Source: Pelagibacterales bacterium SAG-MED39
GTDB taxonomy: Bacteria; Pseudomonadota; Alphaproteobacteria; Pelagibacterales; Pelagibacteraceae
DNA: 64,000 bases
Reading direction: 5' to 3'
Assembly: GCA_014653625.1 (NCBI GenBank)
Contig: JACWEI010000004.1
Span: 1-64,000 of the forward strand
Below the pieces are notes generated by a model. That model was not told the origin of the DNA. It ran no database searches and saw only the letters and a program-made list of their open reading frames with translations. The translations under genes were made by a program, and so were the position numbers. Every line of letters starts with the position of its first letter. Position 1 is the first letter of the stretch. Shown piece after piece: positions 1-64,000 of the stretch.

Positions 1-1245
1 TTACTCTTATTTGTTGGAGCAATGGGTAAATCAGCTCAAATTTTACTTCACACTTGGTTACCAGATGCTATGGAAGGTCCAACACCTGTTTCAGCACTTA
101 TTCATGCTGCCACTATGGTCACGGCAGGTGTTTTTTTAGTTGTTAGATGTTCGCCTATCTATGAATATTCAGAACTAGCATTAAATATTGTTACTATTGT
201 AGGCATGAGTACAGCTTTTTTTGCAGCTACTGTGGCGCTAGTCCAAACGGATATTAAGAAAATTATTGCATATTCAACTTGTAGTCAATTAGGATATATG
301 TTTTTTGCTGCTGGAGTAGGTGCTTATAATGTTGCAATGTTTCATCTTTTTACTCATGCATTTTTTAAAGCTTTACTATTCTTAGGATCTGGTTCAGTTA
401 TACATGCATTCAAAGATGAGCAAAATATAAATAAAATGGGGGGAGTTTATAAAAAATTACCCTACACCTACATATTAATGATCATAGGAACTTTAGCTTT
501 GACTGGTTTTCCATTTTTATCAGGATTTTATTCAAAAGATGCAATTATAGAGTTTGCTTATTTAAGAGGAAATACAGTTGGGTATTATGCAGCAGGAATT
601 GGAATTATTACAGCATTTCTTACTTCAATTTATTCATGGCGACTAATATTCAAAACTTTTCATGGCGAATATAACAATAAAGATATCAAGATTGAAGAAA
701 CTCACGAGTCTCCTTTAGTAATGTTGATACCTTTAATTTTATTATCTATAGGTGCTATATTCGCTGGGTACACATTTAAAGAGTTATTTTTAAGTTCAGG
801 GTTTACGAATAATTTTTGGCAGGAGTCCATTTTTTTTCTAGAACCATTAAGCACCAAACATCCTCCTTTTTGGTTTTTAATTTTAACTCCTGTGATAGTA
901 GTTTTGTCAATTCCAGTTGCTTATTATTTATTTGTTAAAAATAAAAATTTACCCGAAAAAATAGCAAACGTTAATAAACCATTATATCAATTTTTGATAA
1001 ATAAATGGTATTTTGACGAACTTTATGATTTCTTAATTATAGTTCCATCAAAAAAGATAGGATTATTTTTATGGAAATTTTTTGATATAAAAATAATTGA
1101 TGGTTTTGGACCAGATGGTATTTCATTATTTATTAAAAAATGTTCTTTAAAAGCAAATAAGTTTCAAAGTGGATTCATTTATCAATATGCATTTGTAATG
1201 TTGCTTGGTTTATCTGCTTTACTAACATTTTTAATTGTTAAGTAA
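1..1245 (+). CDS. nuoL: NADH-quinone oxidoreductase subunit L (5'-truncated by window edge)
   Basis: Antiporter-like, proton-pumping membrane subunit of respiratory complex I in the inner membrane. The reading frame is open from base 1 (LLLFVGA precedes the track's first Met), so this is the C-terminal ~414 residues of a protein usually about 610-650 long. Visible family motifs are HTWLPDAMEGPTPVSALIHAA, the DIKKIIAYST lysine helix and the HAFFKALLFLGSGS helix, followed by further membrane segments and the long C-terminal part typical of NuoL rather than NuoM or NuoN. The stop overlaps the nuoM start by one base (TAATG), showing translational coupling in the nuo operon. The identification is firm; only the N-terminus is missing. 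Confidence 0.97.
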   Translation, partial: LLLFVGAMGKSAQILLHTWLPDAMEGPTPVSALIHAATMVTAGVFLVVRCSPIYEYSELALNIVTIVGMSTAFFAATVALVQTDIKKIIAYSTCSQLGYMFFAAGVGAYNVAMFHLFTHAFFKALLFLGSGSVIHAFKDEQNINKMGGVYKKLPYTYILMIIGTLALTGFPFLSGFYSKDAIIEFAYLRGNTVGYYAAGIGIITAFLTSIYSWRLIFKTFHGEYNNKDIKIEETHESPLVMLIPLILLSIGAIFAGYTFKELFLSSGFTNNFWQESIFFLEPLSTKHPPFWFLILTPVIVVLSIPVAYYLFVKNKNLPEKIANVNKPLYQFLINKWYFDELYDFLIIVPSKKIGLFLWKFFDIKIIDGFGPDGISLFIKKCSLKANKFQSGFIYQYAFVMLLGLSALLTFLIVK

Positions 1246-2726
1246 TGAATTTTCCTATTCTTTCTTCCTTAATATTATTACCTACCATTGGTGCTTTTTT
1301 TCTTCTCTTTACACGAAATAATAACAAAAATAATATAACAGTGAAATATGTTGCTTTGTTTACTTCATTAGTAAATTTTTTTTTATCAATTTATTTATGG
1401 ATTTTGTTTGATCAATCGACATCTGAGTTTCAATTTGTTGAGGACAGAATTTGGATTGAGGGTCTTATAAATTACAAAGTAGGCATTGATGGAATCTCAA
1501 TATTATTTATTATTTTAACAACGTTTATAACTCCACTTTGTATAATTTCGGTAAACAATTCGATTAAAGATAGACTAGGTGAATTTTTAATTGCGGTTCT
1601 AGTTATGGAGTCTTTCATGATTGGTGTTTTTTGTTCACTGGATCTTGTAGTCTTTTATCTTTTTTTTGAAGCTGGCTTAATTCCTATGTTTTTAATCATT
1701 GGAATTTGGGGAGGTTCTAGAAGAGTTTATTCAGCATTTAAGTTTTTTTTATTTACATTATTAGGATCAGTATTAATGCTGGTAGCCATAATTTCTATTT
1801 ATTGGATATCAGGAACTACTGATGTAACCCAACTTTATGAATTAGGAATTGATGCCAAATATCAAAATCTTTTGTGGCTTGCCTTCTTTAGTTCTTTTGC
1901 TGTCAAAACTCCTATGTGGCCTGTGCACACTTGGTTACCAGATGCACATGTTGAAGCTCCAACTGCTGGGTCAGTTCTTTTAGCTGCGATTTTACTTAAA
2001 ATGGCAGGTTATGGATTTATTAGATTTTCATTAGGTTTATTTCCTGTAGCATCAGAAATTTTCACACCATTAATTTATACTTTAAGTGTTATAGCTATCA
2101 TATTCACTTCTTTTATTGCTCTGATGCAAGAAGACATGAAAAAATTAATTGCGTATTCGTCGGTAGCACATATGGGTTTTGTAACTTTGGGAATTTTTAC
2201 AATTCAACAGCAGGGGTTAGAAGGAAGTATCTTGCAAATGATTAGCCATGGATTAGTTGCGGCAGCACTCTTTTTATGTGTGGGGGTAGTTTATGATCGA
2301 ATGCATTCTAGATTGATAGATTCTTATGGTGGTATTGTAAGTATTATTCCTAAATATTCAGTTTTATTTATGTTATTTACATTAGCTGCTTTAGGTCTAC
2401 CAGGAACAAGTGGATTTGTAGGTGAATTTTTAATTTTAATGGGAGCATTTAAAGATAATTTTTTAGTTGCTGTAATTGCAAGTTTGGGAGTTATAATAGG
2501 CGCAGCTTATATGCTTTGGTTATACAAGAGAGTAGTTTTTGGTAAATTAATAAATTCTGATTTAAAAAAGATGGTAGACTTAAATAAATCAGAGTTATTC
2601 ATCTTATCTTGTTTAGCAATACCAATTTTATTTTTTGGATTTTTCCCCGATGTCTTAATTAATACTATAGAAGTTTCAATTAGTGATTTAATAAGAGTAT
2701 ATAACCTTAATATTATGAGTAATTGA
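1245..2726 (+). CDS. nuoM: NADH-quinone oxidoreductase subunit M
   Basis: Second Mrp-antiporter-type proton channel subunit of complex I. The length of 493 aa is normal. It has about 14 predicted membrane helices, the conserved glutamate in the LFFEAGLIPMFLIIG helix (about residue 144), HTWLPDAHVEAPTAGSVLLAA with a following KMAGYG lysine, and MKKLIAYSSVAHMG. The start ATG overlaps the nuoL stop by one base, and nuoN begins 1 nt after the nuoM stop, so the three genes are co-transcribed. Nothing unusual was seen. Confidence 0.98.
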   Translation: MNFPILSSLILLPTIGAFFLLFTRNNNKNNITVKYVALFTSLVNFFLSIYLWILFDQSTSEFQFVEDRIWIEGLINYKVGIDGISILFIILTTFITPLCIISVNNSIKDRLGEFLIAVLVMESFMIGVFCSLDLVVFYLFFEAGLIPMFLIIGIWGGSRRVYSAFKFFLFTLLGSVLMLVAIISIYWISGTTDVTQLYELGIDAKYQNLLWLAFFSSFAVKTPMWPVHTWLPDAHVEAPTAGSVLLAAILLKMAGYGFIRFSLGLFPVASEIFTPLIYTLSVIAIIFTSFIALMQEDMKKLIAYSSVAHMGFVTLGIFTIQQQGLEGSILQMISHGLVAAALFLCVGVVYDRMHSRLIDSYGGIVSIIPKYSVLFMLFTLAALGLPGTSGFVGEFLILMGAFKDNFLVAVIASLGVIIGAAYMLWLYKRVVFGKLINSDLKKMVDLNKSELFILSCLAIPILFFGFFPDVLINTIEVSISDLIRVYNLNIMSN

Positions 2727-2727
2727 A

Positions 2728-4146
2728 ATGACTAATTTAGAACTAGTTTTTCCAGAAATTTTTCTTGCATTATCAATAATGTTTCTGCTTATTTTAGGGG
2801 TTTTTAAAAAAGATAGTTCTAAATTAATTCAAAATATTTCACTTATTATTTTACTTAGCACAGCTGTAATAACATTCAATGAAACCATTGGTATAGAAGA
2901 AATTTTTTTATTTAATTCAAGCATTATAATTGATTATTTATCATCATTCATGAAGATAATTACATTGTTAGCAGCTTTCTTAGTTTTAGTAATTTCGTCA
3001 AATTATTTAAAAACATTTAAAATTTTTAAAATTGAATATCCAATTTTAATTTTAAGTTCAGTTCTAGGAATGATGATAATGATTAGTTCGAACGATTTAA
3101 TTGTATTTTATATGGGCTTAGAGATTCAATCACTAGCTTTATATGTTTTGGCATCATTTAATAGAGATCAACTTAAATCCTCTGAAGCAGGATTAAAATA
3201 TTTCGTCTTAAGTGCATTATCATCTGGTTTATTACTTTATGGATGTTCTTTAATCTACGGATTTACAGGCTCAACTAATTTTATTGTTATTGCTGAGCAA
3301 TTAAATCCAGATAATTATTCTATCACTTTTGGAATTGTTTTTATTTTGGTTGGACTGTCATTTAAAATTTCAGCTGTACCATTTCATATGTGGGCACCAG
3401 ATGTTTATGAAGGTTCCCCGACTTCTGTTACATTATTTTTCACAATGGTCCCTAAAATCGCAGCTCTCACCGTATTTATAAGATTCTTATATGTTCCTTT
3501 TTTATATTTAATAGATCAGTGGCAAATGATTTTAATTTTTTTGTCAATAGCATCTATGCTTTTTGGAGCAATCGCAGCTATAGGACAAACTAATATTAAA
3601 AGACTTATTGCGTACAGCTCTATAGGACATGTAGGTTATGCTTTAGCAGGACTAGCAACTGGTTCTAACGATGGAATTCAAAGCTCAGTTATATATATAA
3701 CCATTTATATAATAATGAACTTAGGTTTATTTTCATGTTTATTGATGATGAAAAGAAATCAAAGATATTTTGAGAATATTGATGATCTATCTGGTTTATC
3801 AAAAAATCACCCATTACTATCATTATCATTATTGCTAATTTTGTTTTCATTAGCAGGAATTCCACCTTTGGCAGGCTTTTTTGCAAAATTTTATATTTTT
3901 AAATCGGTCTTAGAGCAATCTATGTATTTTTTAGCTATAGTTGGATTATTATCAACTGTTGTTGCTGCTTTTTATTATTTAAGAATAATTAAGATTATGT
4001 ATTTTGATAAAGAAAAAGAAAAATATGACACTGATCATAGCTTGTGGTTAAAATTTTCTCTTACTTTTTCAACATTATTAATTCTAATGTACTTCATTTT
4101 TCCTGGTCAATTAATTGAAGTAATTTCTAGAATTAATATTATTTGA
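2728..4146 (+). CDS. nuoN: NADH-quinone oxidoreductase subunit N
   Basis: Third antiporter-like proton channel subunit and last gene of the complex I operon. It has 472 aa, with YMGLEIQSLALYVLASF (conserved Glu helix), FKISAVPFHMWAPDVYEGSP and TNIKRLIAYSSIGHVGY, all diagnostic for NuoN. It is hydrophobic throughout with about 14 membrane segments. Its TGA stop overlaps the birA ATG by one base, so the operon continues into cofactor and RNA-processing genes, as is common in alphaproteobacteria. Confidence 0.98.
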   Translation: MTNLELVFPEIFLALSIMFLLILGVFKKDSSKLIQNISLIILLSTAVITFNETIGIEEIFLFNSSIIIDYLSSFMKIITLLAAFLVLVISSNYLKTFKIFKIEYPILILSSVLGMMIMISSNDLIVFYMGLEIQSLALYVLASFNRDQLKSSEAGLKYFVLSALSSGLLLYGCSLIYGFTGSTNFIVIAEQLNPDNYSITFGIVFILVGLSFKISAVPFHMWAPDVYEGSPTSVTLFFTMVPKIAALTVFIRFLYVPFLYLIDQWQMILIFLSIASMLFGAIAAIGQTNIKRLIAYSSIGHVGYALAGLATGSNDGIQSSVIYITIYIIMNLGLFSCLLMMKRNQRYFENIDDLSGLSKNHPLLSLSLLLILFSLAGIPPLAGFFAKFYIFKSVLEQSMYFLAIVGLLSTVVAAFYYLRIIKIMYFDKEKEKYDTDHSLWLKFSLTFSTLLILMYFIFPGQLIEVISRINII

Positions 4147-4676
4147 TGAAATTTAAAATCTTTAGATTTAAAAAAGTTAATAGTACTAATGATACCGCTA
4201 TCAGAATAATTAAAAGTTCAGTTTTTGATTATGGAATGATTATTTCAGAAATACAAAATAATGGCCGTGGTCAATATGGAAAAAAATGGATTTCTTATAA
4301 GGGCAATCTATTTATAAGTTTTTTTTACAATATTGAAAATTTTACCATTTCTCTAAAAAAATTGACTAATATTAACTTTATATCGGTTAAAAGATTGCTG
4401 TCTCTTTACTACAAAAATCAAATTATCCTAAAAAAACCTAACGATTTATTAATAGATAAAAAAAAGATATGTGGAATATTACAGGAAACATTAATAAAAC
4501 ATAATAAAAAATATTTAGTTGTAGGGATAGGAATAAATTTGATAAAGAATCCATATATAAAGAATTATCCTACGACAAATCTTTATAATTTAACAAAAAA
4601 AAAAATATCAATAAGAAAAATTGAAAATGAAATTAAAAAGATTTTTGAAACAAAACTAAGTAAATTTTACAAATAA
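4146..4676 (+). CDS. birA: Biotin--[acetyl-CoA-carboxylase] ligase, short form
   Basis: Attaches biotin to the carboxyl carrier protein of acetyl-CoA carboxylase through biotinyl-5'-AMP. The start is placed at ATG 4146, overlapping the nuoN stop, rather than the track's TTG one codon earlier. Visible motifs are the substrate-pocket VNSTNDTA (about residue 10), the adenylate-binding loop NNGRGQYGKKW and KPNDLLIDKKKICGIL with the catalytic lysine, then VVGIGINL. At 176 aa it lacks the N-terminal helix-turn-helix of regulatory BirA and nearly all of the small C-terminal SH3-like domain. It is therefore a monofunctional, minimal ligase. It keeps the usual alphaproteobacterial place between nuoN and coaX. 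Confidence 0.88.
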   Translation: MKFKIFRFKKVNSTNDTAIRIIKSSVFDYGMIISEIQNNGRGQYGKKWISYKGNLFISFFYNIENFTISLKKLTNINFISVKRLLSLYYKNQIILKKPNDLLIDKKKICGILQETLIKHNKKYLVVGIGINLIKNPYIKNYPTTNLYNLTKKKISIRKIENEIKKIFETKLSKFYK

Positions 4677-4689
4677 GAAAGAATTATTT

Positions 4690-5436
4690 ATGTATATATT
4701 AGGAGATATAGGAAATTCAGAAACCAAGATTTTCTTAGTTAATTCAAATTACAAAATTTTAAGAAATATAAATTTTTCATCTAAAGGAATTAACAATAAA
4801 ATTTTAAACATTAAATTTAATTCTTTAATTAAAGATTTTAAGATAATAAAAAAAATTTTGTTTTGTAGTGTTGTGCCTAAAAATTTTTATTTGATTAAAA
4901 ATTTCTTACTAAATAAAACTAAAAATAAATGTTATGAAATTAAAAATTTGAATTTAAGATCACTCATTAATATAAATGTAAATTATAAACAAGTTGGTTC
5001 AGACAGATTAACAAATGCAATTAGTTTACTTAACAGGAAAGATAATTTTATTATATTAGATTTTGGCACTGCAACAACTTTTGATGTAGTTATTAAAAAA
5101 ACTTATAAAGGAGGTATAATAGCTCCTGGTATTAAAATTTCTTTAAATACTTTATCTGATAAAGCAGCTTTAATTCCTAAAATAGACTTAAAAAAAATTA
5201 AGAAAATTATAGGTAACGACACAATTAGTGCTGTAAGATCAGGTTTTTTTTGGGGATATAGTGGTCTAATTGACAATATTATTAATTTGATTAAGAAAGA
5301 GACAGGAAAGTCTTTTAAATTGATAATAACAGGAGGATTTTCTGGTTTGTTTAAAGATTCAATCAAAACAAAAGTAATTCAAGATAAAGATATTACTATA
5401 AAAGGTCTAATTAAAATTTCTAAACTAATTAAATAA
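4690..5436 (+). CDS. coaX: Type III pantothenate kinase
   Basis: Phosphorylates pantothenate, the first step of coenzyme A synthesis, using the potassium-dependent, feedback-resistant type III enzyme. The 248 aa ASKHA-fold protein shows the phosphate-binding DIGNSETKIFLV at the N-terminus, VGSDRLTNAISLL (about residue 100), FIILDFGTATTFDVV and YKGGIIAPGIKIS. It lies 13 nt after birA and directly abuts rnj (stop TAA, next base starts ATG). The order birA-coaX-rnj is conserved in alphaproteobacteria. Confidence 0.93.
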   Translation: MYILGDIGNSETKIFLVNSNYKILRNINFSSKGINNKILNIKFNSLIKDFKIIKKILFCSVVPKNFYLIKNFLLNKTKNKCYEIKNLNLRSLININVNYKQVGSDRLTNAISLLNRKDNFIILDFGTATTFDVVIKKTYKGGIIAPGIKISLNTLSDKAALIPKIDLKKIKKIIGNDTISAVRSGFFWGYSGLIDNIINLIKKETGKSFKLIITGGFSGLFKDSIKTKVIQDKDITIKGLIKISKLIK

Positions 5437-7095
5437 ATGAAAGACGAATTATTATTTTGCCCTCTTGGAGGATCTGGAGAAATTGGAATGAATATGAATC
5501 TTTTTGGCTATGGTCAGCCAGGAGATCATAAATGGATTATGGTCGATATTGGAGTTACATTTGCAGATGACTCTATACCAGGAGTAGATCTTATTTATCC
5601 TGACCCAGGCTTTATTGTAGAAAGAAAAGATAATTTATTAGGAATTATATTAACACATGCTCATGAAGATCATATAGGTGCAATCGCACACTTATGGCCA
5701 AAACTTAAATGTAAAATTTATGCTACACCTTTTACAGCAGTTTTAATAAGAGAAAAATTCAAAGAAAAACATATTGATATTACTAATGACCTAAAGATAG
5801 TTGAACTTAATGGTAACGTGTTATTAGATCCTTTCGATATAGAGTATATTACTCTCACTCATTCTATTTTAGAACCTAATGGTTTAAGAATCAAAACCCC
5901 TGCAGGAGTTATACTTCACACAGGGGATTGGAAAGTAGATCCAAATCCCTTAGTTGGTGAAAATATTAATTCTAAAAGATTAAAAGAAATTGGCGAAGAA
6001 GGCGTTCTTGCTATGATTTGTGACTCGACAAATGTTTTTAGCGCAGGAAGATCAGGCTCAGAACTTGATGTAAGAAAAAATTTATTAAATATTATGAGTA
6101 GATTAAAAAAACGTATAATAATTACGTCATTTGCTTCTAATGTTGCAAGAATGGAAACAGCTTTTTATTGCGCTAAAAAAACAGGCAGACAGATTTCATT
6201 AGTTGGTAGATCAATGCATAGGATCTATAAAGCTGCCAAACAATGTGGATACCTTCAAGATACAATTGACCCTGTAGATCCTAGAGATGCTAAAAATTTT
6301 TCAAGAGAAAAAATTGTTTATTTATGTACGGGTAGCCAAGGAGAACCAATGGGTGCTATGATGAGAATATCAAACTACACACACCCAGATGTTTTTGTAG
6401 AAAAAGATGATGCTGTAATTTTTTCCTCAAAGATAATTCCTGGTAATGAAAAAAAGCTTTATAAATTACACAATCAATTGGTCAAAGACGGAATTGAAGT
6501 CATATCAGAAGAAACAGAATTTATTCATGTCTCTGGTCATCCTAATCGAGAAGATTTAAAAGATATGTATCAATGGGTAAAACCAAGATGTGTAATTCCT
6601 GTTCATGGCGAACATAGACATATGATTGAACATATAAATTTTGCAAAAGAAATGCAGGTGCCATATCCTGTGCAAGTAGAAAATGGAGATATTGTGAAAT
6701 TATACCCAGGCAATGAACCTGAGGTATATGACAAAGCACCCAGTGGTAGATTATATTTAGATGGGAGTGTTAGTGTTGAGGAAGATTCACAATCAATTAA
6801 AGATAGAAAAAATTTAGGAACAAATGGATATTTGGAGGTTACGATTTTAATTACTCCAAAGGGAAATATTCATAATAATCCAATAACAACTTTTAGAGGA
6901 TTACCAATTTATGAAAAAGAAGAATTTATTTATGGATTAGAAAATGAAATAGAAAAAACAACAAAATCATTCAGATTAGGCAACAAACAACAAGAGTACA
7001 ATTTAATTGATGCACTTAAAATTGCTTGTAGAAAATTTACAAAAGAAAAAACTGGAAAAAAACCTTTTACAAATATTAATTTAGTTAAAATTTAA
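5437..7095 (+). CDS. rnj: Ribonuclease J
   Basis: Metallo-beta-lactamase/beta-CASP ribonuclease with 5'-3' exo- and endonuclease activity in mRNA decay and rRNA maturation. The length is 552 aa. Metal ligands are visible as THAHEDHIGA (HxHxDH, about residue 72), HTGDWKVD and CDSTN. Beta-CASP motifs HVSGHPNREDL and PVHGEHRHM follow, then a C-terminal RNase J domain. The context between coaX and a DUF1467-type gene is the usual alphaproteobacterial one. The start abuts the coaX stop, implying coupling. Confidence 0.96.
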   Translation: MKDELLFCPLGGSGEIGMNMNLFGYGQPGDHKWIMVDIGVTFADDSIPGVDLIYPDPGFIVERKDNLLGIILTHAHEDHIGAIAHLWPKLKCKIYATPFTAVLIREKFKEKHIDITNDLKIVELNGNVLLDPFDIEYITLTHSILEPNGLRIKTPAGVILHTGDWKVDPNPLVGENINSKRLKEIGEEGVLAMICDSTNVFSAGRSGSELDVRKNLLNIMSRLKKRIIITSFASNVARMETAFYCAKKTGRQISLVGRSMHRIYKAAKQCGYLQDTIDPVDPRDAKNFSREKIVYLCTGSQGEPMGAMMRISNYTHPDVFVEKDDAVIFSSKIIPGNEKKLYKLHNQLVKDGIEVISEETEFIHVSGHPNREDLKDMYQWVKPRCVIPVHGEHRHMIEHINFAKEMQVPYPVQVENGDIVKLYPGNEPEVYDKAPSGRLYLDGSVSVEEDSQSIKDRKNLGTNGYLEVTILITPKGNIHNNPITTFRGLPIYEKEEFIYGLENEIEKTTKSFRLGNKQQEYNLIDALKIACRKFTKEKTGKKPFTNINLVKI

Positions 7096-7340
7096 TGAGC
7101 ATTACAGGCTTAGCTATAGTTTACATTATCATTTGGTGGATTGTTTTTTTTGCAATTTTACCAATAGATGTAGAAAGAAAAAAAACAGTTAAAATAGATG
7201 GTGAAGATCCAGGATCACCTGAAAATCCAAAAATGTTAAAAAAATTCGTATATTGTACAGGAATAACAACGATTTTGTTCATTATAATTTATTTACTAAT
7301 GAAATTTGAATATTTGAATTTAAGAAATATAATCATTTAA
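7095..7340 (+). CDS. Small two-helix membrane protein, DUF1467 family
   Basis: An 81 aa protein of unknown function. Two hydrophobic segments (about residues 4-23 and 53-72) flank a short polar loop with [22 protein letters not shown]. The motif [12 protein letters not shown] followed by the G-PGSPE-P loop matches the alphaproteobacterial DUF1467 family. Its start overlaps the rnj stop (TAATG) and proS follows after 1 nt. That fixed place between rnj and proS is itself a family hallmark. The function is not known and I do not propose one. Confidence 0.8.
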
Positions 7341-7341
7341 C

Positions 7342-8676
7342 ATGTATATTTCTAAAGCATTTATCCCAATTCTTAAAAATAACCCTTCAGAAGCGAAAAT
7401 AAAATCACATCAATTAATGCTTAGAGTTGGAATGATTAAACAATCTTCAGCAGGTATTTATTCATGGTTACCAATGGGTTTTAAAATCATGAAAAAGATT
7501 GAAAAAATTGTTAGGGAAGAACAAAATAAAATTGGCGCTCAAGAAATTTTAATGCCTACTATCCAATCCAGTGAAATATGGAAAGAAAGTGGACGGTATG
7601 AAGATTATGGGGAAGAAATGCTTAGGATTAAAGATCGTCAAAATAGAGAAATGCTTTATGGACCAACTAATGAGGAACTTGTTACAGATATATTTAGATC
7701 CTCAGTAAAGTCGTATAAATCTCTTCCACAACTTTTATATCATATCCAATGGAAATTCAGAGATGAGATTAGACCAAGATTTGGGATAATGAGATGTAGA
7801 GAATTTTATATGAAAGACGCCTATTCATTTGATATTACAGATGAAGAAGCTTTATTTTCTTACAATAAATTTTTTTTAGCATATTTAAAAACTTTTAAGA
7901 GATTAGATCTTACTGCTATACCAATGGCTGCTGATACAGGACCTATTGGAGGCAATCTCTCCCATGAATTCATAATACTTGCAGAAACAGGAGAGAGCAA
8001 AATCTACACAGATAAAAGAATTTTTGATCTAGATAGTGAGGGAACGAAATTAGATAAAAAATCTCTTGAAGAATTAAGAAAAAAATATGAAAAGTTTTAC
8101 TCTGTTACTGATGAAAAATTTAACAAAAATGAGTTTGAAAAAAAAGTTTCAGAAACAAATCGCTTAAAAACAAAGGGTATAGAGGTTGGACATATTTTTT
8201 ATTTTGGAGATAAATACTCGAAACCTATGGGAGCATCAGTAGATTTACCTGAAGGAAAAAAAGATTTTGTTAAAATGGGATCGTATGGAATAGGTGTATC
8301 AAGACTGGTTGGGGCTATTATTGAGGCTAAATACGATGATAAAAATGAAGTCATGAAATGGCCAATTTCTGTTGCACCATATGACCTTTCAATAATCCCT
8401 ATGATAAATAAAAACGATACATCAGTATTAAAAAAAGCCAATCAAATAAATTTAGAGTTAGAAAAAAATGGTATAGAAACAATAATTGATGATACTGAAG
8501 AAAACTTATCTTCAAAAATAAAAAAAATGAACCTTATAGGTGTTCCGTATCAAATTATTATTGGTAAACAAACTGATGGAGATTTATTAGAATTTAAAGA
8601 AATTGGCAAAGAAGCAAAAAAAATTAATTTATCAGAAATAATTAAGATTATTAAAGAACAAAAAACAAAAAATTGA
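7342..8676 (+). CDS. proS: Prolyl-tRNA synthetase (short alphaproteobacterial type)
   Basis: Charges tRNA-Pro. Class II motifs are visible: motif 2 in [20 protein letters not shown] and motif 3 in [13 protein letters not shown], followed by an anticodon-binding domain starting near [11 protein letters not shown]. At 444 aa it lacks the roughly 180-residue INS editing domain of the E. coli-type enzyme, as is usual in alphaproteobacteria. The C-terminus overlaps the TTG start of lolC by four bases (TTGA). Confidence 0.96.
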
Positions 8677-9902
8677 TTTCCACATTAGAAAAAGAAATTA
8701 CATTTAGATTTTTAAGAGCCAGAAAAAAAGATGGTTTTTTAAATGTTATATCTATCTTTTCATTTATAGGAATAGGTCTCGGCGTAGCAGTATTAATTAT
8801 TGTCATGTCCGTAATGAATGGATTTCGAACTGAGTTAATAAATAAAATTGTTGGATTTAATCCACATATAACAGTTGATCCTTATGAAAATAAAATTGAA
8901 CTAGACAAAATAAATCAGGACTTAAAAAGCATTTCAAAGGACTTAATTTTAAGTAACTCAGGCGAGTCTATAATTATCAAAAGTGATATTTCCAAAGGGA
9001 TAATGTTGAGAGGTTATGAAAGTAATGATTTTCCAAAATTAAAGATTTTTGAGAATAAACTTTTTTTTGGTAACAACAAAATATTACCTAAAAATTATAT
9101 TTCAATAGGTAAAGAGCTCAGTTTAAGTCTTAATTTAGATATTGGTGATAGTATTACTTTAATGTCTTCTGCAGGAGTTGAAACTATAATTGGAAACCTT
9201 CCAAAACAAAAAATTTTTTTAGTATCATCTATCTTTGAAAGTGGTATGGCTGAATTTGATAATAATATAGCCTTTATTAATTTAAAAACTTTAGAAGAAT
9301 TTTTTAATTTAGATGAAAAAGATAGAAATTTAGAAATTTATTTAGATAATCCTAGGAACATTGAATACCAAAAATCTATAGTTCAAAGTAATTTTCCTAA
9401 TGATTTTATATATACATGGTCAGATATGAACAGTTCATTGTTTACAGCATTAAAAGTTGAAAGAAATGTTATGTTTATTATTTTATCTTTAATAATAATT
9501 GTTGCAGCTTTTAACATAATTTCAGGATTAACAATCCTTGTTAAAAATAAAACCAGAGAAATTGCTATTTTAAAATCTATAGGTGTTTTGAATAAGTCAA
9601 TTGTTAAAATATTTTTTTTAATTGGAATAATTATAGGAACTTCAGCAACAATTTTTGGTATTGTTTTAGGTGTAACTTTTTCTATGTATGTAGAAAATTT
9701 ACGCTTACTCTTAAGTTCTGCATTTAATATAAGTTTATTCCCGGAAGAGATTTATTTTTTAAGCACAATGCCATCAGAAATTAATCCTTTATCAATATTT
9801 ATTATTTCATTATGTTCAATCTTTATAACAATCATTGTTTCAATTTTTCCTGCCTTAAAAGCTGCTAAACTTGATCCGATTAAAGCCTTAAAATATGAAT
9901 AA
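8673..9902 (+). CDS. lolC: Lipoprotein-releasing ABC transporter permease LolC/LolE
   Basis: Inner-membrane permease that, with LolD, releases lipoproteins for transfer to the outer membrane. The 409 aa architecture is one N-terminal helix (about 20-45), a large periplasmic MacB-like domain, then three C-terminal helices with the FtsX permease signature ([18 protein letters not shown]). The start must be TTG at 8673, overlapping the proS stop, because no usable Met exists before [10 protein letters not shown] single LolC/E-type gene here implies a homodimeric permease as in other alphaproteobacteria. lolD overlaps it by 8 nt. Confidence 0.93.
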
Positions 9903-10572
9903 TATAATTGAAATCTCAAATTTGAATAAATCTTTTGACGCTTTAAAAAAAGTTAGAGTTTTGAAAAAAATTTCTTATAAATTTAAAAAAGGAAAAATTT
10001 ATTCTTTAATGGGTCCTTCAGGATCAGGAAAATCAACTCTCTTAAATCTACTTTCGTTAATCGATAAACCTAATTCAGGTTCAATCAGTATAGATAATAA
10101 GCAAATTGATTTTAATAATTCAAATAAAAACGATATTTTGAGAGCAAAGAAAATTGGTATTATTTATCAGCAAGATAATTTACTTCCTGATTTCACTGCA
10201 TTAGAAAATATCTATTTAGCTAGCCTTGCTGCTGGAAATAAAAGAAAATTATCTATTTCTAAAGCAAAAGTTTTGTTAAAAAAAGTTGGACTTTTAAATA
10301 GATCAGAACATTATCCTTCAGAACTATCTGGTGGAGAAAAACAAAGAATATCGATTGCAAGAGCTTTAATTAACAACCCTCAAATTATTCTAGCCGATGA
10401 ACCTACTGGAAGTCTTGATTTAAAAACTGCAAAAGGAATTTTTGACATCCTTAAAAAACAAATAAATTCAAACCGAATAATAATTTTTGCAACCCATAAT
10501 AGATTTTTTGCGAATAAGTCAGATTGCTTATTGGAAATGATTGATGGTAATATAAAAGCCATCAATGGCTGA
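9895..10572 (+). CDS. lolD: Lipoprotein-releasing ABC transporter ATPase LolD
   Basis: Cytoplasmic ATPase powering lipoprotein release by LolC/E. In 225 aa it shows Walker [10 protein letters not shown] (about residue 40), the Q-loop in YQQDNLLPDFTALENI, the signature ELSGGEKQR, Walker B IILADEPTGSLD and the H-loop FATHN. Its start lies inside the end of lolC and its own end overlaps dnaE by 8 nt. The adjacency to lolC distinguishes it from other MacB/FtsE-type ATPases. Confidence 0.95.
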   Translation: MNNIIEISNLNKSFDALKKVRVLKKISYKFKKGKIYSLMGPSGSGKSTLLNLLSLIDKPNSGSISIDNKQIDFNNSNKNDILRAKKIGIIYQQDNLLPDFTALENIYLASLAAGNKRKLSISKAKVLLKKVGLLNRSEHYPSELSGGEKQRISIARALINNPQIILADEPTGSLDLKTAKGIFDILKKQINSNRIIIFATHNRFFANKSDCLLEMIDGNIKAING

Positions 10573-13500
10573 GTCTGAAATTCAAAATTTTAATCATTTA
10601 AAAATTCATTCACAATATTCAATATGTGAGGGTGCAATTAAAATTGATGATTTAAAAGATTTTTCTAAAGAAAATAAGATTAGATCATTAGCATTGTGTG
10701 ATACTGCTAATTTGTGCGGAGCTTTAGAATTTGCAGAAAAAATATCAAAAGTAGGCACCCAGCCAATAATTGGAACCCAAATAAATTTTAAATATGGTGA
10801 CACTGTTGGTTTATTACCCTTATATGCTTTAAATGAAAAAGGTTATAAAAATATAATTGAATTATCTTCACTATCATATCTCAAAAATGATAAACTTTCA
10901 GAACCACATTTAGATTTTGAAGAATTATTGAATAAAAATATTGGTGTTTCCTTATTTTCAGGAACGGCCCAAGGTTTTTTTGGTCAACTTTTTGACAAAG
11001 GTAAATTTATTGAAATAAAAGAATTATACTCAAGACTAAAGTCTAAATTTAAAGATAGATTTTATATAGAAATTCAACGTCATGGAGATCAGAATGAAGT
11101 TGCTTTTGAAAAGTTTAACTTAAAAAAATCAACAGAACTCGAAATAGCATTAATAGCCACTAATGAAACTTTTTATATCAGTAAGGTTATGCATGAAGCC
11201 CATGATGCTTTAATTTGTATTAAAAATAAAACATATATAAATGAGGAAAAAAGGACTAAATTCAGTGATCAACACTATTTAAAAAGCAATTCTGAAATGT
11301 CTGATTTGTTTGCCGATATACCAGAGGCTTTAGAAAATAACTATCATTTTCCAATTAGATGTAATTTTAAACCATCATTTTCTAAACCTATTTTACCAAA
11401 TATTAGTTCAGAGGAAGATGGAAATGCAGATGTAATCTTAAAAAAAAATTCTTTAGAAGGTTTAAAAGAAAAATTTAAAAAAATTTTTAATATAGAATTT
11501 AAAAAACTTGAAACTAATGAAAACTACTTAAAGTATAAAGATAGGCTAGATCATGAACTAGATATTATAATTGAAATGAAATATGCAAGTTATTTCTTAA
11601 TAGTATCTGATTATATAAAATGGGCTAAAGATAACGATATTCCTGTTGGTCCTGGAAGAGGATCTGGAGCTGGATCTTTAGTTGCTTGGTGTCTGTCAAT
11701 TACAGATGTAGACCCAATTAAATTTAATTTGATATTTGAGAGATTTTTAAACCCTGACCGAATTTCAATGCCTGATTTTGATATTGATTTTTGTGAAGAA
11801 AAAAGAGATTTAGTTTTTGAATATTTAACAAAAAAATATAAAGAAAGTGTTGCTCATATTATTACTTTTGGAAAGTTAAAAGCCAGAATGGTTATAAGAG
11901 ATGTTGGAAGGGTTTTGGGATTACCGTATGGTTTTGTTGATAGTATTTCAAAAATGATACCCTTTGATCCTTCTAGGCCACAAAACTTAACAGAATGTAT
12001 AGGCAGTGAACCAAGACTTCAAAAATTAATTAAAGAGGATCCAAGAGTGAAAAAACTTACCGATTTGTCCTTAAAGTTAGAGGGTTTAAATAGAAATGTT
12101 GCAACTCATGCTGCAGGTGTTGTAATTGCAGATAAAAGATTAACTGAAATTGTTCCTCTTTATAAAGATGCAACGGCTGACTTGTTATTGCCATCAACCC
12201 AATTCGATATGTACTCAGCAGAAAATGCAGGATTAATTAAATTTGATTTTTTGGGCTTGAAAACTTTAACGGTTATTAATAATACACAAAAATTAATCAG
12301 AAAAATAAATAAAAGTTTTAATATTGAAAATATAAATTTTGAAGACCAAAAAGTTTTTGAACTGTTATCTTCTGGCAAAACTGTTGGATTATTTCAAATT
12401 GAAAGTGCGGGTATGAGAGAAGCGTTAGTACAAATGAAACCAAATCATATCGAAGATATAATTGCTTTAGTCGCTTTATATAGGCCAGGTCCAATGAGCA
12501 ATATTCCAACATATAATGATTGTAAAAATGGCAAACAAACTCCAGATTATTTACACCCATTATTAGAAGATATTTTGAAACCAACGTATGGGGTAATTAT
12601 TTATCAAGAACAAGTTATGCAAATTGCTCAAAAACTATCAGGTTTTACAGCTGGTCAAGCTGATATTTTAAGGCGTGCAATGGGTAAAAAAAAACGTGCT
12701 GAACTTGAAAAACAAAAACAAAATTTTATAGCGGGGGCTGTTAAAAATGGAATTAGCAAAGATATAGCAGCAGGAATATTTTTAAAGATCGAACCTTTTG
12801 CAGAATATGGTTTTAATAAAAGTCATGCGGCAGCGTACGCAATTATTTCATATCAGACAGCTTTTTTAAAAACTTATTATCCAAAACAATTTATTGCTGC
12901 TTCTATGACCATGGACATTTCAAATCAAAATAAACTTAGTGAATTTTATGAAGAACTTAAGAGACTTAATGTACAGACTATAAGACCAGATATTAATAGT
13001 TGCTTTGCAGATTTTAAAACCGTAGAAGAAAAATTTTATTATGCTTTAGGTGGAATTAAAGCTGTAGGATATGAGGCGATATCAAATATAGTAAATGAAA
13101 GATTAAAAAACGGGAACTTTGAATCAATTACAGATTTCTTAAATCGTGTAAATCCCAAAGATATAAATAAACTCCAATTAGAAGGATTAGTCAAAGCTGG
13201 AGCCTTTGATAAATTATATCCTAATAGACAATCATTATTTAATTCTATACCCAATTTTATTACCAAATCAAAAAATATCTTTGAAAATAAATCTGCCAAT
13301 CAAATAGATTTATTTGATGATAACGAAGAACAAGAAAATGAAATGATTATCAAAATTGATGATTGGGGATTTGAAGAAAGACTTACTAAAGAATTTGAAG
13401 CTGTGGGTTTTTTTGTTTCAGACCATCCACTAAATCAATATAAAGAAGTTTTTGATGATTATAATATTATGGATTATCAAGGTTTTAATAATAATGATGA

Positions 13501-13981
13501 TTTAAATGACACAAACATAGCTGCAACTTTATTGAAAGTCCAAGAAAGAAAAACTGCCAAAGGTAATTCCTATGCTGTTCTTAAATTAACAGATTTAACT
13601 AGTGTATTCGAACTTTTTATTTTTTCTGATATTTTAGAATTAAATAGAGAAATATTGAAAGAAGGAAGTTCAATAATTTTAACTCTAATCAAATCAATAT
13701 CTAATGATGAAAATAGATTAAAAAGAATTAATGTTCAAAAAATTGCTTCTCTTAAAGATTTATTAAATAAACCGATTAATGAAGTAATCTTTAATTTAAA
13801 ATCTGTTAAAGAATTACAAGAAATATCTAAAATTTTATTAAAAAAGGGAGATACAACTGTAAAAATAAAATTAACCGATAAAGACAATAATTTAAATTTT
13901 CACTTAGAAAATAAGAGAAATATTGATCGGAAAACCGTAAATTTATTAAGAAATAAGGAAATATCGGCAATAATTAATTAA
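10565..13981 (+). CDS. dnaE: DNA polymerase III alpha subunit
   Basis: Replicative polymerase catalytic subunit. At 1138 aa it is close to the DnaE1 norm. It has an N-terminal PHP domain (HLKIHSQYSICEGA), the polymerase palm motifs GPGRGSGAGSLVAW and PDFDIDFCEEKRD with catalytic aspartates, RPGPM and FNKSHAAAYA. A helix-hairpin-helix and an OB-fold region (ATLLKVQERKTAKGNSYAVL) lie toward the C-terminus. It is the last gene of the long nuo-to-dnaE co-directional run. The 129-nt gap after it holds the rpsB promoter and leader. Confidence 0.97.
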   Translation: MAESEIQNFNHLKIHSQYSICEGAIKIDDLKDFSKENKIRSLALCDTANLCGALEFAEKISKVGTQPIIGTQINFKYGDTVGLLPLYALNEKGYKNIIELSSLSYLKNDKLSEPHLDFEELLNKNIGVSLFSGTAQGFFGQLFDKGKFIEIKELYSRLKSKFKDRFYIEIQRHGDQNEVAFEKFNLKKSTELEIALIATNETFYISKVMHEAHDALICIKNKTYINEEKRTKFSDQHYLKSNSEMSDLFADIPEALENNYHFPIRCNFKPSFSKPILPNISSEEDGNADVILKKNSLEGLKEKFKKIFNIEFKKLETNENYLKYKDRLDHELDIIIEMKYASYFLIVSDYIKWAKDNDIPVGPGRGSGAGSLVAWCLSITDVDPIKFNLIFERFLNPDRISMPDFDIDFCEEKRDLVFEYLTKKYKESVAHIITFGKLKARMVIRDVGRVLGLPYGFVDSISKMIPFDPSRPQNLTECIGSEPRLQKLIKEDPRVKKLTDLSLKLEGLNRNVATHAAGVVIADKRLTEIVPLYKDATADLLLPSTQFDMYSAENAGLIKFDFLGLKTLTVINNTQKLIRKINKSFNIENINFEDQKVFELLSSGKTVGLFQIESAGMREALVQMKPNHIEDIIALVALYRPGPMSNIPTYNDCKNGKQTPDYLHPLLEDILKPTYGVIIYQEQVMQIAQKLSGFTAGQADILRRAMGKKKRAELEKQKQNFIAGAVKNGISKDIAAGIFLKIEPFAEYGFNKSHAAAYAIISYQTAFLKTYYPKQFIAASMTMDISNQNKLSEFYEELKRLNVQTIRPDINSCFADFKTVEEKFYYALGGIKAVGYEAISNIVNERLKNGNFESITDFLNRVNPKDINKLQLEGLVKAGAFDKLYPNRQSLFNSIPNFITKSKNIFENKSANQIDLFDDNEEQENEMIIKIDDWGFEERLTKEFEAVGFFVSDHPLNQYKEVFDDYNIMDYQGFNNNDDLNDTNIAATLLKVQERKTAKGNSYAVLKLTDLTSVFELFIFSDILELNREILKEGSSIILTLIKSISNDENRLKRINVQKIASLKDLLNKPINEVIFNLKSVKELQEISKILLKKGDTTVKIKLTDKDNNLNFHLENKRNIDRKTVNLLRNKEISAIIN

Positions 13982-13997
13982 TTTTTACTTGTTAATT

Positions 13998-14026
13998 TTG
14001 TGAAACATTTGTAAATAAGCTTTAAT
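13998..14026 (+). promoter_or_regulatory. Predicted sigma-70-type promoter for rpsB-tsf
   Basis: TTGTGA at 13998-14003, a 17-bp spacer and TTTAAT at 14021-14026 form a good -35/-10 pair. The predicted start near 14033 falls just upstream of the structured S2 leader, giving a leader of roughly 78 nt. This is pattern-based only, and AT-rich sequence gives chance matches. Confidence 0.4.
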
Positions 14027-14041
14027 TTTAATTAACACGCA

Positions 14042-14110
14042 CACAGTTGTTGGTTTTATACCTCCGGTCCTTAATTGGAAATTACTGTGGTGGCTTAACC
14101 GGGAATAAAT
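14042..14110 (+). ncRNA. S2 (rpsB) leader RNA, candidate autoregulatory pseudoknot
   Basis: This leader is GC-richer than its surroundings. CACAG (14042-14046) can pair with CTGTG (14085-14089). CCGGT inside that loop (14064-14068) is exactly complementary to ACCGG (14098-14102), which lies beyond the stem and ends 8 nt before the rpsB ATG. The two helices interleave, so they form an H-type pseudoknot that would cover the ribosome-binding region. Cis-regulatory RNAs before the S2 gene have been described in 'Ca. Pelagibacter ubique', and autoregulation by excess S2 is the usual model. The structure is read directly from the bases; binding by S2 is inference. Confidence 0.8.
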
Positions 14111-14920
14111 ATGAAGATACCTAATGTTACAATACAACAATTATTAGAAGCAGGAGTACATCTTGGGCATAAAACTTTAAGGTGGAATCCAAAAATGAAA
14201 AGATACATTTTTGGCAAAAGAGACTCAATACATATTATAGATTTAACACAAACGCTTGAGTTAACAAAAGTTGCTCTTGAAAAAGTTTATAATACGATTT
14301 CAACCAATGGAAAAATTTTATTTGTATCTACAAAAAAGCAAGCCTCAGAAGCAATTGCTGAGGTAGCAAAAGAAACAGATCAATATTTCGTAAACTATAG
14401 ATGGTTGGGTGGAATGTTGACTAATTGGGGGACAATATCTGGATCTATAAAAAAGATGAAAAAATATGAAGCAGATCTTGTTTCTGAAAATAGAGGTTTT
14501 ACAAAAAAAGAACTTCTTAAGATGAGTGTGAAAAAAGATAAACTTCAAAGATCATTAGGTGGTATAGCGGATATGAAAAAAACACCTGACTTAGTATTTA
14601 TAATAGACACAAATTATGAGTCATTGGCAATTCAAGAGTCAGTTAAATTAGGTATTCCAATTATTGCAATCTTAGACAGCAACTCTAATCCAGATGGAAT
14701 TGACTACCCAATACCTGGCAATGATGATGCAAGAAGATCTATAGATCTTTATTGTAATCTCGTTAAAGAGACTATTTTATCTGCAAAAAAAGTAGCACCA
14801 TCGTTAGAGGTTAAAAAATCCACAGAAAAAAAAGAAAAAACTGATAAGTCGAAAACTGTTGCTGAAATTGACAGAGATAAATTAGAAAATAAATTTTCTA
14901 AAAAGGAGAAGCTGAACTAA
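14111..14920 (+). CDS. rpsB: 30S ribosomal protein S2
   Basis: Ribosomal small-subunit protein. In 269 aa it shows [24 protein letters not shown] at the N-terminus, [12 protein letters not shown] and the [14 protein letters not shown] segment. A charged, Lys/Glu-rich tail of about 40 residues follows the core, common in alphaproteobacterial S2. It is preceded by the pseudoknot leader described separately and followed 2 nt later by tsf. Confidence 0.98.
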
Positions 14921-14922
14921 TT

Positions 14923-15774
14923 ATGAGTGATATAGAAAAAATAAAAAAACTTAGGGGAGCAACAGGAGCAGGTTTTAAAGATTGTAATCTAGCAATAAAA
15001 GAGTCAGGTGGAGATTTAGATAAAGCTGTTGAAATTTTAAGAGTTAAAGGCATTTCAAAAGCTTCAAAAAAAATGTCAAGAGATGCAAAAGAAGGAGTTG
15101 TTGCAATTAGTGGAGATTACAAAAAGACCTCAATAATTGAGGTAAATTGTGAGACAGATTTTGTTGCTAAAAATGATGATTTTATAAATTTTGTTAAAGA
15201 ATTAAGTGAAATCAATAATCATATCAATTCAAACATTGAAGACCTTAAAAAATCTAAAATGAAAAATAATGAAACTGTAGAAAATAATCTAGTAGCACTT
15301 ATAGCAAAAATTGGAGAAAAAATTACTATAGGCAAGGCCAAAACTATCTCTAACTCATCTTCTATTAATTACCAATATTTACATACAGTGGTAAAAGATA
15401 ATTTAGCTAAATTAGCTGTAGTTGTTTCTATAGAAACAAAAGATAAATCTGATACAGTAAATAATTTTGGAAAACAATTATCTATGCATATAGCGGCATC
15501 AAATCCTTTGGCATTAGAGTCTAGTCTAATTGATAAAACTATAATTGAGAAAGAACAGGAGCTTGTCACTGAAGAACTCAGAAATTCAGGTAAACCCGAA
15601 GATATTGCTAAAAAAATAAGTTTAGGTAAAATGAATAAGTTTAAAGAAGAAAATGCTCTTTTAACTCAAGCTTGGGTAATGGAACCAAAAAAGAAAGTTC
15701 AAGATGTTTTAAAAGAATTGGCAATTAATGATTTAAAAATTAAGGAGTTCAGTAGAATTAAGATAGGCGAATAA
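14923..15774 (+). CDS. tsf: Elongation factor Ts
   Basis: Guanine nucleotide exchange factor for EF-Tu. In 283 aa the N-terminal UBA-like domain ([22 protein letters not shown]) and the diagnostic [12 protein letters not shown] are present, followed by the two core domains ([13 protein letters not shown]). It ends directly against frr with no gap. The UMP kinase gene pyrH that usually sits between tsf and frr is not there. Confidence 0.97.
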
Positions 15775-16326
15775 ATGTTTGATGAAAAATCACATAGCCT
15801 TAAAATGGATAAAGCAATTGACGTATTTTCTAAAGAATTAGCGTCGTTGAGAACTGGTAGAGCAAATTCTGCAATGTTAGATCTAGTAAAAGTTGACGTT
15901 TACGGTCAACAAATGCCAATTAATCAAGTTGGAAGTATTACAACCCCAGAACCAAGGATGATAAATATTCAAGTTTGGGATCAAAATAATGTTTCTCTAG
16001 TTGATGCTGCTATAAAAAAATCTGAACTTGGATTAAATCCACAAATTGATGGTCAATTAATAAGGCTGCCAGTTCCAGAATTAAATGAGGAAAGAAGAAT
16101 TGAATTAAAAAAATTAATCAAAACTATGGGGGAAAAATGTAAAATCTCTATTAGAAATGTGCGTAGAGATGCGAATGAAGAGTTAAAAAAACTTTTAAAA
16201 TCAAAAGAAATTGGTGAAGATGAAGAAAAATCTTTTGAAAAAAATGTACAGAATATAACTGACAAACACATCCAAACAGTTGATGAAAAAGTTGCTTCAA
16301 AAGAAAAAGAAATAATGACAATATGA
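15775..16326 (+). CDS. frr: Ribosome recycling factor
   Basis: Splits post-termination ribosomes together with EF-G. The length of 183 aa is normal. It begins with the three-helix-bundle strand containing ELASLRTGRANSAMLDLV, followed by VDVYGQQMPINQVGSI, LIRLPVPELNEERRIEL and the long C-terminal helices. The ATG follows the tsf TAA with no spacing. The end overlaps uppS by 4 nt (ATGA). Confidence 0.98.
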   Translation: MFDEKSHSLKMDKAIDVFSKELASLRTGRANSAMLDLVKVDVYGQQMPINQVGSITTPEPRMINIQVWDQNNVSLVDAAIKKSELGLNPQIDGQLIRLPVPELNEERRIELKKLIKTMGEKCKISIRNVRRDANEELKKLLKSKEIGEDEEKSFEKNVQNITDKHIQTVDEKVASKEKEIMTI

Positions 16327-16997
16327 ACCCATTAAATCATGTAGCCATTATCATGGATGGTAATGGAAGATGGGGACTAAAGTATAAAAATTCTAGAAAT
16401 GCTGGTCATAAAGCAGGTTTAAATACTGTAGAAAAAATAATTAAGGAAACATTAAAAAAAAAAATTAAATTTCTTACTTTATACGCATTTTCTACTGAAA
16501 ACTGGAAAAGGCCTAAAAAAGAAATTAATTACTTATTTAATTTACTTGAAAATTTTTTACTTAATCGAATAGAAGAACTTAATAAACAAAACATAAAACT
16601 TAAAATAATTGGAGTTAAAAGCTTTTCATCAAAATTAAACAATCTTCTTAGAAAATCGGAGAAAAAAACTTCAAAAAATAAAAGATTACAAATCAATTTA
16701 GCATTAAATTATGGGTCAAAATTTGAAATAATTAATGCTTTTAAAAATTTAAATAAAAATAAAGAAAAAATTAGTGAAAAAAATTTAAATAAATATTTAC
16801 TTACTAGAAATACTCCAGATCCTGATTTATTAATAAGAACTGGTGATACCAAGAGATTAAGCAATTTTCTTTTGTGGCAGTTAGCATATTCTGAAATATT
16901 CTTTGAAAAAAAATTATGGCCAGAATTTAATGAAAAAGATTATAGTAAGATTATAAACAAATTTAAAAAGATTAAGAGAAACTTTGGTAATATTTAA
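16323..16997 (+). CDS. uppS: Undecaprenyl diphosphate synthase
   Basis: Cis-prenyltransferase making the C55 lipid carrier for peptidoglycan and LPS. In 224 aa it has HVAIIMDGNGRWG with the catalytic Asp (about residue 11), the NAGHKAG phosphate-binding region, TLYAFSTENWKRP and LLIRTGDTKRLSNFLLWQLAYSEIFF. The usual RTGGE-R-SNF motif reads RTGDTKRLSNF, so a normally conserved Glu region is altered. The rest of the active site looks intact, and the gene sits in the standard frr-uppS-cdsA order. Confidence 0.95.
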   Translation: MNPLNHVAIIMDGNGRWGLKYKNSRNAGHKAGLNTVEKIIKETLKKKIKFLTLYAFSTENWKRPKKEINYLFNLLENFLLNRIEELNKQNIKLKIIGVKSFSSKLNNLLRKSEKKTSKNKRLQINLALNYGSKFEIINAFKNLNKNKEKISEKNLNKYLLTRNTPDPDLLIRTGDTKRLSNFLLWQLAYSEIFFEKKLWPEFNEKDYSKIINKFKKIKRNFGNI

Positions 16998-17647
16998 TGA
17001 GTCAGGAATTAATAAAACGAATAGTAAGTTCAATAATACTTTTACCATTTGTATTTTTTTTTATTATCAAAGGATCAATTTTTTTTAATTTTTTTATTTC
17101 CATATGTTTCATAATTATTTTGTATGAATGGCATAATATGAGTAAAAATAAACAATATGAAATATATGGATATATATTTTTATTTTTTTCATTTTACAGT
17201 GTTTTTTTTATTAGAAATGAATTAGGTGAAATTAGTTTGTTTCTCTTCTTAACAATAGTAATAGTTTGTATCTCAACAGATATAGGCGGATATTTATTTG
17301 GTAAAATTTTTAAAGGTCCTAAATTAACAAAAATTAGTCCAAAAAAAACTTACGCAGGTGTTTTTGGTGGTTATTTCTTATCAATTATTTTTACATATAT
17401 ACTAATAAATTACTCTAAATACTTTACAGTAAAATTTATTAATTTTGGAAGAGATGAACTTGTTTTAATACTAATAATTTCTACTGTAAGTCAGATAGGT
17501 GATATTATTATTTCATATTTTAAAAGATTATCAAAAATCAAAGATACAGGAAAATTAATACCTGGGCATGGAGGAGTTTTGGATCGGGTTGATGGAATGA
17601 TTTTTGCTTTTCCATTTTATTATATTTTTTACACAATCATGAGTTAA
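16997..17647 (+). CDS. cdsA: Phosphatidate cytidylyltransferase
   Basis: Makes CDP-diacylglycerol, the precursor of all phospholipids, in the inner membrane. In 216 aa it has about 6-7 membrane segments, ISTDIGGYLFGKIFKGPKL, SPKKTYAGVFGGY and the C-terminal signature VSQIGDIIISYFKRLSKIKDTGKLIPGHGGVLDRVDG. It is shorter than the roughly 270-residue E. coli enzyme because the N-terminal helices are reduced. It overlaps the uppS stop by one base (TAATG). Confidence 0.95.
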   Translation: MSQELIKRIVSSIILLPFVFFFIIKGSIFFNFFISICFIIILYEWHNMSKNKQYEIYGYIFLFFSFYSVFFIRNELGEISLFLFLTIVIVCISTDIGGYLFGKIFKGPKLTKISPKKTYAGVFGGYFLSIIFTYILINYSKYFTVKFINFGRDELVLILIISTVSQIGDIIISYFKRLSKIKDTGKLIPGHGGVLDRVDGMIFAFPFYYIFYTIMS

Positions 17648-17649
17648 AA

Positions 17650-18813
17650 ATGAAAAAAAAAATTGTTATATTAGGGTCAACTGGATCAATTGGTAAGTCA
17701 ACAATAGATATCATTAAAAAAGACAAATCTAAATTTGAAATTATTCTTTTAACAACAAATAAAAATATTAAAGAGTTACACAAACAAGCAAAAATTTTTA
17801 ACGTAAAAAATTTAATAATATCAGATTTGGATAAATATTATCTTTACAAAAAAAAAAATAGAAATAAAAAAATAAGAATATTTAACAACTTTCAAAAATT
17901 AGATCAAATAATAAAAAAAAAAGTTGATTATACTATGAGCTCAATTTCTGGTTTAGATGGACTAGAGCCGACATTGAAGTTAATAAAGAAAACAAAAACT
18001 ATCGCAATAGCAAATAAAGAAAGCATAATTTGTGGTTGGGATCTGATCCAAAAAAAATTAAAAAAACATAAGACTAGTTTCATTCCTGTTGACTCCGAGC
18101 ATTTTTCAATTTGGTCATTAATCAAAAAACAAAATTACAGTTTAATAGATAAAATATATATCACAGCATCGGGAGGTCCTTTTTTAAAATGGCCAGTAAA
18201 AAAAATTATGAGTGCAACACCATCTAAAGCTTTAAAACATCCAAATTGGTCAATGGGAAAAAAAATATCTATTGATTCTGCTACCATGATGAATAAAGTT
18301 TTTGAAGTAATTGAAACTCAAAAAATTTTTAATTTGCCAAAATCTAAGATAAAAATCTTGATACATGATAAATCTTACATCCATGCAATAGTTAAATTTA
18401 AAAATGGTATAATAAAGTTATTAGCACATGAAACAAATATGAAAATTCCAATCTTTAATTCTATTTATCACAATACTAATAAATCAATCAAATCTAAAAA
18501 TTTAGATATAAAAAAATTAAATAATCTGAATTTAAAAAACGTTGATACTAAAAGATTTTCCCTTACAAAAATTTTGAAAATCATTCCTAATAAAAATACT
18601 CTATTTGAAACAGTAATTATTAGTGCTAATGATGAGTTAGTAAATTTATTTTTAAAGAATAAAATTTCATATTCAGAACTTCATAAAAAATTATTATCAA
18701 TAATTAATTTTAAAGTATTTAAAGCTTATAAAAATAAAAAACCTTTAAATATAGGTCAAATAAGCAGGTTAAATAACTCTGTAAGATTGAAAATTAGGGA
18801 GTTATGTATATAA
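17650..18813 (+). CDS. dxr: 1-deoxy-D-xylulose 5-phosphate reductoisomerase
   Basis: Committed step of the MEP isoprenoid pathway, reducing DXP to MEP with NADPH. In 387 aa it shows the nucleotide-binding VILGSTGSIGKSTIDII at the N-terminus, IANKESIICGW, PVDSEHFSIW, ITASGGPF and the metal/substrate segment HPNWSMGKKISIDSATMMNK. IspD and IspF of the same pathway are encoded at 40598-41707 as a fusion. The rseP protease gene that commonly follows dxr is absent; bamA comes next. Confidence 0.97.
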   Translation: MKKKIVILGSTGSIGKSTIDIIKKDKSKFEIILLTTNKNIKELHKQAKIFNVKNLIISDLDKYYLYKKKNRNKKIRIFNNFQKLDQIIKKKVDYTMSSISGLDGLEPTLKLIKKTKTIAIANKESIICGWDLIQKKLKKHKTSFIPVDSEHFSIWSLIKKQNYSLIDKIYITASGGPFLKWPVKKIMSATPSKALKHPNWSMGKKISIDSATMMNKVFEVIETQKIFNLPKSKIKILIHDKSYIHAIVKFKNGIIKLLAHETNMKIPIFNSIYHNTNKSIKSKNLDIKKLNNLNLKNVDTKRFSLTKILKIIPNKNTLFETVIISANDELVNLFLKNKISYSELHKKLLSIINFKVFKAYKNKKPLNIGQISRLNNSVRLKIRELCI

Positions 18814-18821
18814 GGTCATTT

Positions 18822-21056
18822 ATGAATAAAGTTCTTCTATTTATAGTCTTGCTGTTCTTAATGATAACAAATTCATACGCTGAAATCATAAAAAAAATAG
18901 AAATAGTTGGAAATGATAGAGTTTCCAATGCAACAATTCTTAACTTTAGCGAATTAAAAAAAGGAGATGATGTTTCATTGTCAAACATAAATAAGTCCCT
19001 TAAGTCTCTCTATGATACAAATTTTTTTGAGGATGTAAGTATTAATATAGAAAACAACTTATTAACGATTAAAGTTAAAGAATATGCTGTCATTCAAGTA
19101 ATTAGTTTCGGAGGTATAAAAAGAAAAGAAACTATTAAAGAATTAAAAGAACAAATTTCTTTAAAAGAAAAAAACCCATTTAATGAGTCTTTAATTAAGA
19201 ATGATTTAAACAAAATCTTAAATATTCTCAAATCATCTGGTTTTTACTTTGCTGAAGCAACAGTCCAGGTAGAAGAAAACCAAAATAATACAATTAATAT
19301 TATCTATAATGTAAATATGGGTGAAAAAGCTACTATTAAGGAAATTCAATTTATTGGGGATAAAAAATATAAAAAAAGAAAGTTAAGTGGCATAATAACA
19401 TCAGAAGAAAATAAATTTTGGAAAATAATTTCAAAAGGTAAGTACTTAAATATTTCAAGAATCAATTTAGATAAACGTTTACTTAAGAATTTTTATTTGA
19501 ATAAAGGTTATTATCAAGTTGAAATAAATGATGCTTATTCTAAAATTATAGATAATGAAAATTTTGTACTCACCTTTAATATAAATGCGGGTAAAAAATT
19601 TTTATTCGGCGACATGAAGCTTAATTTACCTGATGATTTCGATCCCAACAAATTTACAAAACTGAATAAAATTTTTAAAAAAAGTAAAAATGAAACTTAT
19701 AGTTTCAACAAAATTGAAGATATTCTTGATGAAATTGAAAATATAGCACTTTTTGAAAATTATGAATTTATAGACGCAAAGGTCATAGAAACAATAACTG
19801 ATAATAGAGTTAATTTTACTTTTAATATAGAAGAGTCAGCAAAAGTTTACGTAGAGAAAATAAATATTTTTGGAAACAATATAACCTCAGAGGAGTTTAT
19901 TAGAGATAATTTACTTGTAGATGAGGGAGATCCATTTAATAAAATTCTTCATACTAAATCAATCAATAATTTAAAATCTAAAGGATTATTTTCAAAAGTT
20001 CAAACAGATATAGTTGATACTGATGATGAGGGAAAAAAAATTGTAAATATTTCTTTTGAAGAAAAAGCAACAGGGGAAATATCCGCTAGTGCTGGTGTTG
20101 GTACTGATGGAACAAGTTTTGGAGTTGGTATTAAAGAAAAAAATTTTAATGGTAAGGGTATTGAATTAGAGGCAAATGTTGCACTTTCAGATGACGCTAT
20201 TAGAGGTTTGTTTTATTACACCCATCCTAATTTTGCATACTCTGATAGGTCTTTAACCACGTCTCTAGAAAGTACTGTCACTGATAAATTAACTGATAGT
20301 GGTTATAAAAGTACATTGAATGCTGTCGGTCTAGGTACAAGATATGAGCAATTCGATAATTTATTTTTTGCCCCATCTATATCTATTTCAGATGAAACGA
20401 TTGAAACAACAAGTACCGCTTCTGCAGCATATAAAAAACAAGAAGGTTCTTATTTTGATAGTATTTTTAACTATTCTTTAACCTATGATAAACGAAACTT
20501 AAAATTCCAACCTACAGATGGTTTTGTTAGTAGATGGTCTCAAAATATTCCGATTTTTTCTAATACACCCGCTATTACTAATGGATATACATTTACAGCT
20601 TATAGTGAACCAGTGGACGATATGGTTATTTCAACTGGTATTTATACTGCAGCAGTTAATTCATTAAGTGATGATGATGTTAGAGTTTCTCAAAGATTAT
20701 ATGCTCCATCTTCAAGACTAAGAGGTTTTAAATCAGGATCTGTAGGCCCTAAAGATGGAAGTGATTTTGTTGGAGGAAACTATATAGCAACTTTTAACAC
20801 TTCATCAACAATTCCTTACATATTACAAACTATGGAAAGTGTTGATTTAAAAGTATTTCTTGATGTTGGTAATGTATGGGGTGTTGATTATTCAAGCTCT
20901 ATAGATGATAGTAATAAAATTAGGTCTTCAAGTGGAATAGCTCTTGAAATTCTTTCTCCAGTAGGACCTTTATCTTTTTCTTATGCTCAGGTTCTTTCTA
21001 AAGCATCGACAGATCAAACTGAATCTTTTAAATTCCAATTAGGAACAACTTTTTAA
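18822..21056 (+). CDS. bamA: Outer membrane protein assembly factor BamA
   Basis: Central barrel of the BAM complex that inserts beta-barrel proteins into the outer membrane. I chose ATG 18822 over the track's 18804. It directly begins a standard signal peptide (MNKVLLFIVLLFLMITNSYA), has AAGG upstream at good spacing, and avoids overlapping dxr. The 744 aa protein has about five POTRA repeats (residues 20-420) and a C-terminal 16-strand barrel with the RLRGF motif (SSRLRGFKSGS). It ends in Phe (QLGTTF), the typical beta-signal. It heads the bamA-skp-fabZ-lpx run. Confidence 0.95.
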   Translation: MNKVLLFIVLLFLMITNSYAEIIKKIEIVGNDRVSNATILNFSELKKGDDVSLSNINKSLKSLYDTNFFEDVSINIENNLLTIKVKEYAVIQVISFGGIKRKETIKELKEQISLKEKNPFNESLIKNDLNKILNILKSSGFYFAEATVQVEENQNNTINIIYNVNMGEKATIKEIQFIGDKKYKKRKLSGIITSEENKFWKIISKGKYLNISRINLDKRLLKNFYLNKGYYQVEINDAYSKIIDNENFVLTFNINAGKKFLFGDMKLNLPDDFDPNKFTKLNKIFKKSKNETYSFNKIEDILDEIENIALFENYEFIDAKVIETITDNRVNFTFNIEESAKVYVEKINIFGNNITSEEFIRDNLLVDEGDPFNKILHTKSINNLKSKGLFSKVQTDIVDTDDEGKKIVNISFEEKATGEISASAGVGTDGTSFGVGIKEKNFNGKGIELEANVALSDDAIRGLFYYTHPNFAYSDRSLTTSLESTVTDKLTDSGYKSTLNAVGLGTRYEQFDNLFFAPSISISDETIETTSTASAAYKKQEGSYFDSIFNYSLTYDKRNLKFQPTDGFVSRWSQNIPIFSNTPAITNGYTFTAYSEPVDDMVISTGIYTAAVNSLSDDDVRVSQRLYAPSSRLRGFKSGSVGPKDGSDFVGGNYIATFNTSSTIPYILQTMESVDLKVFLDVGNVWGVDYSSSIDDSNKIRSSSGIALEILSPVGPLSFSYAQVLSKASTDQTESFKFQLGTTF

Positions 21057-21545
21057 ATGAAAAAATATTTTTTCTTTTTAATTTTTTTTTTAACTACATT
21101 TTCATGTTTTGCTTCAAATTTAGCAATAGTTGATATTAGTTTTTTACTTAAAAATTCAAACGAAGGTAAAGCAATTAGCAAAGAATTTAAATCTCAGAGT
21201 GAAAAAAATTTAAAAATTTTTAAAAAAAAAGAAAAAGAATTAAAAGATAAAGAAAATATAATTGCTTCAAAAAAAAATGTATTATCAAAAGAAGATTTTA
21301 AGAAAGAAGTACAAGCTTTTTCAGAAGAAGTTAAAAAATATAATAAAGAAAGAAAAGAAAAAATAGATAAAACAAATAATACAAATAATGAAAAAGTAGT
21401 AAAATTATTAAAAAAAATTAATTCTATATTAATTGATTACTCTAAGGAAAATAACATATCTACAGCTCTTGATAAGAAATATGTTATAATTTCAAAAAGT
21501 GAAACAGATATTACTCAAAATATTTTAAAAATTTTGAATAAATAA
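21057..21545 (+). CDS. skp: Periplasmic chaperone Skp/OmpH family
   Basis: Holds unfolded outer-membrane proteins in the periplasm on their way to BamA. In 162 aa it has a signal peptide (about residues 1-20, cleaving near CFAS-NLA), then LAIVDISFLLKNS and a very charged Lys/Glu-rich coiled-coil middle (about 35-125) typical of the Skp tentacles. It directly abuts bamA. Sequence conservation in this family is low, so the call rests on length, architecture and position. Confidence 0.88.
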   Translation: MKKYFFFLIFFLTTFSCFASNLAIVDISFLLKNSNEGKAISKEFKSQSEKNLKIFKKKEKELKDKENIIASKKNVLSKEDFKKEVQAFSEEVKKYNKERKEKIDKTNNTNNEKVVKLLKKINSILIDYSKENNISTALDKKYVIISKSETDITQNILKILNK

Positions 21546-21550
21546 AAGTT

Positions 21551-21997
21551 ATGGAAAAACTTGATAGAAACCAAATAAAAAATCTTCTTCCACATAGAGA
21601 ACCAATGCTTTTAATTGATGAATTAACGCAAATAAAAAAGTTACATTCTGCAACAGCAATTATGAATGTTAAAAAAGATGGTTTTTATGTACAAGGTCAT
21701 TTTCCTGATCAGCCTGTTATGCCTGGTGTTTTAATAGTTGAAGCATTTGGTCAAGCCGCAGCTGCTCTGACTGCTCATGGAATAGATAAAGAAACTTATG
21801 ATAATAAACTTGTTTTTTTGATGAGTGTAGAAAAAGCAAGATTTAGAAATCCAGTTGTACCTGATTGTAAATTAGAATTAAAGATTGAAGCCATTAGATC
21901 TCATGGCAGAGTTTGGAAATATAAAGGTGAAGCATTTGTAGAGGGAAAAAAAATGGCTGATGCACAATGGTCAGCTACTATTGTCGATAGAAAATAA
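21551..21997 (+). CDS. fabZ: 3-hydroxyacyl-[ACP] dehydratase FabZ
   Basis: Dehydrates beta-hydroxyacyl-ACP in fatty-acid elongation, drawing on the pool LpxA and LpxD also use. The 148 aa hot-dog fold shows LLPHREPMLLIDE and the active-site GHFPDQPVMPGVLIVEAFGQAAA (catalytic His and Glu). Here fabZ precedes lpxD, whereas the widespread order is lpxD-fabZ-lpxA. A 54-nt gap separates it from lpxD. Confidence 0.97.
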   Translation: MEKLDRNQIKNLLPHREPMLLIDELTQIKKLHSATAIMNVKKDGFYVQGHFPDQPVMPGVLIVEAFGQAAAALTAHGIDKETYDNKLVFLMSVEKARFRNPVVPDCKLELKIEAIRSHGRVWKYKGEAFVEGKKMADAQWSATIVDRK

Positions 21998-22051
21998 TTA
22001 GTAATATTTGTTGATACAAAGAATATTAAAAGTTTTGATAAGTATTCATTA

Positions 22052-23032
22052 ATGTTAAATCCATTTTTTAAAAATGTTGGCCCTTTCAGTATAGAAAAAT
22101 TACTCAGTAGAATAAGTATTGAAAATAAAGAAAATTTTAGAAAAGATAAAATTTACAATGTTTCTGATCTAGTAACTGCCACTGATAAAGATTTAACTTT
22201 TTTTCATTCAAAAAATTATTCTGAATTAGCATCAAAAACTAAAGCTTCTTACTGCATTACCTTAGATAGTCTTTCCCAGTTTTTACCCAGTTCGTGTAAA
22301 AAGATTATTGTTAAAAATGTATTATTGACAATGTCAAAAGTTACAAAGGAATTTTATCCAAAATCAATTGTTGATGATTTTGATGAATCTGCAAAAGAAA
22401 TTTCCAAAACATCTTTTAAGAAAAAAGTAAAATTTGGAAAAAATGTTTTAATAGGAAAAAATGTTAAAATAGGAAAAAATTGTTTAATTGGTCATAATAC
22501 AATTATTGAAAAAAATGTAATCATTGGATCAAGTTGTTCAATTGGTTCTAATGTTATTATAAGAAATACAATTATTAAAGATAATGTAAGTATTTTAGAT
22601 GGTTGTGTTATAGGAAAAAAAGGTTTTGGTTTTTTTCCAAATGATGAAAAAAATATAAGATATCCTCATATTGGAATTGTTATAATAAATGAAAACTGTG
22701 AAATTGGTTGTGGTTCTACAATAGATAGAGGTTCATTATCAAATACAATAATTGGTAAAAATACATATTTAGATAACCAAGTACATATTGCTCACAATAA
22801 TAAAATTGGTGATAATTGCATTATCGCAGGTCAAGTCGGCTTTGCTGGAAGTTCTACTTTAGGTAACAATGTTATGATTGGTGGACAGGCCGGAGTTTCA
22901 GGTCATTTAAAAGTTGGAAGTAATGTTCAAATTGGAGGTGGTAGTGGTGTTATAAAGGATATACCCAACAATACCAAAGTCATGGGATATCCAGCAAAAA
23001 ATTTAAGGGAATTTTTAAAAGATAACAGATGA
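22052..23032 (+). CDS. lpxD: UDP-3-O-(3-hydroxyacyl)glucosamine N-acyltransferase
   Basis: Third step of lipid A synthesis. The 326 aa protein has an N-terminal uridine-binding domain, then a left-handed beta-helix of hexapeptide repeats (about residues 125-310; IGKNVKIGKNCLIGHN and similar). The catalytic His region is VHIAHNNKIGDN, and GQVGFAGSSTLG is characteristic of LpxD. Its last codons overlap the lpxA start by 4 nt. Confidence 0.96.
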   Translation: MLNPFFKNVGPFSIEKLLSRISIENKENFRKDKIYNVSDLVTATDKDLTFFHSKNYSELASKTKASYCITLDSLSQFLPSSCKKIIVKNVLLTMSKVTKEFYPKSIVDDFDESAKEISKTSFKKKVKFGKNVLIGKNVKIGKNCLIGHNTIIEKNVIIGSSCSIGSNVIIRNTIIKDNVSILDGCVIGKKGFGFFPNDEKNIRYPHIGIVIINENCEIGCGSTIDRGSLSNTIIGKNTYLDNQVHIAHNNKIGDNCIIAGQVGFAGSSTLGNNVMIGGQAGVSGHLKVGSNVQIGGGSGVIKDIPNNTKVMGYPAKNLREFLKDNR

Positions 23033-23805
23033 TACACAAGACAGCTATAATAGACCCAAAAGCAAATTTGGATAAAAGTGTTCAAGTAGGCCCTTATTGT
23101 GTGATTGGTCCTAACGTTGAAATTGGAGAAAATACTATAATTCAATCCCATGTTAATATTTCTGGAAATACTAAAATTGGTAAAGAAAACAAAATCTATC
23201 CATTTGTTTCTATTAACGATCCACAAGATTTAAAATATGCTGGAGAATTAACTAATCTGATAATTGGAGATAATAATAAGATCAGAGAGTACGTAACAAT
23301 AAATCCAGGAACAGTTGGAGGTGGTGGAAAAACAGTTATTGGAAACAACTGTTTATTTATGATTTCATCCCATATCGCGCATGATTGTAGTGTAGGAAAT
23401 AATGTAATAATTGCTAACAATGTTCCTTTAGGTGGACACGCAATTATTGAAGATAATGTTGTGATAGGTGGTAACTCGGCAGTTCAACAATTTACAAGAA
23501 TTGGAAGAATGGCAATGATAGGTGGGATGACTGGTGTACTACATGATGTAATTCCTTATGGATTATCAACGGGAAATAGAAATTCATTACAAGGATTAAA
23601 CTTAATTGGATTAAGAAGAGCTAAGTTTGAAAACAGGGATATTTTAGGCTTGAGTGAAGCTTATAAAGAGATTTTTGCCACAAAAAATATCACAGAAAAT
23701 ATTAGTAAATTAAATGGCTCATTTTATGAAAATCCATTAGTTAAAAATGTAATCGATTTTATAACAAAAGATAAGAAAAGATCGATTTGCACACCATTTT
23801 TATAA
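23029..23805 (+). CDS. lpxA: UDP-N-acetylglucosamine O-acyltransferase
   Basis: First step of lipid A synthesis: transfers 3-hydroxyacyl from ACP to UDP-GlcNAc. In 258 aa it begins HKTAIIDPKANLDKSVQVGPY and continues as hexapeptide repeats. The LpxA-specific active site is HIAHDCSVGNNVIIANNVPLGGH, with GLNLIGLRRAKF in the C-terminal helical part. It sits between lpxD and lpxI in a fully coupled operon. Confidence 0.97.
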   Translation: MIHKTAIIDPKANLDKSVQVGPYCVIGPNVEIGENTIIQSHVNISGNTKIGKENKIYPFVSINDPQDLKYAGELTNLIIGDNNKIREYVTINPGTVGGGGKTVIGNNCLFMISSHIAHDCSVGNNVIIANNVPLGGHAIIEDNVVIGGNSAVQQFTRIGRMAMIGGMTGVLHDVIPYGLSTGNRNSLQGLNLIGLRRAKFENRDILGLSEAYKEIFATKNITENISKLNGSFYENPLVKNVIDFITKDKKRSICTPFL

Positions 23806-23806
23806 G

Positions 23807-24601
23807 ATGATAGGATTAATTTTTGGTAATACAGATTTTCCAAAGGAAATTCTCAAAACAGTCAAAAAAAAAAAAATAAAGTATTTGATAATTGATTTGT
23901 CAGAATTAAAGAAATTTAAACAAGATAAAAAATCTTATTCAGTTTCCATAGGTCAATTCGGTAAAATCCTTAATATTCTCAAGGAAAATAAATGTAAAAA
24001 AGTCTTGTTTGCTGGTAAAGTGAACAAACCTAATTTTTCAAAGTTAAGATTAGATTTTAAGGGAATTTATTATATTTCAAGGATAATTAAAGCATCTAAG
24101 CTTGGAGACGCTGCTATTCTTAAGGAAATTATTAAGATATTAGCACAAAACAAAATTAAGACTGAAAATTCATTAAGATTTAATCCTGAGCTATCATTAA
24201 AAAAAGGTAATTATTCCAAAATTAAACCAAATATTCATGATCAAAAAGATATTAGTAAAGCAACTAAAACATTAAATAATTTGCAACAATATACATTTAG
24301 CCAAGGAGTTGTAGTTAGAAATGAAAAAATCGTGGCTATAGAAGGAAAGGGTGGAACTAAAAAAATGCTTGAAAAAAGCAAAAGCAAAAAATTTAGAAAA
24401 CATGGTGTTTTAGTAAAGTTTCCAAAAAAGAAACAAGATCTAAGAGTTGATTTACCTACTATTGGATTAAACACTTTTAAACAAAGTAAAACAACAGGAT
24501 TAAAAGGTATTGTAGTTAAAAACAAACAGCATGTTTTTTTAGATAAAAGCAAATGCATTAAGTTTGCTAATAAAAATAAAATGTTTATCTCAGTAAAATG
24601 A
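23807..24601 (+). CDS. lpxI: UDP-2,3-diacylglucosamine pyrophosphatase LpxI
   Basis: Hydrolyses UDP-2,3-diacylglucosamine to lipid X, the alphaproteobacterial replacement for LpxH. In 264 aa it shows the DUF1009/LpxI features GLIFGNTDFPKEI at the N-terminus, LGDAAILKEI, the FSQGVVVRNEKIVAIEGKGGT segment and KQDLRVDLPTIGLNTF near the C-terminus. It lies exactly between lpxA and lpxB. Because LpxI fills this step, the LpxH-like phosphoesterase at 59772 is free to have another role. Confidence 0.93.
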   Translation: MIGLIFGNTDFPKEILKTVKKKKIKYLIIDLSELKKFKQDKKSYSVSIGQFGKILNILKENKCKKVLFAGKVNKPNFSKLRLDFKGIYYISRIIKASKLGDAAILKEIIKILAQNKIKTENSLRFNPELSLKKGNYSKIKPNIHDQKDISKATKTLNNLQQYTFSQGVVVRNEKIVAIEGKGGTKKMLEKSKSKKFRKHGVLVKFPKKKQDLRVDLPTIGLNTFKQSKTTGLKGIVVKNKQHVFLDKSKCIKFANKNKMFISVK

Positions 24602-25734
24602 AAAAGATTTTTATATTAACTGGGGAACCTTCAGGAGATAAACTTGCATCAAAAGTCATATCTAAACATCAAATGAACAATCCTAATATTGAATATTCTT
24701 GCGTTGGTGGAACACATTTAAATTCATTAGGAATAAAATCTGTTTTTGATCTAAAAGAAATTACCTATATCGGTTTCACAAGTGTACTTTTAAATATTTT
24801 CAAAATAAAAAACAAAATAAACAAAACTGTTGAAGAGATAATAAAATTTAATCCAGATATTTTGTTTAGTGTAGATAGTCCAGATTTTACTTTAAGAGTT
24901 GCTGAAAAAGTAAAAAATATTAATCCTAATATTAAAACAATACATTATGTGGCGCCTCAGGTTTGGGTTTGGAGAGAAGGAAGAGTTAAAAAGTTTAAGA
25001 AGTTCTTAGATCATATTTTATTATTATTTGATTTTGAAAAAAAATATTTTGATAAAGAAAATATTCCAAATACTTTTGTTGGACATCCATTATTAGAACA
25101 CGAAACTAAAGATAAGATAGATCTATCCAGTATCATACCAGATGATAAACAAATTATTTCTCTTTTTTCTGGAAGCAGATCATCAGAAATAAATTTACTT
25201 TTGCCTATTTTGATAGATTTTATAAATATGATGAATACTAAATTTGATAATTTCACTTTTGTATTTCATGCAACTGATGAAAATAAGAATTTAATTAGTG
25301 AAAAAATTAATAATGTAAATTTAAAAAATGTCGAAGTTATTTCTGATGAAAATATAAAAAAACAAATACTTAACAAATCTACTTTTGCAGTTTCGAAATC
25401 TGGCACTGTTTCTCTTGAAATCTGTAATGCAAAAGTACCTTCTATAATTATCTATAAAATGAATTTTTTAAATTTTTTAATCGTTAAAATGTTAGTCAAA
25501 ATAAAATTTGCTAACATTATCAATATTATAAATAACAAAGAAATAATTCCAGAATTAATACAAAAAGAGTGTAATGCTAAAGAGATTTATAATTCAGTTG
25601 TTTACTTTTTAAAAAATCCAGAATTGATGAAAAAGCAAATTAATGTATGTGAGGAAACTTTATCTAAAATCAGATCAAAAACCTCATCTTCTGATGAAGC
25701 TTCTTCAGTATTAACAAAGTTTCTTATTAGTTAA
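24598..25734 (+). CDS. lpxB: Lipid-A-disaccharide synthase
   Basis: Condenses lipid X with UDP-2,3-diacylglucosamine to the lipid A disaccharide. The 378 aa GT19 protein has FILTGEPSGDKLASKVI at the N-terminus, VDSPDFTLRVAEKVK, IHYVAPQVWVWREGRVKK and the nucleotide-sugar segment AVSKSGTVSLEI. It overlaps lpxI by 4 nt at its start. Its 3' end overlaps the convergent gltX gene by 24 nt, an antisense arrangement. Confidence 0.96.
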   Translation: MKKIFILTGEPSGDKLASKVISKHQMNNPNIEYSCVGGTHLNSLGIKSVFDLKEITYIGFTSVLLNIFKIKNKINKTVEEIIKFNPDILFSVDSPDFTLRVAEKVKNINPNIKTIHYVAPQVWVWREGRVKKFKKFLDHILLLFDFEKKYFDKENIPNTFVGHPLLEHETKDKIDLSSIIPDDKQIISLFSGSRSSEINLLLPILIDFINMMNTKFDNFTFVFHATDENKNLISEKINNVNLKNVEVISDENIKKQILNKSTFAVSKSGTVSLEICNAKVPSIIIYKMNFLNFLIVKMLVKIKFANIINIINNKEIIPELIQKECNAKEIYNSVVYFLKNPELMKKQINVCEETLSKIRSKTSSSDEASSVLTKFLIS

Positions 25735-27111
25735 TCTCTTTATTACTTCCTCTTTTCCAAGCGAAATAATTATATCATATATTCCAGGTCCAAATTTTGA
25801 ACCTGTTAAAGATATTCTTAAAGGCTGCCCAACCCCTTTGAAATTAGTATCATTTGATTTAATTAATTCGTTTAATATTGGTTCTAACGTTTCTTTGCTA
25901 AGTTTATCAACATTGCTAAATTGAGTGCTGAAATCAGAAATAACTTTTTTGGCCTTATCATCAATTAACTTGATATCATCTTGGTTAAAAATAACTTCAT
26001 CAATCATTATATATTGGCCATTATCAAATATATCTTCCAAAGTTTTAGCTTTATTTTTAAGGAAGGTAAGGGATTTTTTAATCTTATCTTTTTTATCTGA
26101 TTTAATTTCGCTTTTATATAATTTGCAATACTCGGTTAGTTGTTCGAATAGATTATTTTCATCAATATTTTTAATATAGTGCTCATTCATTGATAAAATT
26201 CTACTCATGTCTAGCTTTGATGGAGATTTACCAATTCCTTCAAGATTAAAATGTTTAATACTTTCATCTAAAGTGAATATTTCCTTATCTTGATAAGACC
26301 ATCCTAATCTAAGAAGATAATTTCTTAGAGCATCCGGCATAATACCAATTTTAGAGTAATCATCTAAAGTAGATGCTTTATCTCTCTTTGATAATTTCTT
26401 TCCCTCAATTGTGTGTATCAAAGGTATATGAGCAAATGAGGGCATCTCCCATTTCATTGCTTGATAAATTTGGATTTGTTTAAAGGTATTAATTTTATGA
26501 TCATCACCTCTAATTATGTGTGTCATATTCATTTGGTGGTCATCAACAGATGCAGATAAGTTATATGTTGGAGTTCCATCATTTCTTAAAATAATAAAAT
26601 CCTCAATAGTATTATTATCAATTTCAACATCACCTTGAACTAAATCTTTTAACACCGATGTTCCATCAATTTTGCTTTTAAATCTTATTACTGGTTTAGT
26701 ATCTTTTGGAGCATCAGTTTCTTTTTTCTCTCTCCATTTTCTATCATAAATATAAGGAATCTTTTTTTGTCTTGCTCTTTTTTTTTGTTCTTCTATTTCT
26801 TCACTTGAACAATAACATTTATATGCATGATCATTTTTAAGTAATTCATTTGCAACTTTTATGTGATCCTCAATTTTTTTTGATTGTATATATTCTTCTC
26901 CATCATAGTTAATACCAATCCATTTAAGGGATTTAATTATTTGATCTTTATATTCGTCTTTTGATCTCTCTTTATCTGTATCTTCTATTCTTAAATAAAA
27001 ATTACCTTTTTGGTTTTTAGAATATAACCAATTAAATAAAGCTGTCCTAACACCACCAATATGCAAAGCTCCAGTAGGGGATGGAGCAAATCTTGTTGCT
27101 ACTTTTTTCAT
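25711..27111 (-). CDS. gltX: Glutamyl-tRNA synthetase
   Basis: Charges tRNA-Glu. The 466 aa class I enzyme shows the HIGH-type motif FAPSPTGALHIGGVRTALFNWL at the N-terminus and the KMSKS-type motif EGKKLSKRDKASTL (about residue 245), with a helical anticodon-binding C-terminal half. It lies on the minus strand 22 nt downstream of lexA. Its end overlaps lpxB tail-to-tail. Confidence 0.96.
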   Translation of the reverse strand: MKKVATRFAPSPTGALHIGGVRTALFNWLYSKNQKGNFYLRIEDTDKERSKDEYKDQIIKSLKWIGINYDGEEYIQSKKIEDHIKVANELLKNDHAYKCYCSSEEIEEQKKRARQKKIPYIYDRKWREKKETDAPKDTKPVIRFKSKIDGTSVLKDLVQGDVEIDNNTIEDFIILRNDGTPTYNLSASVDDHQMNMTHIIRGDDHKINTFKQIQIYQAMKWEMPSFAHIPLIHTIEGKKLSKRDKASTLDDYSKIGIMPDALRNYLLRLGWSYQDKEIFTLDESIKHFNLEGIGKSPSKLDMSRILSMNEHYIKNIDENNLFEQLTEYCKLYKSEIKSDKKDKIKKSLTFLKNKAKTLEDIFDNGQYIMIDEVIFNQDDIKLIDDKAKKVISDFSTQFSNVDKLSKETLEPILNELIKSNDTNFKGVGQPLRISLTGSKFGPGIYDIIISLGKEEVIKRLTNKKLC

Positions 27112-27133
27112 TGAAAATGTTTAGACTATTTTA

Positions 27134-27811
27134 CTAGAAGTTTCTATATAAAGATACTAATACGCCCTGAACTTTAACTCTATCTGGGCCAAAAATTTTA
27201 GTTTCGTAGTTTTTATTTGCACTTTCAAGTGCTACAACTTTACCTTTTTTTCTAATTCTTTTTAGCATAGCTTCATGTTCATCAATTAATGCAACAACTA
27301 TTTTTCCGTTATCAGCTGTATCAGTTCTTTTAATAATAACAGTATCACCTTCATTAATTCCGGCTTCAATCATTGAATCTCCTTGGACTTTAAGACCAAA
27401 ATAATCACCATTTTTTTCTAGGTTACTTGGTAATGGAATTCTTGAAACCTCATTTTGAATAGCTTCTACGGGCGTTCCTGCAGCTATTTTTCCTAAAACC
27501 GGCACTTCTACATCATCAGACAAAGGTTTTTTTTCATCCAAACCACCTCTAATAACACTAGGTGAAAAACTGTTGTAAATATCATTAGCTGAAGCTGTTT
27601 CTGGTAATTTAATTACTTCTAATGCTCTTGCTTTATGAGCAAGTCTTTTAATAAATCCTCTTTCCTCTAGTGCACTGATTAATCTATGAATTCCTGATTT
27701 AGACTTCAAATTTAGTGACTCTTTCATTTCTTCGTATGAAGGAGATACACCAGAACTTCTCAACTTCTTGTTGATAAATAAAAGCAGGTTTTTTTGTTTT
27801 TTTGTAAGCAT
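27134..27811 (-). CDS. lexA: LexA SOS repressor
   Basis: Represses DNA-damage genes and self-cleaves when RecA is activated. The 225 aa protein has an N-terminal winged helix-turn-helix (VSPSYEEMKESLNLKSKSGIHRLISAL), the Ala-Gly cleavage site in GKIAAGTPVEA (about residue 110), the nucleophile Ser in QGDSMIEAGI and the catalytic Lys in HEAMLKRIRK. The linker is long, as in alphaproteobacteria. A perfect GTTC-N7-GTTC box lies 24 bp upstream, so autoregulation is expected. Confidence 0.97.
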   Translation of the reverse strand: MLTKKQKNLLLFINKKLRSSGVSPSYEEMKESLNLKSKSGIHRLISALEERGFIKRLAHKARALEVIKLPETASANDIYNSFSPSVIRGGLDEKKPLSDDVEVPVLGKIAAGTPVEAIQNEVSRIPLPSNLEKNGDYFGLKVQGDSMIEAGINEGDTVIIKRTDTADNGKIVVALIDEHEAMLKRIRKKGKVVALESANKNYETKIFGPDRVKVQGVLVSLYRNF

Positions 27812-27835
27812 AAGAACAAATATCGTACAAAATCT

Positions 27836-27850
27836 GTTCTACAAAAGTTC
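27836..27850 (-). promoter_or_regulatory. LexA (SOS) box upstream of lexA
   Basis: GTTCTACAAAAGTTC is an exact match to the alphaproteobacterial direct-repeat SOS box GTTC-N7-GTTC. It lies 24 bp from the lexA start codon within its promoter region, where LexA would repress its own gene. Confidence 0.88.
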
Positions 27851-27900
27851 TCTTCAATAAACAATAGTAAAAAAAGCCAATAAAATAAGGCGTTATTTGA

Positions 27901-28692
27901 TTAAAGAACTGAAAAAATAGAATTATTATCTAAATTTTTCAAAAGTGATTCACCAATTAAAAAAGTTTTAATAGAAGTTTTATTTGAGAGCTCTAAAAGT
28001 TCATCCTTTGTTTTAATTCCACTTTCAGAAATCAATGGACCAGCGTGATTAACCAAAATATCATGAATATCAAAAGTTGTATTTATATCAGTTTTTAAAG
28101 TTTTTAGATTTCTATTATTTATTCCTATCAAAACGTCTTTAAATCTTAAAGCACGTTTTGCTTCTTCAACGGTATGAACTTCAACAATTACCGACATATT
28201 TAATCTAAGTGCTTCGTTATATAAATCATCAGCAAGTTTATCACTAACACCAGCCAATATAATTAATATTGCATCAGCTCCATAACTTTTTGCTAAAGGT
28301 ATCTGAAACTTATCTACAAAAAAGTCTTTACATAGAACTGGCAAATTAATTATTTGTTTAATCTTACTTATATGTATCAAGTTTCCTAGAAAAAAATCTT
28401 CTTCAGTTAAAACTGATAAACAAGTAACATTATTATTATTATATATATTAGCTATTTTAACAGGATCATAATCTTTGATAATAACACCCGCTGAAGGGCT
28501 AGCTTTTTTAATTTCAGCAATGACTGAAAATTTGTTTTCTTTGATATTATTTTCGATTTTTTTTTTGAAGTTAATAAATAATTCATTTTTATTAATTGAT
28601 TCATTTAATGAGTCTAGTGAAATAGTTTTTTTTAAATTTACTATTTTTTCACTTTTCTTTTTAATTATTTTTTCAAGAACATTTTCAGTCAT
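27901..28692 (-). CDS. trpC: Indole-3-glycerol phosphate synthase
   Basis: Tryptophan synthesis: closes the ring of CdRP to indole-3-glycerol phosphate. The 263 aa TIM barrel shows VIAEIKKASPSAGVI (catalytic Glu and Lys), VLCKDFFVDKFQI, GADAILIILAG, VIVEVHTVEEAKRAL, IGINNRNLKTL and LISESGI. It is a monofunctional TrpC without a fused TrpF. It overlaps trpD by 8 nt and is the last gene of trpEGDC. Confidence 0.96.
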   Translation of the reverse strand: MTENVLEKIIKKKSEKIVNLKKTISLDSLNESINKNELFINFKKKIENNIKENKFSVIAEIKKASPSAGVIIKDYDPVKIANIYNNNNVTCLSVLTEEDFFLGNLIHISKIKQIINLPVLCKDFFVDKFQIPLAKSYGADAILIILAGVSDKLADDLYNEALRLNMSVIVEVHTVEEAKRALRFKDVLIGINNRNLKTLKTDINTTFDIHDILVNHAGPLISESGIKTKDELLELSNKTSIKTFLIGESLLKNLDNNSIFSVL

Positions 28693-29677
28693 TTTGGATT
28701 TTTTCTAAGTGTTTGATAACTTTTTTTGATAAAATATATTCTCTTGCGTTTTTATATGCATCAGCAAAATTTTTATGAGTTTCGTTTACTATTAATCCTG
28801 CCGCTGTATTTAAACAGACAGCTTTAGAAAAATCATTATCCTCACCTTTAAAAATATTAATCATTTTTTCTGCATTAAATTTTGCTTCATCGCCAATGAG
28901 GTTATCAAATTTATCTGCATTGACATTTAATTCTTTAGGGTCAATAACAATTTCAGAAATTTTATTATCTTTTAATTGAATAACATTTGTTTTAGCATAA
29001 GGTGAAATTTCATCTAAACCATCTTCACTATTTACAATCCATGCAAATTTAATGTCTAAATTATTTAAAGCATTAGCAAATATCTTTAAGAGATTTCTGT
29101 CAAAGACACCAACTACTTGTCTCTTTACTAAAGCAGGACTGCTCAATGGACCAATCATGTTAAATATAGTTCTTTTTCCTATTTTTTTTCTTGTAGGTCC
29201 TACAAATCTCATTGCATTATGATAATTAGGTGCAAACATGAAACCAAAATTATTTTTATTAATCTGATCTTCAATTTCGTTTGGTTCTAGATTTATTTTG
29301 ATATTTAAAGCTTCCAATACATCACCGGACCCACACTTTGATGATACCGCTTTATTTCCATGTTTTGCAACTTTAACTCCCATACTAGCAAGCAATAAAG
29401 CAGAGGCTGTTGATATATTAAGTGTATTCATACCGTCACCACCAGTTCCACATGTATCAATACAATTTTTTACATTTACTCTTTTGGATTTATTTCTAAG
29501 TACATATACTCCACCAGCTATTTCATCTGAAGCCTCGCCCTTTGCAGATAAAAGTGTCAAAAAATCAAATATTTCTTGATCTCCGGCTTTACCTTCCATT
29601 AATAATTCAAATGCCGCCTTACTCTCTTCAAATGATAGATTTTCTTTTTTTTTAATTTTTTCTATGAATTGTTTCAT
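28685..29677 (-). CDS. trpD: Anthranilate phosphoribosyltransferase
   Basis: Transfers phosphoribose from PRPP to anthranilate. The 330 aa protein has the PRPP loop DTCGTGGDGMNTLNISTASA (about residue 80), VAKHGNKAVSSKCGSGDVLEAL, FMFAPNYHNAMR and FNMIGPLSSPA. It lies 5 nt after trpG and overlaps trpC, so the four trp genes form one operon. Confidence 0.97.
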   Translation of the reverse strand: MKQFIEKIKKKENLSFEESKAAFELLMEGKAGDQEIFDFLTLLSAKGEASDEIAGGVYVLRNKSKRVNVKNCIDTCGTGGDGMNTLNISTASALLLASMGVKVAKHGNKAVSSKCGSGDVLEALNIKINLEPNEIEDQINKNNFGFMFAPNYHNAMRFVGPTRKKIGKRTIFNMIGPLSSPALVKRQVVGVFDRNLLKIFANALNNLDIKFAWIVNSEDGLDEISPYAKTNVIQLKDNKISEIVIDPKELNVNADKFDNLIGDEAKFNAEKMINIFKGEDNDFSKAVCLNTAAGLIVNETHKNFADAYKNAREYILSKKVIKHLEKIQND

Positions 29678-29682
29678 TAATC

Positions 29683-30252
29683 TTAAATTCTAATAAAGTT
29701 TTTTAAAATTTTAATACCTAACTTGGTTTTAATACTTTCAGGATGAAATTGCACTCCATGAACGTGGTATTTTTTATGGTGTATACCCATTATTAACCCA
29801 TCTTTAGTTTCAGCAGTAATTTCAAGATCTTTGGTAAGTGTTTTTTTATCAATAATTAGGCTGTGATAACGAGTTGCCTCAAAGGTTTTTGGGAGATTTT
29901 TCAATACTCCAATTTTTTTTGATATAATTTTACTAGTTTTTCCGTGCATTAGCTTTTTTGCTTGAACAATTTTAGACCCAAATACTTGACCTATAATTTG
30001 ATGGCCTAAGCAAACACCAAGTATAGGTATTTTTTTATATAAAGATTTTACAATTTTAATACAATTACCTGATTGATTGGGATTACCAGGTCCTGGTGAT
30101 ATTACAATTTTGTTATAGTTTCTTTTTAATATTTCTTTTGATGTAATTTTGTCATTTCTAATTACTTCAACATCTACTTTTAAAGATGACAAATAGTGAT
30201 AGAGGTTAAAAGTAAAACTATCGTAATTATCAATTAAAATTATTTTTTTCAT
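29683..30252 (-). CDS. trpG: Anthranilate synthase glutamine amidotransferase component
   Basis: Delivers ammonia from glutamine to TrpE. The 189 aa class I amidotransferase has LIDNYDSFTFNLYHYL at the N-terminus, ISPGPGNPNQSG, the nucleophile loop ILGVCLGHQIIGQVFG and the catalytic His/Glu in VQFHPESI. PabA function is also possible, since many bacteria share one subunit. The start overlaps the trpE stop by 4 nt. Confidence 0.95.
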   Translation of the reverse strand: MKKIILIDNYDSFTFNLYHYLSSLKVDVEVIRNDKITSKEILKRNYNKIVISPGPGNPNQSGNCIKIVKSLYKKIPILGVCLGHQIIGQVFGSKIVQAKKLMHGKTSKIISKKIGVLKNLPKTFEATRYHSLIIDKKTLTKDLEITAETKDGLIMGIHHKKYHVHGVQFHPESIKTKLGIKILKNFIRI

Positions 30253-31706
30253 TTTAATGCGTTTATTAGAGCTTTGGCTTTATTTACAGTTTCTTCATAT
30301 TCTTTCAAAGGTTTACTATCAGCAACGATTCCTGCACCAGCTTGAACATAAAATTTATCTTTTTTGGCAACTGCTGTTCTTAAGGCTATACAGGTATCAA
30401 ATTCACCATTAGCAGAAAAGTAACCAATGCCACCTGCATAAATTTTTCTTTTTGTTGTCTCTAATTCATCAATTATCTCCATAGCTCTTATTTTAGGTGC
30501 TCCCGAAACAGTCCCAGCTGGGAAACCTGCTAACAATGATTTAAATTTTGAAAACTTATTATTATATTTTCCAACTACATTTGAAACTATATGCATAACA
30601 TGTGAATATTTTTCAACAATAAAGCTTTCGGTAACTTTTACTGAATTAATTTTTGAAACTTTTCCAGCATCGTTTCTTCCCAGGTCTAAAAGCATTAAAT
30701 GTTCTGAAAGTTCTTTTTTATCATTTAGTAAATCTTTTTCATAGAAGCGATCTTGTTTAGAATTTTTTCCTCGCGGCCTAGTTCCAGCAATAGGTCTTAC
30801 AGTAATATTATTGTTTCTTAATCTAACTAAAATTTCAGGGCTAGCCCCGATTATTTGAAAATCACTAAAGTTAAAGAAAAACATGAATGGGGAGGGGTTT
30901 GTAACTCTAAGTTTTTTATAAATCTCAATTGGTTTCTTTATAAGTTTCGCTTCAAATCTCTGACTTAAAACAACTTGAAATATATCACCAAGTTTGATGT
31001 ATTTTTTTGCTTTTTTAATAATATTGATAAATTTGTTTTTTGAAGTGTTTGATTTAATTGTTAATTTTTTATTATTATTTTTTAATTGAATTGATTTTTT
31101 ATTAAACGAGTGACTTGAAAGATTAAGGAGCTCAGTTTTAATTTGATTAAATTTTTTTAAGTAATTCAATATTTTTTCATCATGAAAAATATTAACAATA
31201 TAAAATATTTTTTTTTTTAAATTATCATAAATGATAAGTGTTCTTGGTCTTAAAAGTCTTACATCAGGTATACCCAGATCATTTTTGCACTTATTTGGAA
31301 TTTTTTCTATATATCGAATAGAATCGTAAGAAAAATAACCTGATATTAAAGAAGATATAGGTGGTAATCCTGAAGGAGTTTTAAATTTGAAATCTTCAAT
31401 TATGTTTTCAATTAATTTTACAGGTTTTTCTTTTAATTTTATTTTTTTATCATTTTTGATTAAGAATGAATTGTTATTATTAAATTCCCAAATCTTATCA
31501 GGTCGTTTACCAAAAATGGTATACCTACCTTTAATTTTCCCTTTTTCAACAGATTCAAAAATAAAGCTATTTTTTTCGATTAAAAAGTTATCAATCAAGT
31601 CTAATATAAAATTATCATTTTTAACTTTTTTAGAAGTGTAAATAATTTGATTTTTTTTGTTTCTATGTCGAAACTTAAATTCTTTGAAGTTTCGATTAAT
31701 TATCAT
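30249..31706 (-). CDS. trpE: Anthranilate synthase component I
   Basis: Converts chorismate to anthranilate. In 485 aa the N-terminal regulatory region contains FESVEKGKIKGRYTIFG. The chorismate-binding core has DIFQVVLSQRFEA, GASPEILVRL, RPIAGTRPRGK, DLGRNDAGKV and GFPAGTVSGAPKIRAMEII. No leader peptide with Trp codons was found upstream, because the gene overlaps the preceding PpiD-like gene by 4 nt. Classical attenuation is therefore unlikely at this position. Confidence 0.96.
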   Translation of the reverse strand: MIINRNFKEFKFRHRNKKNQIIYTSKKVKNDNFILDLIDNFLIEKNSFIFESVEKGKIKGRYTIFGKRPDKIWEFNNNNSFLIKNDKKIKLKEKPVKLIENIIEDFKFKTPSGLPPISSLISGYFSYDSIRYIEKIPNKCKNDLGIPDVRLLRPRTLIIYDNLKKKIFYIVNIFHDEKILNYLKKFNQIKTELLNLSSHSFNKKSIQLKNNNKKLTIKSNTSKNKFINIIKKAKKYIKLGDIFQVVLSQRFEAKLIKKPIEIYKKLRVTNPSPFMFFFNFSDFQIIGASPEILVRLRNNNITVRPIAGTRPRGKNSKQDRFYEKDLLNDKKELSEHLMLLDLGRNDAGKVSKINSVKVTESFIVEKYSHVMHIVSNVVGKYNNKFSKFKSLLAGFPAGTVSGAPKIRAMEIIDELETTKRKIYAGGIGYFSANGEFDTCIALRTAVAKKDKFYVQAGAGIVADSKPLKEYEETVNKAKALINALK

Positions 31707-33121
31707 TTAAAGAAATTTTTAACTCGCTCAATTGTTTTTTGATTTAATACCACATTATATTTCTTATTTAAAAATAAATCATATGATTTTAAAATACTAT
31801 TTTTATTATTAGTATTTTGCTCATTAACATATTTCTTATAATTTTCGTTGTTAATATCGAAATTTTGATCTTTTATGTCTTTAATTTTGACTAAATAAAT
31901 ATTTCCTTTTGAGTCATTTACGAGTGTAAATGAATTTATAGGTAATGAATATAAAAGTTCAACAGCATCAATTTCAAATTTATTATTATCTTTAACTGAA
32001 TTCAAAGATAAATTTTTGACCTTATTTTGGCCCATTATTGCAAAATTATTATCATTAAATTCATTTGAGTTAATTTTATTTAATAACTCACTGTTATAAT
32101 CAAATTTACTTTTTTGATGCATTAAATCTAAAATTTCTTTTTTAGTTTCTTCATCATCTAAATTAGGAGAACGTTCTTCAGAATTCTTAATCTTGTATAG
32201 AATAAAATTATTTTCATTTTCTATTATATCAAATTCAATATCTTTTGATTCAAAAATTTTTTTTTCAATGTTATTTTTACTAGGTGAGAACCTAAAATTT
32301 GAAACAACTACGGGTTTGATATCAAATTTTTGAACTATCGTTTTGAGATCTATATTATTTGAAATATCAATTTCTATTTCATCAATCTTATCATAAAATA
32401 TTTGGCTGAATTCATCTGTACCAATTAAATTTTTTGGATTAATTATTGCATAATCAAAATCAATATATTCAATTTTTAATTGCTCTTTATTTTTCTCTAA
32501 AAATTTATCAATTTCTATTGAAGTGATATCTTCTTTCTTCTTATAAAAACTATCTAAATTAATAAATTCTATTTCTAATTTTCTATTTTGTTCAATATAT
32601 AGTTTTTTAACTAAAAATTCTGGTGATATAGTTCCCGCACCTATATAATCAAATAAATTTTTTTGAAGCTCACGACCTCTTAATCTCAATTCAAAAGCTG
32701 GTGCGGATTGATTATTTTCAAGTAAAAATTTTTCGTATTTAAGTCTTTCAAATTCGCCATTTTTTTTTTGAAAATTTTTGTTATTCTTAATTTTTTTTGA
32801 TAATGTTTCTTTTGAAATCAAAATATCAAAATCCTTTACTTCCAAATCCAATAATCTGTTTGAGACCAAAGTTGAAAGTAATTCTTCAATAATATTTTTA
32901 TCTAAATTTTTTCGAATAGTTTGTTGCGGAATATTTGATCGGTTAATATGATCAATGAAATCTTGTGTTGAGATATTTATTTCATTTATTTTTGCAATAT
33001 TATTTGTATTTCCACTACTAAACATACTTCCCATACCCCAAAATACAAATGGGATAATCATTATAAAAACTAGCAAGCCAGCAAATTTGGTTTTGGCAAA
33101 ATTTCTAAAACTACTTATCAT
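31703..33121 (-). CDS. ppiD: PpiD/SurA_N-type membrane-anchored periplasmic chaperone
   Basis: Inner-membrane-anchored folding factor for exported proteins. The 472 aa protein starts with SSFRNFAKTKFAGLLVFIMIIPFVFWGMGSMF, the typical PpiD cytoplasmic-plus-single-helix anchor. A SurA-N-like helical region follows (INISTQDFIDHINR). I could not find a recognisable parvulin domain (no GGDLG-type motif), so it may be a chaperone without prolyl-isomerase activity. It is first in the minus-strand run with trpEGDC, the usual alphaproteobacterial neighbourhood, and divergent from tpiA. Confidence 0.82.
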   Translation of the reverse strand: MISSFRNFAKTKFAGLLVFIMIIPFVFWGMGSMFSSGNTNNIAKINEINISTQDFIDHINRSNIPQQTIRKNLDKNIIEELLSTLVSNRLLDLEVKDFDILISKETLSKKIKNNKNFQKKNGEFERLKYEKFLLENNQSAPAFELRLRGRELQKNLFDYIGAGTISPEFLVKKLYIEQNRKLEIEFINLDSFYKKKEDITSIEIDKFLEKNKEQLKIEYIDFDYAIINPKNLIGTDEFSQIFYDKIDEIEIDISNNIDLKTIVQKFDIKPVVVSNFRFSPSKNNIEKKIFESKDIEFDIIENENNFILYKIKNSEERSPNLDDEETKKEILDLMHQKSKFDYNSELLNKINSNEFNDNNFAIMGQNKVKNLSLNSVKDNNKFEIDAVELLYSLPINSFTLVNDSKGNIYLVKIKDIKDQNFDINNENYKKYVNEQNTNNKNSILKSYDLFLNKKYNVVLNQKTIERVKNFFK

Positions 33122-33136
33122 TACTTTATAAATTTA

Positions 33137-33165
33137 TTGATCTATAAAAAGCAAACCTATAGATT
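33137..33165 (+). promoter_or_regulatory. Possible promoter for tpiA-secG-pyrG run
   Basis: TTGATC (33137-33142), a 17-bp spacer and TAGATT (33160-33165) lie in the 56-bp gap between ppiD and tpiA. The predicted start would be only about 6 nt before the tpiA ATG, giving a near-leaderless transcript. The match is weak in very AT-rich sequence. Confidence 0.3.
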
Positions 33166-33177
33166 AAAATAAAGCAG

Positions 33178-33915
33178 ATGACAAATAAATATATGTATTT
33201 TATTGCAAATTGGAAAATGTTTGGTGTTTTAAACTCCTTAAATTCCGTACATAGGGTAGTAAAGTTTTTAAAAAACTTTAAAAAAAATAATTCATTGAAA
33301 ATAATATACTGCCCGCCAAGTACTTTAATTCGTCCAATGAGTAAAAAATTAAAAGACACACATATTGATGTTGGTGCACAAAATTGTCACGAACACGATA
33401 AATTTGGAGCTTTTACAGGTTCAGTGAATTCAATTATGTTAAAAAATGTTGGAGCTAAATATGTTATCATTGGTCATTCAGAAAATCGACAAGCAGGTGA
33501 ATCTGATAAATTAATCAATCTGAAAATAAAAAGTGCAATTAAATCTGGTTTAAAAGTTATTTTTTGTATTGGTGAAACATTGCAACAAAAGAGAAAAAAA
33601 ATCACTAAGCAAGTTTTAAATAAACAAATTAGATTTGGATTAAATAAAATAAAAATAAAAAATAATATAATATTGGCGTACGAACCAGTTTGGTCTATAG
33701 GAACAGGCGTTATTCCAAAAAAAAATGAGTTATTTGAAACAATAAACTTCATCAAAAAAAAAATAAATAAGTGTAAAGTTTTATATGGTGGATCTGTTAA
33801 TCCAAAAAATATCAATGATCTAAAATCAATTGTTAATATTGACGGTTATTTAATAGGTGGTGCATCTCAAGATCCAAAAAAATTTATTGATATAATCAAA
33901 AAAACATATAGTTAA
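33178..33915 (+). CDS. tpiA: Triose-phosphate isomerase
   Basis: Interconverts DHAP and glyceraldehyde 3-phosphate. In 245 aa all active-site segments are visible: FIANWKMFG (Asn, Lys), IIGHSENRQ (His), LAYEPVWSIGTG (Glu) and VLYGGSVNPKN with GYLIGGAS for phosphate binding. No Shine-Dalgarno sequence precedes the ATG. It heads a plus-strand run also containing enolase. Confidence 0.97.
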   Translation: MTNKYMYFIANWKMFGVLNSLNSVHRVVKFLKNFKKNNSLKIIYCPPSTLIRPMSKKLKDTHIDVGAQNCHEHDKFGAFTGSVNSIMLKNVGAKYVIIGHSENRQAGESDKLINLKIKSAIKSGLKVIFCIGETLQQKRKKITKQVLNKQIRFGLNKIKIKNNIILAYEPVWSIGTGVIPKKNELFETINFIKKKINKCKVLYGGSVNPKNINDLKSIVNIDGYLIGGASQDPKKFIDIIKKTYS

Positions 33916-33920
33916 CCTCC

Positions 33921-34223
33921 ATGGAAAATATATTATTAGTACTAAACATCATTTTTGCAGTCATTTTAGTTTTATTAGTTTTATTGCAAAAATCAGAAGG
34001 TGGTGCTCTTGGTATAGGAGTTTCTCAGGAAAACTTTATGTTTTCAAGAACTGCTGGTAATTTTATGACAAAAGCAACAGCTGTTGTTGCCACTCTATTT
34101 ATCATTTGCAGTTTAGGTTTAACTATCATTTCTAGAGGTGATCTTGTACCAACTTCCTCAGTTTTAGATACTGTTGAGGAAAAAATAGAGGACACACCTG
34201 CAATTCCAGAAAATAATAATTAA
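33921..34223 (+). CDS. secG: Protein-export membrane protein SecG
   Basis: Accessory subunit of the SecYEG translocon. The 100 aa protein has two membrane helices (about residues 3-22 and 52-72) joined by the conserved loop LLQKSEGGALGIGVSQENFMFSRTAGNFMTKAT. A short acidic C-terminal tail follows. It lies 5 nt after tpiA, and the tpiA-secG-pyrG order is standard in alphaproteobacteria. Confidence 0.95.
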   Translation: MENILLVLNIIFAVILVLLVLLQKSEGGALGIGVSQENFMFSRTAGNFMTKATAVVATLFIICSLGLTIISRGDLVPTSSVLDTVEEKIEDTPAIPENNN

Positions 34224-34249
34224 TACTTTTCAATTTCATTTTTTTTCGC

Positions 34250-34255
34250 TATAAG
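34250..34255 (+). promoter_or_regulatory. Possible -10 element for pyrG (near-leaderless)
   Basis: TATAAG lies 8 bp before the pyrG ATG, with a TTTTCA -35-like hexamer 17 bp upstream. A start at about 34262 would give an almost leaderless mRNA, and no ribosome-binding site is visible. Suggestive only. Confidence 0.3.
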
Positions 34256-34263
34256 ATAATTCC

Positions 34264-35880
34264 ATGGCGCGATATATTTTTGTCACGGGCGGCGTGGTTT
34301 CATCATTAGGCAAAGGACTCTCTTCAGCTTCTTTAGCTTATTTGCTTCAATCGAGAGGATATAAAGTAAGGCTTCGAAAATTAGATCCTTATTTAAATGT
34401 TGATCCAGGAACAATGAGTCCATTTCAGCATGGAGAAGTTTTTGTAACAGATGATGGTGCTGAAACTGATTTAGATTTAGGCCACTATGAAAGATTTTCA
34501 GGTGTATCAGCAAAAAAATCTGACAATATTACTACAGGAAAGATTTATAGCGATGTTCTCAAAAAAGAACGTAAAGGAAAATATTTAGGAAAAACTGTTC
34601 AAGTAATACCTCATATAACAGATAGAATAAAAGAGTTTATTAAAAATGATTCATCAAAAGAGGATTTTGTTATTTGTGAAATAGGTGGAATAGTAGGTGA
34701 TATTGAAAGTTTACCTTTTATTGAAGCTATAAGACAATTTGCAAATGATATTGGGAAAAAAAATGCTTTATTTATTCATTTAACACTTGTTCCATATTTA
34801 AAATCTTCTGATGAAATTAAAACAAAACCTACTCAACATTCAGTAAAAGAGTTAAGAAGTATTGGTGTTCAACCAGATATAATTATTTGTAGATCAGAAA
34901 GACCAATACCATTAGAACATCGTAAAAAGATATCATTATTTTGCAACGTTAATATTAAGAATGTAATTGAAACGGTTGATGTAAGAACTATTTATGAAGC
35001 GCCAATAAGTTTTTATAAAGAAAATTTGGATACACAAGTTTTAAATTATTTCAAACTAAAATCAAAAAAACCGGTGAACCTGAGTCCTTGGAAAAAAATA
35101 ACTAAAATAATTTTACAAAATAAAAAAGAAGTTAATATAGCTATTATTGGTAAATATGTGGAATTAAAAGATGCCTATAAATCTCTTGATGAAGCTTTAA
35201 CACATGGTGGCATTGAAAATAATGTGAAAGTTAATTTAGTAAGAATTGACTCTGAAAAGTTAGAGATATCTGAGTTAAAATCTAAACTTAAAGATATCTC
35301 AGGAATATTGATACCAGGAGGTTTTGGTAAGAGAGGTACAGATGGAAAAATTGAAGCTATTAAACATGCAAGAATTAATAAAGTACCTTTTTTTGGTATT
35401 TGCTACGGAATGCAGATGGCAATAATAGAATTTGCAAGAAATAAACTTAATCTAAAAAAAGCTACATCTAGTGAGTTTGATAAAAAAGGTCTACATATTA
35501 TTGGTCTTATTAACGAATGGACCAGAGATGGTAAAAAAATTAAAGGTACTGATAAAAACCTAGGTGGTACTATGAGATTAGGTTCTTATGATGCAGTATT
35601 AAAAGAAAATTCGATGATTAAGAAAATTTATAGGAAAAATGTGATCAAAGAAAGACATCGTCACAGATATGAAGTTAATATTGCTTATCGAGAAAAATTT
35701 GAGAAAAACGGTATGGAATTTTCAGGATTATCTCCAGATGGTGAATTACCTGAAATAATTGAGCTTAAAAACCATCCATGGTTTGTTGGTGTTCAATTTC
35801 ATCCTGAATTTAAATCTAGACCTTTGGCTCCTCATCCTTTATTCTCATCATTTATCAAGGCATCAAAAAATCATAAATGA
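34264..35880 (+). CDS. pyrG: CTP synthase
   Basis: Aminates UTP to CTP using glutamine. In 538 aa the N-terminal synthetase domain has [28 protein letters not shown] and [22 protein letters not shown]. The C-terminal amidotransferase domain (from about residue 290) has [10 protein letters not shown], the nucleophile loop [15 protein letters not shown] and [12 protein letters not shown]. Its end overlaps kdsA by 4 nt. Confidence 0.98.
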
Positions 35881-36704
35881 ATAGTATAAAAGTTAATTGT
35901 GGAAATATAGAAATCTCAAATGATAATAAGATTTGTATTATAGCGGGCCCTTGCCAGTTAGAAACTGAACAGCATGCAATGGATATGGCGGGCAAAATTC
36001 AAGAAATTACGAAGAAATTTAATCTTGGATTTATTTATAAAACATCTTTTGATAAAGCAAATAGAACAAGCTTAAAAGGAAAAAGAGGGGCAGGTTTAGA
36101 AGCTTCACTTCCTGTATTTGATAAGATTAAAAAGGAATTAAATGTACCAATTTTGACAGATATTCATAATATAGAACACTGCTCTACTGTAAGCAAACAT
36201 GCTGATATACTTCAAATACCAGCTTTTCTTTGTCGTCAGACAGATCTATTAATTGCTGCGGCAAAAACAAATAAAATTATTAATGTTAAAAAAGGACAGT
36301 TTTTGGCTCCATGGGATATGGTTAATGTAACTAAAAAAATTTCAGACTCAGGAAATAAGAATATATTAGTAACAGAGAGAGGAGCAAGTTTTGGTTATAA
36401 CACTCTTGTTTCAGATATGAGAGCTTTACCAATTATGGCTAAGAATGGATACCCAGTTATATTTGATGCTACACATTCAGTTCAACAACCCGGAGGTCTT
36501 GGAGAAAAAAGTGGTGGACAAAGAGAGTTTGTAGAATATTTAGCTAGAGCTGCTGTTGCTGTAGGAGTGGCAGGTGTATTTATTGAAACTCATCAAGACC
36601 CTGATAATGCACCGTCTGATGGACCAAATATGGTTCCATTGGACAAACTAGAAAATTTATTAAAGCAACTTACAGACATAGATAATTTAATAAAAAATAA
36701 GTGA
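35877..36704 (+). CDS. kdsA: 3-deoxy-8-phosphooctulonate (KDO-8-P) synthase
   Basis: Condenses PEP and arabinose 5-phosphate to KDO-8-P for the LPS core. The 275 aa TIM barrel has [68 protein letters not shown] and [14 protein letters not shown]. It overlaps pyrG and eno by 4 nt each. PEP comes from the enolase encoded next. Confidence 0.97.
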
Positions 36705-37957
36705 GTAAAATTTTAAAAGTAAAGGCTCGTCAAGTTTTTGACAGTAGAGGAAATCCAACTGTTGAAGCTGAAGTTTTTATAAAAGATATGAGCGCTAGTG
36801 CCATATGTCCTTCTGGTGCATCAACAGGAACCCATGAAGCTTTTGAAAAAAGAGATAAAAATAATAAGAGATATTTAGGAAAAAGTGTTTTCAATGCAAT
36901 TAATCTAGTTAATACAAAAATTTCAAAAAAGTTAAAAGGCCACAGTGTACATAATCAAGAAAGGGTTGATGTACTGATGATTAATTTGGATGGAACAAGA
37001 CAAAAAACTAAATTAGGAGCCAATGCAATACTTGCAGTATCAATGGCAGTTAAAAAACTTTCAGCTAAAGTAAGGAAACTACCATTATATAAAACTTTTC
37101 TTATTAAAAAAAATTTTCAACTACCATATCCTTTAATGAATATAATTAATGGTGGTATTCATGCAAATAACGGTTTGAGAGTCCAGGAATTTATGATCAG
37201 ACCTGATCGAGCAAAAAGTTTCTCTGAAGCTATGAGAATTTGTTTTATTATAATAAAGAATTTAAGTAAAATTATTAAAACAAAAGGATTATCAACTTCA
37301 GTTGGTGATGAAGGTGGTTTTGCACCCATGATTAATAATAATTACCAAGCACTAGATTTAATTGTTTCAGCTATCAAAAAATCTGGGTTTGTTAATGGTA
37401 AAGACGTATCGATTTGTTTGGATGTTGCAGCAAATGAACTCTATAAAAAAAAAAAATATTCTATACATTCTAAAAAATATGTCTCTGTTGAAAAATCAAT
37501 TATTGAGTACAAAAAAATGATTAAAAAATACAACATTAAATCAATTGAAGACCCATTTGCTGAAAATGACTGGGTGGCATGGAATAAATTAACGAAATTG
37601 ACAAAAAAAGTTCAAATTGTTGGAGATGATCTTTATGTAACTAATCTTGAAAGATTAAAAAAAGGTTTTTTAAATTTATCATCAAATGCAATTTTGATTA
37701 AACTAAATCAGATAGGAACCGTTTCAGAAACACTAGATGTAATTAAATTTGCTCAAATAATTGGATTTAAGACAATCATTTCCCATCGGTCAGGTGATAG
37801 TGAAGATACATTTATTGCCGATCTAGCAGTGGGAACCAATTCCAATCAAATAAAGACTGGATCTTTAGCAAGGTCTGAAAGAATAGCTAAATATAATCAA
37901 CTAATACGCATAGAAGAAGACCTTGGAAAAAAAGCTAGAATGAATAAGATTCATTAG
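36701..37957 (+). CDS. eno: Enolase
   Basis: Converts 2-phosphoglycerate to PEP in glycolysis. In 418 aa it shows [44 protein letters not shown], the metal ligands in [33 protein letters not shown] and [19 protein letters not shown]. The start is GTG 36701, overlapping the kdsA TGA. No better ATG exists before the conserved N-terminus. Confidence 0.97.
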
Positions 37958-38265
37958 TGCTCAAAAAATTAAAAAAAAACTACTTTCTATTAATATCAAC
38001 ATTCTTGATTTTATATTTCTTTTTTAACCTTTTGTCTGGTCAAAGAGGTCTTATTTCATACTTTGAAAAAAAAAAAATTTTAAACAATCTTCAAAATGAG
38101 GAATTATTACTAGTAAGTCAAATTAAAGACTTGGATTTTAAAAATTCGCTATTAAGTGATAATTTAGATCTAGATTATATAGAAATCTTGATCAGAGAAA
38201 GATTTTTATTTGGAAAAAAAAATGAGACGATTTATATAATTAAAAGCAATGAAGCAAAAAATTAA
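37957..38265 (+). CDS. ftsB: Septum formation initiator (FtsB/DivIC family)
   Basis: Small bitopic cell-division protein linking the periplasmic divisome subunits. In 102 aa there is one membrane helix (about residues 9-27), then [41 protein letters not shown], a short coiled coil. The conserved [21 protein letters not shown] follows. The start is GTG 37957, sharing one base with the eno stop. In many alphaproteobacteria the pyruvate dehydrogenase genes follow; here lipA overlaps it by 17 nt. Confidence 0.85.
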
Positions 38266-39181
38266 ACATAGACACCCAGAAAAAGTAAAAAATCCGGTTA
38301 ATCCAATTAAAAAAAAACCAGAATGGATTCGATCTAAACTTACGAACAGTAAAGAGTTTTTTTTAACTAAAACTATTGTAAATAAAAACAATCTAGTCAC
38401 CGTTTGTCAGGAAGCTAACTGTCCAAATATTACTGAGTGTTGGAGTAAAAGACATGCAACTTTTATGATTATGGGTGACACTTGTACAAGAGCATGTGCT
38501 TTCTGTGATGTTAAAACTGGCAAGCCAGGTAAACTTGATGAGTTGGAACCAATTAAAATTTCACAAGCAGTTAAAAAATTAAATTTAAAACATGTAGTGA
38601 TTACATCAGTAGATAGAGATGATTTAAAAGATGGAGGATCAAATCATTTTTTTGAGGTTATAAATCAAACTAGAAAAGTAAATCCAAATACCACGATTGA
38701 AGTTTTAACACCAGATTTTTTGAGAAAAGGGGATGCATATAAAAAAGTTTTAGAGGCAAATCCAGATGTCTTTAACCACAATATTGAAACTGTACCAAGT
38801 CTTTATTTAAAAGTAAGACCAGGTTCAAGATATTTTTCTTCATTGGAACTTTTGAAAAATGCTAAAAAGATTAATAAAAAAGTTTTTACTAAGTCTGGGA
38901 TAATGGTTGGACTAGGTGAAAATAAAGATGAAATACTACAAGTCATGGATGACCTCAAAGCAGCAGATGTTGATTTTTTAACTATTGGACAATATCTACA
39001 ACCATCTGTAAAACATTTTCCTTTAGATCGATACTATACCCCACACGAATTTGAAGAACTGGGAGCTATTGCAAAAGCAAAAGGATTTTTATTAGTTTCA
39101 TCATCTCCTCTAACAAGATCTTCTTATCATGCTGATGAAGATTTTGCCAAATTACAACAAAATAGAATTAATATTCATTAA
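38249..39181 (+). CDS. lipA: Lipoyl synthase
   Basis: Radical-SAM enzyme inserting two sulfurs into octanoyl groups to make lipoate on 2-oxoacid dehydrogenases and the glycine cleavage H protein. In 310 aa the auxiliary cluster cysteines [12 protein letters not shown] precede the SAM cluster motif [25 protein letters not shown] and the C-terminal [12 protein letters not shown] serine motif also match. It overlaps ftsB by 17 nt and coq10 by one base. Confidence 0.97.
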
Positions 39182-39618
39182 TGCCCAAGGCTTCTGTTAC
39201 ACGTCAAATAGCACGTGAAAAACAAAAATTAATCAACTTTGTTTTAGACATAGAAAAGTATCCAGAGTTTATTCCTTTTTGTATAGATTCAAAAGTTTAT
39301 GAAAGAAATGAACAAAAAGATGAAATAGCAATTGTTGCTGACCTAACTATTGGTAAAAAACCGTTTGTAGATACTTATAAAAGTGATGTCCGATATAACA
39401 AAAAAAATGATTCAATTCATGTGATAAATATTGGTGGGCCTTTAAAACATCTTCAAAATAATTGGAAATTTACACAAAAAGAAAACTACACTGAAGTTCA
39501 ATTTGATGTTGATTTTGAAATAAAAAATAAATTTTTAAATATGATTATGTCAAAATCTTTTGAATTTGGTCTAAATAAAATTGCTGATGCTTTTCAAAAA
39601 AAGGCTGAAAATTTATAG
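39181..39618 (+). CDS. coq10: Coenzyme Q-binding START-domain protein (COQ10/RatA-like)
   Basis: A 145 aa single-domain START/polyketide-cyclase-like protein. KLINFVLDIEKYPEFIPFCIDSKVYERNE and the C-terminal FEFGLNKIADAFQKKAENL match the COQ10/RatA family. In respiratory bacteria it probably binds ubiquinone for delivery to the electron transport chain. The older 'RatA toxin' label is less likely here, with no antitoxin neighbour. Placement after lipA is typical for alphaproteobacteria. Confidence 0.85.
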   Translation: MPKASVTRQIAREKQKLINFVLDIEKYPEFIPFCIDSKVYERNEQKDEIAIVADLTIGKKPFVDTYKSDVRYNKKNDSIHVINIGGPLKHLQNNWKFTQKENYTEVQFDVDFEIKNKFLNMIMSKSFEFGLNKIADAFQKKAENL

Positions 39619-39643
39619 TTTTAAACTCAATTAAAAATATATT

Positions 39644-40102
39644 TTAGATGATTCTATTGATTATTTCTAATGTCTTTTTGACTGTCATCTTTTGAACTGA
39701 TGTTCTGTTCTTAGATTTAAATAAATTTTTACTAATTATTATTTTATTTTTTTTTTTTATACCAATATAAACTAGTCCAACTGGTTTTTTTTTACTCCCT
39801 CCATTTGGGCCTGCTATACCAGTTATAGATACATTAATATTTGCTTTAGAAATTTTTGACAAATTTATTACCATATCTTTACAGCATTCGGAGCTTACAG
39901 CTCCATATTTACCAATTATGTTTTTATTAACTCCCAAAACCTTTATTTTAGATTCATTAGAATAGGTGATTAGACCTAAACTAAAAACTTTAGATGATCC
40001 ACTTATAGAAGTAATCTTACTTGCAAGCATTCCACCAGTACATGATTCAGCAAATGATATTTTTAGTTTTTTCTTAATTAATTTTTTGATTAAAGAAACC
40101 AT
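39644..40102 (-). CDS. pncC: CinA C-terminal domain protein (NMN amidohydrolase type)
   Basis: The 152 aa stand-alone CinA-C domain shows SFAESCTGGMLASKITSISGSSKVFSLGLITYSNESK at the N-terminus and SITGIAGPNGGSKKKPVGLVYIG. Members deamidate nicotinamide mononucleotide in NAD salvage. The N-terminal MoCF domain of full-length CinA is absent. It shares one base with pgpA and is convergent with coq10 across a 25-nt gap holding nothing notable. Confidence 0.88.
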   Translation of the reverse strand: MVSLIKKLIKKKLKISFAESCTGGMLASKITSISGSSKVFSLGLITYSNESKIKVLGVNKNIIGKYGAVSSECCKDMVINLSKISKANINVSITGIAGPNGGSKKKPVGLVYIGIKKKNKIIISKNLFKSKNRTSVQKMTVKKTLEIINRII

Positions 40103-40605
40103 TAAATAAAATAACTACTTAAAACCATAAAACAAATTAAAGATAAAACAACGTATAATCCAGCACAAACATCATCCATTATAACACCAAAACTATTTTT
40201 AAAATTTTTATCAAAATAGCTTACAGGAAAAGGTTTTTTAATGTCAAAAAATCTGAATAATACAAAACAAATAGCATAAAATATTATTGCTTCATCTTGT
40301 GACTTTTGTGTTCCATGAGAAATTTCATATAAATAAATAGGTATAGATTGTCCAATAAATTCATCGATTACAATTTCTCTGGGGTCTTTTTCGTCATTAT
40401 CTTCTATATAACTTGCTACTGCCGAAAAAGAATAAATAAAGATGATAATTAAAAATAAAAATATCAGGTTAGAAGATATATTTAAAATATGAAATAGAAT
40501 ATAGAGTATAATAACAGTAGCTAAAGAACCAAAAGTGCCAGGTATTATTCTAACCTTTCCTATGCCAAACATTGTAATGATTAGATAATTAAATTTTTTA
40601 ATCAT
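40102..40605 (-). CDS. pgpA: Phosphatidylglycerophosphatase A
   Basis: Dephosphorylates phosphatidylglycerol phosphate to phosphatidylglycerol in the inner membrane. In 167 aa it shows IGKVRIIPGTFGSLATVI, DPREIVIDEFIGQSIPI (acidic metal site), FRFFDIKKPFPVSYFDK and GVIMDDVCAGLY, with 4 membrane segments. It overlaps ispDF by 8 nt. The pncC-pgpA-ispDF cluster is conserved in alphaproteobacteria. Confidence 0.94.
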   Translation of the reverse strand: MIKKFNYLIITMFGIGKVRIIPGTFGSLATVIILYILFHILNISSNLIFLFLIIIFIYSFSAVASYIEDNDEKDPREIVIDEFIGQSIPIYLYEISHGTQKSQDEAIIFYAICFVLFRFFDIKKPFPVSYFDKNFKNSFGVIMDDVCAGLYVVLSLICFMVLSSYFI

Positions 40606-41707
40606 ATTTAGTAATAGAAATCACAACTTCACAAGCTATAGCTTTTTCTTTTCCAATAAGCCCTAACTTTTCTACGGTTTTACCTTTCAAGTTGATTTTA
40701 TTTTTTTCTAGATTCATAAGACTAGATAACGAATTAATAATCTTATTTCGATGTATTGATACTTTTGGCTGTTCACAAATTAAGTTTATATCTAAATTAT
40801 TTATTAAAAAGTTTTTTTTATATAAATCATTCAAAATTGGTTTTAACATTTTTGGAGATCTTATATTCTTATATTTCTTTTTGTTATCAGGAAAGTAAGT
40901 TCCAATATCCTTTTTTTTCATTGCACCCAAGATAGAGTCGATTATAGCATGCAAAATAACATCACCATCCGAATGTCCTTTTAGACCAGAATGAAAAGGA
41001 ACCTTAATACCTCCTAAAAAGAGTTTTTTATTTTTGATTAATCTATGAACATCAAAACCCATACCAAAGTATGTTATAGGTATTTTAATGTCATCATGAA
41101 AAGTAATTTTGTTATTTTGATTTTCACCGTTAATAAATTTTATCTTATAATCGTTTTCTATAAAGAGGCTAGCCTCATCACTTATTCTATTTTTTTTTTG
41201 GATTGCAAGATTGTATAAATCTGAAAATCTAAATGCTTGAGGTGTTTGCGTAAGAAAAGCTTTTTCTCTAATCAAATTAAAAATATTATTTCTTACTTTG
41301 TATTTTATTGAGTCTCTTGGTTTAATTATAGGGATTACAGCTTTATTTTTTTTTAGTTGAATAATTAAGTTTTTTAAAAGCTTTTGAGAAAAATTTGGTC
41401 TGGCAGCATCATGAATAAGTACATATTTTGGTTTATATTTTTTGATATATTTTAAAGCTAACAGTGAAGAGTCAGATCTTTCTTTGCCTCCTTTTATTAC
41501 ACTGATATTTTTTGAATATTTTTTGTCTTTTATCTTTTTAGGATTATTTACTACAATTATTACTTTTTTAAAAAGCTTAGAATTTATCGATTTATCAATT
41601 GAATGTTCAATCAAATCCTTATTTTTATAATTATAGAATTGTTTTGCTATATTTTTGTGAAATCTTTTACCTTTTCCTGCAGCCAATATTACAAAATAGT
41701 TGTTCAT
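40598..41707 (-). CDS. ispDF: Bifunctional IspD/IspF (MEP cytidylyltransferase / MECDP synthase)
   Basis: Two steps of the MEP isoprenoid pathway in one 369 aa fusion. The N-terminal IspD (about 1-210) has ILAAGKGKRFH, IHDAARPNFS and TQTPQAFRF. The C-terminal IspF (about 213-369) has GMGFDVHRL (zinc ligands), HSGLKGHSDGDVILHAIIDSILGA and IGTYFPD. The IspE kinase must be elsewhere. Dxr of the same pathway is at 17650. It diverges from ntrY across 26 bp. Confidence 0.97.
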   Translation of the reverse strand: MNNYFVILAAGKGKRFHKNIAKQFYNYKNKDLIEHSIDKSINSKLFKKVIIVVNNPKKIKDKKYSKNISVIKGGKERSDSSLLALKYIKKYKPKYVLIHDAARPNFSQKLLKNLIIQLKKNKAVIPIIKPRDSIKYKVRNNIFNLIREKAFLTQTPQAFRFSDLYNLAIQKKNRISDEASLFIENDYKIKFINGENQNNKITFHDDIKIPITYFGMGFDVHRLIKNKKLFLGGIKVPFHSGLKGHSDGDVILHAIIDSILGAMKKKDIGTYFPDNKKKYKNIRSPKMLKPILNDLYKKNFLINNLDINLICEQPKVSIHRNKIINSLSSLMNLEKNKINLKGKTVEKLGLIGKEKAIACEVVISITKYD

Positions 41708-41719
41708 TTATTTAAATGC

Positions 41720-41725
41720 TATAAT
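41720..41725 (+). promoter_or_regulatory. Extended -10 element for ntrY (near-leaderless)
   Basis: TGCTATAAT is a perfect extended -10 (TGnTATAAT) 8 bp before the ntrY ATG at 41734. The predicted start would be within one or two bases of the start codon, and no Shine-Dalgarno sequence is present, so the ntrYX-trkAH mRNA may be leaderless. Confidence 0.4.
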
Positions 41726-41733
41726 TCTTAATA

Positions 41734-43530
41734 ATGTCCGAATTTTTGAAAAAAAATATTTTCATTATTATTCTATCTAGTACCACACTATTTATTGGTT
41801 TTTTAACATTTTTAACATTTATCGACCGTAGTTTTATTAAATTAAATGAAAATAATTTACAAAATTTATTAGTTTTAAACATTTGTTTGCTTTTATTACT
41901 ATTTATATTGATTTTTATTGAAATTAGAAAATCGATTAAAACTGATATAGATAAAGATGGTCTTACTTCAAATAAAAAATATATTACTTATTTTTCATTA
42001 TTTACATTAATTCCCTCAATACTAATTTCAATTTTTTCTTTATTTCTTTTCTCCTTTGTTGTTGAAAAATATTTAGATAAAAAAGTAACTACAGTTGTTA
42101 ATAATTCATATGAACTTGCAAAAAGTTATGTTGATGAAATAAGAAACAAAGTTCAAGCCGATATTATTCTCATTGCGTTTGACACAAACAAAAGTGCAAA
42201 GTTTTTAAACGATGACAAAAATGAATATTTAAGATTTCTAAGAACACAGAAATTAATTAGAGGAGTTGACGAAATTCATCTAATAGATCAAAATAAAAGT
42301 CTTTTATTTTCAAGTTTAGATGATTTTAGTAAATACAAACCACCCTTAGACGAAGCTTTAAATCTTGTATTAGAGGACGATCGTCCATTAAAAATAATTA
42401 ATGCTCCTGAAAATATTACAGCTGCGATAATGAGGTTACAAGCCTTCGAAAATAGGTTTTTATATGTGATTAAATATTTAGATAAAGATATTTCTAACTA
42501 TCTAACAGAATCAGAAGAAGCAATAGATTTTTATTATACTGTAGAAGAAAAAAGTTCAGGTATAAAAATTTCTTTCGCTTTAATTTATATAATAATTGTA
42601 ACATTACTGCTTTTTATCTCCATAACGATAGCAATAAGATTTTCATCGAGATTCTTTAGATCTATTAACAACCTTATATCTGCCTCAACTTCAATTGGTA
42701 AAGGAGATTTAAGTATAAAAGTTCCAGAAGTTAAAACTGACAAAGATCTTGAAATTTTGAATAAAAATTTTAATTCTATGATACAAAGATTACAAAATCA
42801 GCAAGAAAAACTAATAATTAATGAAAGACATGAGGCTTGGGGAAGTTTAGCTAGAAAACTAGCACATGAAATTAAAAATCCTTTAACACCATTACAATTA
42901 ACAATTGACACAATTAAGAACAAATATCTAAACCAAATTAGTGTCAAAGAACAAGATAATTTTAAAGAGAATCTAAAAATTATAAATAATCAAATTAAAC
43001 AAATAGAAAGTCTAGTTAATGAATTCTCAGACTTTGCTAGAATGCCAAAACCAATTTTAAAAAAAAATAATCTTATTGAAATTTTAAAAGAAAATATTAG
43101 TTTATTAAAACAATTAGACAATTCAATAGAAATCAATCTTGTTAAAAGTTCAGATAATATTTTGTTTAATTGTGATAAAGAACAAATCGGGAGGGTTTTT
43201 TTAAATTTGATTAAAAATTCTATTGAAAGTATTCAACAAAAAGATGAAATAGAGCCAAATTTTGATAAAAAAATATCGATTGAAATTTCTAATATTAATG
43301 AACATATAAAAGTAGTATTGGTAGACAATGGTATAGGATTTGGTAAATTAAATAATACCAATAATATTAAAGATATTTTAAATCCATATTTTACCACAAA
43401 AAAAAATGGAACTGGCTTAGGTTTATCGATTGTAAACAAAATTATTAATGATCATAATGGAGTGCTTAAATTTTATCCTATTTCAAAAGGAGCAAAAGTA
43501 GAAATTTATTTAAGATCTAATGACAACTGA
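41734..43530 (+). CDS. ntrY: NtrY-type sensor histidine kinase
   Basis: Membrane sensor kinase partner of NtrX. In 598 aa there are three N-terminal membrane helices (about 8-30, 44-65, 84-112), an extracytoplasmic sensing region, another helix near 275-302 and a HAMP linker (about 303-355). The H-box is SLARKLAHEIKNPLTPLQLTID, and the ATPase domain has NLIKNSIES, DNGIGF and GTGLGLSIVNKII. The PAS domain usual in NtrY between HAMP and H-box appears to be missing. Its end overlaps ntrX by 11 nt. Known NtrY roles are nitrogen and redox/envelope sensing; the signal here is unknown. Confidence 0.9.
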   Translation: MSEFLKKNIFIIILSSTTLFIGFLTFLTFIDRSFIKLNENNLQNLLVLNICLLLLLFILIFIEIRKSIKTDIDKDGLTSNKKYITYFSLFTLIPSILISIFSLFLFSFVVEKYLDKKVTTVVNNSYELAKSYVDEIRNKVQADIILIAFDTNKSAKFLNDDKNEYLRFLRTQKLIRGVDEIHLIDQNKSLLFSSLDDFSKYKPPLDEALNLVLEDDRPLKIINAPENITAAIMRLQAFENRFLYVIKYLDKDISNYLTESEEAIDFYYTVEEKSSGIKISFALIYIIIVTLLLFISITIAIRFSSRFFRSINNLISASTSIGKGDLSIKVPEVKTDKDLEILNKNFNSMIQRLQNQQEKLIINERHEAWGSLARKLAHEIKNPLTPLQLTIDTIKNKYLNQISVKEQDNFKENLKIINNQIKQIESLVNEFSDFARMPKPILKKNNLIEILKENISLLKQLDNSIEINLVKSSDNILFNCDKEQIGRVFLNLIKNSIESIQQKDEIEPNFDKKISIEISNINEHIKVVLVDNGIGFGKLNNTNNIKDILNPYFTTKKNGTGLGLSIVNKIINDHNGVLKFYPISKGAKVEIYLRSNDN

Positions 43531-44875
43531 AATTTTAATAGTTGATGATAACACTGATATAAGAAATATTTTGAATGAACTAATTCAGGATGCTGGTTAT
43601 AAAACTAGACTAGCAGCTAACTATCAACAAGGTTTGAATGAAATTGATAAAAAGATACCTGATGTGGCTATCTTAGATGTAAAGTTAGATAAAGGTGACA
43701 ATGACGGGATTGAACTTTTATCGCATATTAAATCTAAAAATAAAGATGTTCCAGTAATTATGATATCGGGTCACGCTAATATTGAAATGGCAATTAGTTC
43801 TTTAAAACATGGTGCATTTGAATTTGTTGAAAAACCGTTTGATCAAAATAGATTATTAAATTTTATAAGTAGAGCAGTAGAAAACCTAAATTTAAAAAAT
43901 CAAAATAAAGAATTCGAGAATAGATTATTTTCATCATATGAACTTATTGGAAATAGTAAGAATATTATGAATATCAAAGATCAAATAAACAAAATTTCAA
44001 TTACAGAAAGTAGAGTTTTAATTAATGGACCCTCTGGTTCAGGTAAAGAACTAATAGCTAGAAAAATTCACAAAAATTCAAAAAGAAATCATAAATCTTT
44101 CATAATTTTGAATGGTGCATTATTAGATTCCAATAAATATGAATTAGAACTATTTGGAGAAGAAAGAGATAATGGTTCCATTGTTTATGGTGCTTTGGAA
44201 AAAGCTAATAAAGGAACACTGTTAGTAGACCAAGTATCTGAAATACCTCTAAATATACAATCTAAAATTCTAAGGGTTTTGACAGATCAAAAGTTTAAAA
44301 GATTAAATGGAAATCAAGATATAAATGTAGATGTAAGATTAATCTGCTCGTCAAGTAAAGATTTAAAAAATGAAATTGAACTAGGAAACTTTAGGGAAGA
44401 TTTATATCATAGACTAAATGTATTTGAGATTAATATTAAGTCATTAAATGAAAGAGTTTCAGATATTCCTTTGTTGATTAAATATTTTTCTAAAAAGATA
44501 TCTCAAAGCTATAATATTCAAAATTTGAATATAGATGAAAATGATAGTTATATTTTAAATCATAATTGGCATGGAAATGTTAGAGAGCTTAGAAATTTGA
44601 TAGAAAGAATTGCAATTCTACAACCTGACACTAAAGAAAAAATTGCGAATATTGTTAAAGAGTCCTTAAAAAATGAAAATTTTGATGAAAAAGTCACAGA
44701 AAATAGCCTATCTGTGCCATTAAAAGAGGCTAGAGAAAAGTTTGAAAAAGAGTATTTAACTATTCAATTAAAAAAATTTAATGGAAATATATCTAAAACA
44801 GCAAATTTTGTTGGAATGGAAAGAAGTGCCCTTCACAGAAAGCTTAAGGGCTTAGGAATTAAAGAATTTAATTGA
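43520..44875 (+). CDS. ntrX: NtrX-type response regulator (degenerate AAA+ domain)
   Basis: In 451 aa the receiver domain has IVDDNTDIR, phospho-acceptor Asp in VAILDVKL (about residue 54) and the conserved Lys in FVEKPFD. The AAA+ domain (about 135-370) keeps Walker A NGPSGSGKE. Its Walker B reads GTLLVDQVSEIP (Gln for the usual Glu), and the sigma-54-contacting GAFTGA loop is replaced by EERDNGSIVYGALE. A Fis-type HTH (NISKTANFVGMERSALHRKLKGLG) ends the protein. It therefore probably regulates sigma-70 promoters rather than activating sigma-54. It is coupled to ntrY. Confidence 0.92.
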   Translation: MTTEILIVDDNTDIRNILNELIQDAGYKTRLAANYQQGLNEIDKKIPDVAILDVKLDKGDNDGIELLSHIKSKNKDVPVIMISGHANIEMAISSLKHGAFEFVEKPFDQNRLLNFISRAVENLNLKNQNKEFENRLFSSYELIGNSKNIMNIKDQINKISITESRVLINGPSGSGKELIARKIHKNSKRNHKSFIILNGALLDSNKYELELFGEERDNGSIVYGALEKANKGTLLVDQVSEIPLNIQSKILRVLTDQKFKRLNGNQDINVDVRLICSSSKDLKNEIELGNFREDLYHRLNVFEINIKSLNERVSDIPLLIKYFSKKISQSYNIQNLNIDENDSYILNHNWHGNVRELRNLIERIAILQPDTKEKIANIVKESLKNENFDEKVTENSLSVPLKEAREKFEKEYLTIQLKKFNGNISKTANFVGMERSALHRKLKGLGIKEFN

Positions 44876-44876
44876 A

Positions 44877-46268
44877 ATGAATATAATCATTTGTGGCGCA
44901 GGTAGAGTGGGATTTACTATAGCAAAGCTGTTAAGTGAACAAGAACATTCAATAACAGTAATTGATCAATCTAGTGAGGATATTCAAAAGATTAATGACA
45001 GTTTGGATGTAAAAGCAATTGTTGGTAAAGCAACGTATCCATCTATTCTTGAAAAAGCTAACGCAAGCGAAAGTGATATGATTATTGCAGTTACCAGAAA
45101 TGATGAAATAAATATGTTAATTTGCCAAATAGCTTTTTCAATTTTTAATATCCCAAAAAAAATTGCAAGAATAAGATCTCAGGATTATTTAAATCCAAAA
45201 TTTACGAGAGTTTACAGCAAAGAAAACCTCCCAATTGACGTAATTATTTCACCTGAAATTGAAATAGCAAAATCTATACAAAGAAAGTTAGAAGCCCCAG
45301 GCGCTTTGGACAGTGTTCCGTTTGTTAATAATAAAATAAGATTATTGGAAATACTTATAAAGGATGATTGCAAATCAATCGATATTAAATTTAATGAATT
45401 GACTAAAAAATATCCAAAACTTGAAGCTAATGTAATTGGTATAAATAGAGAAGACAAGTTTTTCATTCCTAAAAAAACTGACTCAGTTAAAAGTGATGAT
45501 AAGATTTATGTTGTAATTAACTCCTCTCAAATGGCTGAAACTTTAGAAGCATTTGGTCATAAGGAGAAAATTTCAAAAAAAATTTTAATAATTGGTGGTG
45601 GAAATATAGGGTATAATCTTGCGAAAAATATAGAAGAAACTCTGGAAACAGTAAGAGTAAAAATTGTAGAGAAGAATAAAGAACGAGCAGAATATTTAGC
45701 AAAAGAGTTAAATGACGCGATAATAATTAATGGAAATGGTTTAGATGAGGAAGTACTAGTTGAAGCAAATTTAGATGAGTCAGAAACTGTATTAGCCCTT
45801 ACAAACGATGATGAAGATAATTTAATGGTTAGTGTTCTTGTTGAAAAATTTGCTAAAGATCAAAAAGATACAGATGACAAAAGAACTATGGCATTAATTA
45901 ATAAGCCAAATTATTCTTTACTTCAATCTTCTCTCAAGATTGATGACTTAATTGATCCAAGGATGAATACAGTTTCAAGTATTTTAAAACATATTCACAA
46001 GGGAACAATTGAAAATGCATATACTATTTCAAATGGCGAGTATGAAGTTATAGAAGCAGAAATTATTGAAACTTCTGAACTCATTAATAAAGAGTTAAAA
46101 AATTCAAATTTGCCGGATGAAATTAGAATTGGAGCTGTTTTAAGAGATAAAAAAGTTATTATTCCAAGATCAGATTTTATTTTCAAAAAAGATGATCAGG
46201 TAGTTTTTCTTGCTAAAAAGGACTCGATTTCATTTGTGGAAAGTATTTTTAGATTAAGTTCAGTATAA
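44877..46268 (+). CDS. trkA: Trk potassium uptake regulator TrkA
   Basis: Peripheral NAD-binding gating subunit of the TrkH potassium channel. In 463 aa there are two tandem RCK units, each with a Rossmann motif (IICGAGRVGFTIAKLL near residue 3; ILIIGGGNIGYNLAKNI near 236) followed by a TrkA-C domain. It lies 1 nt after ntrX and 4 nt before trkH. The ntrYX-trkA linkage is conserved in alphaproteobacteria. Confidence 0.96.
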   Translation: MNIIICGAGRVGFTIAKLLSEQEHSITVIDQSSEDIQKINDSLDVKAIVGKATYPSILEKANASESDMIIAVTRNDEINMLICQIAFSIFNIPKKIARIRSQDYLNPKFTRVYSKENLPIDVIISPEIEIAKSIQRKLEAPGALDSVPFVNNKIRLLEILIKDDCKSIDIKFNELTKKYPKLEANVIGINREDKFFIPKKTDSVKSDDKIYVVINSSQMAETLEAFGHKEKISKKILIIGGGNIGYNLAKNIEETLETVRVKIVEKNKERAEYLAKELNDAIIINGNGLDEEVLVEANLDESETVLALTNDDEDNLMVSVLVEKFAKDQKDTDDKRTMALINKPNYSLLQSSLKIDDLIDPRMNTVSSILKHIHKGTIENAYTISNGEYEVIEAEIIETSELINKELKNSNLPDEIRIGAVLRDKKVIIPRSDFIFKKDDQVVFLAKKDSISFVESIFRLSSV

Positions 46269-46272
46269 TTTA

Positions 46273-47679
46273 ATGTTTGGATTACAAGTTAGATATTTAA
46301 GTTTTTTTTTTGCATTAATTGGGCTTTTATCTTTTTTTAATATAATTTATTCATATTATCTAAATTTATATCTTAATTTAGAAACATATTATTTAAGTTT
46401 GGTAATTTCATCAATTATTTCATTACTATTTTATAAAATTAAAATACCCGAACAAAAACCAAATATTTATAATAAAATTTTAACTGTATTTTTAGGATAC
46501 ATATTTTTACCTTTGGTTTTATCAATACCATTTTATTTTAGCATCTATAATTTAACTTTTATAAATTCTTTTTTTGAATCTGTTTCAGGATTTACATCAA
46601 CAGGTTTTACTATATTTGAGAATATAAAACATATAGATCAGAGCTTAATTTTGTGGAGATCCTCAACTCAATGGATAGGAGGATTATATTTTTTATTTTC
46701 AATTATCTTTTTAATAGATATATACGACGAAAGTTTTAAAAAAACTTTAACCAATTTTTTATCATTTAACAATTCTGAAATATTTAAACAAGCTACTAAA
46801 ATTTTTTTGTTATATTCTGGAATAACACTAATCATTTTTATAATATTAAATTTATTTTCATTAAGAGCTTTTGACTCTTTGAATTTAGCCTTTTCTCTTA
46901 TTTCCTCAGGTGGGTTTTTACCAGTAAATGATTTGTCAAATATTATTAAAGATAATTCTCAAATAATTATTATGGCATTATTAATGCTAGTATCTTTTTT
47001 TAGTATCTTTTTTACTTATAATTTAATTTTCTTTAAAAATAGAAACATAAATTTTTTTTATGAAGATTTACATTTATTAATTTATTTTTTAGTGGTAACT
47101 GCTATTTTTCTTCTTTTTTTTAGTTTTAATAATCAATTTCTATATAATTTTTTGTCCATATCTAGCAGTATATCTAATATTGGTTTTTCTATCGATAAAG
47201 AACAACCCAATCTAACTTTTATATTTTTGATTCTAGTAATTATTGGTGGATCTTTCTTTTCTACAAGTTCTGGTCTGAGGTTTATTAAAATTTATTCATT
47301 ATTTAAATATTCCATTAACCAAATTCTTTCATTCAGTAGGCCAAAAAATGTTTTTATGAATAAACTTATATTTACTAAAATTAATTTTAATTTTAATGAA
47401 ATTAATAAATATTTTTTAACAATAATAATATTCATTCTTTCGCTTTTTATTTTAACTTCTTTACTAAGCTTAAGCGGCATTGAATTTGAAAATTCATTTA
47501 AAATGTCAATATTAACATTGATGAATACTGTCAATTCTTCAATTTATGGTTTAAATGAATTTAATTTTAACAATCTTCATTTTTTTACAAAATACATACT
47601 AATTTTCTTTATGATTGTAGGAAGAATTGAGTTATTAACAATCTTACTTCTTTTAAAAAAATTTCTTTTTAAAAATTAA
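46273..47679 (+). CDS. trkH: Trk/Ktr-type potassium channel subunit TrkH
   Basis: Potassium-translocating membrane subunit paired with TrkA. The 468 aa protein is very hydrophobic (about 10-12 helices plus four pore loops). The first pore loop is visible as SVSGFTSTGFTIFENI, with others at LISSGGFLPVND and SSSISNIGFSI. A conserved GGSFFSTSSGLRFIKIY segment follows. It is the last gene of the ntrYX-trkAH run, and tRNA-Arg follows 31 nt later. Confidence 0.92.
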   Translation: MFGLQVRYLSFFFALIGLLSFFNIIYSYYLNLYLNLETYYLSLVISSIISLLFYKIKIPEQKPNIYNKILTVFLGYIFLPLVLSIPFYFSIYNLTFINSFFESVSGFTSTGFTIFENIKHIDQSLILWRSSTQWIGGLYFLFSIIFLIDIYDESFKKTLTNFLSFNNSEIFKQATKIFLLYSGITLIIFIILNLFSLRAFDSLNLAFSLISSGGFLPVNDLSNIIKDNSQIIIMALLMLVSFFSIFFTYNLIFFKNRNINFFYEDLHLLIYFLVVTAIFLLFFSFNNQFLYNFLSISSSISNIGFSIDKEQPNLTFIFLILVIIGGSFFSTSSGLRFIKIYSLFKYSINQILSFSRPKNVFMNKLIFTKINFNFNEINKYFLTIIIFILSLFILTSLLSLSGIEFENSFKMSILTLMNTVNSSIYGLNEFNFNNLHFFTKYILIFFMIVGRIELLTILLLLKKFLFKN

Positions 47680-47710
47680 GTTATTATTGTATATGTATAT
47701 TTTATATATT

Positions 47711-47787
47711 GCGCCCTTAGCTCAGCTGGATAGAGCATCGGTTTTCTAAACCGAGGGTCGGAGGTTCGAATCCTCCAGGGCGCGCCA
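47711..47787 (+). tRNA. tRNA-Arg (anticodon TCT)
   Basis: Complete cloverleaf: acceptor GCGCCCT/AGGGCGC, D-arm CTCAGCTGGATAGAG, anticodon stem CGGTT/AACCG with a loop containing TCT, T-arm GGAGGTTCGAATCCTCC, discriminator G and encoded CCA. It reads AGA/AGG codons, which AT-rich genomes favour. Confidence 0.97.
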
Positions 47788-47884
47788 TATTTGTACCAAA
47801 ATGGGTTTTCATGCGTTATTATCGCTGCTGATTTGATTTAATTTTATCTTGAACAGTTATTTCTTACATGCTTAAATTATGAAT

Positions 47885-47904
47885 ATTCAAAAGTTATTTT
47901 GAAT
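47885..47904 (+). repeat. Inverted repeat 1 upstream of aapJ
   Basis: ATTCAAAA-GTTA-TTTTGAAT is a perfect 8-bp inverted repeat with a 4-base loop, about 37 bp before the aapJ ATG. It could fold as a hairpin in the 5' UTR or serve as a dimer-binding operator. It is directly adjacent to a second, longer palindrome. Confidence 0.6.
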
Positions 47905-47921
47905 TATTTGTTAACAAATAA
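47904..47921 (+). repeat. Inverted repeat 2 (18-bp palindrome) upstream of aapJ
   Basis: TTATTTGTTAACAAATAA is a perfect palindrome sharing one base with the preceding inverted repeat and ending about 19 bp before the aapJ start, just ahead of the AGGAAG ribosome-binding site. An operator role is plausible but unproven. Confidence 0.6.
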
Positions 47922-47940
47922 ATAAACAATAGGAAGAAAT

Positions 47941-48981
47941 ATGTTTAAATACTTAAAACAATTAACTTCTTTAGTTGCTATGGTAGCTGTGTTGTTCACT
48001 TTTACAACAGAGTCTATGGCTGCTAAAAAATCTAAAACACTTAAAAACACTCAAAAGAAAGGTTTTGTAAGATGTGGAGTATCTCAAGGTCTTCCAGGAT
48101 TTTCTAATGCTGATGCTGCGGGAAATTGGACTGGTGTTGACGTTGACGTATGTAGAGCGGTAGCTGCTGCAGTTCTAGGTGATGCAAATAAAGTTAAGTT
48201 TACACCACTAAGTGCTAAAGAGAGATTTACTGCTTTAACTTCTGGTGAGATTGATATCTTATCAAGAAACACAACTTGGACACTTTCTAGAGACGCTGAT
48301 ATCGGACTTACTTTCGTAGGTGTGAACTTTTACGATGGACAAGGTTTCATGGTAAGAAAAAGCTCAGGTATCACTTCAACTAGCCAATTCAAAAATGGTA
48401 TCTCAGCTTGTACAAACATTGGTACAACAACTGAGTTAAATATGAGAGACTTCTTTAATTCTAGAGGAATTTCTTATGAACCAGTTGCTTTTGAAAAAGC
48501 TGATGAAGTTGTAGCTGCTTACGATGCAGGTAGATGTGATACTTATACTACTGATAAATCTGGTTTAGCTGCTCAAAGAACTAAAATGAAAAACCCTGAT
48601 GAACACATTGTTCTACCAGAAACTATTTCTAAAGAACCTTTAGGACCAGTTGTTAGACAAGGTGATGCTGTATGGGAAGATATCGTAAGATGGTCTTTGA
48701 ATACTATGATCGAAGCAGAAGAATATGGTATTACTTCAGCTAATGCAGACTCAATGAAAACTTCAGAAAATCCACAAATCAAAAGATTAGTTGGTGCTGA
48801 AGGTGAAATGGGTGCAGCATTTGGTTTAGATAACGAGTGGAACTTAAGAATTATCAAACAAGTTGGAAACTACGGTGAAAGTTATAAAAGAAATATAGCT
48901 GACACAGGAATTTTACCAGATAGAGGTCCAAATCAATTATGGACTAAAGGTGGTATTTTATACGTTCCACCATCAAGATAA
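47941..48981 (+). CDS. aapJ: General L-amino acid ABC transporter substrate-binding protein
   Basis: Periplasmic binding protein of the AapJQMP/Bzt family, importing a broad range of amino acids. The 346 aa protein has a signal peptide (about 1-28, ending TESMAA). The PBPb core follows (CGVSQGLPGFSNADAAGNWTGVDVDVCRAVAAAVLGD, then LSRNTTWTLSRD and YTTDKSGLAAQR). The RBS AGGAAG is well spaced. GC content and codon choice look more selected than in neighbours (many GCT/GGT codons), consistent with very high expression. A strong terminator follows it. Confidence 0.95.
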   Translation: MFKYLKQLTSLVAMVAVLFTFTTESMAAKKSKTLKNTQKKGFVRCGVSQGLPGFSNADAAGNWTGVDVDVCRAVAAAVLGDANKVKFTPLSAKERFTALTSGEIDILSRNTTWTLSRDADIGLTFVGVNFYDGQGFMVRKSSGITSTSQFKNGISACTNIGTTTELNMRDFFNSRGISYEPVAFEKADEVVAAYDAGRCDTYTTDKSGLAAQRTKMKNPDEHIVLPETISKEPLGPVVRQGDAVWEDIVRWSLNTMIEAEEYGITSANADSMKTSENPQIKRLVGAEGEMGAAFGLDNEWNLRIIKQVGNYGESYKRNIADTGILPDRGPNQLWTKGGILYVPPSR

Positions 48982-49000
48982 TTTAAGTTATAAATTACTT

Positions 49001-49033
49001 AAAAAGGGCTAGATTTTTCTAGCCCTTTTTTTT
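49001..49033 (+). terminator. Rho-independent terminator between aapJ and aapQ
   Basis: AAAAAGGGCTAGA-TTTT-TCTAGCCCTTTTT gives a perfect 13-bp stem with a 4-base loop and an 8-T tract. It lies just after the aapJ stop and before aapQ, so most transcripts should carry only aapJ while read-through supplies the membrane and ATPase genes. Confidence 0.92.
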
Positions 49034-49057
49034 ATAAACCCATATATTGTTCTCACA

Positions 49058-50209
49058 GTGAATTTTAAACTTAAAGATATTGGTCCACAATTAATGACAG
49101 TTATAGCTGTTGTTCTTGTCTTTGGTTTTTTTACTTATAACGCACAAGTCAACATGGAGAATAGAGGTATTGATTTTGGTTATGGATTTTTATCTCAAGA
49201 GTCCTCATTTGATGTACAATTTTCTTTAATAGAGTATGATGGATCACATTCATATTTTAGAGCTTATTTAGTTGGTTTATTAAATACTATTCTTGTTTCT
49301 GTTATTGGAATTATTCTAGCTACTATACTTGGAGTAATAGTTGGTATAGCAAGGTTATCTCCAAACTATTTGATTAATAAGTTCGCAGCTTTTTATGTAG
49401 AATTTTTCAGAAACATACCATTACTTTTACAAATATTTTTTTGGTACTTTGCTGCTTTAAGAGCTTTACCACTTCCTCAAGATGCAGAGGCAATGTTTGG
49501 AATTTCATATTTAACAATAAAAGGTTTATACGTTCCTGCTTTCATTTGGCAAAATTTTAATATTTTCTTTTATTCAATAGTAGCAGCAATAATTGCAATA
49601 ATAGTTATTCGAACTCGTGCAAAAAAATTACAAGAAAATGAAGGAAAACAAACGCCAGTTCTATTAATATCAATAGGTCTAATTTTAATTTTACCACTTT
49701 TAAGTTTTTTAATTGGTGGTGTAAGATTATCATTTGAAATTCCTGTTTTAAAACAACTAGCAACAACATCATTTATTTATGAAGGTGGAGTAAGTTTGCC
49801 ACCTGAATTAATTGCGTTAGCATTATCTTTATCTTTATATACTGCAACTTTTATAGCAGAATGTGTCAGAGCAGGAATTCAAGGTGTTGGAAAAGGTCAA
49901 AAAGAGGCTGCTGCATCAATTGGATTAACTCCTAATCAAGTTTTAAAATTAGTAGTAATGCCTCAAGCCCTTAGAATAATAATACCACCAACAACAAACC
50001 AATATTTAAATTTAACTAAAAATTCTTCATTAGCTGCAGCAATAGCTTATCCTGATTTAGTACTAGTTTTTGCAGGAACAGCTTTAATGCAAACTGGTAA
50101 GGCAATTGAAATAGTATCTATTACAATGTTTACCTATTTATCTTTAAGTATTTCAATTTCATTATTCATGAATTGGTACAATAACAAAATAGCAATAACA
50201 GAAAAATAA
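49058..50209 (+). CDS. aapQ: General L-amino acid ABC transporter permease AapQ
   Basis: First permease of the amino-acid importer. The 383 aa protein has an N-terminal helix, a periplasmic segment, then the HisM-type core with GLLNTILVSVIGIILATILG, EFFRNIPLLLQIFFWYF and the EAA loop CVRAGIQGVGKGQKEAAASIGLTPNQVLKLVVMPQALRIIIPP. The start is GTG 49058, 25 nt after the terminator, with no clear Shine-Dalgarno sequence. It overlaps aapM by one base. Confidence 0.93.
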   Translation: MNFKLKDIGPQLMTVIAVVLVFGFFTYNAQVNMENRGIDFGYGFLSQESSFDVQFSLIEYDGSHSYFRAYLVGLLNTILVSVIGIILATILGVIVGIARLSPNYLINKFAAFYVEFFRNIPLLLQIFFWYFAALRALPLPQDAEAMFGISYLTIKGLYVPAFIWQNFNIFFYSIVAAIIAIIVIRTRAKKLQENEGKQTPVLLISIGLILILPLLSFLIGGVRLSFEIPVLKQLATTSFIYEGGVSLPPELIALALSLSLYTATFIAECVRAGIQGVGKGQKEAAASIGLTPNQVLKLVVMPQALRIIIPPTTNQYLNLTKNSSLAAAIAYPDLVLVFAGTALMQTGKAIEIVSITMFTYLSLSISISLFMNWYNNKIAITEK

Positions 50210-51651
50210 TGACTAAAATTAACTTTTTAAAACCTGACAAATCTAATCTTTATACTTTTTTGTACCTGGGTTCTTTTTTGTTTTTTATTAGTGTTATTGA
50301 TGTTTTAATAAATTCTTTTTTTAGTTTAAATATAACTGGTTTTTTACCTGGTTTTTTGAGCTTTTTTTTTCCATTAGTTCTTGGATTTATTGGTCTATAT
50401 TTTATTAGAATTGAGCTAAGTGGTATTAAGCAATTAGATCTATTAAACAAGCATATAAATACTAATAATTTTAATGCTGTATTATCATTGTTGATTATAT
50501 TTATAATTTTAAAATCAATTCCACCTATAATGAGTTGGTTTTTTATTGATGCTAGTTTTGCAGGTGAGTCAAAAGATGTTTGTACTGGCACAGGTGCTTG
50601 TTGGACTTATATAAAAGTTTGGATAAGAAGATTTATGTATGGGATGTATCCAAATGGTGAACAATGGAGAATAAATTTATCTTTTATAGCTTTAGCGCTA
50701 CTTGGATCAGTTGGATATTTTGCAACCGATAGATTTAAAAAATACTTAACGCTTTATTATGTTGTAATTTATCCTTTTATTGCTTTCTTATTCATTTTTT
50801 TCTTTATTTCAGGTGGTCCTGTATTTTTTGACTTTTCGTATGGAATAATTGCTGCGATTCTTTCTATCATAATTGGTTTTTTCATTCCTAGTAAATTCAA
50901 GTTTTATTATTTCTTAATAGTTCCTTTTGCCCTTTATATTTTATTAAAATACTTCATTTTTTATGAAGAATTAATTGAATTAGGAAAATTAGATGGTTTA
51001 AATTGGGTAGAAACAGGAGCTTGGGGTGGTTTGTCTTTAACATTTATAATCTCTTTCTTCTGTCTAATTTTTTGTTTTCCCATAGGAATGGCTTTTGCAC
51101 TTGGAAGACGATCTGGGTTTCCTTTAATAAGATACATATCAATAGGCTTTATTGAATTTTGGAGAGGTGTGCCCTTGATTACAGTATTATTTATGTCTGC
51201 TGTAATGTTTCCGATGTTTTTACCCGCAGACTTTTTTATAGACAAATTAGTAAGATGTATAATAGCCATCTCACTATTTGAAGCAGCATATGTTGCTGAA
51301 GTAATTAGAGGAGGGTTGCAAGCTCTTCCAAGGGGACAATATGAAGCTGCAAAATCATTGGGAATGGGATATTGGAGAATGCATATATTTGTAATTTTAC
51401 CTCAAGCTTTAAAACTTGTAATTCCAGGAATAGCCAACACATTTTTAGCTTTAGTGAAAGATACACCTTTAATCTTTGTTGTAGGTCTTCTAGAAATAGT
51501 AGGAATGTTAAATTTAGCAAAAACAAATCCTGAATGGTTAGGTTTTGCAATGGAAGGCTATGTATTTGCAGCCATAATTTTCTGGATTATTTGTTACGCA
51601 ATGAGTAAATATAGCTATAATTTAGAACAAAAATATAAAACTGATCGATAA
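50209..51651 (+). CDS. aapM: General L-amino acid ABC transporter permease AapM
   Basis: Second permease. In 480 aa a long N-terminal extension with several extra helices, typical of AapM/BztC, precedes the HisM core. The core has [45 protein letters not shown] and the EAA loop [44 protein letters not shown]. It shares a base with aapQ and is followed 5 nt later by aapP. Confidence 0.94.
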
Positions 51652-51656
51652 AATTT

Positions 51657-52391
51657 ATGTCTGATAATATTATTCAAATAAACAATGTTAATAAATGGTT
51701 TGGTGACTTCCAAGTTTTAAAAGGAATTAATTTAGAGGTAAAGCCAAAACAAAAAATTGTTGTTTGTGGGCCTTCTGGTTCCGGGAAATCTACGTTAATA
51801 AGATGTATAAATAGATTAGAAGAACATCAAGAAGGAGACATAATTGTCGATGGAACAGCATTAACTGAAGACACTAAGAATATAGAACAAATTAGAGCAG
51901 AGGTTGGTATGGTGTTCCAACAATTTAATTTATTTCCACACTTATCAATTGTTGATAACTGCACTTTAGCTCCTATTTGGGTAAAAAAAATGCCAAAAAA
52001 AGAGGCTGAAGAATTAGCACTTAAACATTTAGAAAGAGTACAAATATTAGATCAAGCTCAAAAATATCCAGGCCAATTATCTGGTGGGCAACAACAAAGA
52101 GTTGCTATTGCTAGAGCGCTTTGTATGGAACCAAAAATAATGCTTTTTGATGAACCTACTTCTGCTTTAGACCCAGAAATGATTAAAGAGGTGCTAGATG
52201 TAATGGTTAATTTAGCGAAACAAGGAATGACCATGATAGTAGTTACTCATGAAATGGGTTTTGCCAAAGAAGTTGCTGATCAAATGATATTCATGGATGA
52301 AGGAATGATAGTTGAAAAGGCTGATACCAAGGAATTTTTTGCTAATCCAAAGAGTGATAGAACCAAACTTTTTCTCAGCCAGATACTATAG
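51657..52391 (+). CDS. aapP: General L-amino acid ABC transporter ATPase AapP
   Basis: ATPase of the amino-acid importer. In 244 aa it has Walker [43 protein letters not shown] (Q-loop), signature [16 protein letters not shown], Walker [16 protein letters not shown] and the H-loop VVTHEMGFA. This is the polar-amino-acid (GlnQ/HisP-type) subfamily. It completes a full aapJQMP set. A long imperfect hairpin begins on its last stop-codon base. Confidence 0.96.
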
Positions 52392-52445
52392 TCAACAGTA
52401 ATTACAAGGAATATTTCTCAAATAAGGCCTTAAGTATTACTTGAC
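52391..52445 (+). other. Long bulged hairpin immediately 3' of aapP
   Basis: GTCAA/TTGAC, GTAAT/ATTAC, AC/GT and AAGG/CCTT stack into about 16 bp interrupted only by small bulges. An apical TATTT-CTC-AAATA stem-loop caps it. The U-tract of a classical terminator does not follow directly, so it may stabilise the operon mRNA 3' end, pause transcription, or belong to the leader of the next gene. Confidence 0.55.
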
Positions 52446-52556
52446 ATATTTCCAGTATAGCCAGTTTTTCCTTAAAAAATAAAAAAAAATATAGTTGCAG
52501 GAGGTATTAAAAACTAGTTGAATAAGTTTTTAAAAATAAAATTAAGAGGGGTCTTA

Positions 52557-52928
52557 ATGGAAGATAATTTCAACAAGCATCTAGGCAATAAGCTTAAGCT
52601 TAGAAGATTGGCTTTAGGGTTAACTCAAACTAAGGTAGCAAAAGCAATTAACGTAACATTTCAACAAATTCAGAAGTATGAAAAAGGCACAAACGGAGTT
52701 AGCTCTATTAGATTACTTCAACTTTCAAACTATTTGAAAGTTCCAATCAATTACTTTTTTGAAGATTTTTCAGAATACTTAATAAACCTGGAAAAATCTC
52801 AAGAGGGCCATATGAATGTAAATTATAACTTTTTAGTTAAATTATATTCAGAATTAAATGCGGACCAAAAATTAAAATTTAATAAATCTTTACAAGTATC
52901 AAGTAATAATATTTCTAAAGTCGGATAA
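52557..52928 (+). CDS. Small XRE-family helix-turn-helix regulator
   Basis: A 123 aa DNA-binding protein. The N-terminal Cro/CI-type HTH spans about residues 8-65 (LGNKLKLRRLALGLTQTKVAKAINVTFQQIQKYEKGTNGVSSIRLLQLSNYLKVPINYFF). The C-terminal half is helical with no recognised domain. I chose ATG 52557, which has GAGGGG at good spacing. The track's TTG at 52518 would add 13 residues; it has a strong AGGAGG, but 13 nt away. It lies downstream of aapP and could regulate that operon or be a more global alphaproteobacterial-type regulator. The target is unknown. Confidence 0.85.
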   Translation: MEDNFNKHLGNKLKLRRLALGLTQTKVAKAINVTFQQIQKYEKGTNGVSSIRLLQLSNYLKVPINYFFEDFSEYLINLEKSQEGHMNVNYNFLVKLYSELNADQKLKFNKSLQVSSNNISKVG

Positions 52929-52933
52929 TTTTT

Positions 52934-53009
52934 TGGCTCCTCGGGCAGGACTCGAACCTGCGACCAATTGATTAACAGTCAACTGCTCTACCAACTGAGC
53001 TACCGAGGA
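52934..53009 (-). tRNA. tRNA-Asn (anticodon GTT)
   Basis: The reverse complement folds with acceptor TCCTCGG/CCGAGGA, D-arm GCTCAGTTGGTAGAGC, anticodon loop CTGTTAA and T-arm GCAGGTTCGAGTCCTGC. It has discriminator G and an encoded CCA. It lies 5 bp from the end of the convergent XRE gene. Confidence 0.97.
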
Positions 53010-53060
53010 ATATTAAAAATCTCAACTTACTTTCTTTTAAGACTAAAACAAGAATTTTTT

Positions 53061-53134
53061 TGGAGGCAACGCCCGGAATCGAACCGGGATACAAGGATTT
53101 GCAATCCTCTGCGTAACCATTCCGCCACGTTGCC
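53061..53134 (-). tRNA. tRNA-Cys (anticodon GCA)
   Basis: The reverse complement gives acceptor GGCAACG/CGTTGCC, discriminator T (the cysteine identity base), encoded CCA, anticodon loop TTGCAAA and T-arm CCCGGTTCGATTCCGGG. It is probably co-transcribed with tRNA-Asn 51 bp downstream. Confidence 0.97.
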
Positions 53135-53212
53135 AGTTTTAGTAGATAGCTACAAGGAGTTTTATATAAAATATTTGTAATTAGTCTATTAAATAACGAT
53201 CTAATTTGATTA

Positions 53213-53240
53213 TTGTTAATTTGTATTATTAAATTATAAA
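53213..53240 (+). promoter_or_regulatory. Possible promoter for valS
   Basis: TTGTTA (53213-53218), a 16-bp spacer and TATAAA (53235-53240) precede valS, with the predicted start about 6 nt before the ATG. No Shine-Dalgarno sequence is seen. Pattern match only. Confidence 0.3.
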
Positions 53241-53252
53241 CTACTTACACCC

Positions 53253-55880
53253 ATGAATAGTGATAAATACATACATTCTGAAGTAGAAGATAATATTTAT
53301 TCTTATTGGGAAAAAAACAAATTATTTAAACCAAAGAAAAATTCGAAAAAATATTCAATTGTTATTCCACCACCTAATGTAACAGGAAGTTTACATATGG
53401 GCCATGCTCTAAATAATTCCATTCAAGATCTTTTAGTTCGTTATTATCGAATGAATAATTATGAAACTTTGTGGCAACCAGGAACTGATCATGCAGGCAT
53501 TGCAACCCAAGCACTTGTTGAAAAAAAACTTGAAAAAGAAAATTTGAATAAAAATGATTTGGGTAGAGAAAAATTTATTGAAAAAGTGTGGGAATGGAAA
53601 AACCAATATGGAGATATAATTATTAACCAACTCAAGAAACTTGGCTGTTCATGTGATTGGTCTAGAAATGCTTTCACGATGGATGAAAATCTATCAAAAT
53701 CAGTCGTCAAAGTTTTCGTTGAACTACATAAAAAAAAATTGATTTATAAAGCAGAAAAATTGGTCAATTGGGACACAGTTTTAAAAACAGCTATATCTGA
53801 TCTAGAGGTTGATCAAAGGGAAATGAATTCAAAGATTTACTATATTAAATACCCAATAGATAATTCATCTGATTTTATAACTATTGCAACCACAAGACCT
53901 GAAACAATGCTTGGTGATACAGCTATTGCTGTTAATCCAAAAGATAAGCGGTTTAAAAAATATGTGGGCAAAACTGTCACAATTCCAATAGTAGGCAGAA
54001 AAATAAAAATTATAAAAGACAATTATGCTGACCCAGAACAGGGGACTGGTGCATTAAAGATTACTCCTGCACATGACTTTAATGATTATGATGTTGGACA
54101 AAGAAATAAGCTAGATATCATAAATATATTTACTGAGGATGGAAAAATTAATAATAATGCACCTAGTGATTATGTTGGATTGGATAGATTCGAAGCACGT
54201 AAAAAAATTTTAAACGAGTTAAAAGAAAAAGATTTTTTTGTTAAAGAAGAAAATATAAAAAATAAAGTACCTTATGGAGATAGATCAAATTCGGTTATTG
54301 AACCTTTTTTAACTGAACAGTGGTTTGTAAATGCAAAAAAATTATCTGTTAAAGCTAAGCAAATAGTTAAATCAAAAAAAACAAATTTCTTTCCAGAAAA
54401 TTGGTCAAAAACTTATTTTCAATGGATGAATAATATTGAGCCTTGGTGTATTTCTAGACAACTTTGGTGGGGACATCAAATACCAGCTTGGTATGGTCCT
54501 GATAAAAAAATCTTTGTTGCAACAAATGAGACTGATGCAAAAAAACAAGCTAAAAAGTTTTATAAAAAAGATGTTAAAATTACTAGGGATCCCGATGTTT
54601 TAGATACTTGGTTTTCATCTGGTTTATGGCCTTTTGCAACATTAGGTTGGCCTGATAAAAAAGATTTTGTCAAAAAATTTTATCCAACAACTGTTTTAGT
54701 AACTGGTTTTGATATTATTTTCTTTTGGGTTGCTAGAATGATGATGTTTGGTATGGAATTTTTAAACAAAGAACCATTTAAAGATATTTATGTTCATGCT
54801 TTAGTTAGAGATGAAAAAGGACAAAAAATGTCTAAGTCAAAAGGAAATGTAATTGACCCATTAGATTTAATTGAAAAGTATAGTGCAGATGCTTTAAGAT
54901 TTACTCTCCTTTCAATGGCTTCACCAGGTACAGATGTAAAACTTTCTGAAGATAGGGTTAAAGGATATAGAAATTTTTTAAATAAATTATGGAATGCTAA
55001 TAATTTTTTAATTACTAACAAATGTGATTTTAATAAAACTGATAAAATCCCCAAAACTACATTAAATATAAATAAGTGGATTTATTCAGAACTAATCATA
55101 ACCAAAGATAAAATTGAGAAAAATCTTAAAGATTATCGATTTGATGAAGCAGCTAAAAATGCCTACCAGTTTGCTTGGCACTCTTATTGTGATTGGTACA
55201 TTGAGCTTTCAAAAACTATTCTATTTTCAGATGATGAAAAATCTAAAAAAGAGGTAAAAGAGGTATCAGCTTATATATTTAAACAAATACTTGTTATTCT
55301 TCATCCATTTATTCCATTTGTTACAGAGAAAATCTGGTTAAAAAATAAATTCGATAAATCAGATAAGAATTTCCTAATGCATGCAAATTGGCCATCAGGA
55401 AAAGCAAAAAAAGATCAATCTATGAAAGATGTGGAAAGTATCATCAATGTTATTTCTGAGCTTAGATCTTTTAAAAATGAATTAAATGTAAGCCCAGGTT
55501 CATTTATTGACATTTCAATTAATAAAGTTGCTAAAAAAAATAAAACACTAATGACTAATAATGAAATTATTCTCAAAAAACTTGGTCGTATCAATAATTT
55601 CTATGATAAAGACCAAGAAAAACCCTCAGCTACATTGGTTATATCTGGCGACATATTTAAGATTTATTTTGATGAGAATGTTGATTTAAATCTAATAAAA
55701 GAAAACTTAGTTAAAAGACAGAACAAATATCAAGAGGAAATGGACAAAATATCTCAACGATTATCAAACAAAGGATTTACCGATAGGGCTCCAAAAAATA
55801 TTGTTGAACAAGAAAAAACTAACTATAGTAATTTAAAAAATGATATCAAAAAAATATCATTAACAATTGAAAGTTTATAA
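53253..55880 (+). CDS. valS: Valyl-tRNA synthetase
   Basis: Charges tRNA-Val. The 875 aa class I enzyme has the HIGH motif [18 protein letters not shown] (about residue 40), a CP1 editing domain with [49 protein letters not shown] and the KMSKS motif [14 protein letters not shown] (about 525). A C-terminal coiled-coil arm ends the protein. The stop overlaps the ilvD ATG by one base. Confidence 0.97.
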
Positions 55881-57598
55881 TGCGGAAGTTTAACAAGAAA
55901 AAATTACCCAGTCGTCATACATCTTTAGGTGCAGATAGAGCTCCACATAGGTCATTTTATTATGCAATGGGTGAAACTGAAAAAGATGTCTCTAAACCAT
56001 TTGTAGGCGTTGTATCTACATGGAATGAGGCTGCACCGTGTAATATTGCATTAATGAGACAAGCACAATCGGTTAAGAAAGGTGTTAGAGCTTTTGGTGG
56101 AACACCAAGAGAATTTTGTACAATTACGGTTACTGATGGTATTGCAATGGGTCATGAAGGTATGAAATCCTCATTGATCTCAAGAGAAGTAATAGCAGAT
56201 AGTGCTGAATTAACTGTTAGAGGTCATTGTTATGATGCATTAGTAGGTATTGCAGGTTGTGATAAATCTTTACCAGGATTAATGATGTCTATGGTTCGAT
56301 TAAATGTTCCAAGTGTTTTTATTTATGGAGGATCAATACTACCAGGAAGATATAAAGGTAAAGATGTAACTGTTGTAGATGTTTTTGAAGCAGTTGGAAA
56401 ACATTCATCAGGGCAAATGTCAGCAAAAGAATTAAGAAAATTAGAATTAGTTGCATGTCCAAGTGCTGGAGCATGTGGTGGTCAATTTACCGCAAATACT
56501 ATGGCCTGCGTATCAGAAGCTATTGGTTTAGCCTTACCTTACTCAGCAGGAACACCAGCTCCTTATGAAGAAAGAGATAAGTACGCAAAATTAAGTGGTA
56601 AAATGGTAATGGAATTGTTGGCTAAAAAAATTAAACCAAGAGATATTGTTACAAAAAAAGCATTAGAAAATGCTGCAACAATTGTTGCTGCAACTGGTGG
56701 TTCAACAAATGCGGCTTTACATTTACCCGCTATTGCAAATGAAGCAGGGATTAAATTTGATTTAATGGATGTTGCAAAAATATTTAAAAAAACTCCTTAT
56801 CTTGCAGATTTAAAACCAGGTGGAAAATATGTTGCAAAAGATATGTGGTTAGCAGGTGGTGTACCAATGTTATTAAAAACACTTTATGACGGTGGTTATA
56901 TTCATGGTGACTGTATGACAGTGACTGGTAAAACAATGAAAGAAAATTTAAAAGGAATTAAGTTTAATCCAAAACAAAAAGTTTTAAGAGCTTATAATAG
57001 ACCATTATCACCTGATGGGGGCGTTGTTGGATTAAAAGGTAATTTAGCTCCAGACGGAGGAATTGTAAAAATTGCAGGACTTAAAAAATTACAGTTTACT
57101 GGAAGAGCAAGATGTTTTGATAATGAAGAAAGCGCAATGAAAGCTGTTCAAAGTAAAAAATACAAAGACGGTGATGTAATTATTATTAGATACGAAGGAC
57201 CAGTAGGTGGACCAGGTATGAGAGAAATGCTTTCAACAACAGGTGCTATTTACGGTCAAGGTAAAGGAGAGAAGGTTGCTTTAATAACTGATGGAAGATT
57301 TTCAGGTGCAACAAGAGGATTTTGTGTAGGCCATGTTGGTCCAGAGGCAGCATTAGGTGGTCCAATCGCTTTATTACGTAATGGAGATATGATTGATATC
57401 GATGCTAAGAAGGGAACTATAAATGTTCGATTAACTAGGGCTCAATTAGCTTCAAGAAAAAGAAAATGGAAGGCTAGAAAATCTGATTTTGGATCAGGCA
57501 CACTTTGGAAATACGCTCAAACAGTTGGACCTGCTTATTTAGGAGCACCAACGCACCCAGGTAAGAAAAAAGAAGTTAAGGATTATTCAAAAATTTAA
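55880..57598 (+). CDS. ilvD: Dihydroxy-acid dehydratase
   Basis: Iron-sulfur enzyme making the 2-oxoacid precursors of valine, leucine and isoleucine. In 572 aa the cluster cysteines are visible in [11 protein letters not shown] and [17 protein letters not shown], with [39 protein letters not shown] and [23 protein letters not shown]. It shares one base with valS and one with manC. Confidence 0.96.
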
Positions 57599-58788
57599 TG
57601 AAAATTCGCCCAGTTATTTTATGTGGTGGAGCAGGAACGAGACTTTGGCCAAATGCCAAAAAACATCAAGCTAAACAGTTTATAGATTTTGGTAATTGGA
57701 CTTTATTGGGAAAAACTCTTGAGAGAGTTAAAGCATCTATATTTGATGCACCAATTATAAGTACTAATGCAAAATATTTAAGACAAGTAAAACAACATTT
57801 AAAAAAACATAAAATTAGAAAATTTAAGATAGTTTTAGAACCAGCTAAAAGAAACACAGCACCAGCTATTCTAAGTACGGCATTAATAAAGGATATCCCT
57901 AACGAACAACCATTAATGTTTCTGGCCGCTGATCATTTGATAGAGAAGGTTGGTTTGTTTAATAAAGCTATCAAAAAAAATCAAAAGAAACTCACTCAAA
58001 ATAATATTTTTATATTTGGGATTAAACCCACAATGCCTTCAAGTGAATTTGGTTATTTTTTAACAAGAAATAACAAAGTAACTAGATTTGTAGAAAAACC
58101 AAAAGAAGCCAAAGCTAAACAAATAATTAATAAAAGAGGTTATTGGAATTCTGGAATGTTTTATTTGAGAAAAGACTCTATTATTAATAATTTCAAAAAA
58201 TACCAACCAAATATTTACCGAAATTGTAACAAAGCTATAACAAAAGCAAAATATAAAAGTAATGTGTATTATTTAAACAAACAAGCATTTACCAAAGCAA
58301 CAGCCAAGTCTTTTGATTATGCAATATTAGAAAAAACCAAAGATATAAATGCGATCAAATTAGATATTCCTTGGTCTGATTTAGGTTCTTGGAAAGAAAT
58401 CTGTAAGATGTATGGAAAAAATAAGAGACATTATTTCAAAAAGAAAAATGTATTTCATAGACCTTGGGGTAGTTATGTAAATTTATTTAACGGTAAAGAA
58501 TTCTTAATTAAAGAATTATATGTAAAACCCAAAGGTATATTAAGCCTTCAAAAACATCACCATAGAGCAGAACATTGGGTAGTTACTCATGGTAAACCTA
58601 AAATTACTTTAAATAAGAAATATTTTACAATGAAACCTGATGAAACTATTTTTATTCCATTAGGTACAATCCATAGAATAGAAAATCCATATAAAAAACC
58701 AGTAAAAATTATTGAGGCTCAAGTAGGTTCAATTTTGAAAGAAACAGATATAGTGAGATATCAAGATGTTTACGGAAGAGTAAAATAA
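57598..58788 (+). CDS. manC: Mannose-1-phosphate guanylyltransferase (ManC type)
   Basis: Makes GDP-mannose for surface polysaccharides. In 396 aa the N-terminal nucleotidyltransferase shows RPVILCGGAGTRLWPNAKKHQAKQF (about 4-28), MFLAADHLI, FVEKP, YWNSGMFYLRKD and IPWSDLGSW. A C-terminal cupin (about 290-390; LQKHHHRAEHWVVTHG, FIPLGTIHRIENP) is typical of ManC/AlgA. The cupin may add mannose-6-phosphate isomerase activity. The stop lies within a palindrome shared with the convergent DAG-kinase gene. Confidence 0.92.
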   Translation: MKIRPVILCGGAGTRLWPNAKKHQAKQFIDFGNWTLLGKTLERVKASIFDAPIISTNAKYLRQVKQHLKKHKIRKFKIVLEPAKRNTAPAILSTALIKDIPNEQPLMFLAADHLIEKVGLFNKAIKKNQKKLTQNNIFIFGIKPTMPSSEFGYFLTRNNKVTRFVEKPKEAKAKQIINKRGYWNSGMFYLRKDSIINNFKKYQPNIYRNCNKAITKAKYKSNVYYLNKQAFTKATAKSFDYAILEKTKDINAIKLDIPWSDLGSWKEICKMYGKNKRHYFKKKNVFHRPWGSYVNLFNGKEFLIKELYVKPKGILSLQKHHHRAEHWVVTHGKPKITLNKKYFTMKPDETIFIPLGTIHRIENPYKKPVKIIEAQVGSILKETDIVRYQDVYGRVK

Positions 58789-58797
58789 TTATTTTAC
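58780..58797. repeat. 18-bp palindrome spanning both stop codons (manC / DAG-kinase gene)
   Basis: GTAAAATAATTATTTTAC is a perfect palindrome, so both convergent genes end in the identical DNA GTA-AAA-TAA (Val-Lys-stop). It can fold as a 7-bp A/U stem with an AATT loop and could act as a weak bidirectional transcript end, though no U-tract follows. Confidence 0.6.
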
Positions 58798-59673
58798 AAG
58801 AAAATTCACTTTTTTATTTGATAGATTTAAATGAATTTTTTTATATGAACCAAAATTATCTCCATCAATTTGAACTGGTATCAAATCATTTCCATCAATA
58901 GTAATGTTTTGTGAATAAGTAGTAATAACACTTTTGTTTTTACTTAAATCACCATTAAGAATTATTAAGAATATAGAATATAATAAACTGATCCTAGTCA
59001 AATCCTTAAAAATATAGGTGACTAATTTATCTTCAAAAATATTTGTTTTATTTATTTTATGATGTCCAGCGTAATATTTGGTATTTGATGATAATATCCA
59101 GTCTGCTTGATAAAATTGCCCATCAAAAGTTACATTTAATTTTTTATTATTCATAAATAAGAAATATTGAAAACCTTTGATACCGAAAATAATTTTACCA
59201 AGAATTTTTTTAATTTTTGAATTAATTGAATGAACAATTTTTGCATCCCATCCTATACCAGCCATTAAAAAGAAATAATTCTCGTTAATTTTTACAAGAT
59301 TAGAGGATTTATAATTATTAGAAACCAACACATTTACTATATCATCAACTTTTTTATTCATTGATAATTCAGCTTGAAGTAAATTTGCAGTGCCAGCAGG
59401 AATATAACCAATAGCAAAATCGTCTTTAAAATTAAAATTATTTTTAATTAATTCATTAATTGCAAAAGAAACTGATCCATCTCCACCAGCTACTATTAGT
59501 CGATCATAATTTTTTTGATTAAAATCTTTAAAAATTTTCTTAGCTTGATTTATTGTTTTTGTCTCAAAGTAGTCAACAGAATTGTTTTCTTTTAACTTAG
59601 ATAAAACTCTATTTATGAACTTTGATTTTCTTCCTGAAGAAGAGTTTAGATTGTAAATCAAACAATATAACAT
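58789..59673 (-). CDS. Diacylglycerol kinase family lipid kinase
   Basis: The 294 aa DagK/YegS/LcbK-type lipid kinase has YNLNSSSGRKSKFINRV at the N-terminus, the nucleotide-binding VAGGDGSVSFAINELIKN (GGDGS for the common GGDGT, about residue 62), and IGYIPAGTANLLQAELSM. An LMAGIGWDAKIVHS segment and a beta-sandwich C-terminal domain follow. It likely phosphorylates diacylglycerol or a related lipid alcohol. It diverges from plcP-agt and has its own Pho-box-like repeat, so it probably belongs to the phosphate-starvation response. The exact substrate cannot be read from the sequence. Confidence 0.82.
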   Translation of the reverse strand: MLYCLIYNLNSSSGRKSKFINRVLSKLKENNSVDYFETKTINQAKKIFKDFNQKNYDRLIVAGGDGSVSFAINELIKNNFNFKDDFAIGYIPAGTANLLQAELSMNKKVDDIVNVLVSNNYKSSNLVKINENYFFLMAGIGWDAKIVHSINSKIKKILGKIIFGIKGFQYFLFMNNKKLNVTFDGQFYQADWILSSNTKYYAGHHKINKTNIFEDKLVTYIFKDLTRISLLYSIFLIILNGDLSKNKSVITTYSQNITIDGNDLIPVQIDGDNFGSYKKIHLNLSNKKVNFLVK

Positions 59674-59692
59674 AATTATTCCTTAAAAAATT

Positions 59693-59710
59693 TTTAACAA
59701 ATTTGTAACA
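59693..59710 (+). promoter_or_regulatory. Pho-box-like direct repeat for plcP-agt
   Basis: TTTAACA-AATT-TGTAACA: two 7-bp repeats with an 11-bp period, the Pho-box geometry. It ends 61 bp before the plcP start. The same sequence recurs inverted 30 bp away and, in three copies, before pstS. Confidence 0.75.
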
Positions 59711-59739
59711 TTCAAGTGAGATAACAATTAGATGATTCG

Positions 59740-59757
59740 TGTTACAGTTGTGTTAAA
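59740..59757 (-). promoter_or_regulatory. Pho-box-like direct repeat for the DAG-kinase gene
   Basis: On the minus strand this reads TTTAACA-CAAC-TGTAACA, the same repeat pair pointing toward the DAG-kinase gene and ending 66 bp from its start. Only 29 bp separate it from the oppositely oriented box, so the two promoters must overlap. Confidence 0.73.
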
Positions 59758-59771
59758 AAATGGTTTTTTAA

Positions 59772-60584
59772 ATGCCTAACATACTTAAATATAAAAGTAT
59801 TTTTATTTCTGATGTACATTTAGGTACTAAGGGTTGTCAGGCAAATAAACTTTTAGAGTTTTTCAAAAACTCAAGATCTGAAAATCTTTATCTTGTAGGA
59901 GACATTATAGATATCTGGGAAATGCAAAAAAGTTTTTTTTGGCCTCAAGAACATAATGATGTAATTCAAAAAATTTTAAGAAAAGCAAGACATGGTACTA
60001 AAGTTTTCTACATTATGGGTAACCATGACGAAATGTTAAGAAAATTTATTCCAATGCATTTTGGTGACATCCATATGGTTAATAGAGTTATTCATGAAAC
60101 AAATGCTGAAAAAAAATATCTCGTTGTTCATGGTGATGCTTGGGATGGTGTTATGAAACATGCTAAATGGTTATCTAAACTTGGATCAATAGCCTACAAT
60201 TTATTGTTAAAACTAAATGTAATAATTAACTTCTTTAGAAGGTTGAGAGGAAAAGAATATTGGTCTCTTGCAAAATTTTTAAAATATAAAGTCAAAAACG
60301 CAGTTAAATATATTGGTGAATACGAAAAGACTGTATCAGATTATGCAAAAAGAAAAAAATTTGATGGAATTATTTGTGGTCACATCCATCATGCTGAGGA
60401 TAGAGATTTTAATGGGGTCAATTATTTAAATTGTGGAGACTGGGTAGAATCTTGCACTGCATTAGCTGAAAATTATGATGGTAGTTTTGAAATATTATAT
60501 TGGGACAAAATAAGAGAACAATATTTAGACGCTAAAGAAATAATTAAACCAATTAAAACCGAAGAATTAAAAAAAGCTTCATAA
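59772..60584 (+). CDS. plcP: PlcP-type phospholipase C (LpxH-like metallophosphoesterase)
   Basis: The 270 aa calcineurin-like phosphoesterase shows the metal-site motifs FISDVHLGTKGCQANKLLEF (about 12), LVGDIIDIWEM, IMGNHDEML, VVHGDAWDG and ICGHIHHAEDRDF. The DVHLGTKGC form and 3-nt spacing to a GT4 glycosyltransferase match PlcP, which cleaves phospholipid headgroups to leave diacylglycerol during phosphate starvation in rhizobia and marine heterotrophs. The alternative is UDP-2,3-diacylglucosamine hydrolase (LpxH), but lpxI at 23807 already covers that step. The upstream Pho-box-like repeat and downstream phoR/pstS support the lipid-remodelling role. Confidence 0.85.
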   Translation: MPNILKYKSIFISDVHLGTKGCQANKLLEFFKNSRSENLYLVGDIIDIWEMQKSFFWPQEHNDVIQKILRKARHGTKVFYIMGNHDEMLRKFIPMHFGDIHMVNRVIHETNAEKKYLVVHGDAWDGVMKHAKWLSKLGSIAYNLLLKLNVIINFFRRLRGKEYWSLAKFLKYKVKNAVKYIGEYEKTVSDYAKRKKFDGIICGHIHHAEDRDFNGVNYLNCGDWVESCTALAENYDGSFEILYWDKIREQYLDAKEIIKPIKTEELKKAS

Positions 60585-60587
60585 TTA

Positions 60588-61595
60588 ATGAAAATATTAA
60601 TCGCAACAGATGCATATTTTCCACAAGTAAATGGTGTCGTAAGAACCTTACATGAAACAGGCAATGTATTAAAAGAAGAAGGTCATACTATAGAATATAT
60701 TACACCCGACTTATTTTTAACTTTTCCGATGCCGAAATATAATGAAATTAGATTATCTATTAATGTTTGGCCAAGAGTTGGTAATTTGATAAAGAAAATA
60801 AAACCTGATGCAATTCATATCGCTACCGAAGGCCCTATAGGGACTATGGCAAGAAGATATTGTTTAAAAAATAATCTAAAGTTTACTACGAGTTTTCATA
60901 CAAGATTTGATAAATATCTTAAACTTTACTTTCCTATTATACCTGCAAAATGGGCTGAAAAATTCTTAGCAAACTTTCATAACAAGGCTGAGAGAATTTT
61001 AGTAACAACAGAATCTATGAGAAAAGAATTAATCGATATAGGTATAGATAATAATAAAATGATCACTTGGACTAGAGGAGGAAATCATGGAGCTTTTAAG
61101 AGCCCGAAAAAAATTGATTTACCTCATAAAAGACCGATTTGGATTTATGTTGGAAGAGTTGCAGTTGAAAAAAACATAAGAGCTTTTTTAGAATGTGATT
61201 TAGAAGGTACAAAAATAATTATAGGAAAAGGACCCGATTTAAAAAAATTAAAAAAAGAATTCCCTAAAGACATTTTTTTAGGAGAAAAAACCAATGGTGA
61301 ATTAGCATCACATTTTGCATCCTCTGATGTTTTTGTTTTCCCTAGTAAAACAGATACATTTGGAATTGTAGTTACTGAGGCTTTAAATTGTGGAACACCT
61401 GTTGCTGCTTATCCTGTTCCAGGTCCTAAAGATATATTTGAAGGCTCCAAAATAAATTGTTTAGATGATGATCTTAAAGTTTCAGCCCAAAAAGCTTTAA
61501 AAGTTGACAGAAACGATTGTCTTGAATTTGCAAAAAAATTCACTTGGGAAGAAACAGCAAAAATATTTTTTAATAATATTTCACCAAATCATTAG
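60588..61595 (+). CDS. agt: Agt-type diacylglycerol glycosyltransferase (GT4)
   Basis: The 335 aa GT-B protein begins ILIATDAYFPQVNGVVRTLHETGNVLKEEGH (acceptor domain) and has TSFHTRFDKYLKLYFP. Its donor-binding half has IWIYVGRVAVEKNIRAFLE, IIIGKGPDLKKL and the GT4 segment VFPSKTDTFGIVVTEALNCGTPVAAYPVPGPKDIFEG. Downstream of plcP with 3 nt spacing, it would convert released diacylglycerol into mono-glycosylated (glucosyl or glucuronosyl) lipids that replace phospholipids. Sugar specificity cannot be read from sequence alone. Confidence 0.85.
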   Translation: MKILIATDAYFPQVNGVVRTLHETGNVLKEEGHTIEYITPDLFLTFPMPKYNEIRLSINVWPRVGNLIKKIKPDAIHIATEGPIGTMARRYCLKNNLKFTTSFHTRFDKYLKLYFPIIPAKWAEKFLANFHNKAERILVTTESMRKELIDIGIDNNKMITWTRGGNHGAFKSPKKIDLPHKRPIWIYVGRVAVEKNIRAFLECDLEGTKIIIGKGPDLKKLKKEFPKDIFLGEKTNGELASHFASSDVFVFPSKTDTFGIVVTEALNCGTPVAAYPVPGPKDIFEGSKINCLDDDLKVSAQKALKVDRNDCLEFAKKFTWEETAKIFFNNISPNH

Positions 61596-61659
61596 TTAAT
61601 TTTTCTTAATTTGTTTGCATTAAAAAGTGTAATGATGCAAAATTAAACCATCTAAATTT

Positions 61660-62805
61660 ATGGAATATTTCATCATTCTACTTATAGTTGTTATAGTTTA
61701 TCTCCTATATTTACTTAATCAAAAAAAAAACAAATCAATAAATACCGCTACAATAATTAATAAAAGAGAAGAAAAAACTAAAAGAGTAATTATTGATGAA
61801 CTTGAGGATCAGTTTTTTGCATTAAATAAATTTAACATAATTAAATATGCCAATCCAAGTGCATTAAAAAGATTTGGAAGTAATTTAATTGATAAAAACA
61901 TATCTTCTGTAATTCGAAAACCAGAATTAATAGAAAATATTGAAAAAGCTATAGTTGAAAATATAACAAAAAGTATTGATGTTGAAATAAACTTGCCATC
62001 ATATCAATTTTATAAAATTTATATAATTCCTGGCCCAACTCATTTATTTACTGAACCAGATTCTGTTGTGTTATTTTTAAAAGATTTTACTGAAATTACA
62101 AAAGCACAAAAATTTAAGACTGATTTTGTAGCCAATGTAAGCCATGAATTAAGAACACCTTTGATGGCTATCAAAGGATCTTTAGAAACTATCGAAGGTC
62201 CAGCGTCTGATGATGAAAATGCTAAAAAAAAATTTATGAAAATAATGAATGATCAATCAAATAGAATGGAAAATTTAATTAATGATCTTTTAATACTCAC
62301 AAGAATTGAATTAGAAGAACACATAAGGCCAAACTCTTTTGTTGATATAAATGATCTTTTCAAAACAATCATCAGTAATTTTGAGATTGTTTTAAAAAAA
62401 AAGAAATTAAATATTAATTTATCTCTCGCAAATCCAACAATTGTTATTGGAGATGAAAAAAAATTACAAACTGTTTTTTCTAATCTTCTAGATAATGCAA
62501 TTAAGTATTCAAAAGAAAATAAGTCTATTTTTATATCAAGCAAAATTAGCGACGGTAAATTGTTAGAAAAAAATTTTATGATCAGTGTTAAAGACGAAGG
62601 TGTTGGAATTCCTCAAAGATATATTTCTAGAATTACAGAAAGATTTTTTAGAGTAGATCTTGAACAAAGTAACAAGGTTAGTGGAACTGGTTTAGGATTA
62701 GCTATTGTTAAACATATAGTTACTCAACATCGTGGACATTATGAGATTCTAAGTGAGGAAAACCAAGGAACTGAAATTCAAATTTATTTACCAGCAAAAA
62801 CTTAA
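61660..62805 (+). CDS. phoR: PhoR-type phosphate-responsive sensor histidine kinase
   Basis: In 381 aa there is one N-terminal membrane helix (about 2-20), a PAS-like region (FFALNKFNIIKYANPSALKRFG), the H-box FVANVSHELRTPLMAIKGSLETIEG, LLDNAIKYSKENKSI, DEGVGIPQRYISRITERFFRVD and GTGLGLAIVKHIVTQH. It has the layout of PhoR: single-helix anchor, no large periplasmic sensor. It lies between agt and pstS, so it should control the Pho-box-like sites nearby through a PhoB partner presumably beyond the window. No clear Pho box precedes it. Confidence 0.9.
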   Translation: MEYFIILLIVVIVYLLYLLNQKKNKSINTATIINKREEKTKRVIIDELEDQFFALNKFNIIKYANPSALKRFGSNLIDKNISSVIRKPELIENIEKAIVENITKSIDVEINLPSYQFYKIYIIPGPTHLFTEPDSVVLFLKDFTEITKAQKFKTDFVANVSHELRTPLMAIKGSLETIEGPASDDENAKKKFMKIMNDQSNRMENLINDLLILTRIELEEHIRPNSFVDINDLFKTIISNFEIVLKKKKLNINLSLANPTIVIGDEKKLQTVFSNLLDNAIKYSKENKSIFISSKISDGKLLEKNFMISVKDEGVGIPQRYISRITERFFRVDLEQSNKVSGTGLGLAIVKHIVTQHRGHYEILSEENQGTEIQIYLPAKT

Positions 62806-62895
62806 ATTTAAAAAGTATTATATTGTAATAGTTTTAGAAGGTTTTTTTAACAATTCTTTACTTGATTAATGTTAATCTTTTAATTAATTTTTTAT

Positions 62896-63504
62896 ATGGT
62901 TAAAATATTCAAAAATATTTTGATTTTTGCTTTTTTATTAAGCTCTATAACAACAAGTGTTTTTTCTAAAGATATCACAACATTATTAAGAAACCAGCAA
63001 CTTACAGTTTTTGATATTGGAATTTTTAGATTAGAAGCAGATTTAAAAACTGCATATCCTTCTATTAAAGATCATTTAGAAGTTGCTGAAGCTGAATTTT
63101 ATACAGACGTAGTTACCTCGTATTCTAAAAATTCAATTGATTTAATTGTTTCTGTTCCTATGAATAAAAATCTCAAGAAGGAAAATTATTTTTCAGATTC
63201 TTTTAGATGTAGGAATATTTTTAATTCTGTAAGAGATTTTTTATTGAGGAATGAAAATTTGAGTAATTACAGATATACTATGGCTACAAGTTATTTAACC
63301 TCTATATTTTCAACCCCAAGTTCATGGCCTAGCTGGAGATATGATGAAGAAATTAGAGAAGAATTAGTAAACTTAGTAAAACTAGAAATAACTTTACGTC
63401 CAAGCAATGAACTCGCACTTAATGAACAGGTAAACCCTGTTTCATGTATTGGTGGCCTAGAAACTGATATTGATCAGATAACTATATCAAAAAAATACAA
63501 CTAA
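62896..63504 (+). CDS. Exported protein of unknown function in the pho locus
   Basis: I do not recognise this 202 aa protein. It has a signal peptide (about residues 1-24: FKNILIFAFLLSSITTSVFS, cleaved before KD), so it is probably periplasmic. The mature part is mixed alpha/beta without membrane helices, Tyr/Ser/Asn-rich. It has only two cysteines (in FRCRNIF and VSCIGG), which could form one disulfide, and a Trp-rich stretch TPSSWPSWRYDEE. It lies between phoR and pstS on the same strand, suggesting a role in phosphate acquisition or sensing. That inference rests on position only. Confidence 0.8.
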   Translation: MVKIFKNILIFAFLLSSITTSVFSKDITTLLRNQQLTVFDIGIFRLEADLKTAYPSIKDHLEVAEAEFYTDVVTSYSKNSIDLIVSVPMNKNLKKENYFSDSFRCRNIFNSVRDFLLRNENLSNYRYTMATSYLTSIFSTPSSWPSWRYDEEIREELVNLVKLEITLRPSNELALNEQVNPVSCIGGLETDIDQITISKKYN

Positions 63505-63515
63505 AAAGTTACCTT

Positions 63516-63544
63516 TTTAACAAAAGTGTAACAATTCTGTAATA
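63516..63544 (+). promoter_or_regulatory. Triple Pho-box-like repeat upstream of pstS
   Basis: TTTAACA-AAAG-TGTAACA-ATTC-TGTAATA: three 7-bp repeats with exact 11-bp period, about 70 bp before the pstS ATG. This is the arrangement expected for cooperative PhoB binding at a strong phosphate-starvation promoter, and it defines the local box consensus (T-K-TAACA). Confidence 0.82.
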
Positions 63545-63613
63545 TTAAAGATTCAATAAATTTATACGAGTCAGACATCTTTTAATTAATAAATAACGAA
63601 AGGATTAAAGATA

Positions 63614-64000
63614 ATGAAAAAACTAACTATAGTAATTGCTTCTTTAGTTGCACTTTCAATTGCAACTGTTGCTCAAGCAAGAGATCAAATTAAAATAGTT
63701 GGTTCTTCTACGGTATTCCCTTACGCAACAGTTGTTGCTGAAAGATTTGGTGGTTCAGGATTTAAAACTCCTGTAATCGAGTCTACTGGTACTGGTGGTG
63801 GAGCTAAACTATTCTGTGCTGGTGTAGGTGAACAACATCCAGATATAACAAATGCATCAAGAGCTATGAAAGATAAAGAAAAAGCTCTATGTAAGAAAAA
63901 TGGTGTAAATGAAATCGTTGAGATCGTAATTGGTAACGATGGTATTACATTAGCTTACAGCAAAGATGCAAAACCAGTAAACTTTACTAAAGAACATTTG
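63614..64000 (+). CDS. pstS: Phosphate ABC transporter substrate-binding protein PstS (3'-truncated by window edge)
   Basis: This gene is not in the ORF track because it runs off the window. The first 129 residues begin with a signal peptide (MKKLTIVIASLVALSIATVAQA) and continue RDQIKIVGSSTVFPYATVVAERF, STGTGGGAKLFCAGVGEQHPDITNASRAM and IGNDGITLAYS, the PstS phosphate-binding fold with its GSSTVFP and STGTGGG loops. It is the periplasmic receptor of high-affinity phosphate uptake. The RBS region is AAAGGATTAAAGATA before ATG, and regulation is by the triple box upstream. pstC, pstA, pstB, phoU and phoB would be expected after the window end. Confidence 0.95.
   Translation, partial: MKKLTIVIASLVALSIATVAQARDQIKIVGSSTVFPYATVVAERFGGSGFKTPVIESTGTGGGAKLFCAGVGEQHPDITNASRAMKDKEKALCKKNGVNEIVEIVIGNDGITLAYSKDAKPVNFTKEHL

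Follow-up and report, generated by a model that had tools for sequence, protein, structure and literature searches.

The window, a stretch of 64,000 nucleotides from the Pelagibacterales bacterium SAG-MED39, belongs to a Pelagibacter-type genome whose nearest named relatives are Pelagibacteraceae and Ca. Pelagibacter (best-segment identity of S2 mostly 82-91%). The leader, rpsB and tsf described here lie on the forward strand. The gene rpsB (14111-14920) encodes ribosomal protein S2 of 269 aa (TIGR01011, 310 bits, cut-off 76.3) and is followed by tsf (14923-15774), which encodes elongation factor Ts (TIGR00116, 245 bits, cut-off 104) and is the second gene of the rpsB-tsf unit. Between the upstream dnaE and rpsB lies a structured leader (14038-14102). 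It is located directly 5′ of rpsB with tsf next in line, which is the position of both the published rpsB motif and the E. coli S2 operator. Its GC content is 0.46, whereas the window as a whole has 0.27 and the upstream intergenic region (13982-14037) 0.16, in keeping with the compositional contrast pointed out in a preliminary description of this DNA. Further upstream, CTTGTT (13988-13993) and TGTAAATA (14010-14017) are placed like promoter elements, and in alignments they match CTTG and TA-rich stretches found at comparable positions in front of other alphaproteobacterial rpsB leaders; a promoter consensus scan gave no match above chance and did not pick up this pair. The same genome encodes an rpsA homologue, which scores 402 bits, under the model cut-off of 577.

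The leader is closed by helix P1, recognized by nested folding, alignment and covariation. The 5′ arm of P1 is composed of CGC (14038-14040), a bulged A14041 and CACAGU (14042-14047), and the 3′ arm of ACUGUG (14084-14089) and GUG (14090-14092), running on into a conserved GGNGG (14089-14093). In the alignment with other Alphaproteobacteria, 44 of 48 rows have no standard pair at G14039-U14091, the middle one of the outer pairs, which may thus be a mismatch inside P1. Within P1 there are a hairpin, P2, formed by GGU (14052-14054) and ACC (14060-14062), and the weakest helix, P3, in which the 2 bp are made by CC (14069-14070) and GG (14077-14078). The P2/P3 junction supplies the strand CCGGU (14064-14068), which pairs with ACCGG (14098-14102) located 3′ of P1. 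The GG of this latter strand is part of the only Shine-Dalgarno (SD)-like bases near the start codon, and the 8-nt spacer that follows, GAAUAAAU (14103-14110), has no SD sequence of its own. A stretch within the leader, CCUCC (14061-14065), was also considered as a mimic of the anti-SD core and was dropped, as it varies among relatives. The preliminary description had depicted the region as an H-type pseudoknot made of CACAG/CTGTG (14042-14046 and 14085-14089) and CCGGT/ACCGG (14064-14068 and 14098-14102). The letters and coordinates of both helices are exact, they interleave in the a-b-a′-b′ order, and the second one leaves 8 nt to the ATG at 14111. The structure is nevertheless not a bare knot, because P2 and P3 are present inside P1, and P1 itself is longer, carrying the bulged A14041, with the conserved GGNGG in addition.

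In one sequence alone, this pattern is only moderately unusual. When the stretch was shuffled 2000 times with its dinucleotides preserved, 51 of the products (2.6%) contained two interleaved perfect 5-bp helices with at least three G/C pairs each; of 6392 overlapping tiles covering both strands of the window, 16 did. The nested fold, computed with a program that cannot form pseudoknots, is no more stable than those of shuffled sequences (z = 0.43). Since the pattern is moderately rare and the nested fold ordinary, it is the comparison of relatives that decides.

Almost certainly, the leader is the rpsB motif as it occurs in SAR11, which Meyer et al. (2009, PMC2704228) have published from the dnaE-rpsB intergenic region of 'Ca. 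Pelagibacter ubique'; this agrees with the mention of S2-leader RNAs in Pelagibacter in the preliminary description. The motif of Ca. P. ubique consists of P1, a P2 of 3 bp, a P3 of 2 bp and a pseudoknot that joins the P2/P3 junction to sequence 3′ of P1 (PMC2704228). Here, likewise, P1 closes a P2/P3 junction and a five-pair pseudoknot connects this junction to the 3′ extension of P1. Locus, helices, helix lengths, pseudoknot and lineage are the same, and we see no structural difference. The overlap of the pseudoknot with SD-like bases observed here is unmentioned in the text of that paper.

A search with the corresponding Rfam model, RF01815, gave a significant match at 14038-14120 (29.6 bits, E = 3.6e-4 for 351 bases searched against all families), extending end-to-end over all 132 model positions. 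In a whole-genome search the match had E = 2.2e-4 and was the only one in the genome. The score falls below the RF01815 gathering score of 40 bits, which is a curation threshold and not a structural feature; an Rfam scan of the window at the gathering threshold returned only tRNAs. RF01815 matches 67 of 118 genomes of the family at E ≤ 0.001; the gathering score is attained in none of the 118, and in 48 of 190 genomes of the class. The motif is nonetheless present in every Pelagibacterales rpsB leader that we read. Thus, the Rfam threshold conceals the motif throughout the SAR11 family, and automated annotation will miss it there. The RF01815 consensus differs from the present leader in having longer P2 and P3 and an AGGAG-like stretch after the pseudoknot, the latter missing here, and Rfam types the family as an sRNA gene rather than a leader. 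We therefore file the element under the published rpsB motif, neither as a threshold match of RF01815 nor as an E. coli-type operator, since in the latter the ribosome site is reported to lie outside the operator.

Pelagibacterales leaders were collected through an S2 protein search, not an RNA search, yielding 114 distinct sequences. Across this set, 93.0% of the cells at paired positions are paired, compared with 83.0% after shuffling and 29-48% in slid registers, and 194 cells are double-changed, compared with 56 in shuffles. Seven of the nine P1 pairs and all three P2 pairs have changed on both sides; in P3, 72.8% of cells are paired and one of the two pairs shows a double change. The pseudoknot is nearly invariant and does not covary in this set. 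At each of two pairs, nine of its unpaired cells are explained by nine rows that carry AACCGG intact but are shifted by one base in the alignment, and a single row (L116) contains a true C-A mismatch. Likewise, 78 of 80 named Pelagibacter-type loci have CCGGUC together with AACCGG, and the other two (L254 and L303) have CCUGU/ACAGG, a double change from G-C to U-A. As L254 and L303 are mutual nearest relatives in the set, their change probably represents one event. Most leaders of the sister family f179 (L164-L183) have GGATG in place of the GGNGG after P1 and lack the outer CGC of P1, yet retain the pseudoknot together with the CCGGAG that overlaps it.

Outside the order, the pseudoknot is more variable. 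In an alignment of three leaders from the window's family with 45 from other Alphaproteobacteria, four of the five pseudoknot pairs display double changes; 28 of these 45 leaders were found with RF01815, whose structure line lacks the pseudoknot, and the rest by protein search. A set of 93 leaders includes other classes of Pseudomonadota, for which the strands were anchored on the alignment columns at a conserved U and A, not on complementarity, and a few misaligned leaders were scored as unpaired. At the three variable pseudoknot pairs, 259 of 279 cells hold a standard pair; 1000 shuffles, which ignore relatedness, averaged 167 such cells and never exceeded 186. The forms encountered across Pseudomonadota include AUUGU/ACAAU, GGGGU/ACCCC, CGGGU/ACCCG and CUGGU/ACCAG, a variety that does not rest on a single event. 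Counts beyond the order omit P2 and P3, whose lengths vary there. Both helices of the preliminary description hence covary across homologues, P1 within the order, and the pseudoknot in L254 and L303 as well as outside the order.

We then considered the position of the pseudoknot relative to the ribosome site. The median distance from the pseudoknot to the start codon is 8 nt in the window's family (f1; range 3-12) and 9 nt in f179, compared with 16 nt in other Alphaproteobacteria and 18 nt in other classes. A wrongly assigned start codon is an unlikely cause of the short gap, because S2 proteins of Pelagibacterales and of most other Alphaproteobacteria align with the S2 of the window from residue 1. 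In other Alphaproteobacteria, the gap of about 16 nt usually holds a free SD sequence. In contrast, the 8-nt spacer of the window (14103-14110) alone forms a duplex of only -0.3 kcal/mol with the consensus anti-SD. The 16S 3′ end of these genomes reads GGATTACCTCCTTT, with T where the search pattern had C just before ACCTCC and with the CCTCC core intact; this sequence is found at L328 (G000:C45:473-498) and at the corresponding site of four relatives. The 16S tail pairs with positions -17 to -4 at median energies of -4.3 and -6.6 kcal/mol in the two Pelagibacterales families, values that drop to about 0 once the pseudoknot strand is omitted, whereas the values for other Alphaproteobacteria are -5.6 kcal/mol with the strand and -5.4 without it. 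Without the pseudoknot strand, SD-like pairing is lost in 86 of 92 leaders of one Pelagibacterales family and 17 of 17 of the other, compared with 8 of 59 in other Alphaproteobacteria; for this comparison the strand was located by pattern, which left out some leaders of other classes and kept 43. The exceptions in f1 are five leaders with AAAGGA after the pseudoknot.

In most Pelagibacterales, therefore, SD pairing and the formed knot would be mutually exclusive. The proposal that the pseudoknot masks the rpsB start region accordingly stands in part: the AUG is in no helix, but nearly every Pelagibacterales leader has SD-like bases that overlap the pseudoknot strand, which makes masking plausible. 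It should be noted that SD pairing is weak throughout this genome (median -1.5 kcal/mol over 55 ORF starts), so the effect of the overlap on translation is uncertain and its loss under the knot may matter little. We found no prior report of the overlap in the open-access papers searched.

A 2024 review (PMC10931766) describes repression of rpsB-tsf in E. coli by free S2, which acts through the leader with the help of S1. The E. coli S2 operator (Aseev et al. 2008, as presented in PMC10931766 and PMC2704228) is likewise the leader of rpsB-tsf, and Meyer et al. group it with the Pelagibacter leader in one motif (PMC2704228). The two differ in that the SD sequence and the start codon are described as lying outside the E. 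coli operator, while here the SD-like bases overlap a pseudoknot strand and only the AUG lies outside. Furthermore, regulation by S2 is shown in E. coli, whereas for the SAR11 leader it is predicted. From the fold and the overlap, both shown in the leaders, and from the E. coli work, we infer that the SAR11 leader serves as an operator through which S2 controls rpsB-tsf autogenously, by way of a knot that would occlude the start site, and assign this reading a probability of roughly 0.65. The rpsA homologue of this genome speaks for this reading, and the RF01815 score below the gathering threshold against it. Free S2 would bind the knotted leader and stabilize the knot, and the stabilized knot would bar the 30S subunit from the start site. 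When ribosome assembly consumes S2, the knot would open and rpsB-tsf would be translated. A more specific version, in which the shortened Pelagibacterales leader, having SD-like bases as the 3′ strand of its pseudoknot, works as a direct switch between knot and ribosome unlike the E. coli leader, is put forward tentatively, at somewhat below even odds.

Alternatively, the leader could be an S2 operator that does not cover the ribosome site, with S2 and S1 acting as in E. coli, the SD sequence and AUG left free, and the short spacer resulting from genome streamlining. The E. coli case speaks for this: the ribosome site is reported to be no part of the operator, and for this reason the details of the mechanism are called unclear in the review (PMC10931766), so masking is not the established mechanism there. 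Moreover, other Alphaproteobacteria and the other classes mostly have an SD sequence that lies clear of the pseudoknot, meaning that a shared ancestral mechanism need not use masking, and the weak SD pairing in the window's genome agrees with this alternative as well. However, in both Pelagibacterales families the knot ends about 3-12 nt from the start codon and shares the SD-like bases, so that a stable knot would sit inside the ribosome footprint. Considering both sides, we regard an operator that leaves the ribosome site uncovered as unlikely, and we think that direct occlusion of this site is likelier in SAR11 than in E. coli. Control of transcript length, in which S2 or the fold would cause early termination or processing and leave a short leader RNA, has a precedent in Bordetella pertussis, where the short transcript B from the rpsB 5′ UTR was interpreted as inhibited full-length transcription (PMC3110155); it is very improbable here, given that no terminator-like site was found within 13900-14300 and that the structure stops only 8 nt short of the AUG, where a translational element would be expected to lie. 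Finally, chance pairing or conservation without structure, for instance of a protein-binding DNA site, would suit the frequency of the pattern in shuffled sequences, the ordinary stability of the nested fold and the near-invariant pseudoknot strands within the order, which alone are uninformative on pairing, but it is contradicted by P1, P2 and the pseudoknot, all of which show compensatory changes, and has a negligible probability.

The overlap in Pelagibacterales offers a simple natural case in which to ask how S2 represses its own mRNA. The positive covariation, the Rfam threshold that conceals the motif in SAR11 and the overlap are small, testable additions to the published element.

Two further observations concern the genes downstream. 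The gene for UMP kinase, pyrH, usually resides between tsf and frr, and the enzyme is essential in model bacteria. It is absent from this place in the window, where tsf (14923-15774) is immediately followed by frr (15775-16326). Among 78 sampled Pelagibacterales genomes, matches to the UMP kinase model (TIGR02075) above the cut-off were obtained in none of 66 genomes of the window's family and in 10 of 12 genomes of f179, which suggests a family-wide loss of pyrH in the former. In the f179 genomes compared, the distance from the rpsB start downstream to pyrH is about 1.6 kb (e.g. rpsB at 38102 and pyrH at 39739 in genome G414). The gene rseP (TIGR00054) is not found between dxr and bamA (17650-21056), the ORFs of which overlap. 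The window's own genome, 78% complete, has only weak rseP matches, and two near-complete relatives contain rseP-type matches above the cut-off, at about 493.5-494.6 kb (G003) and 690.5-691.6 kb (G017).
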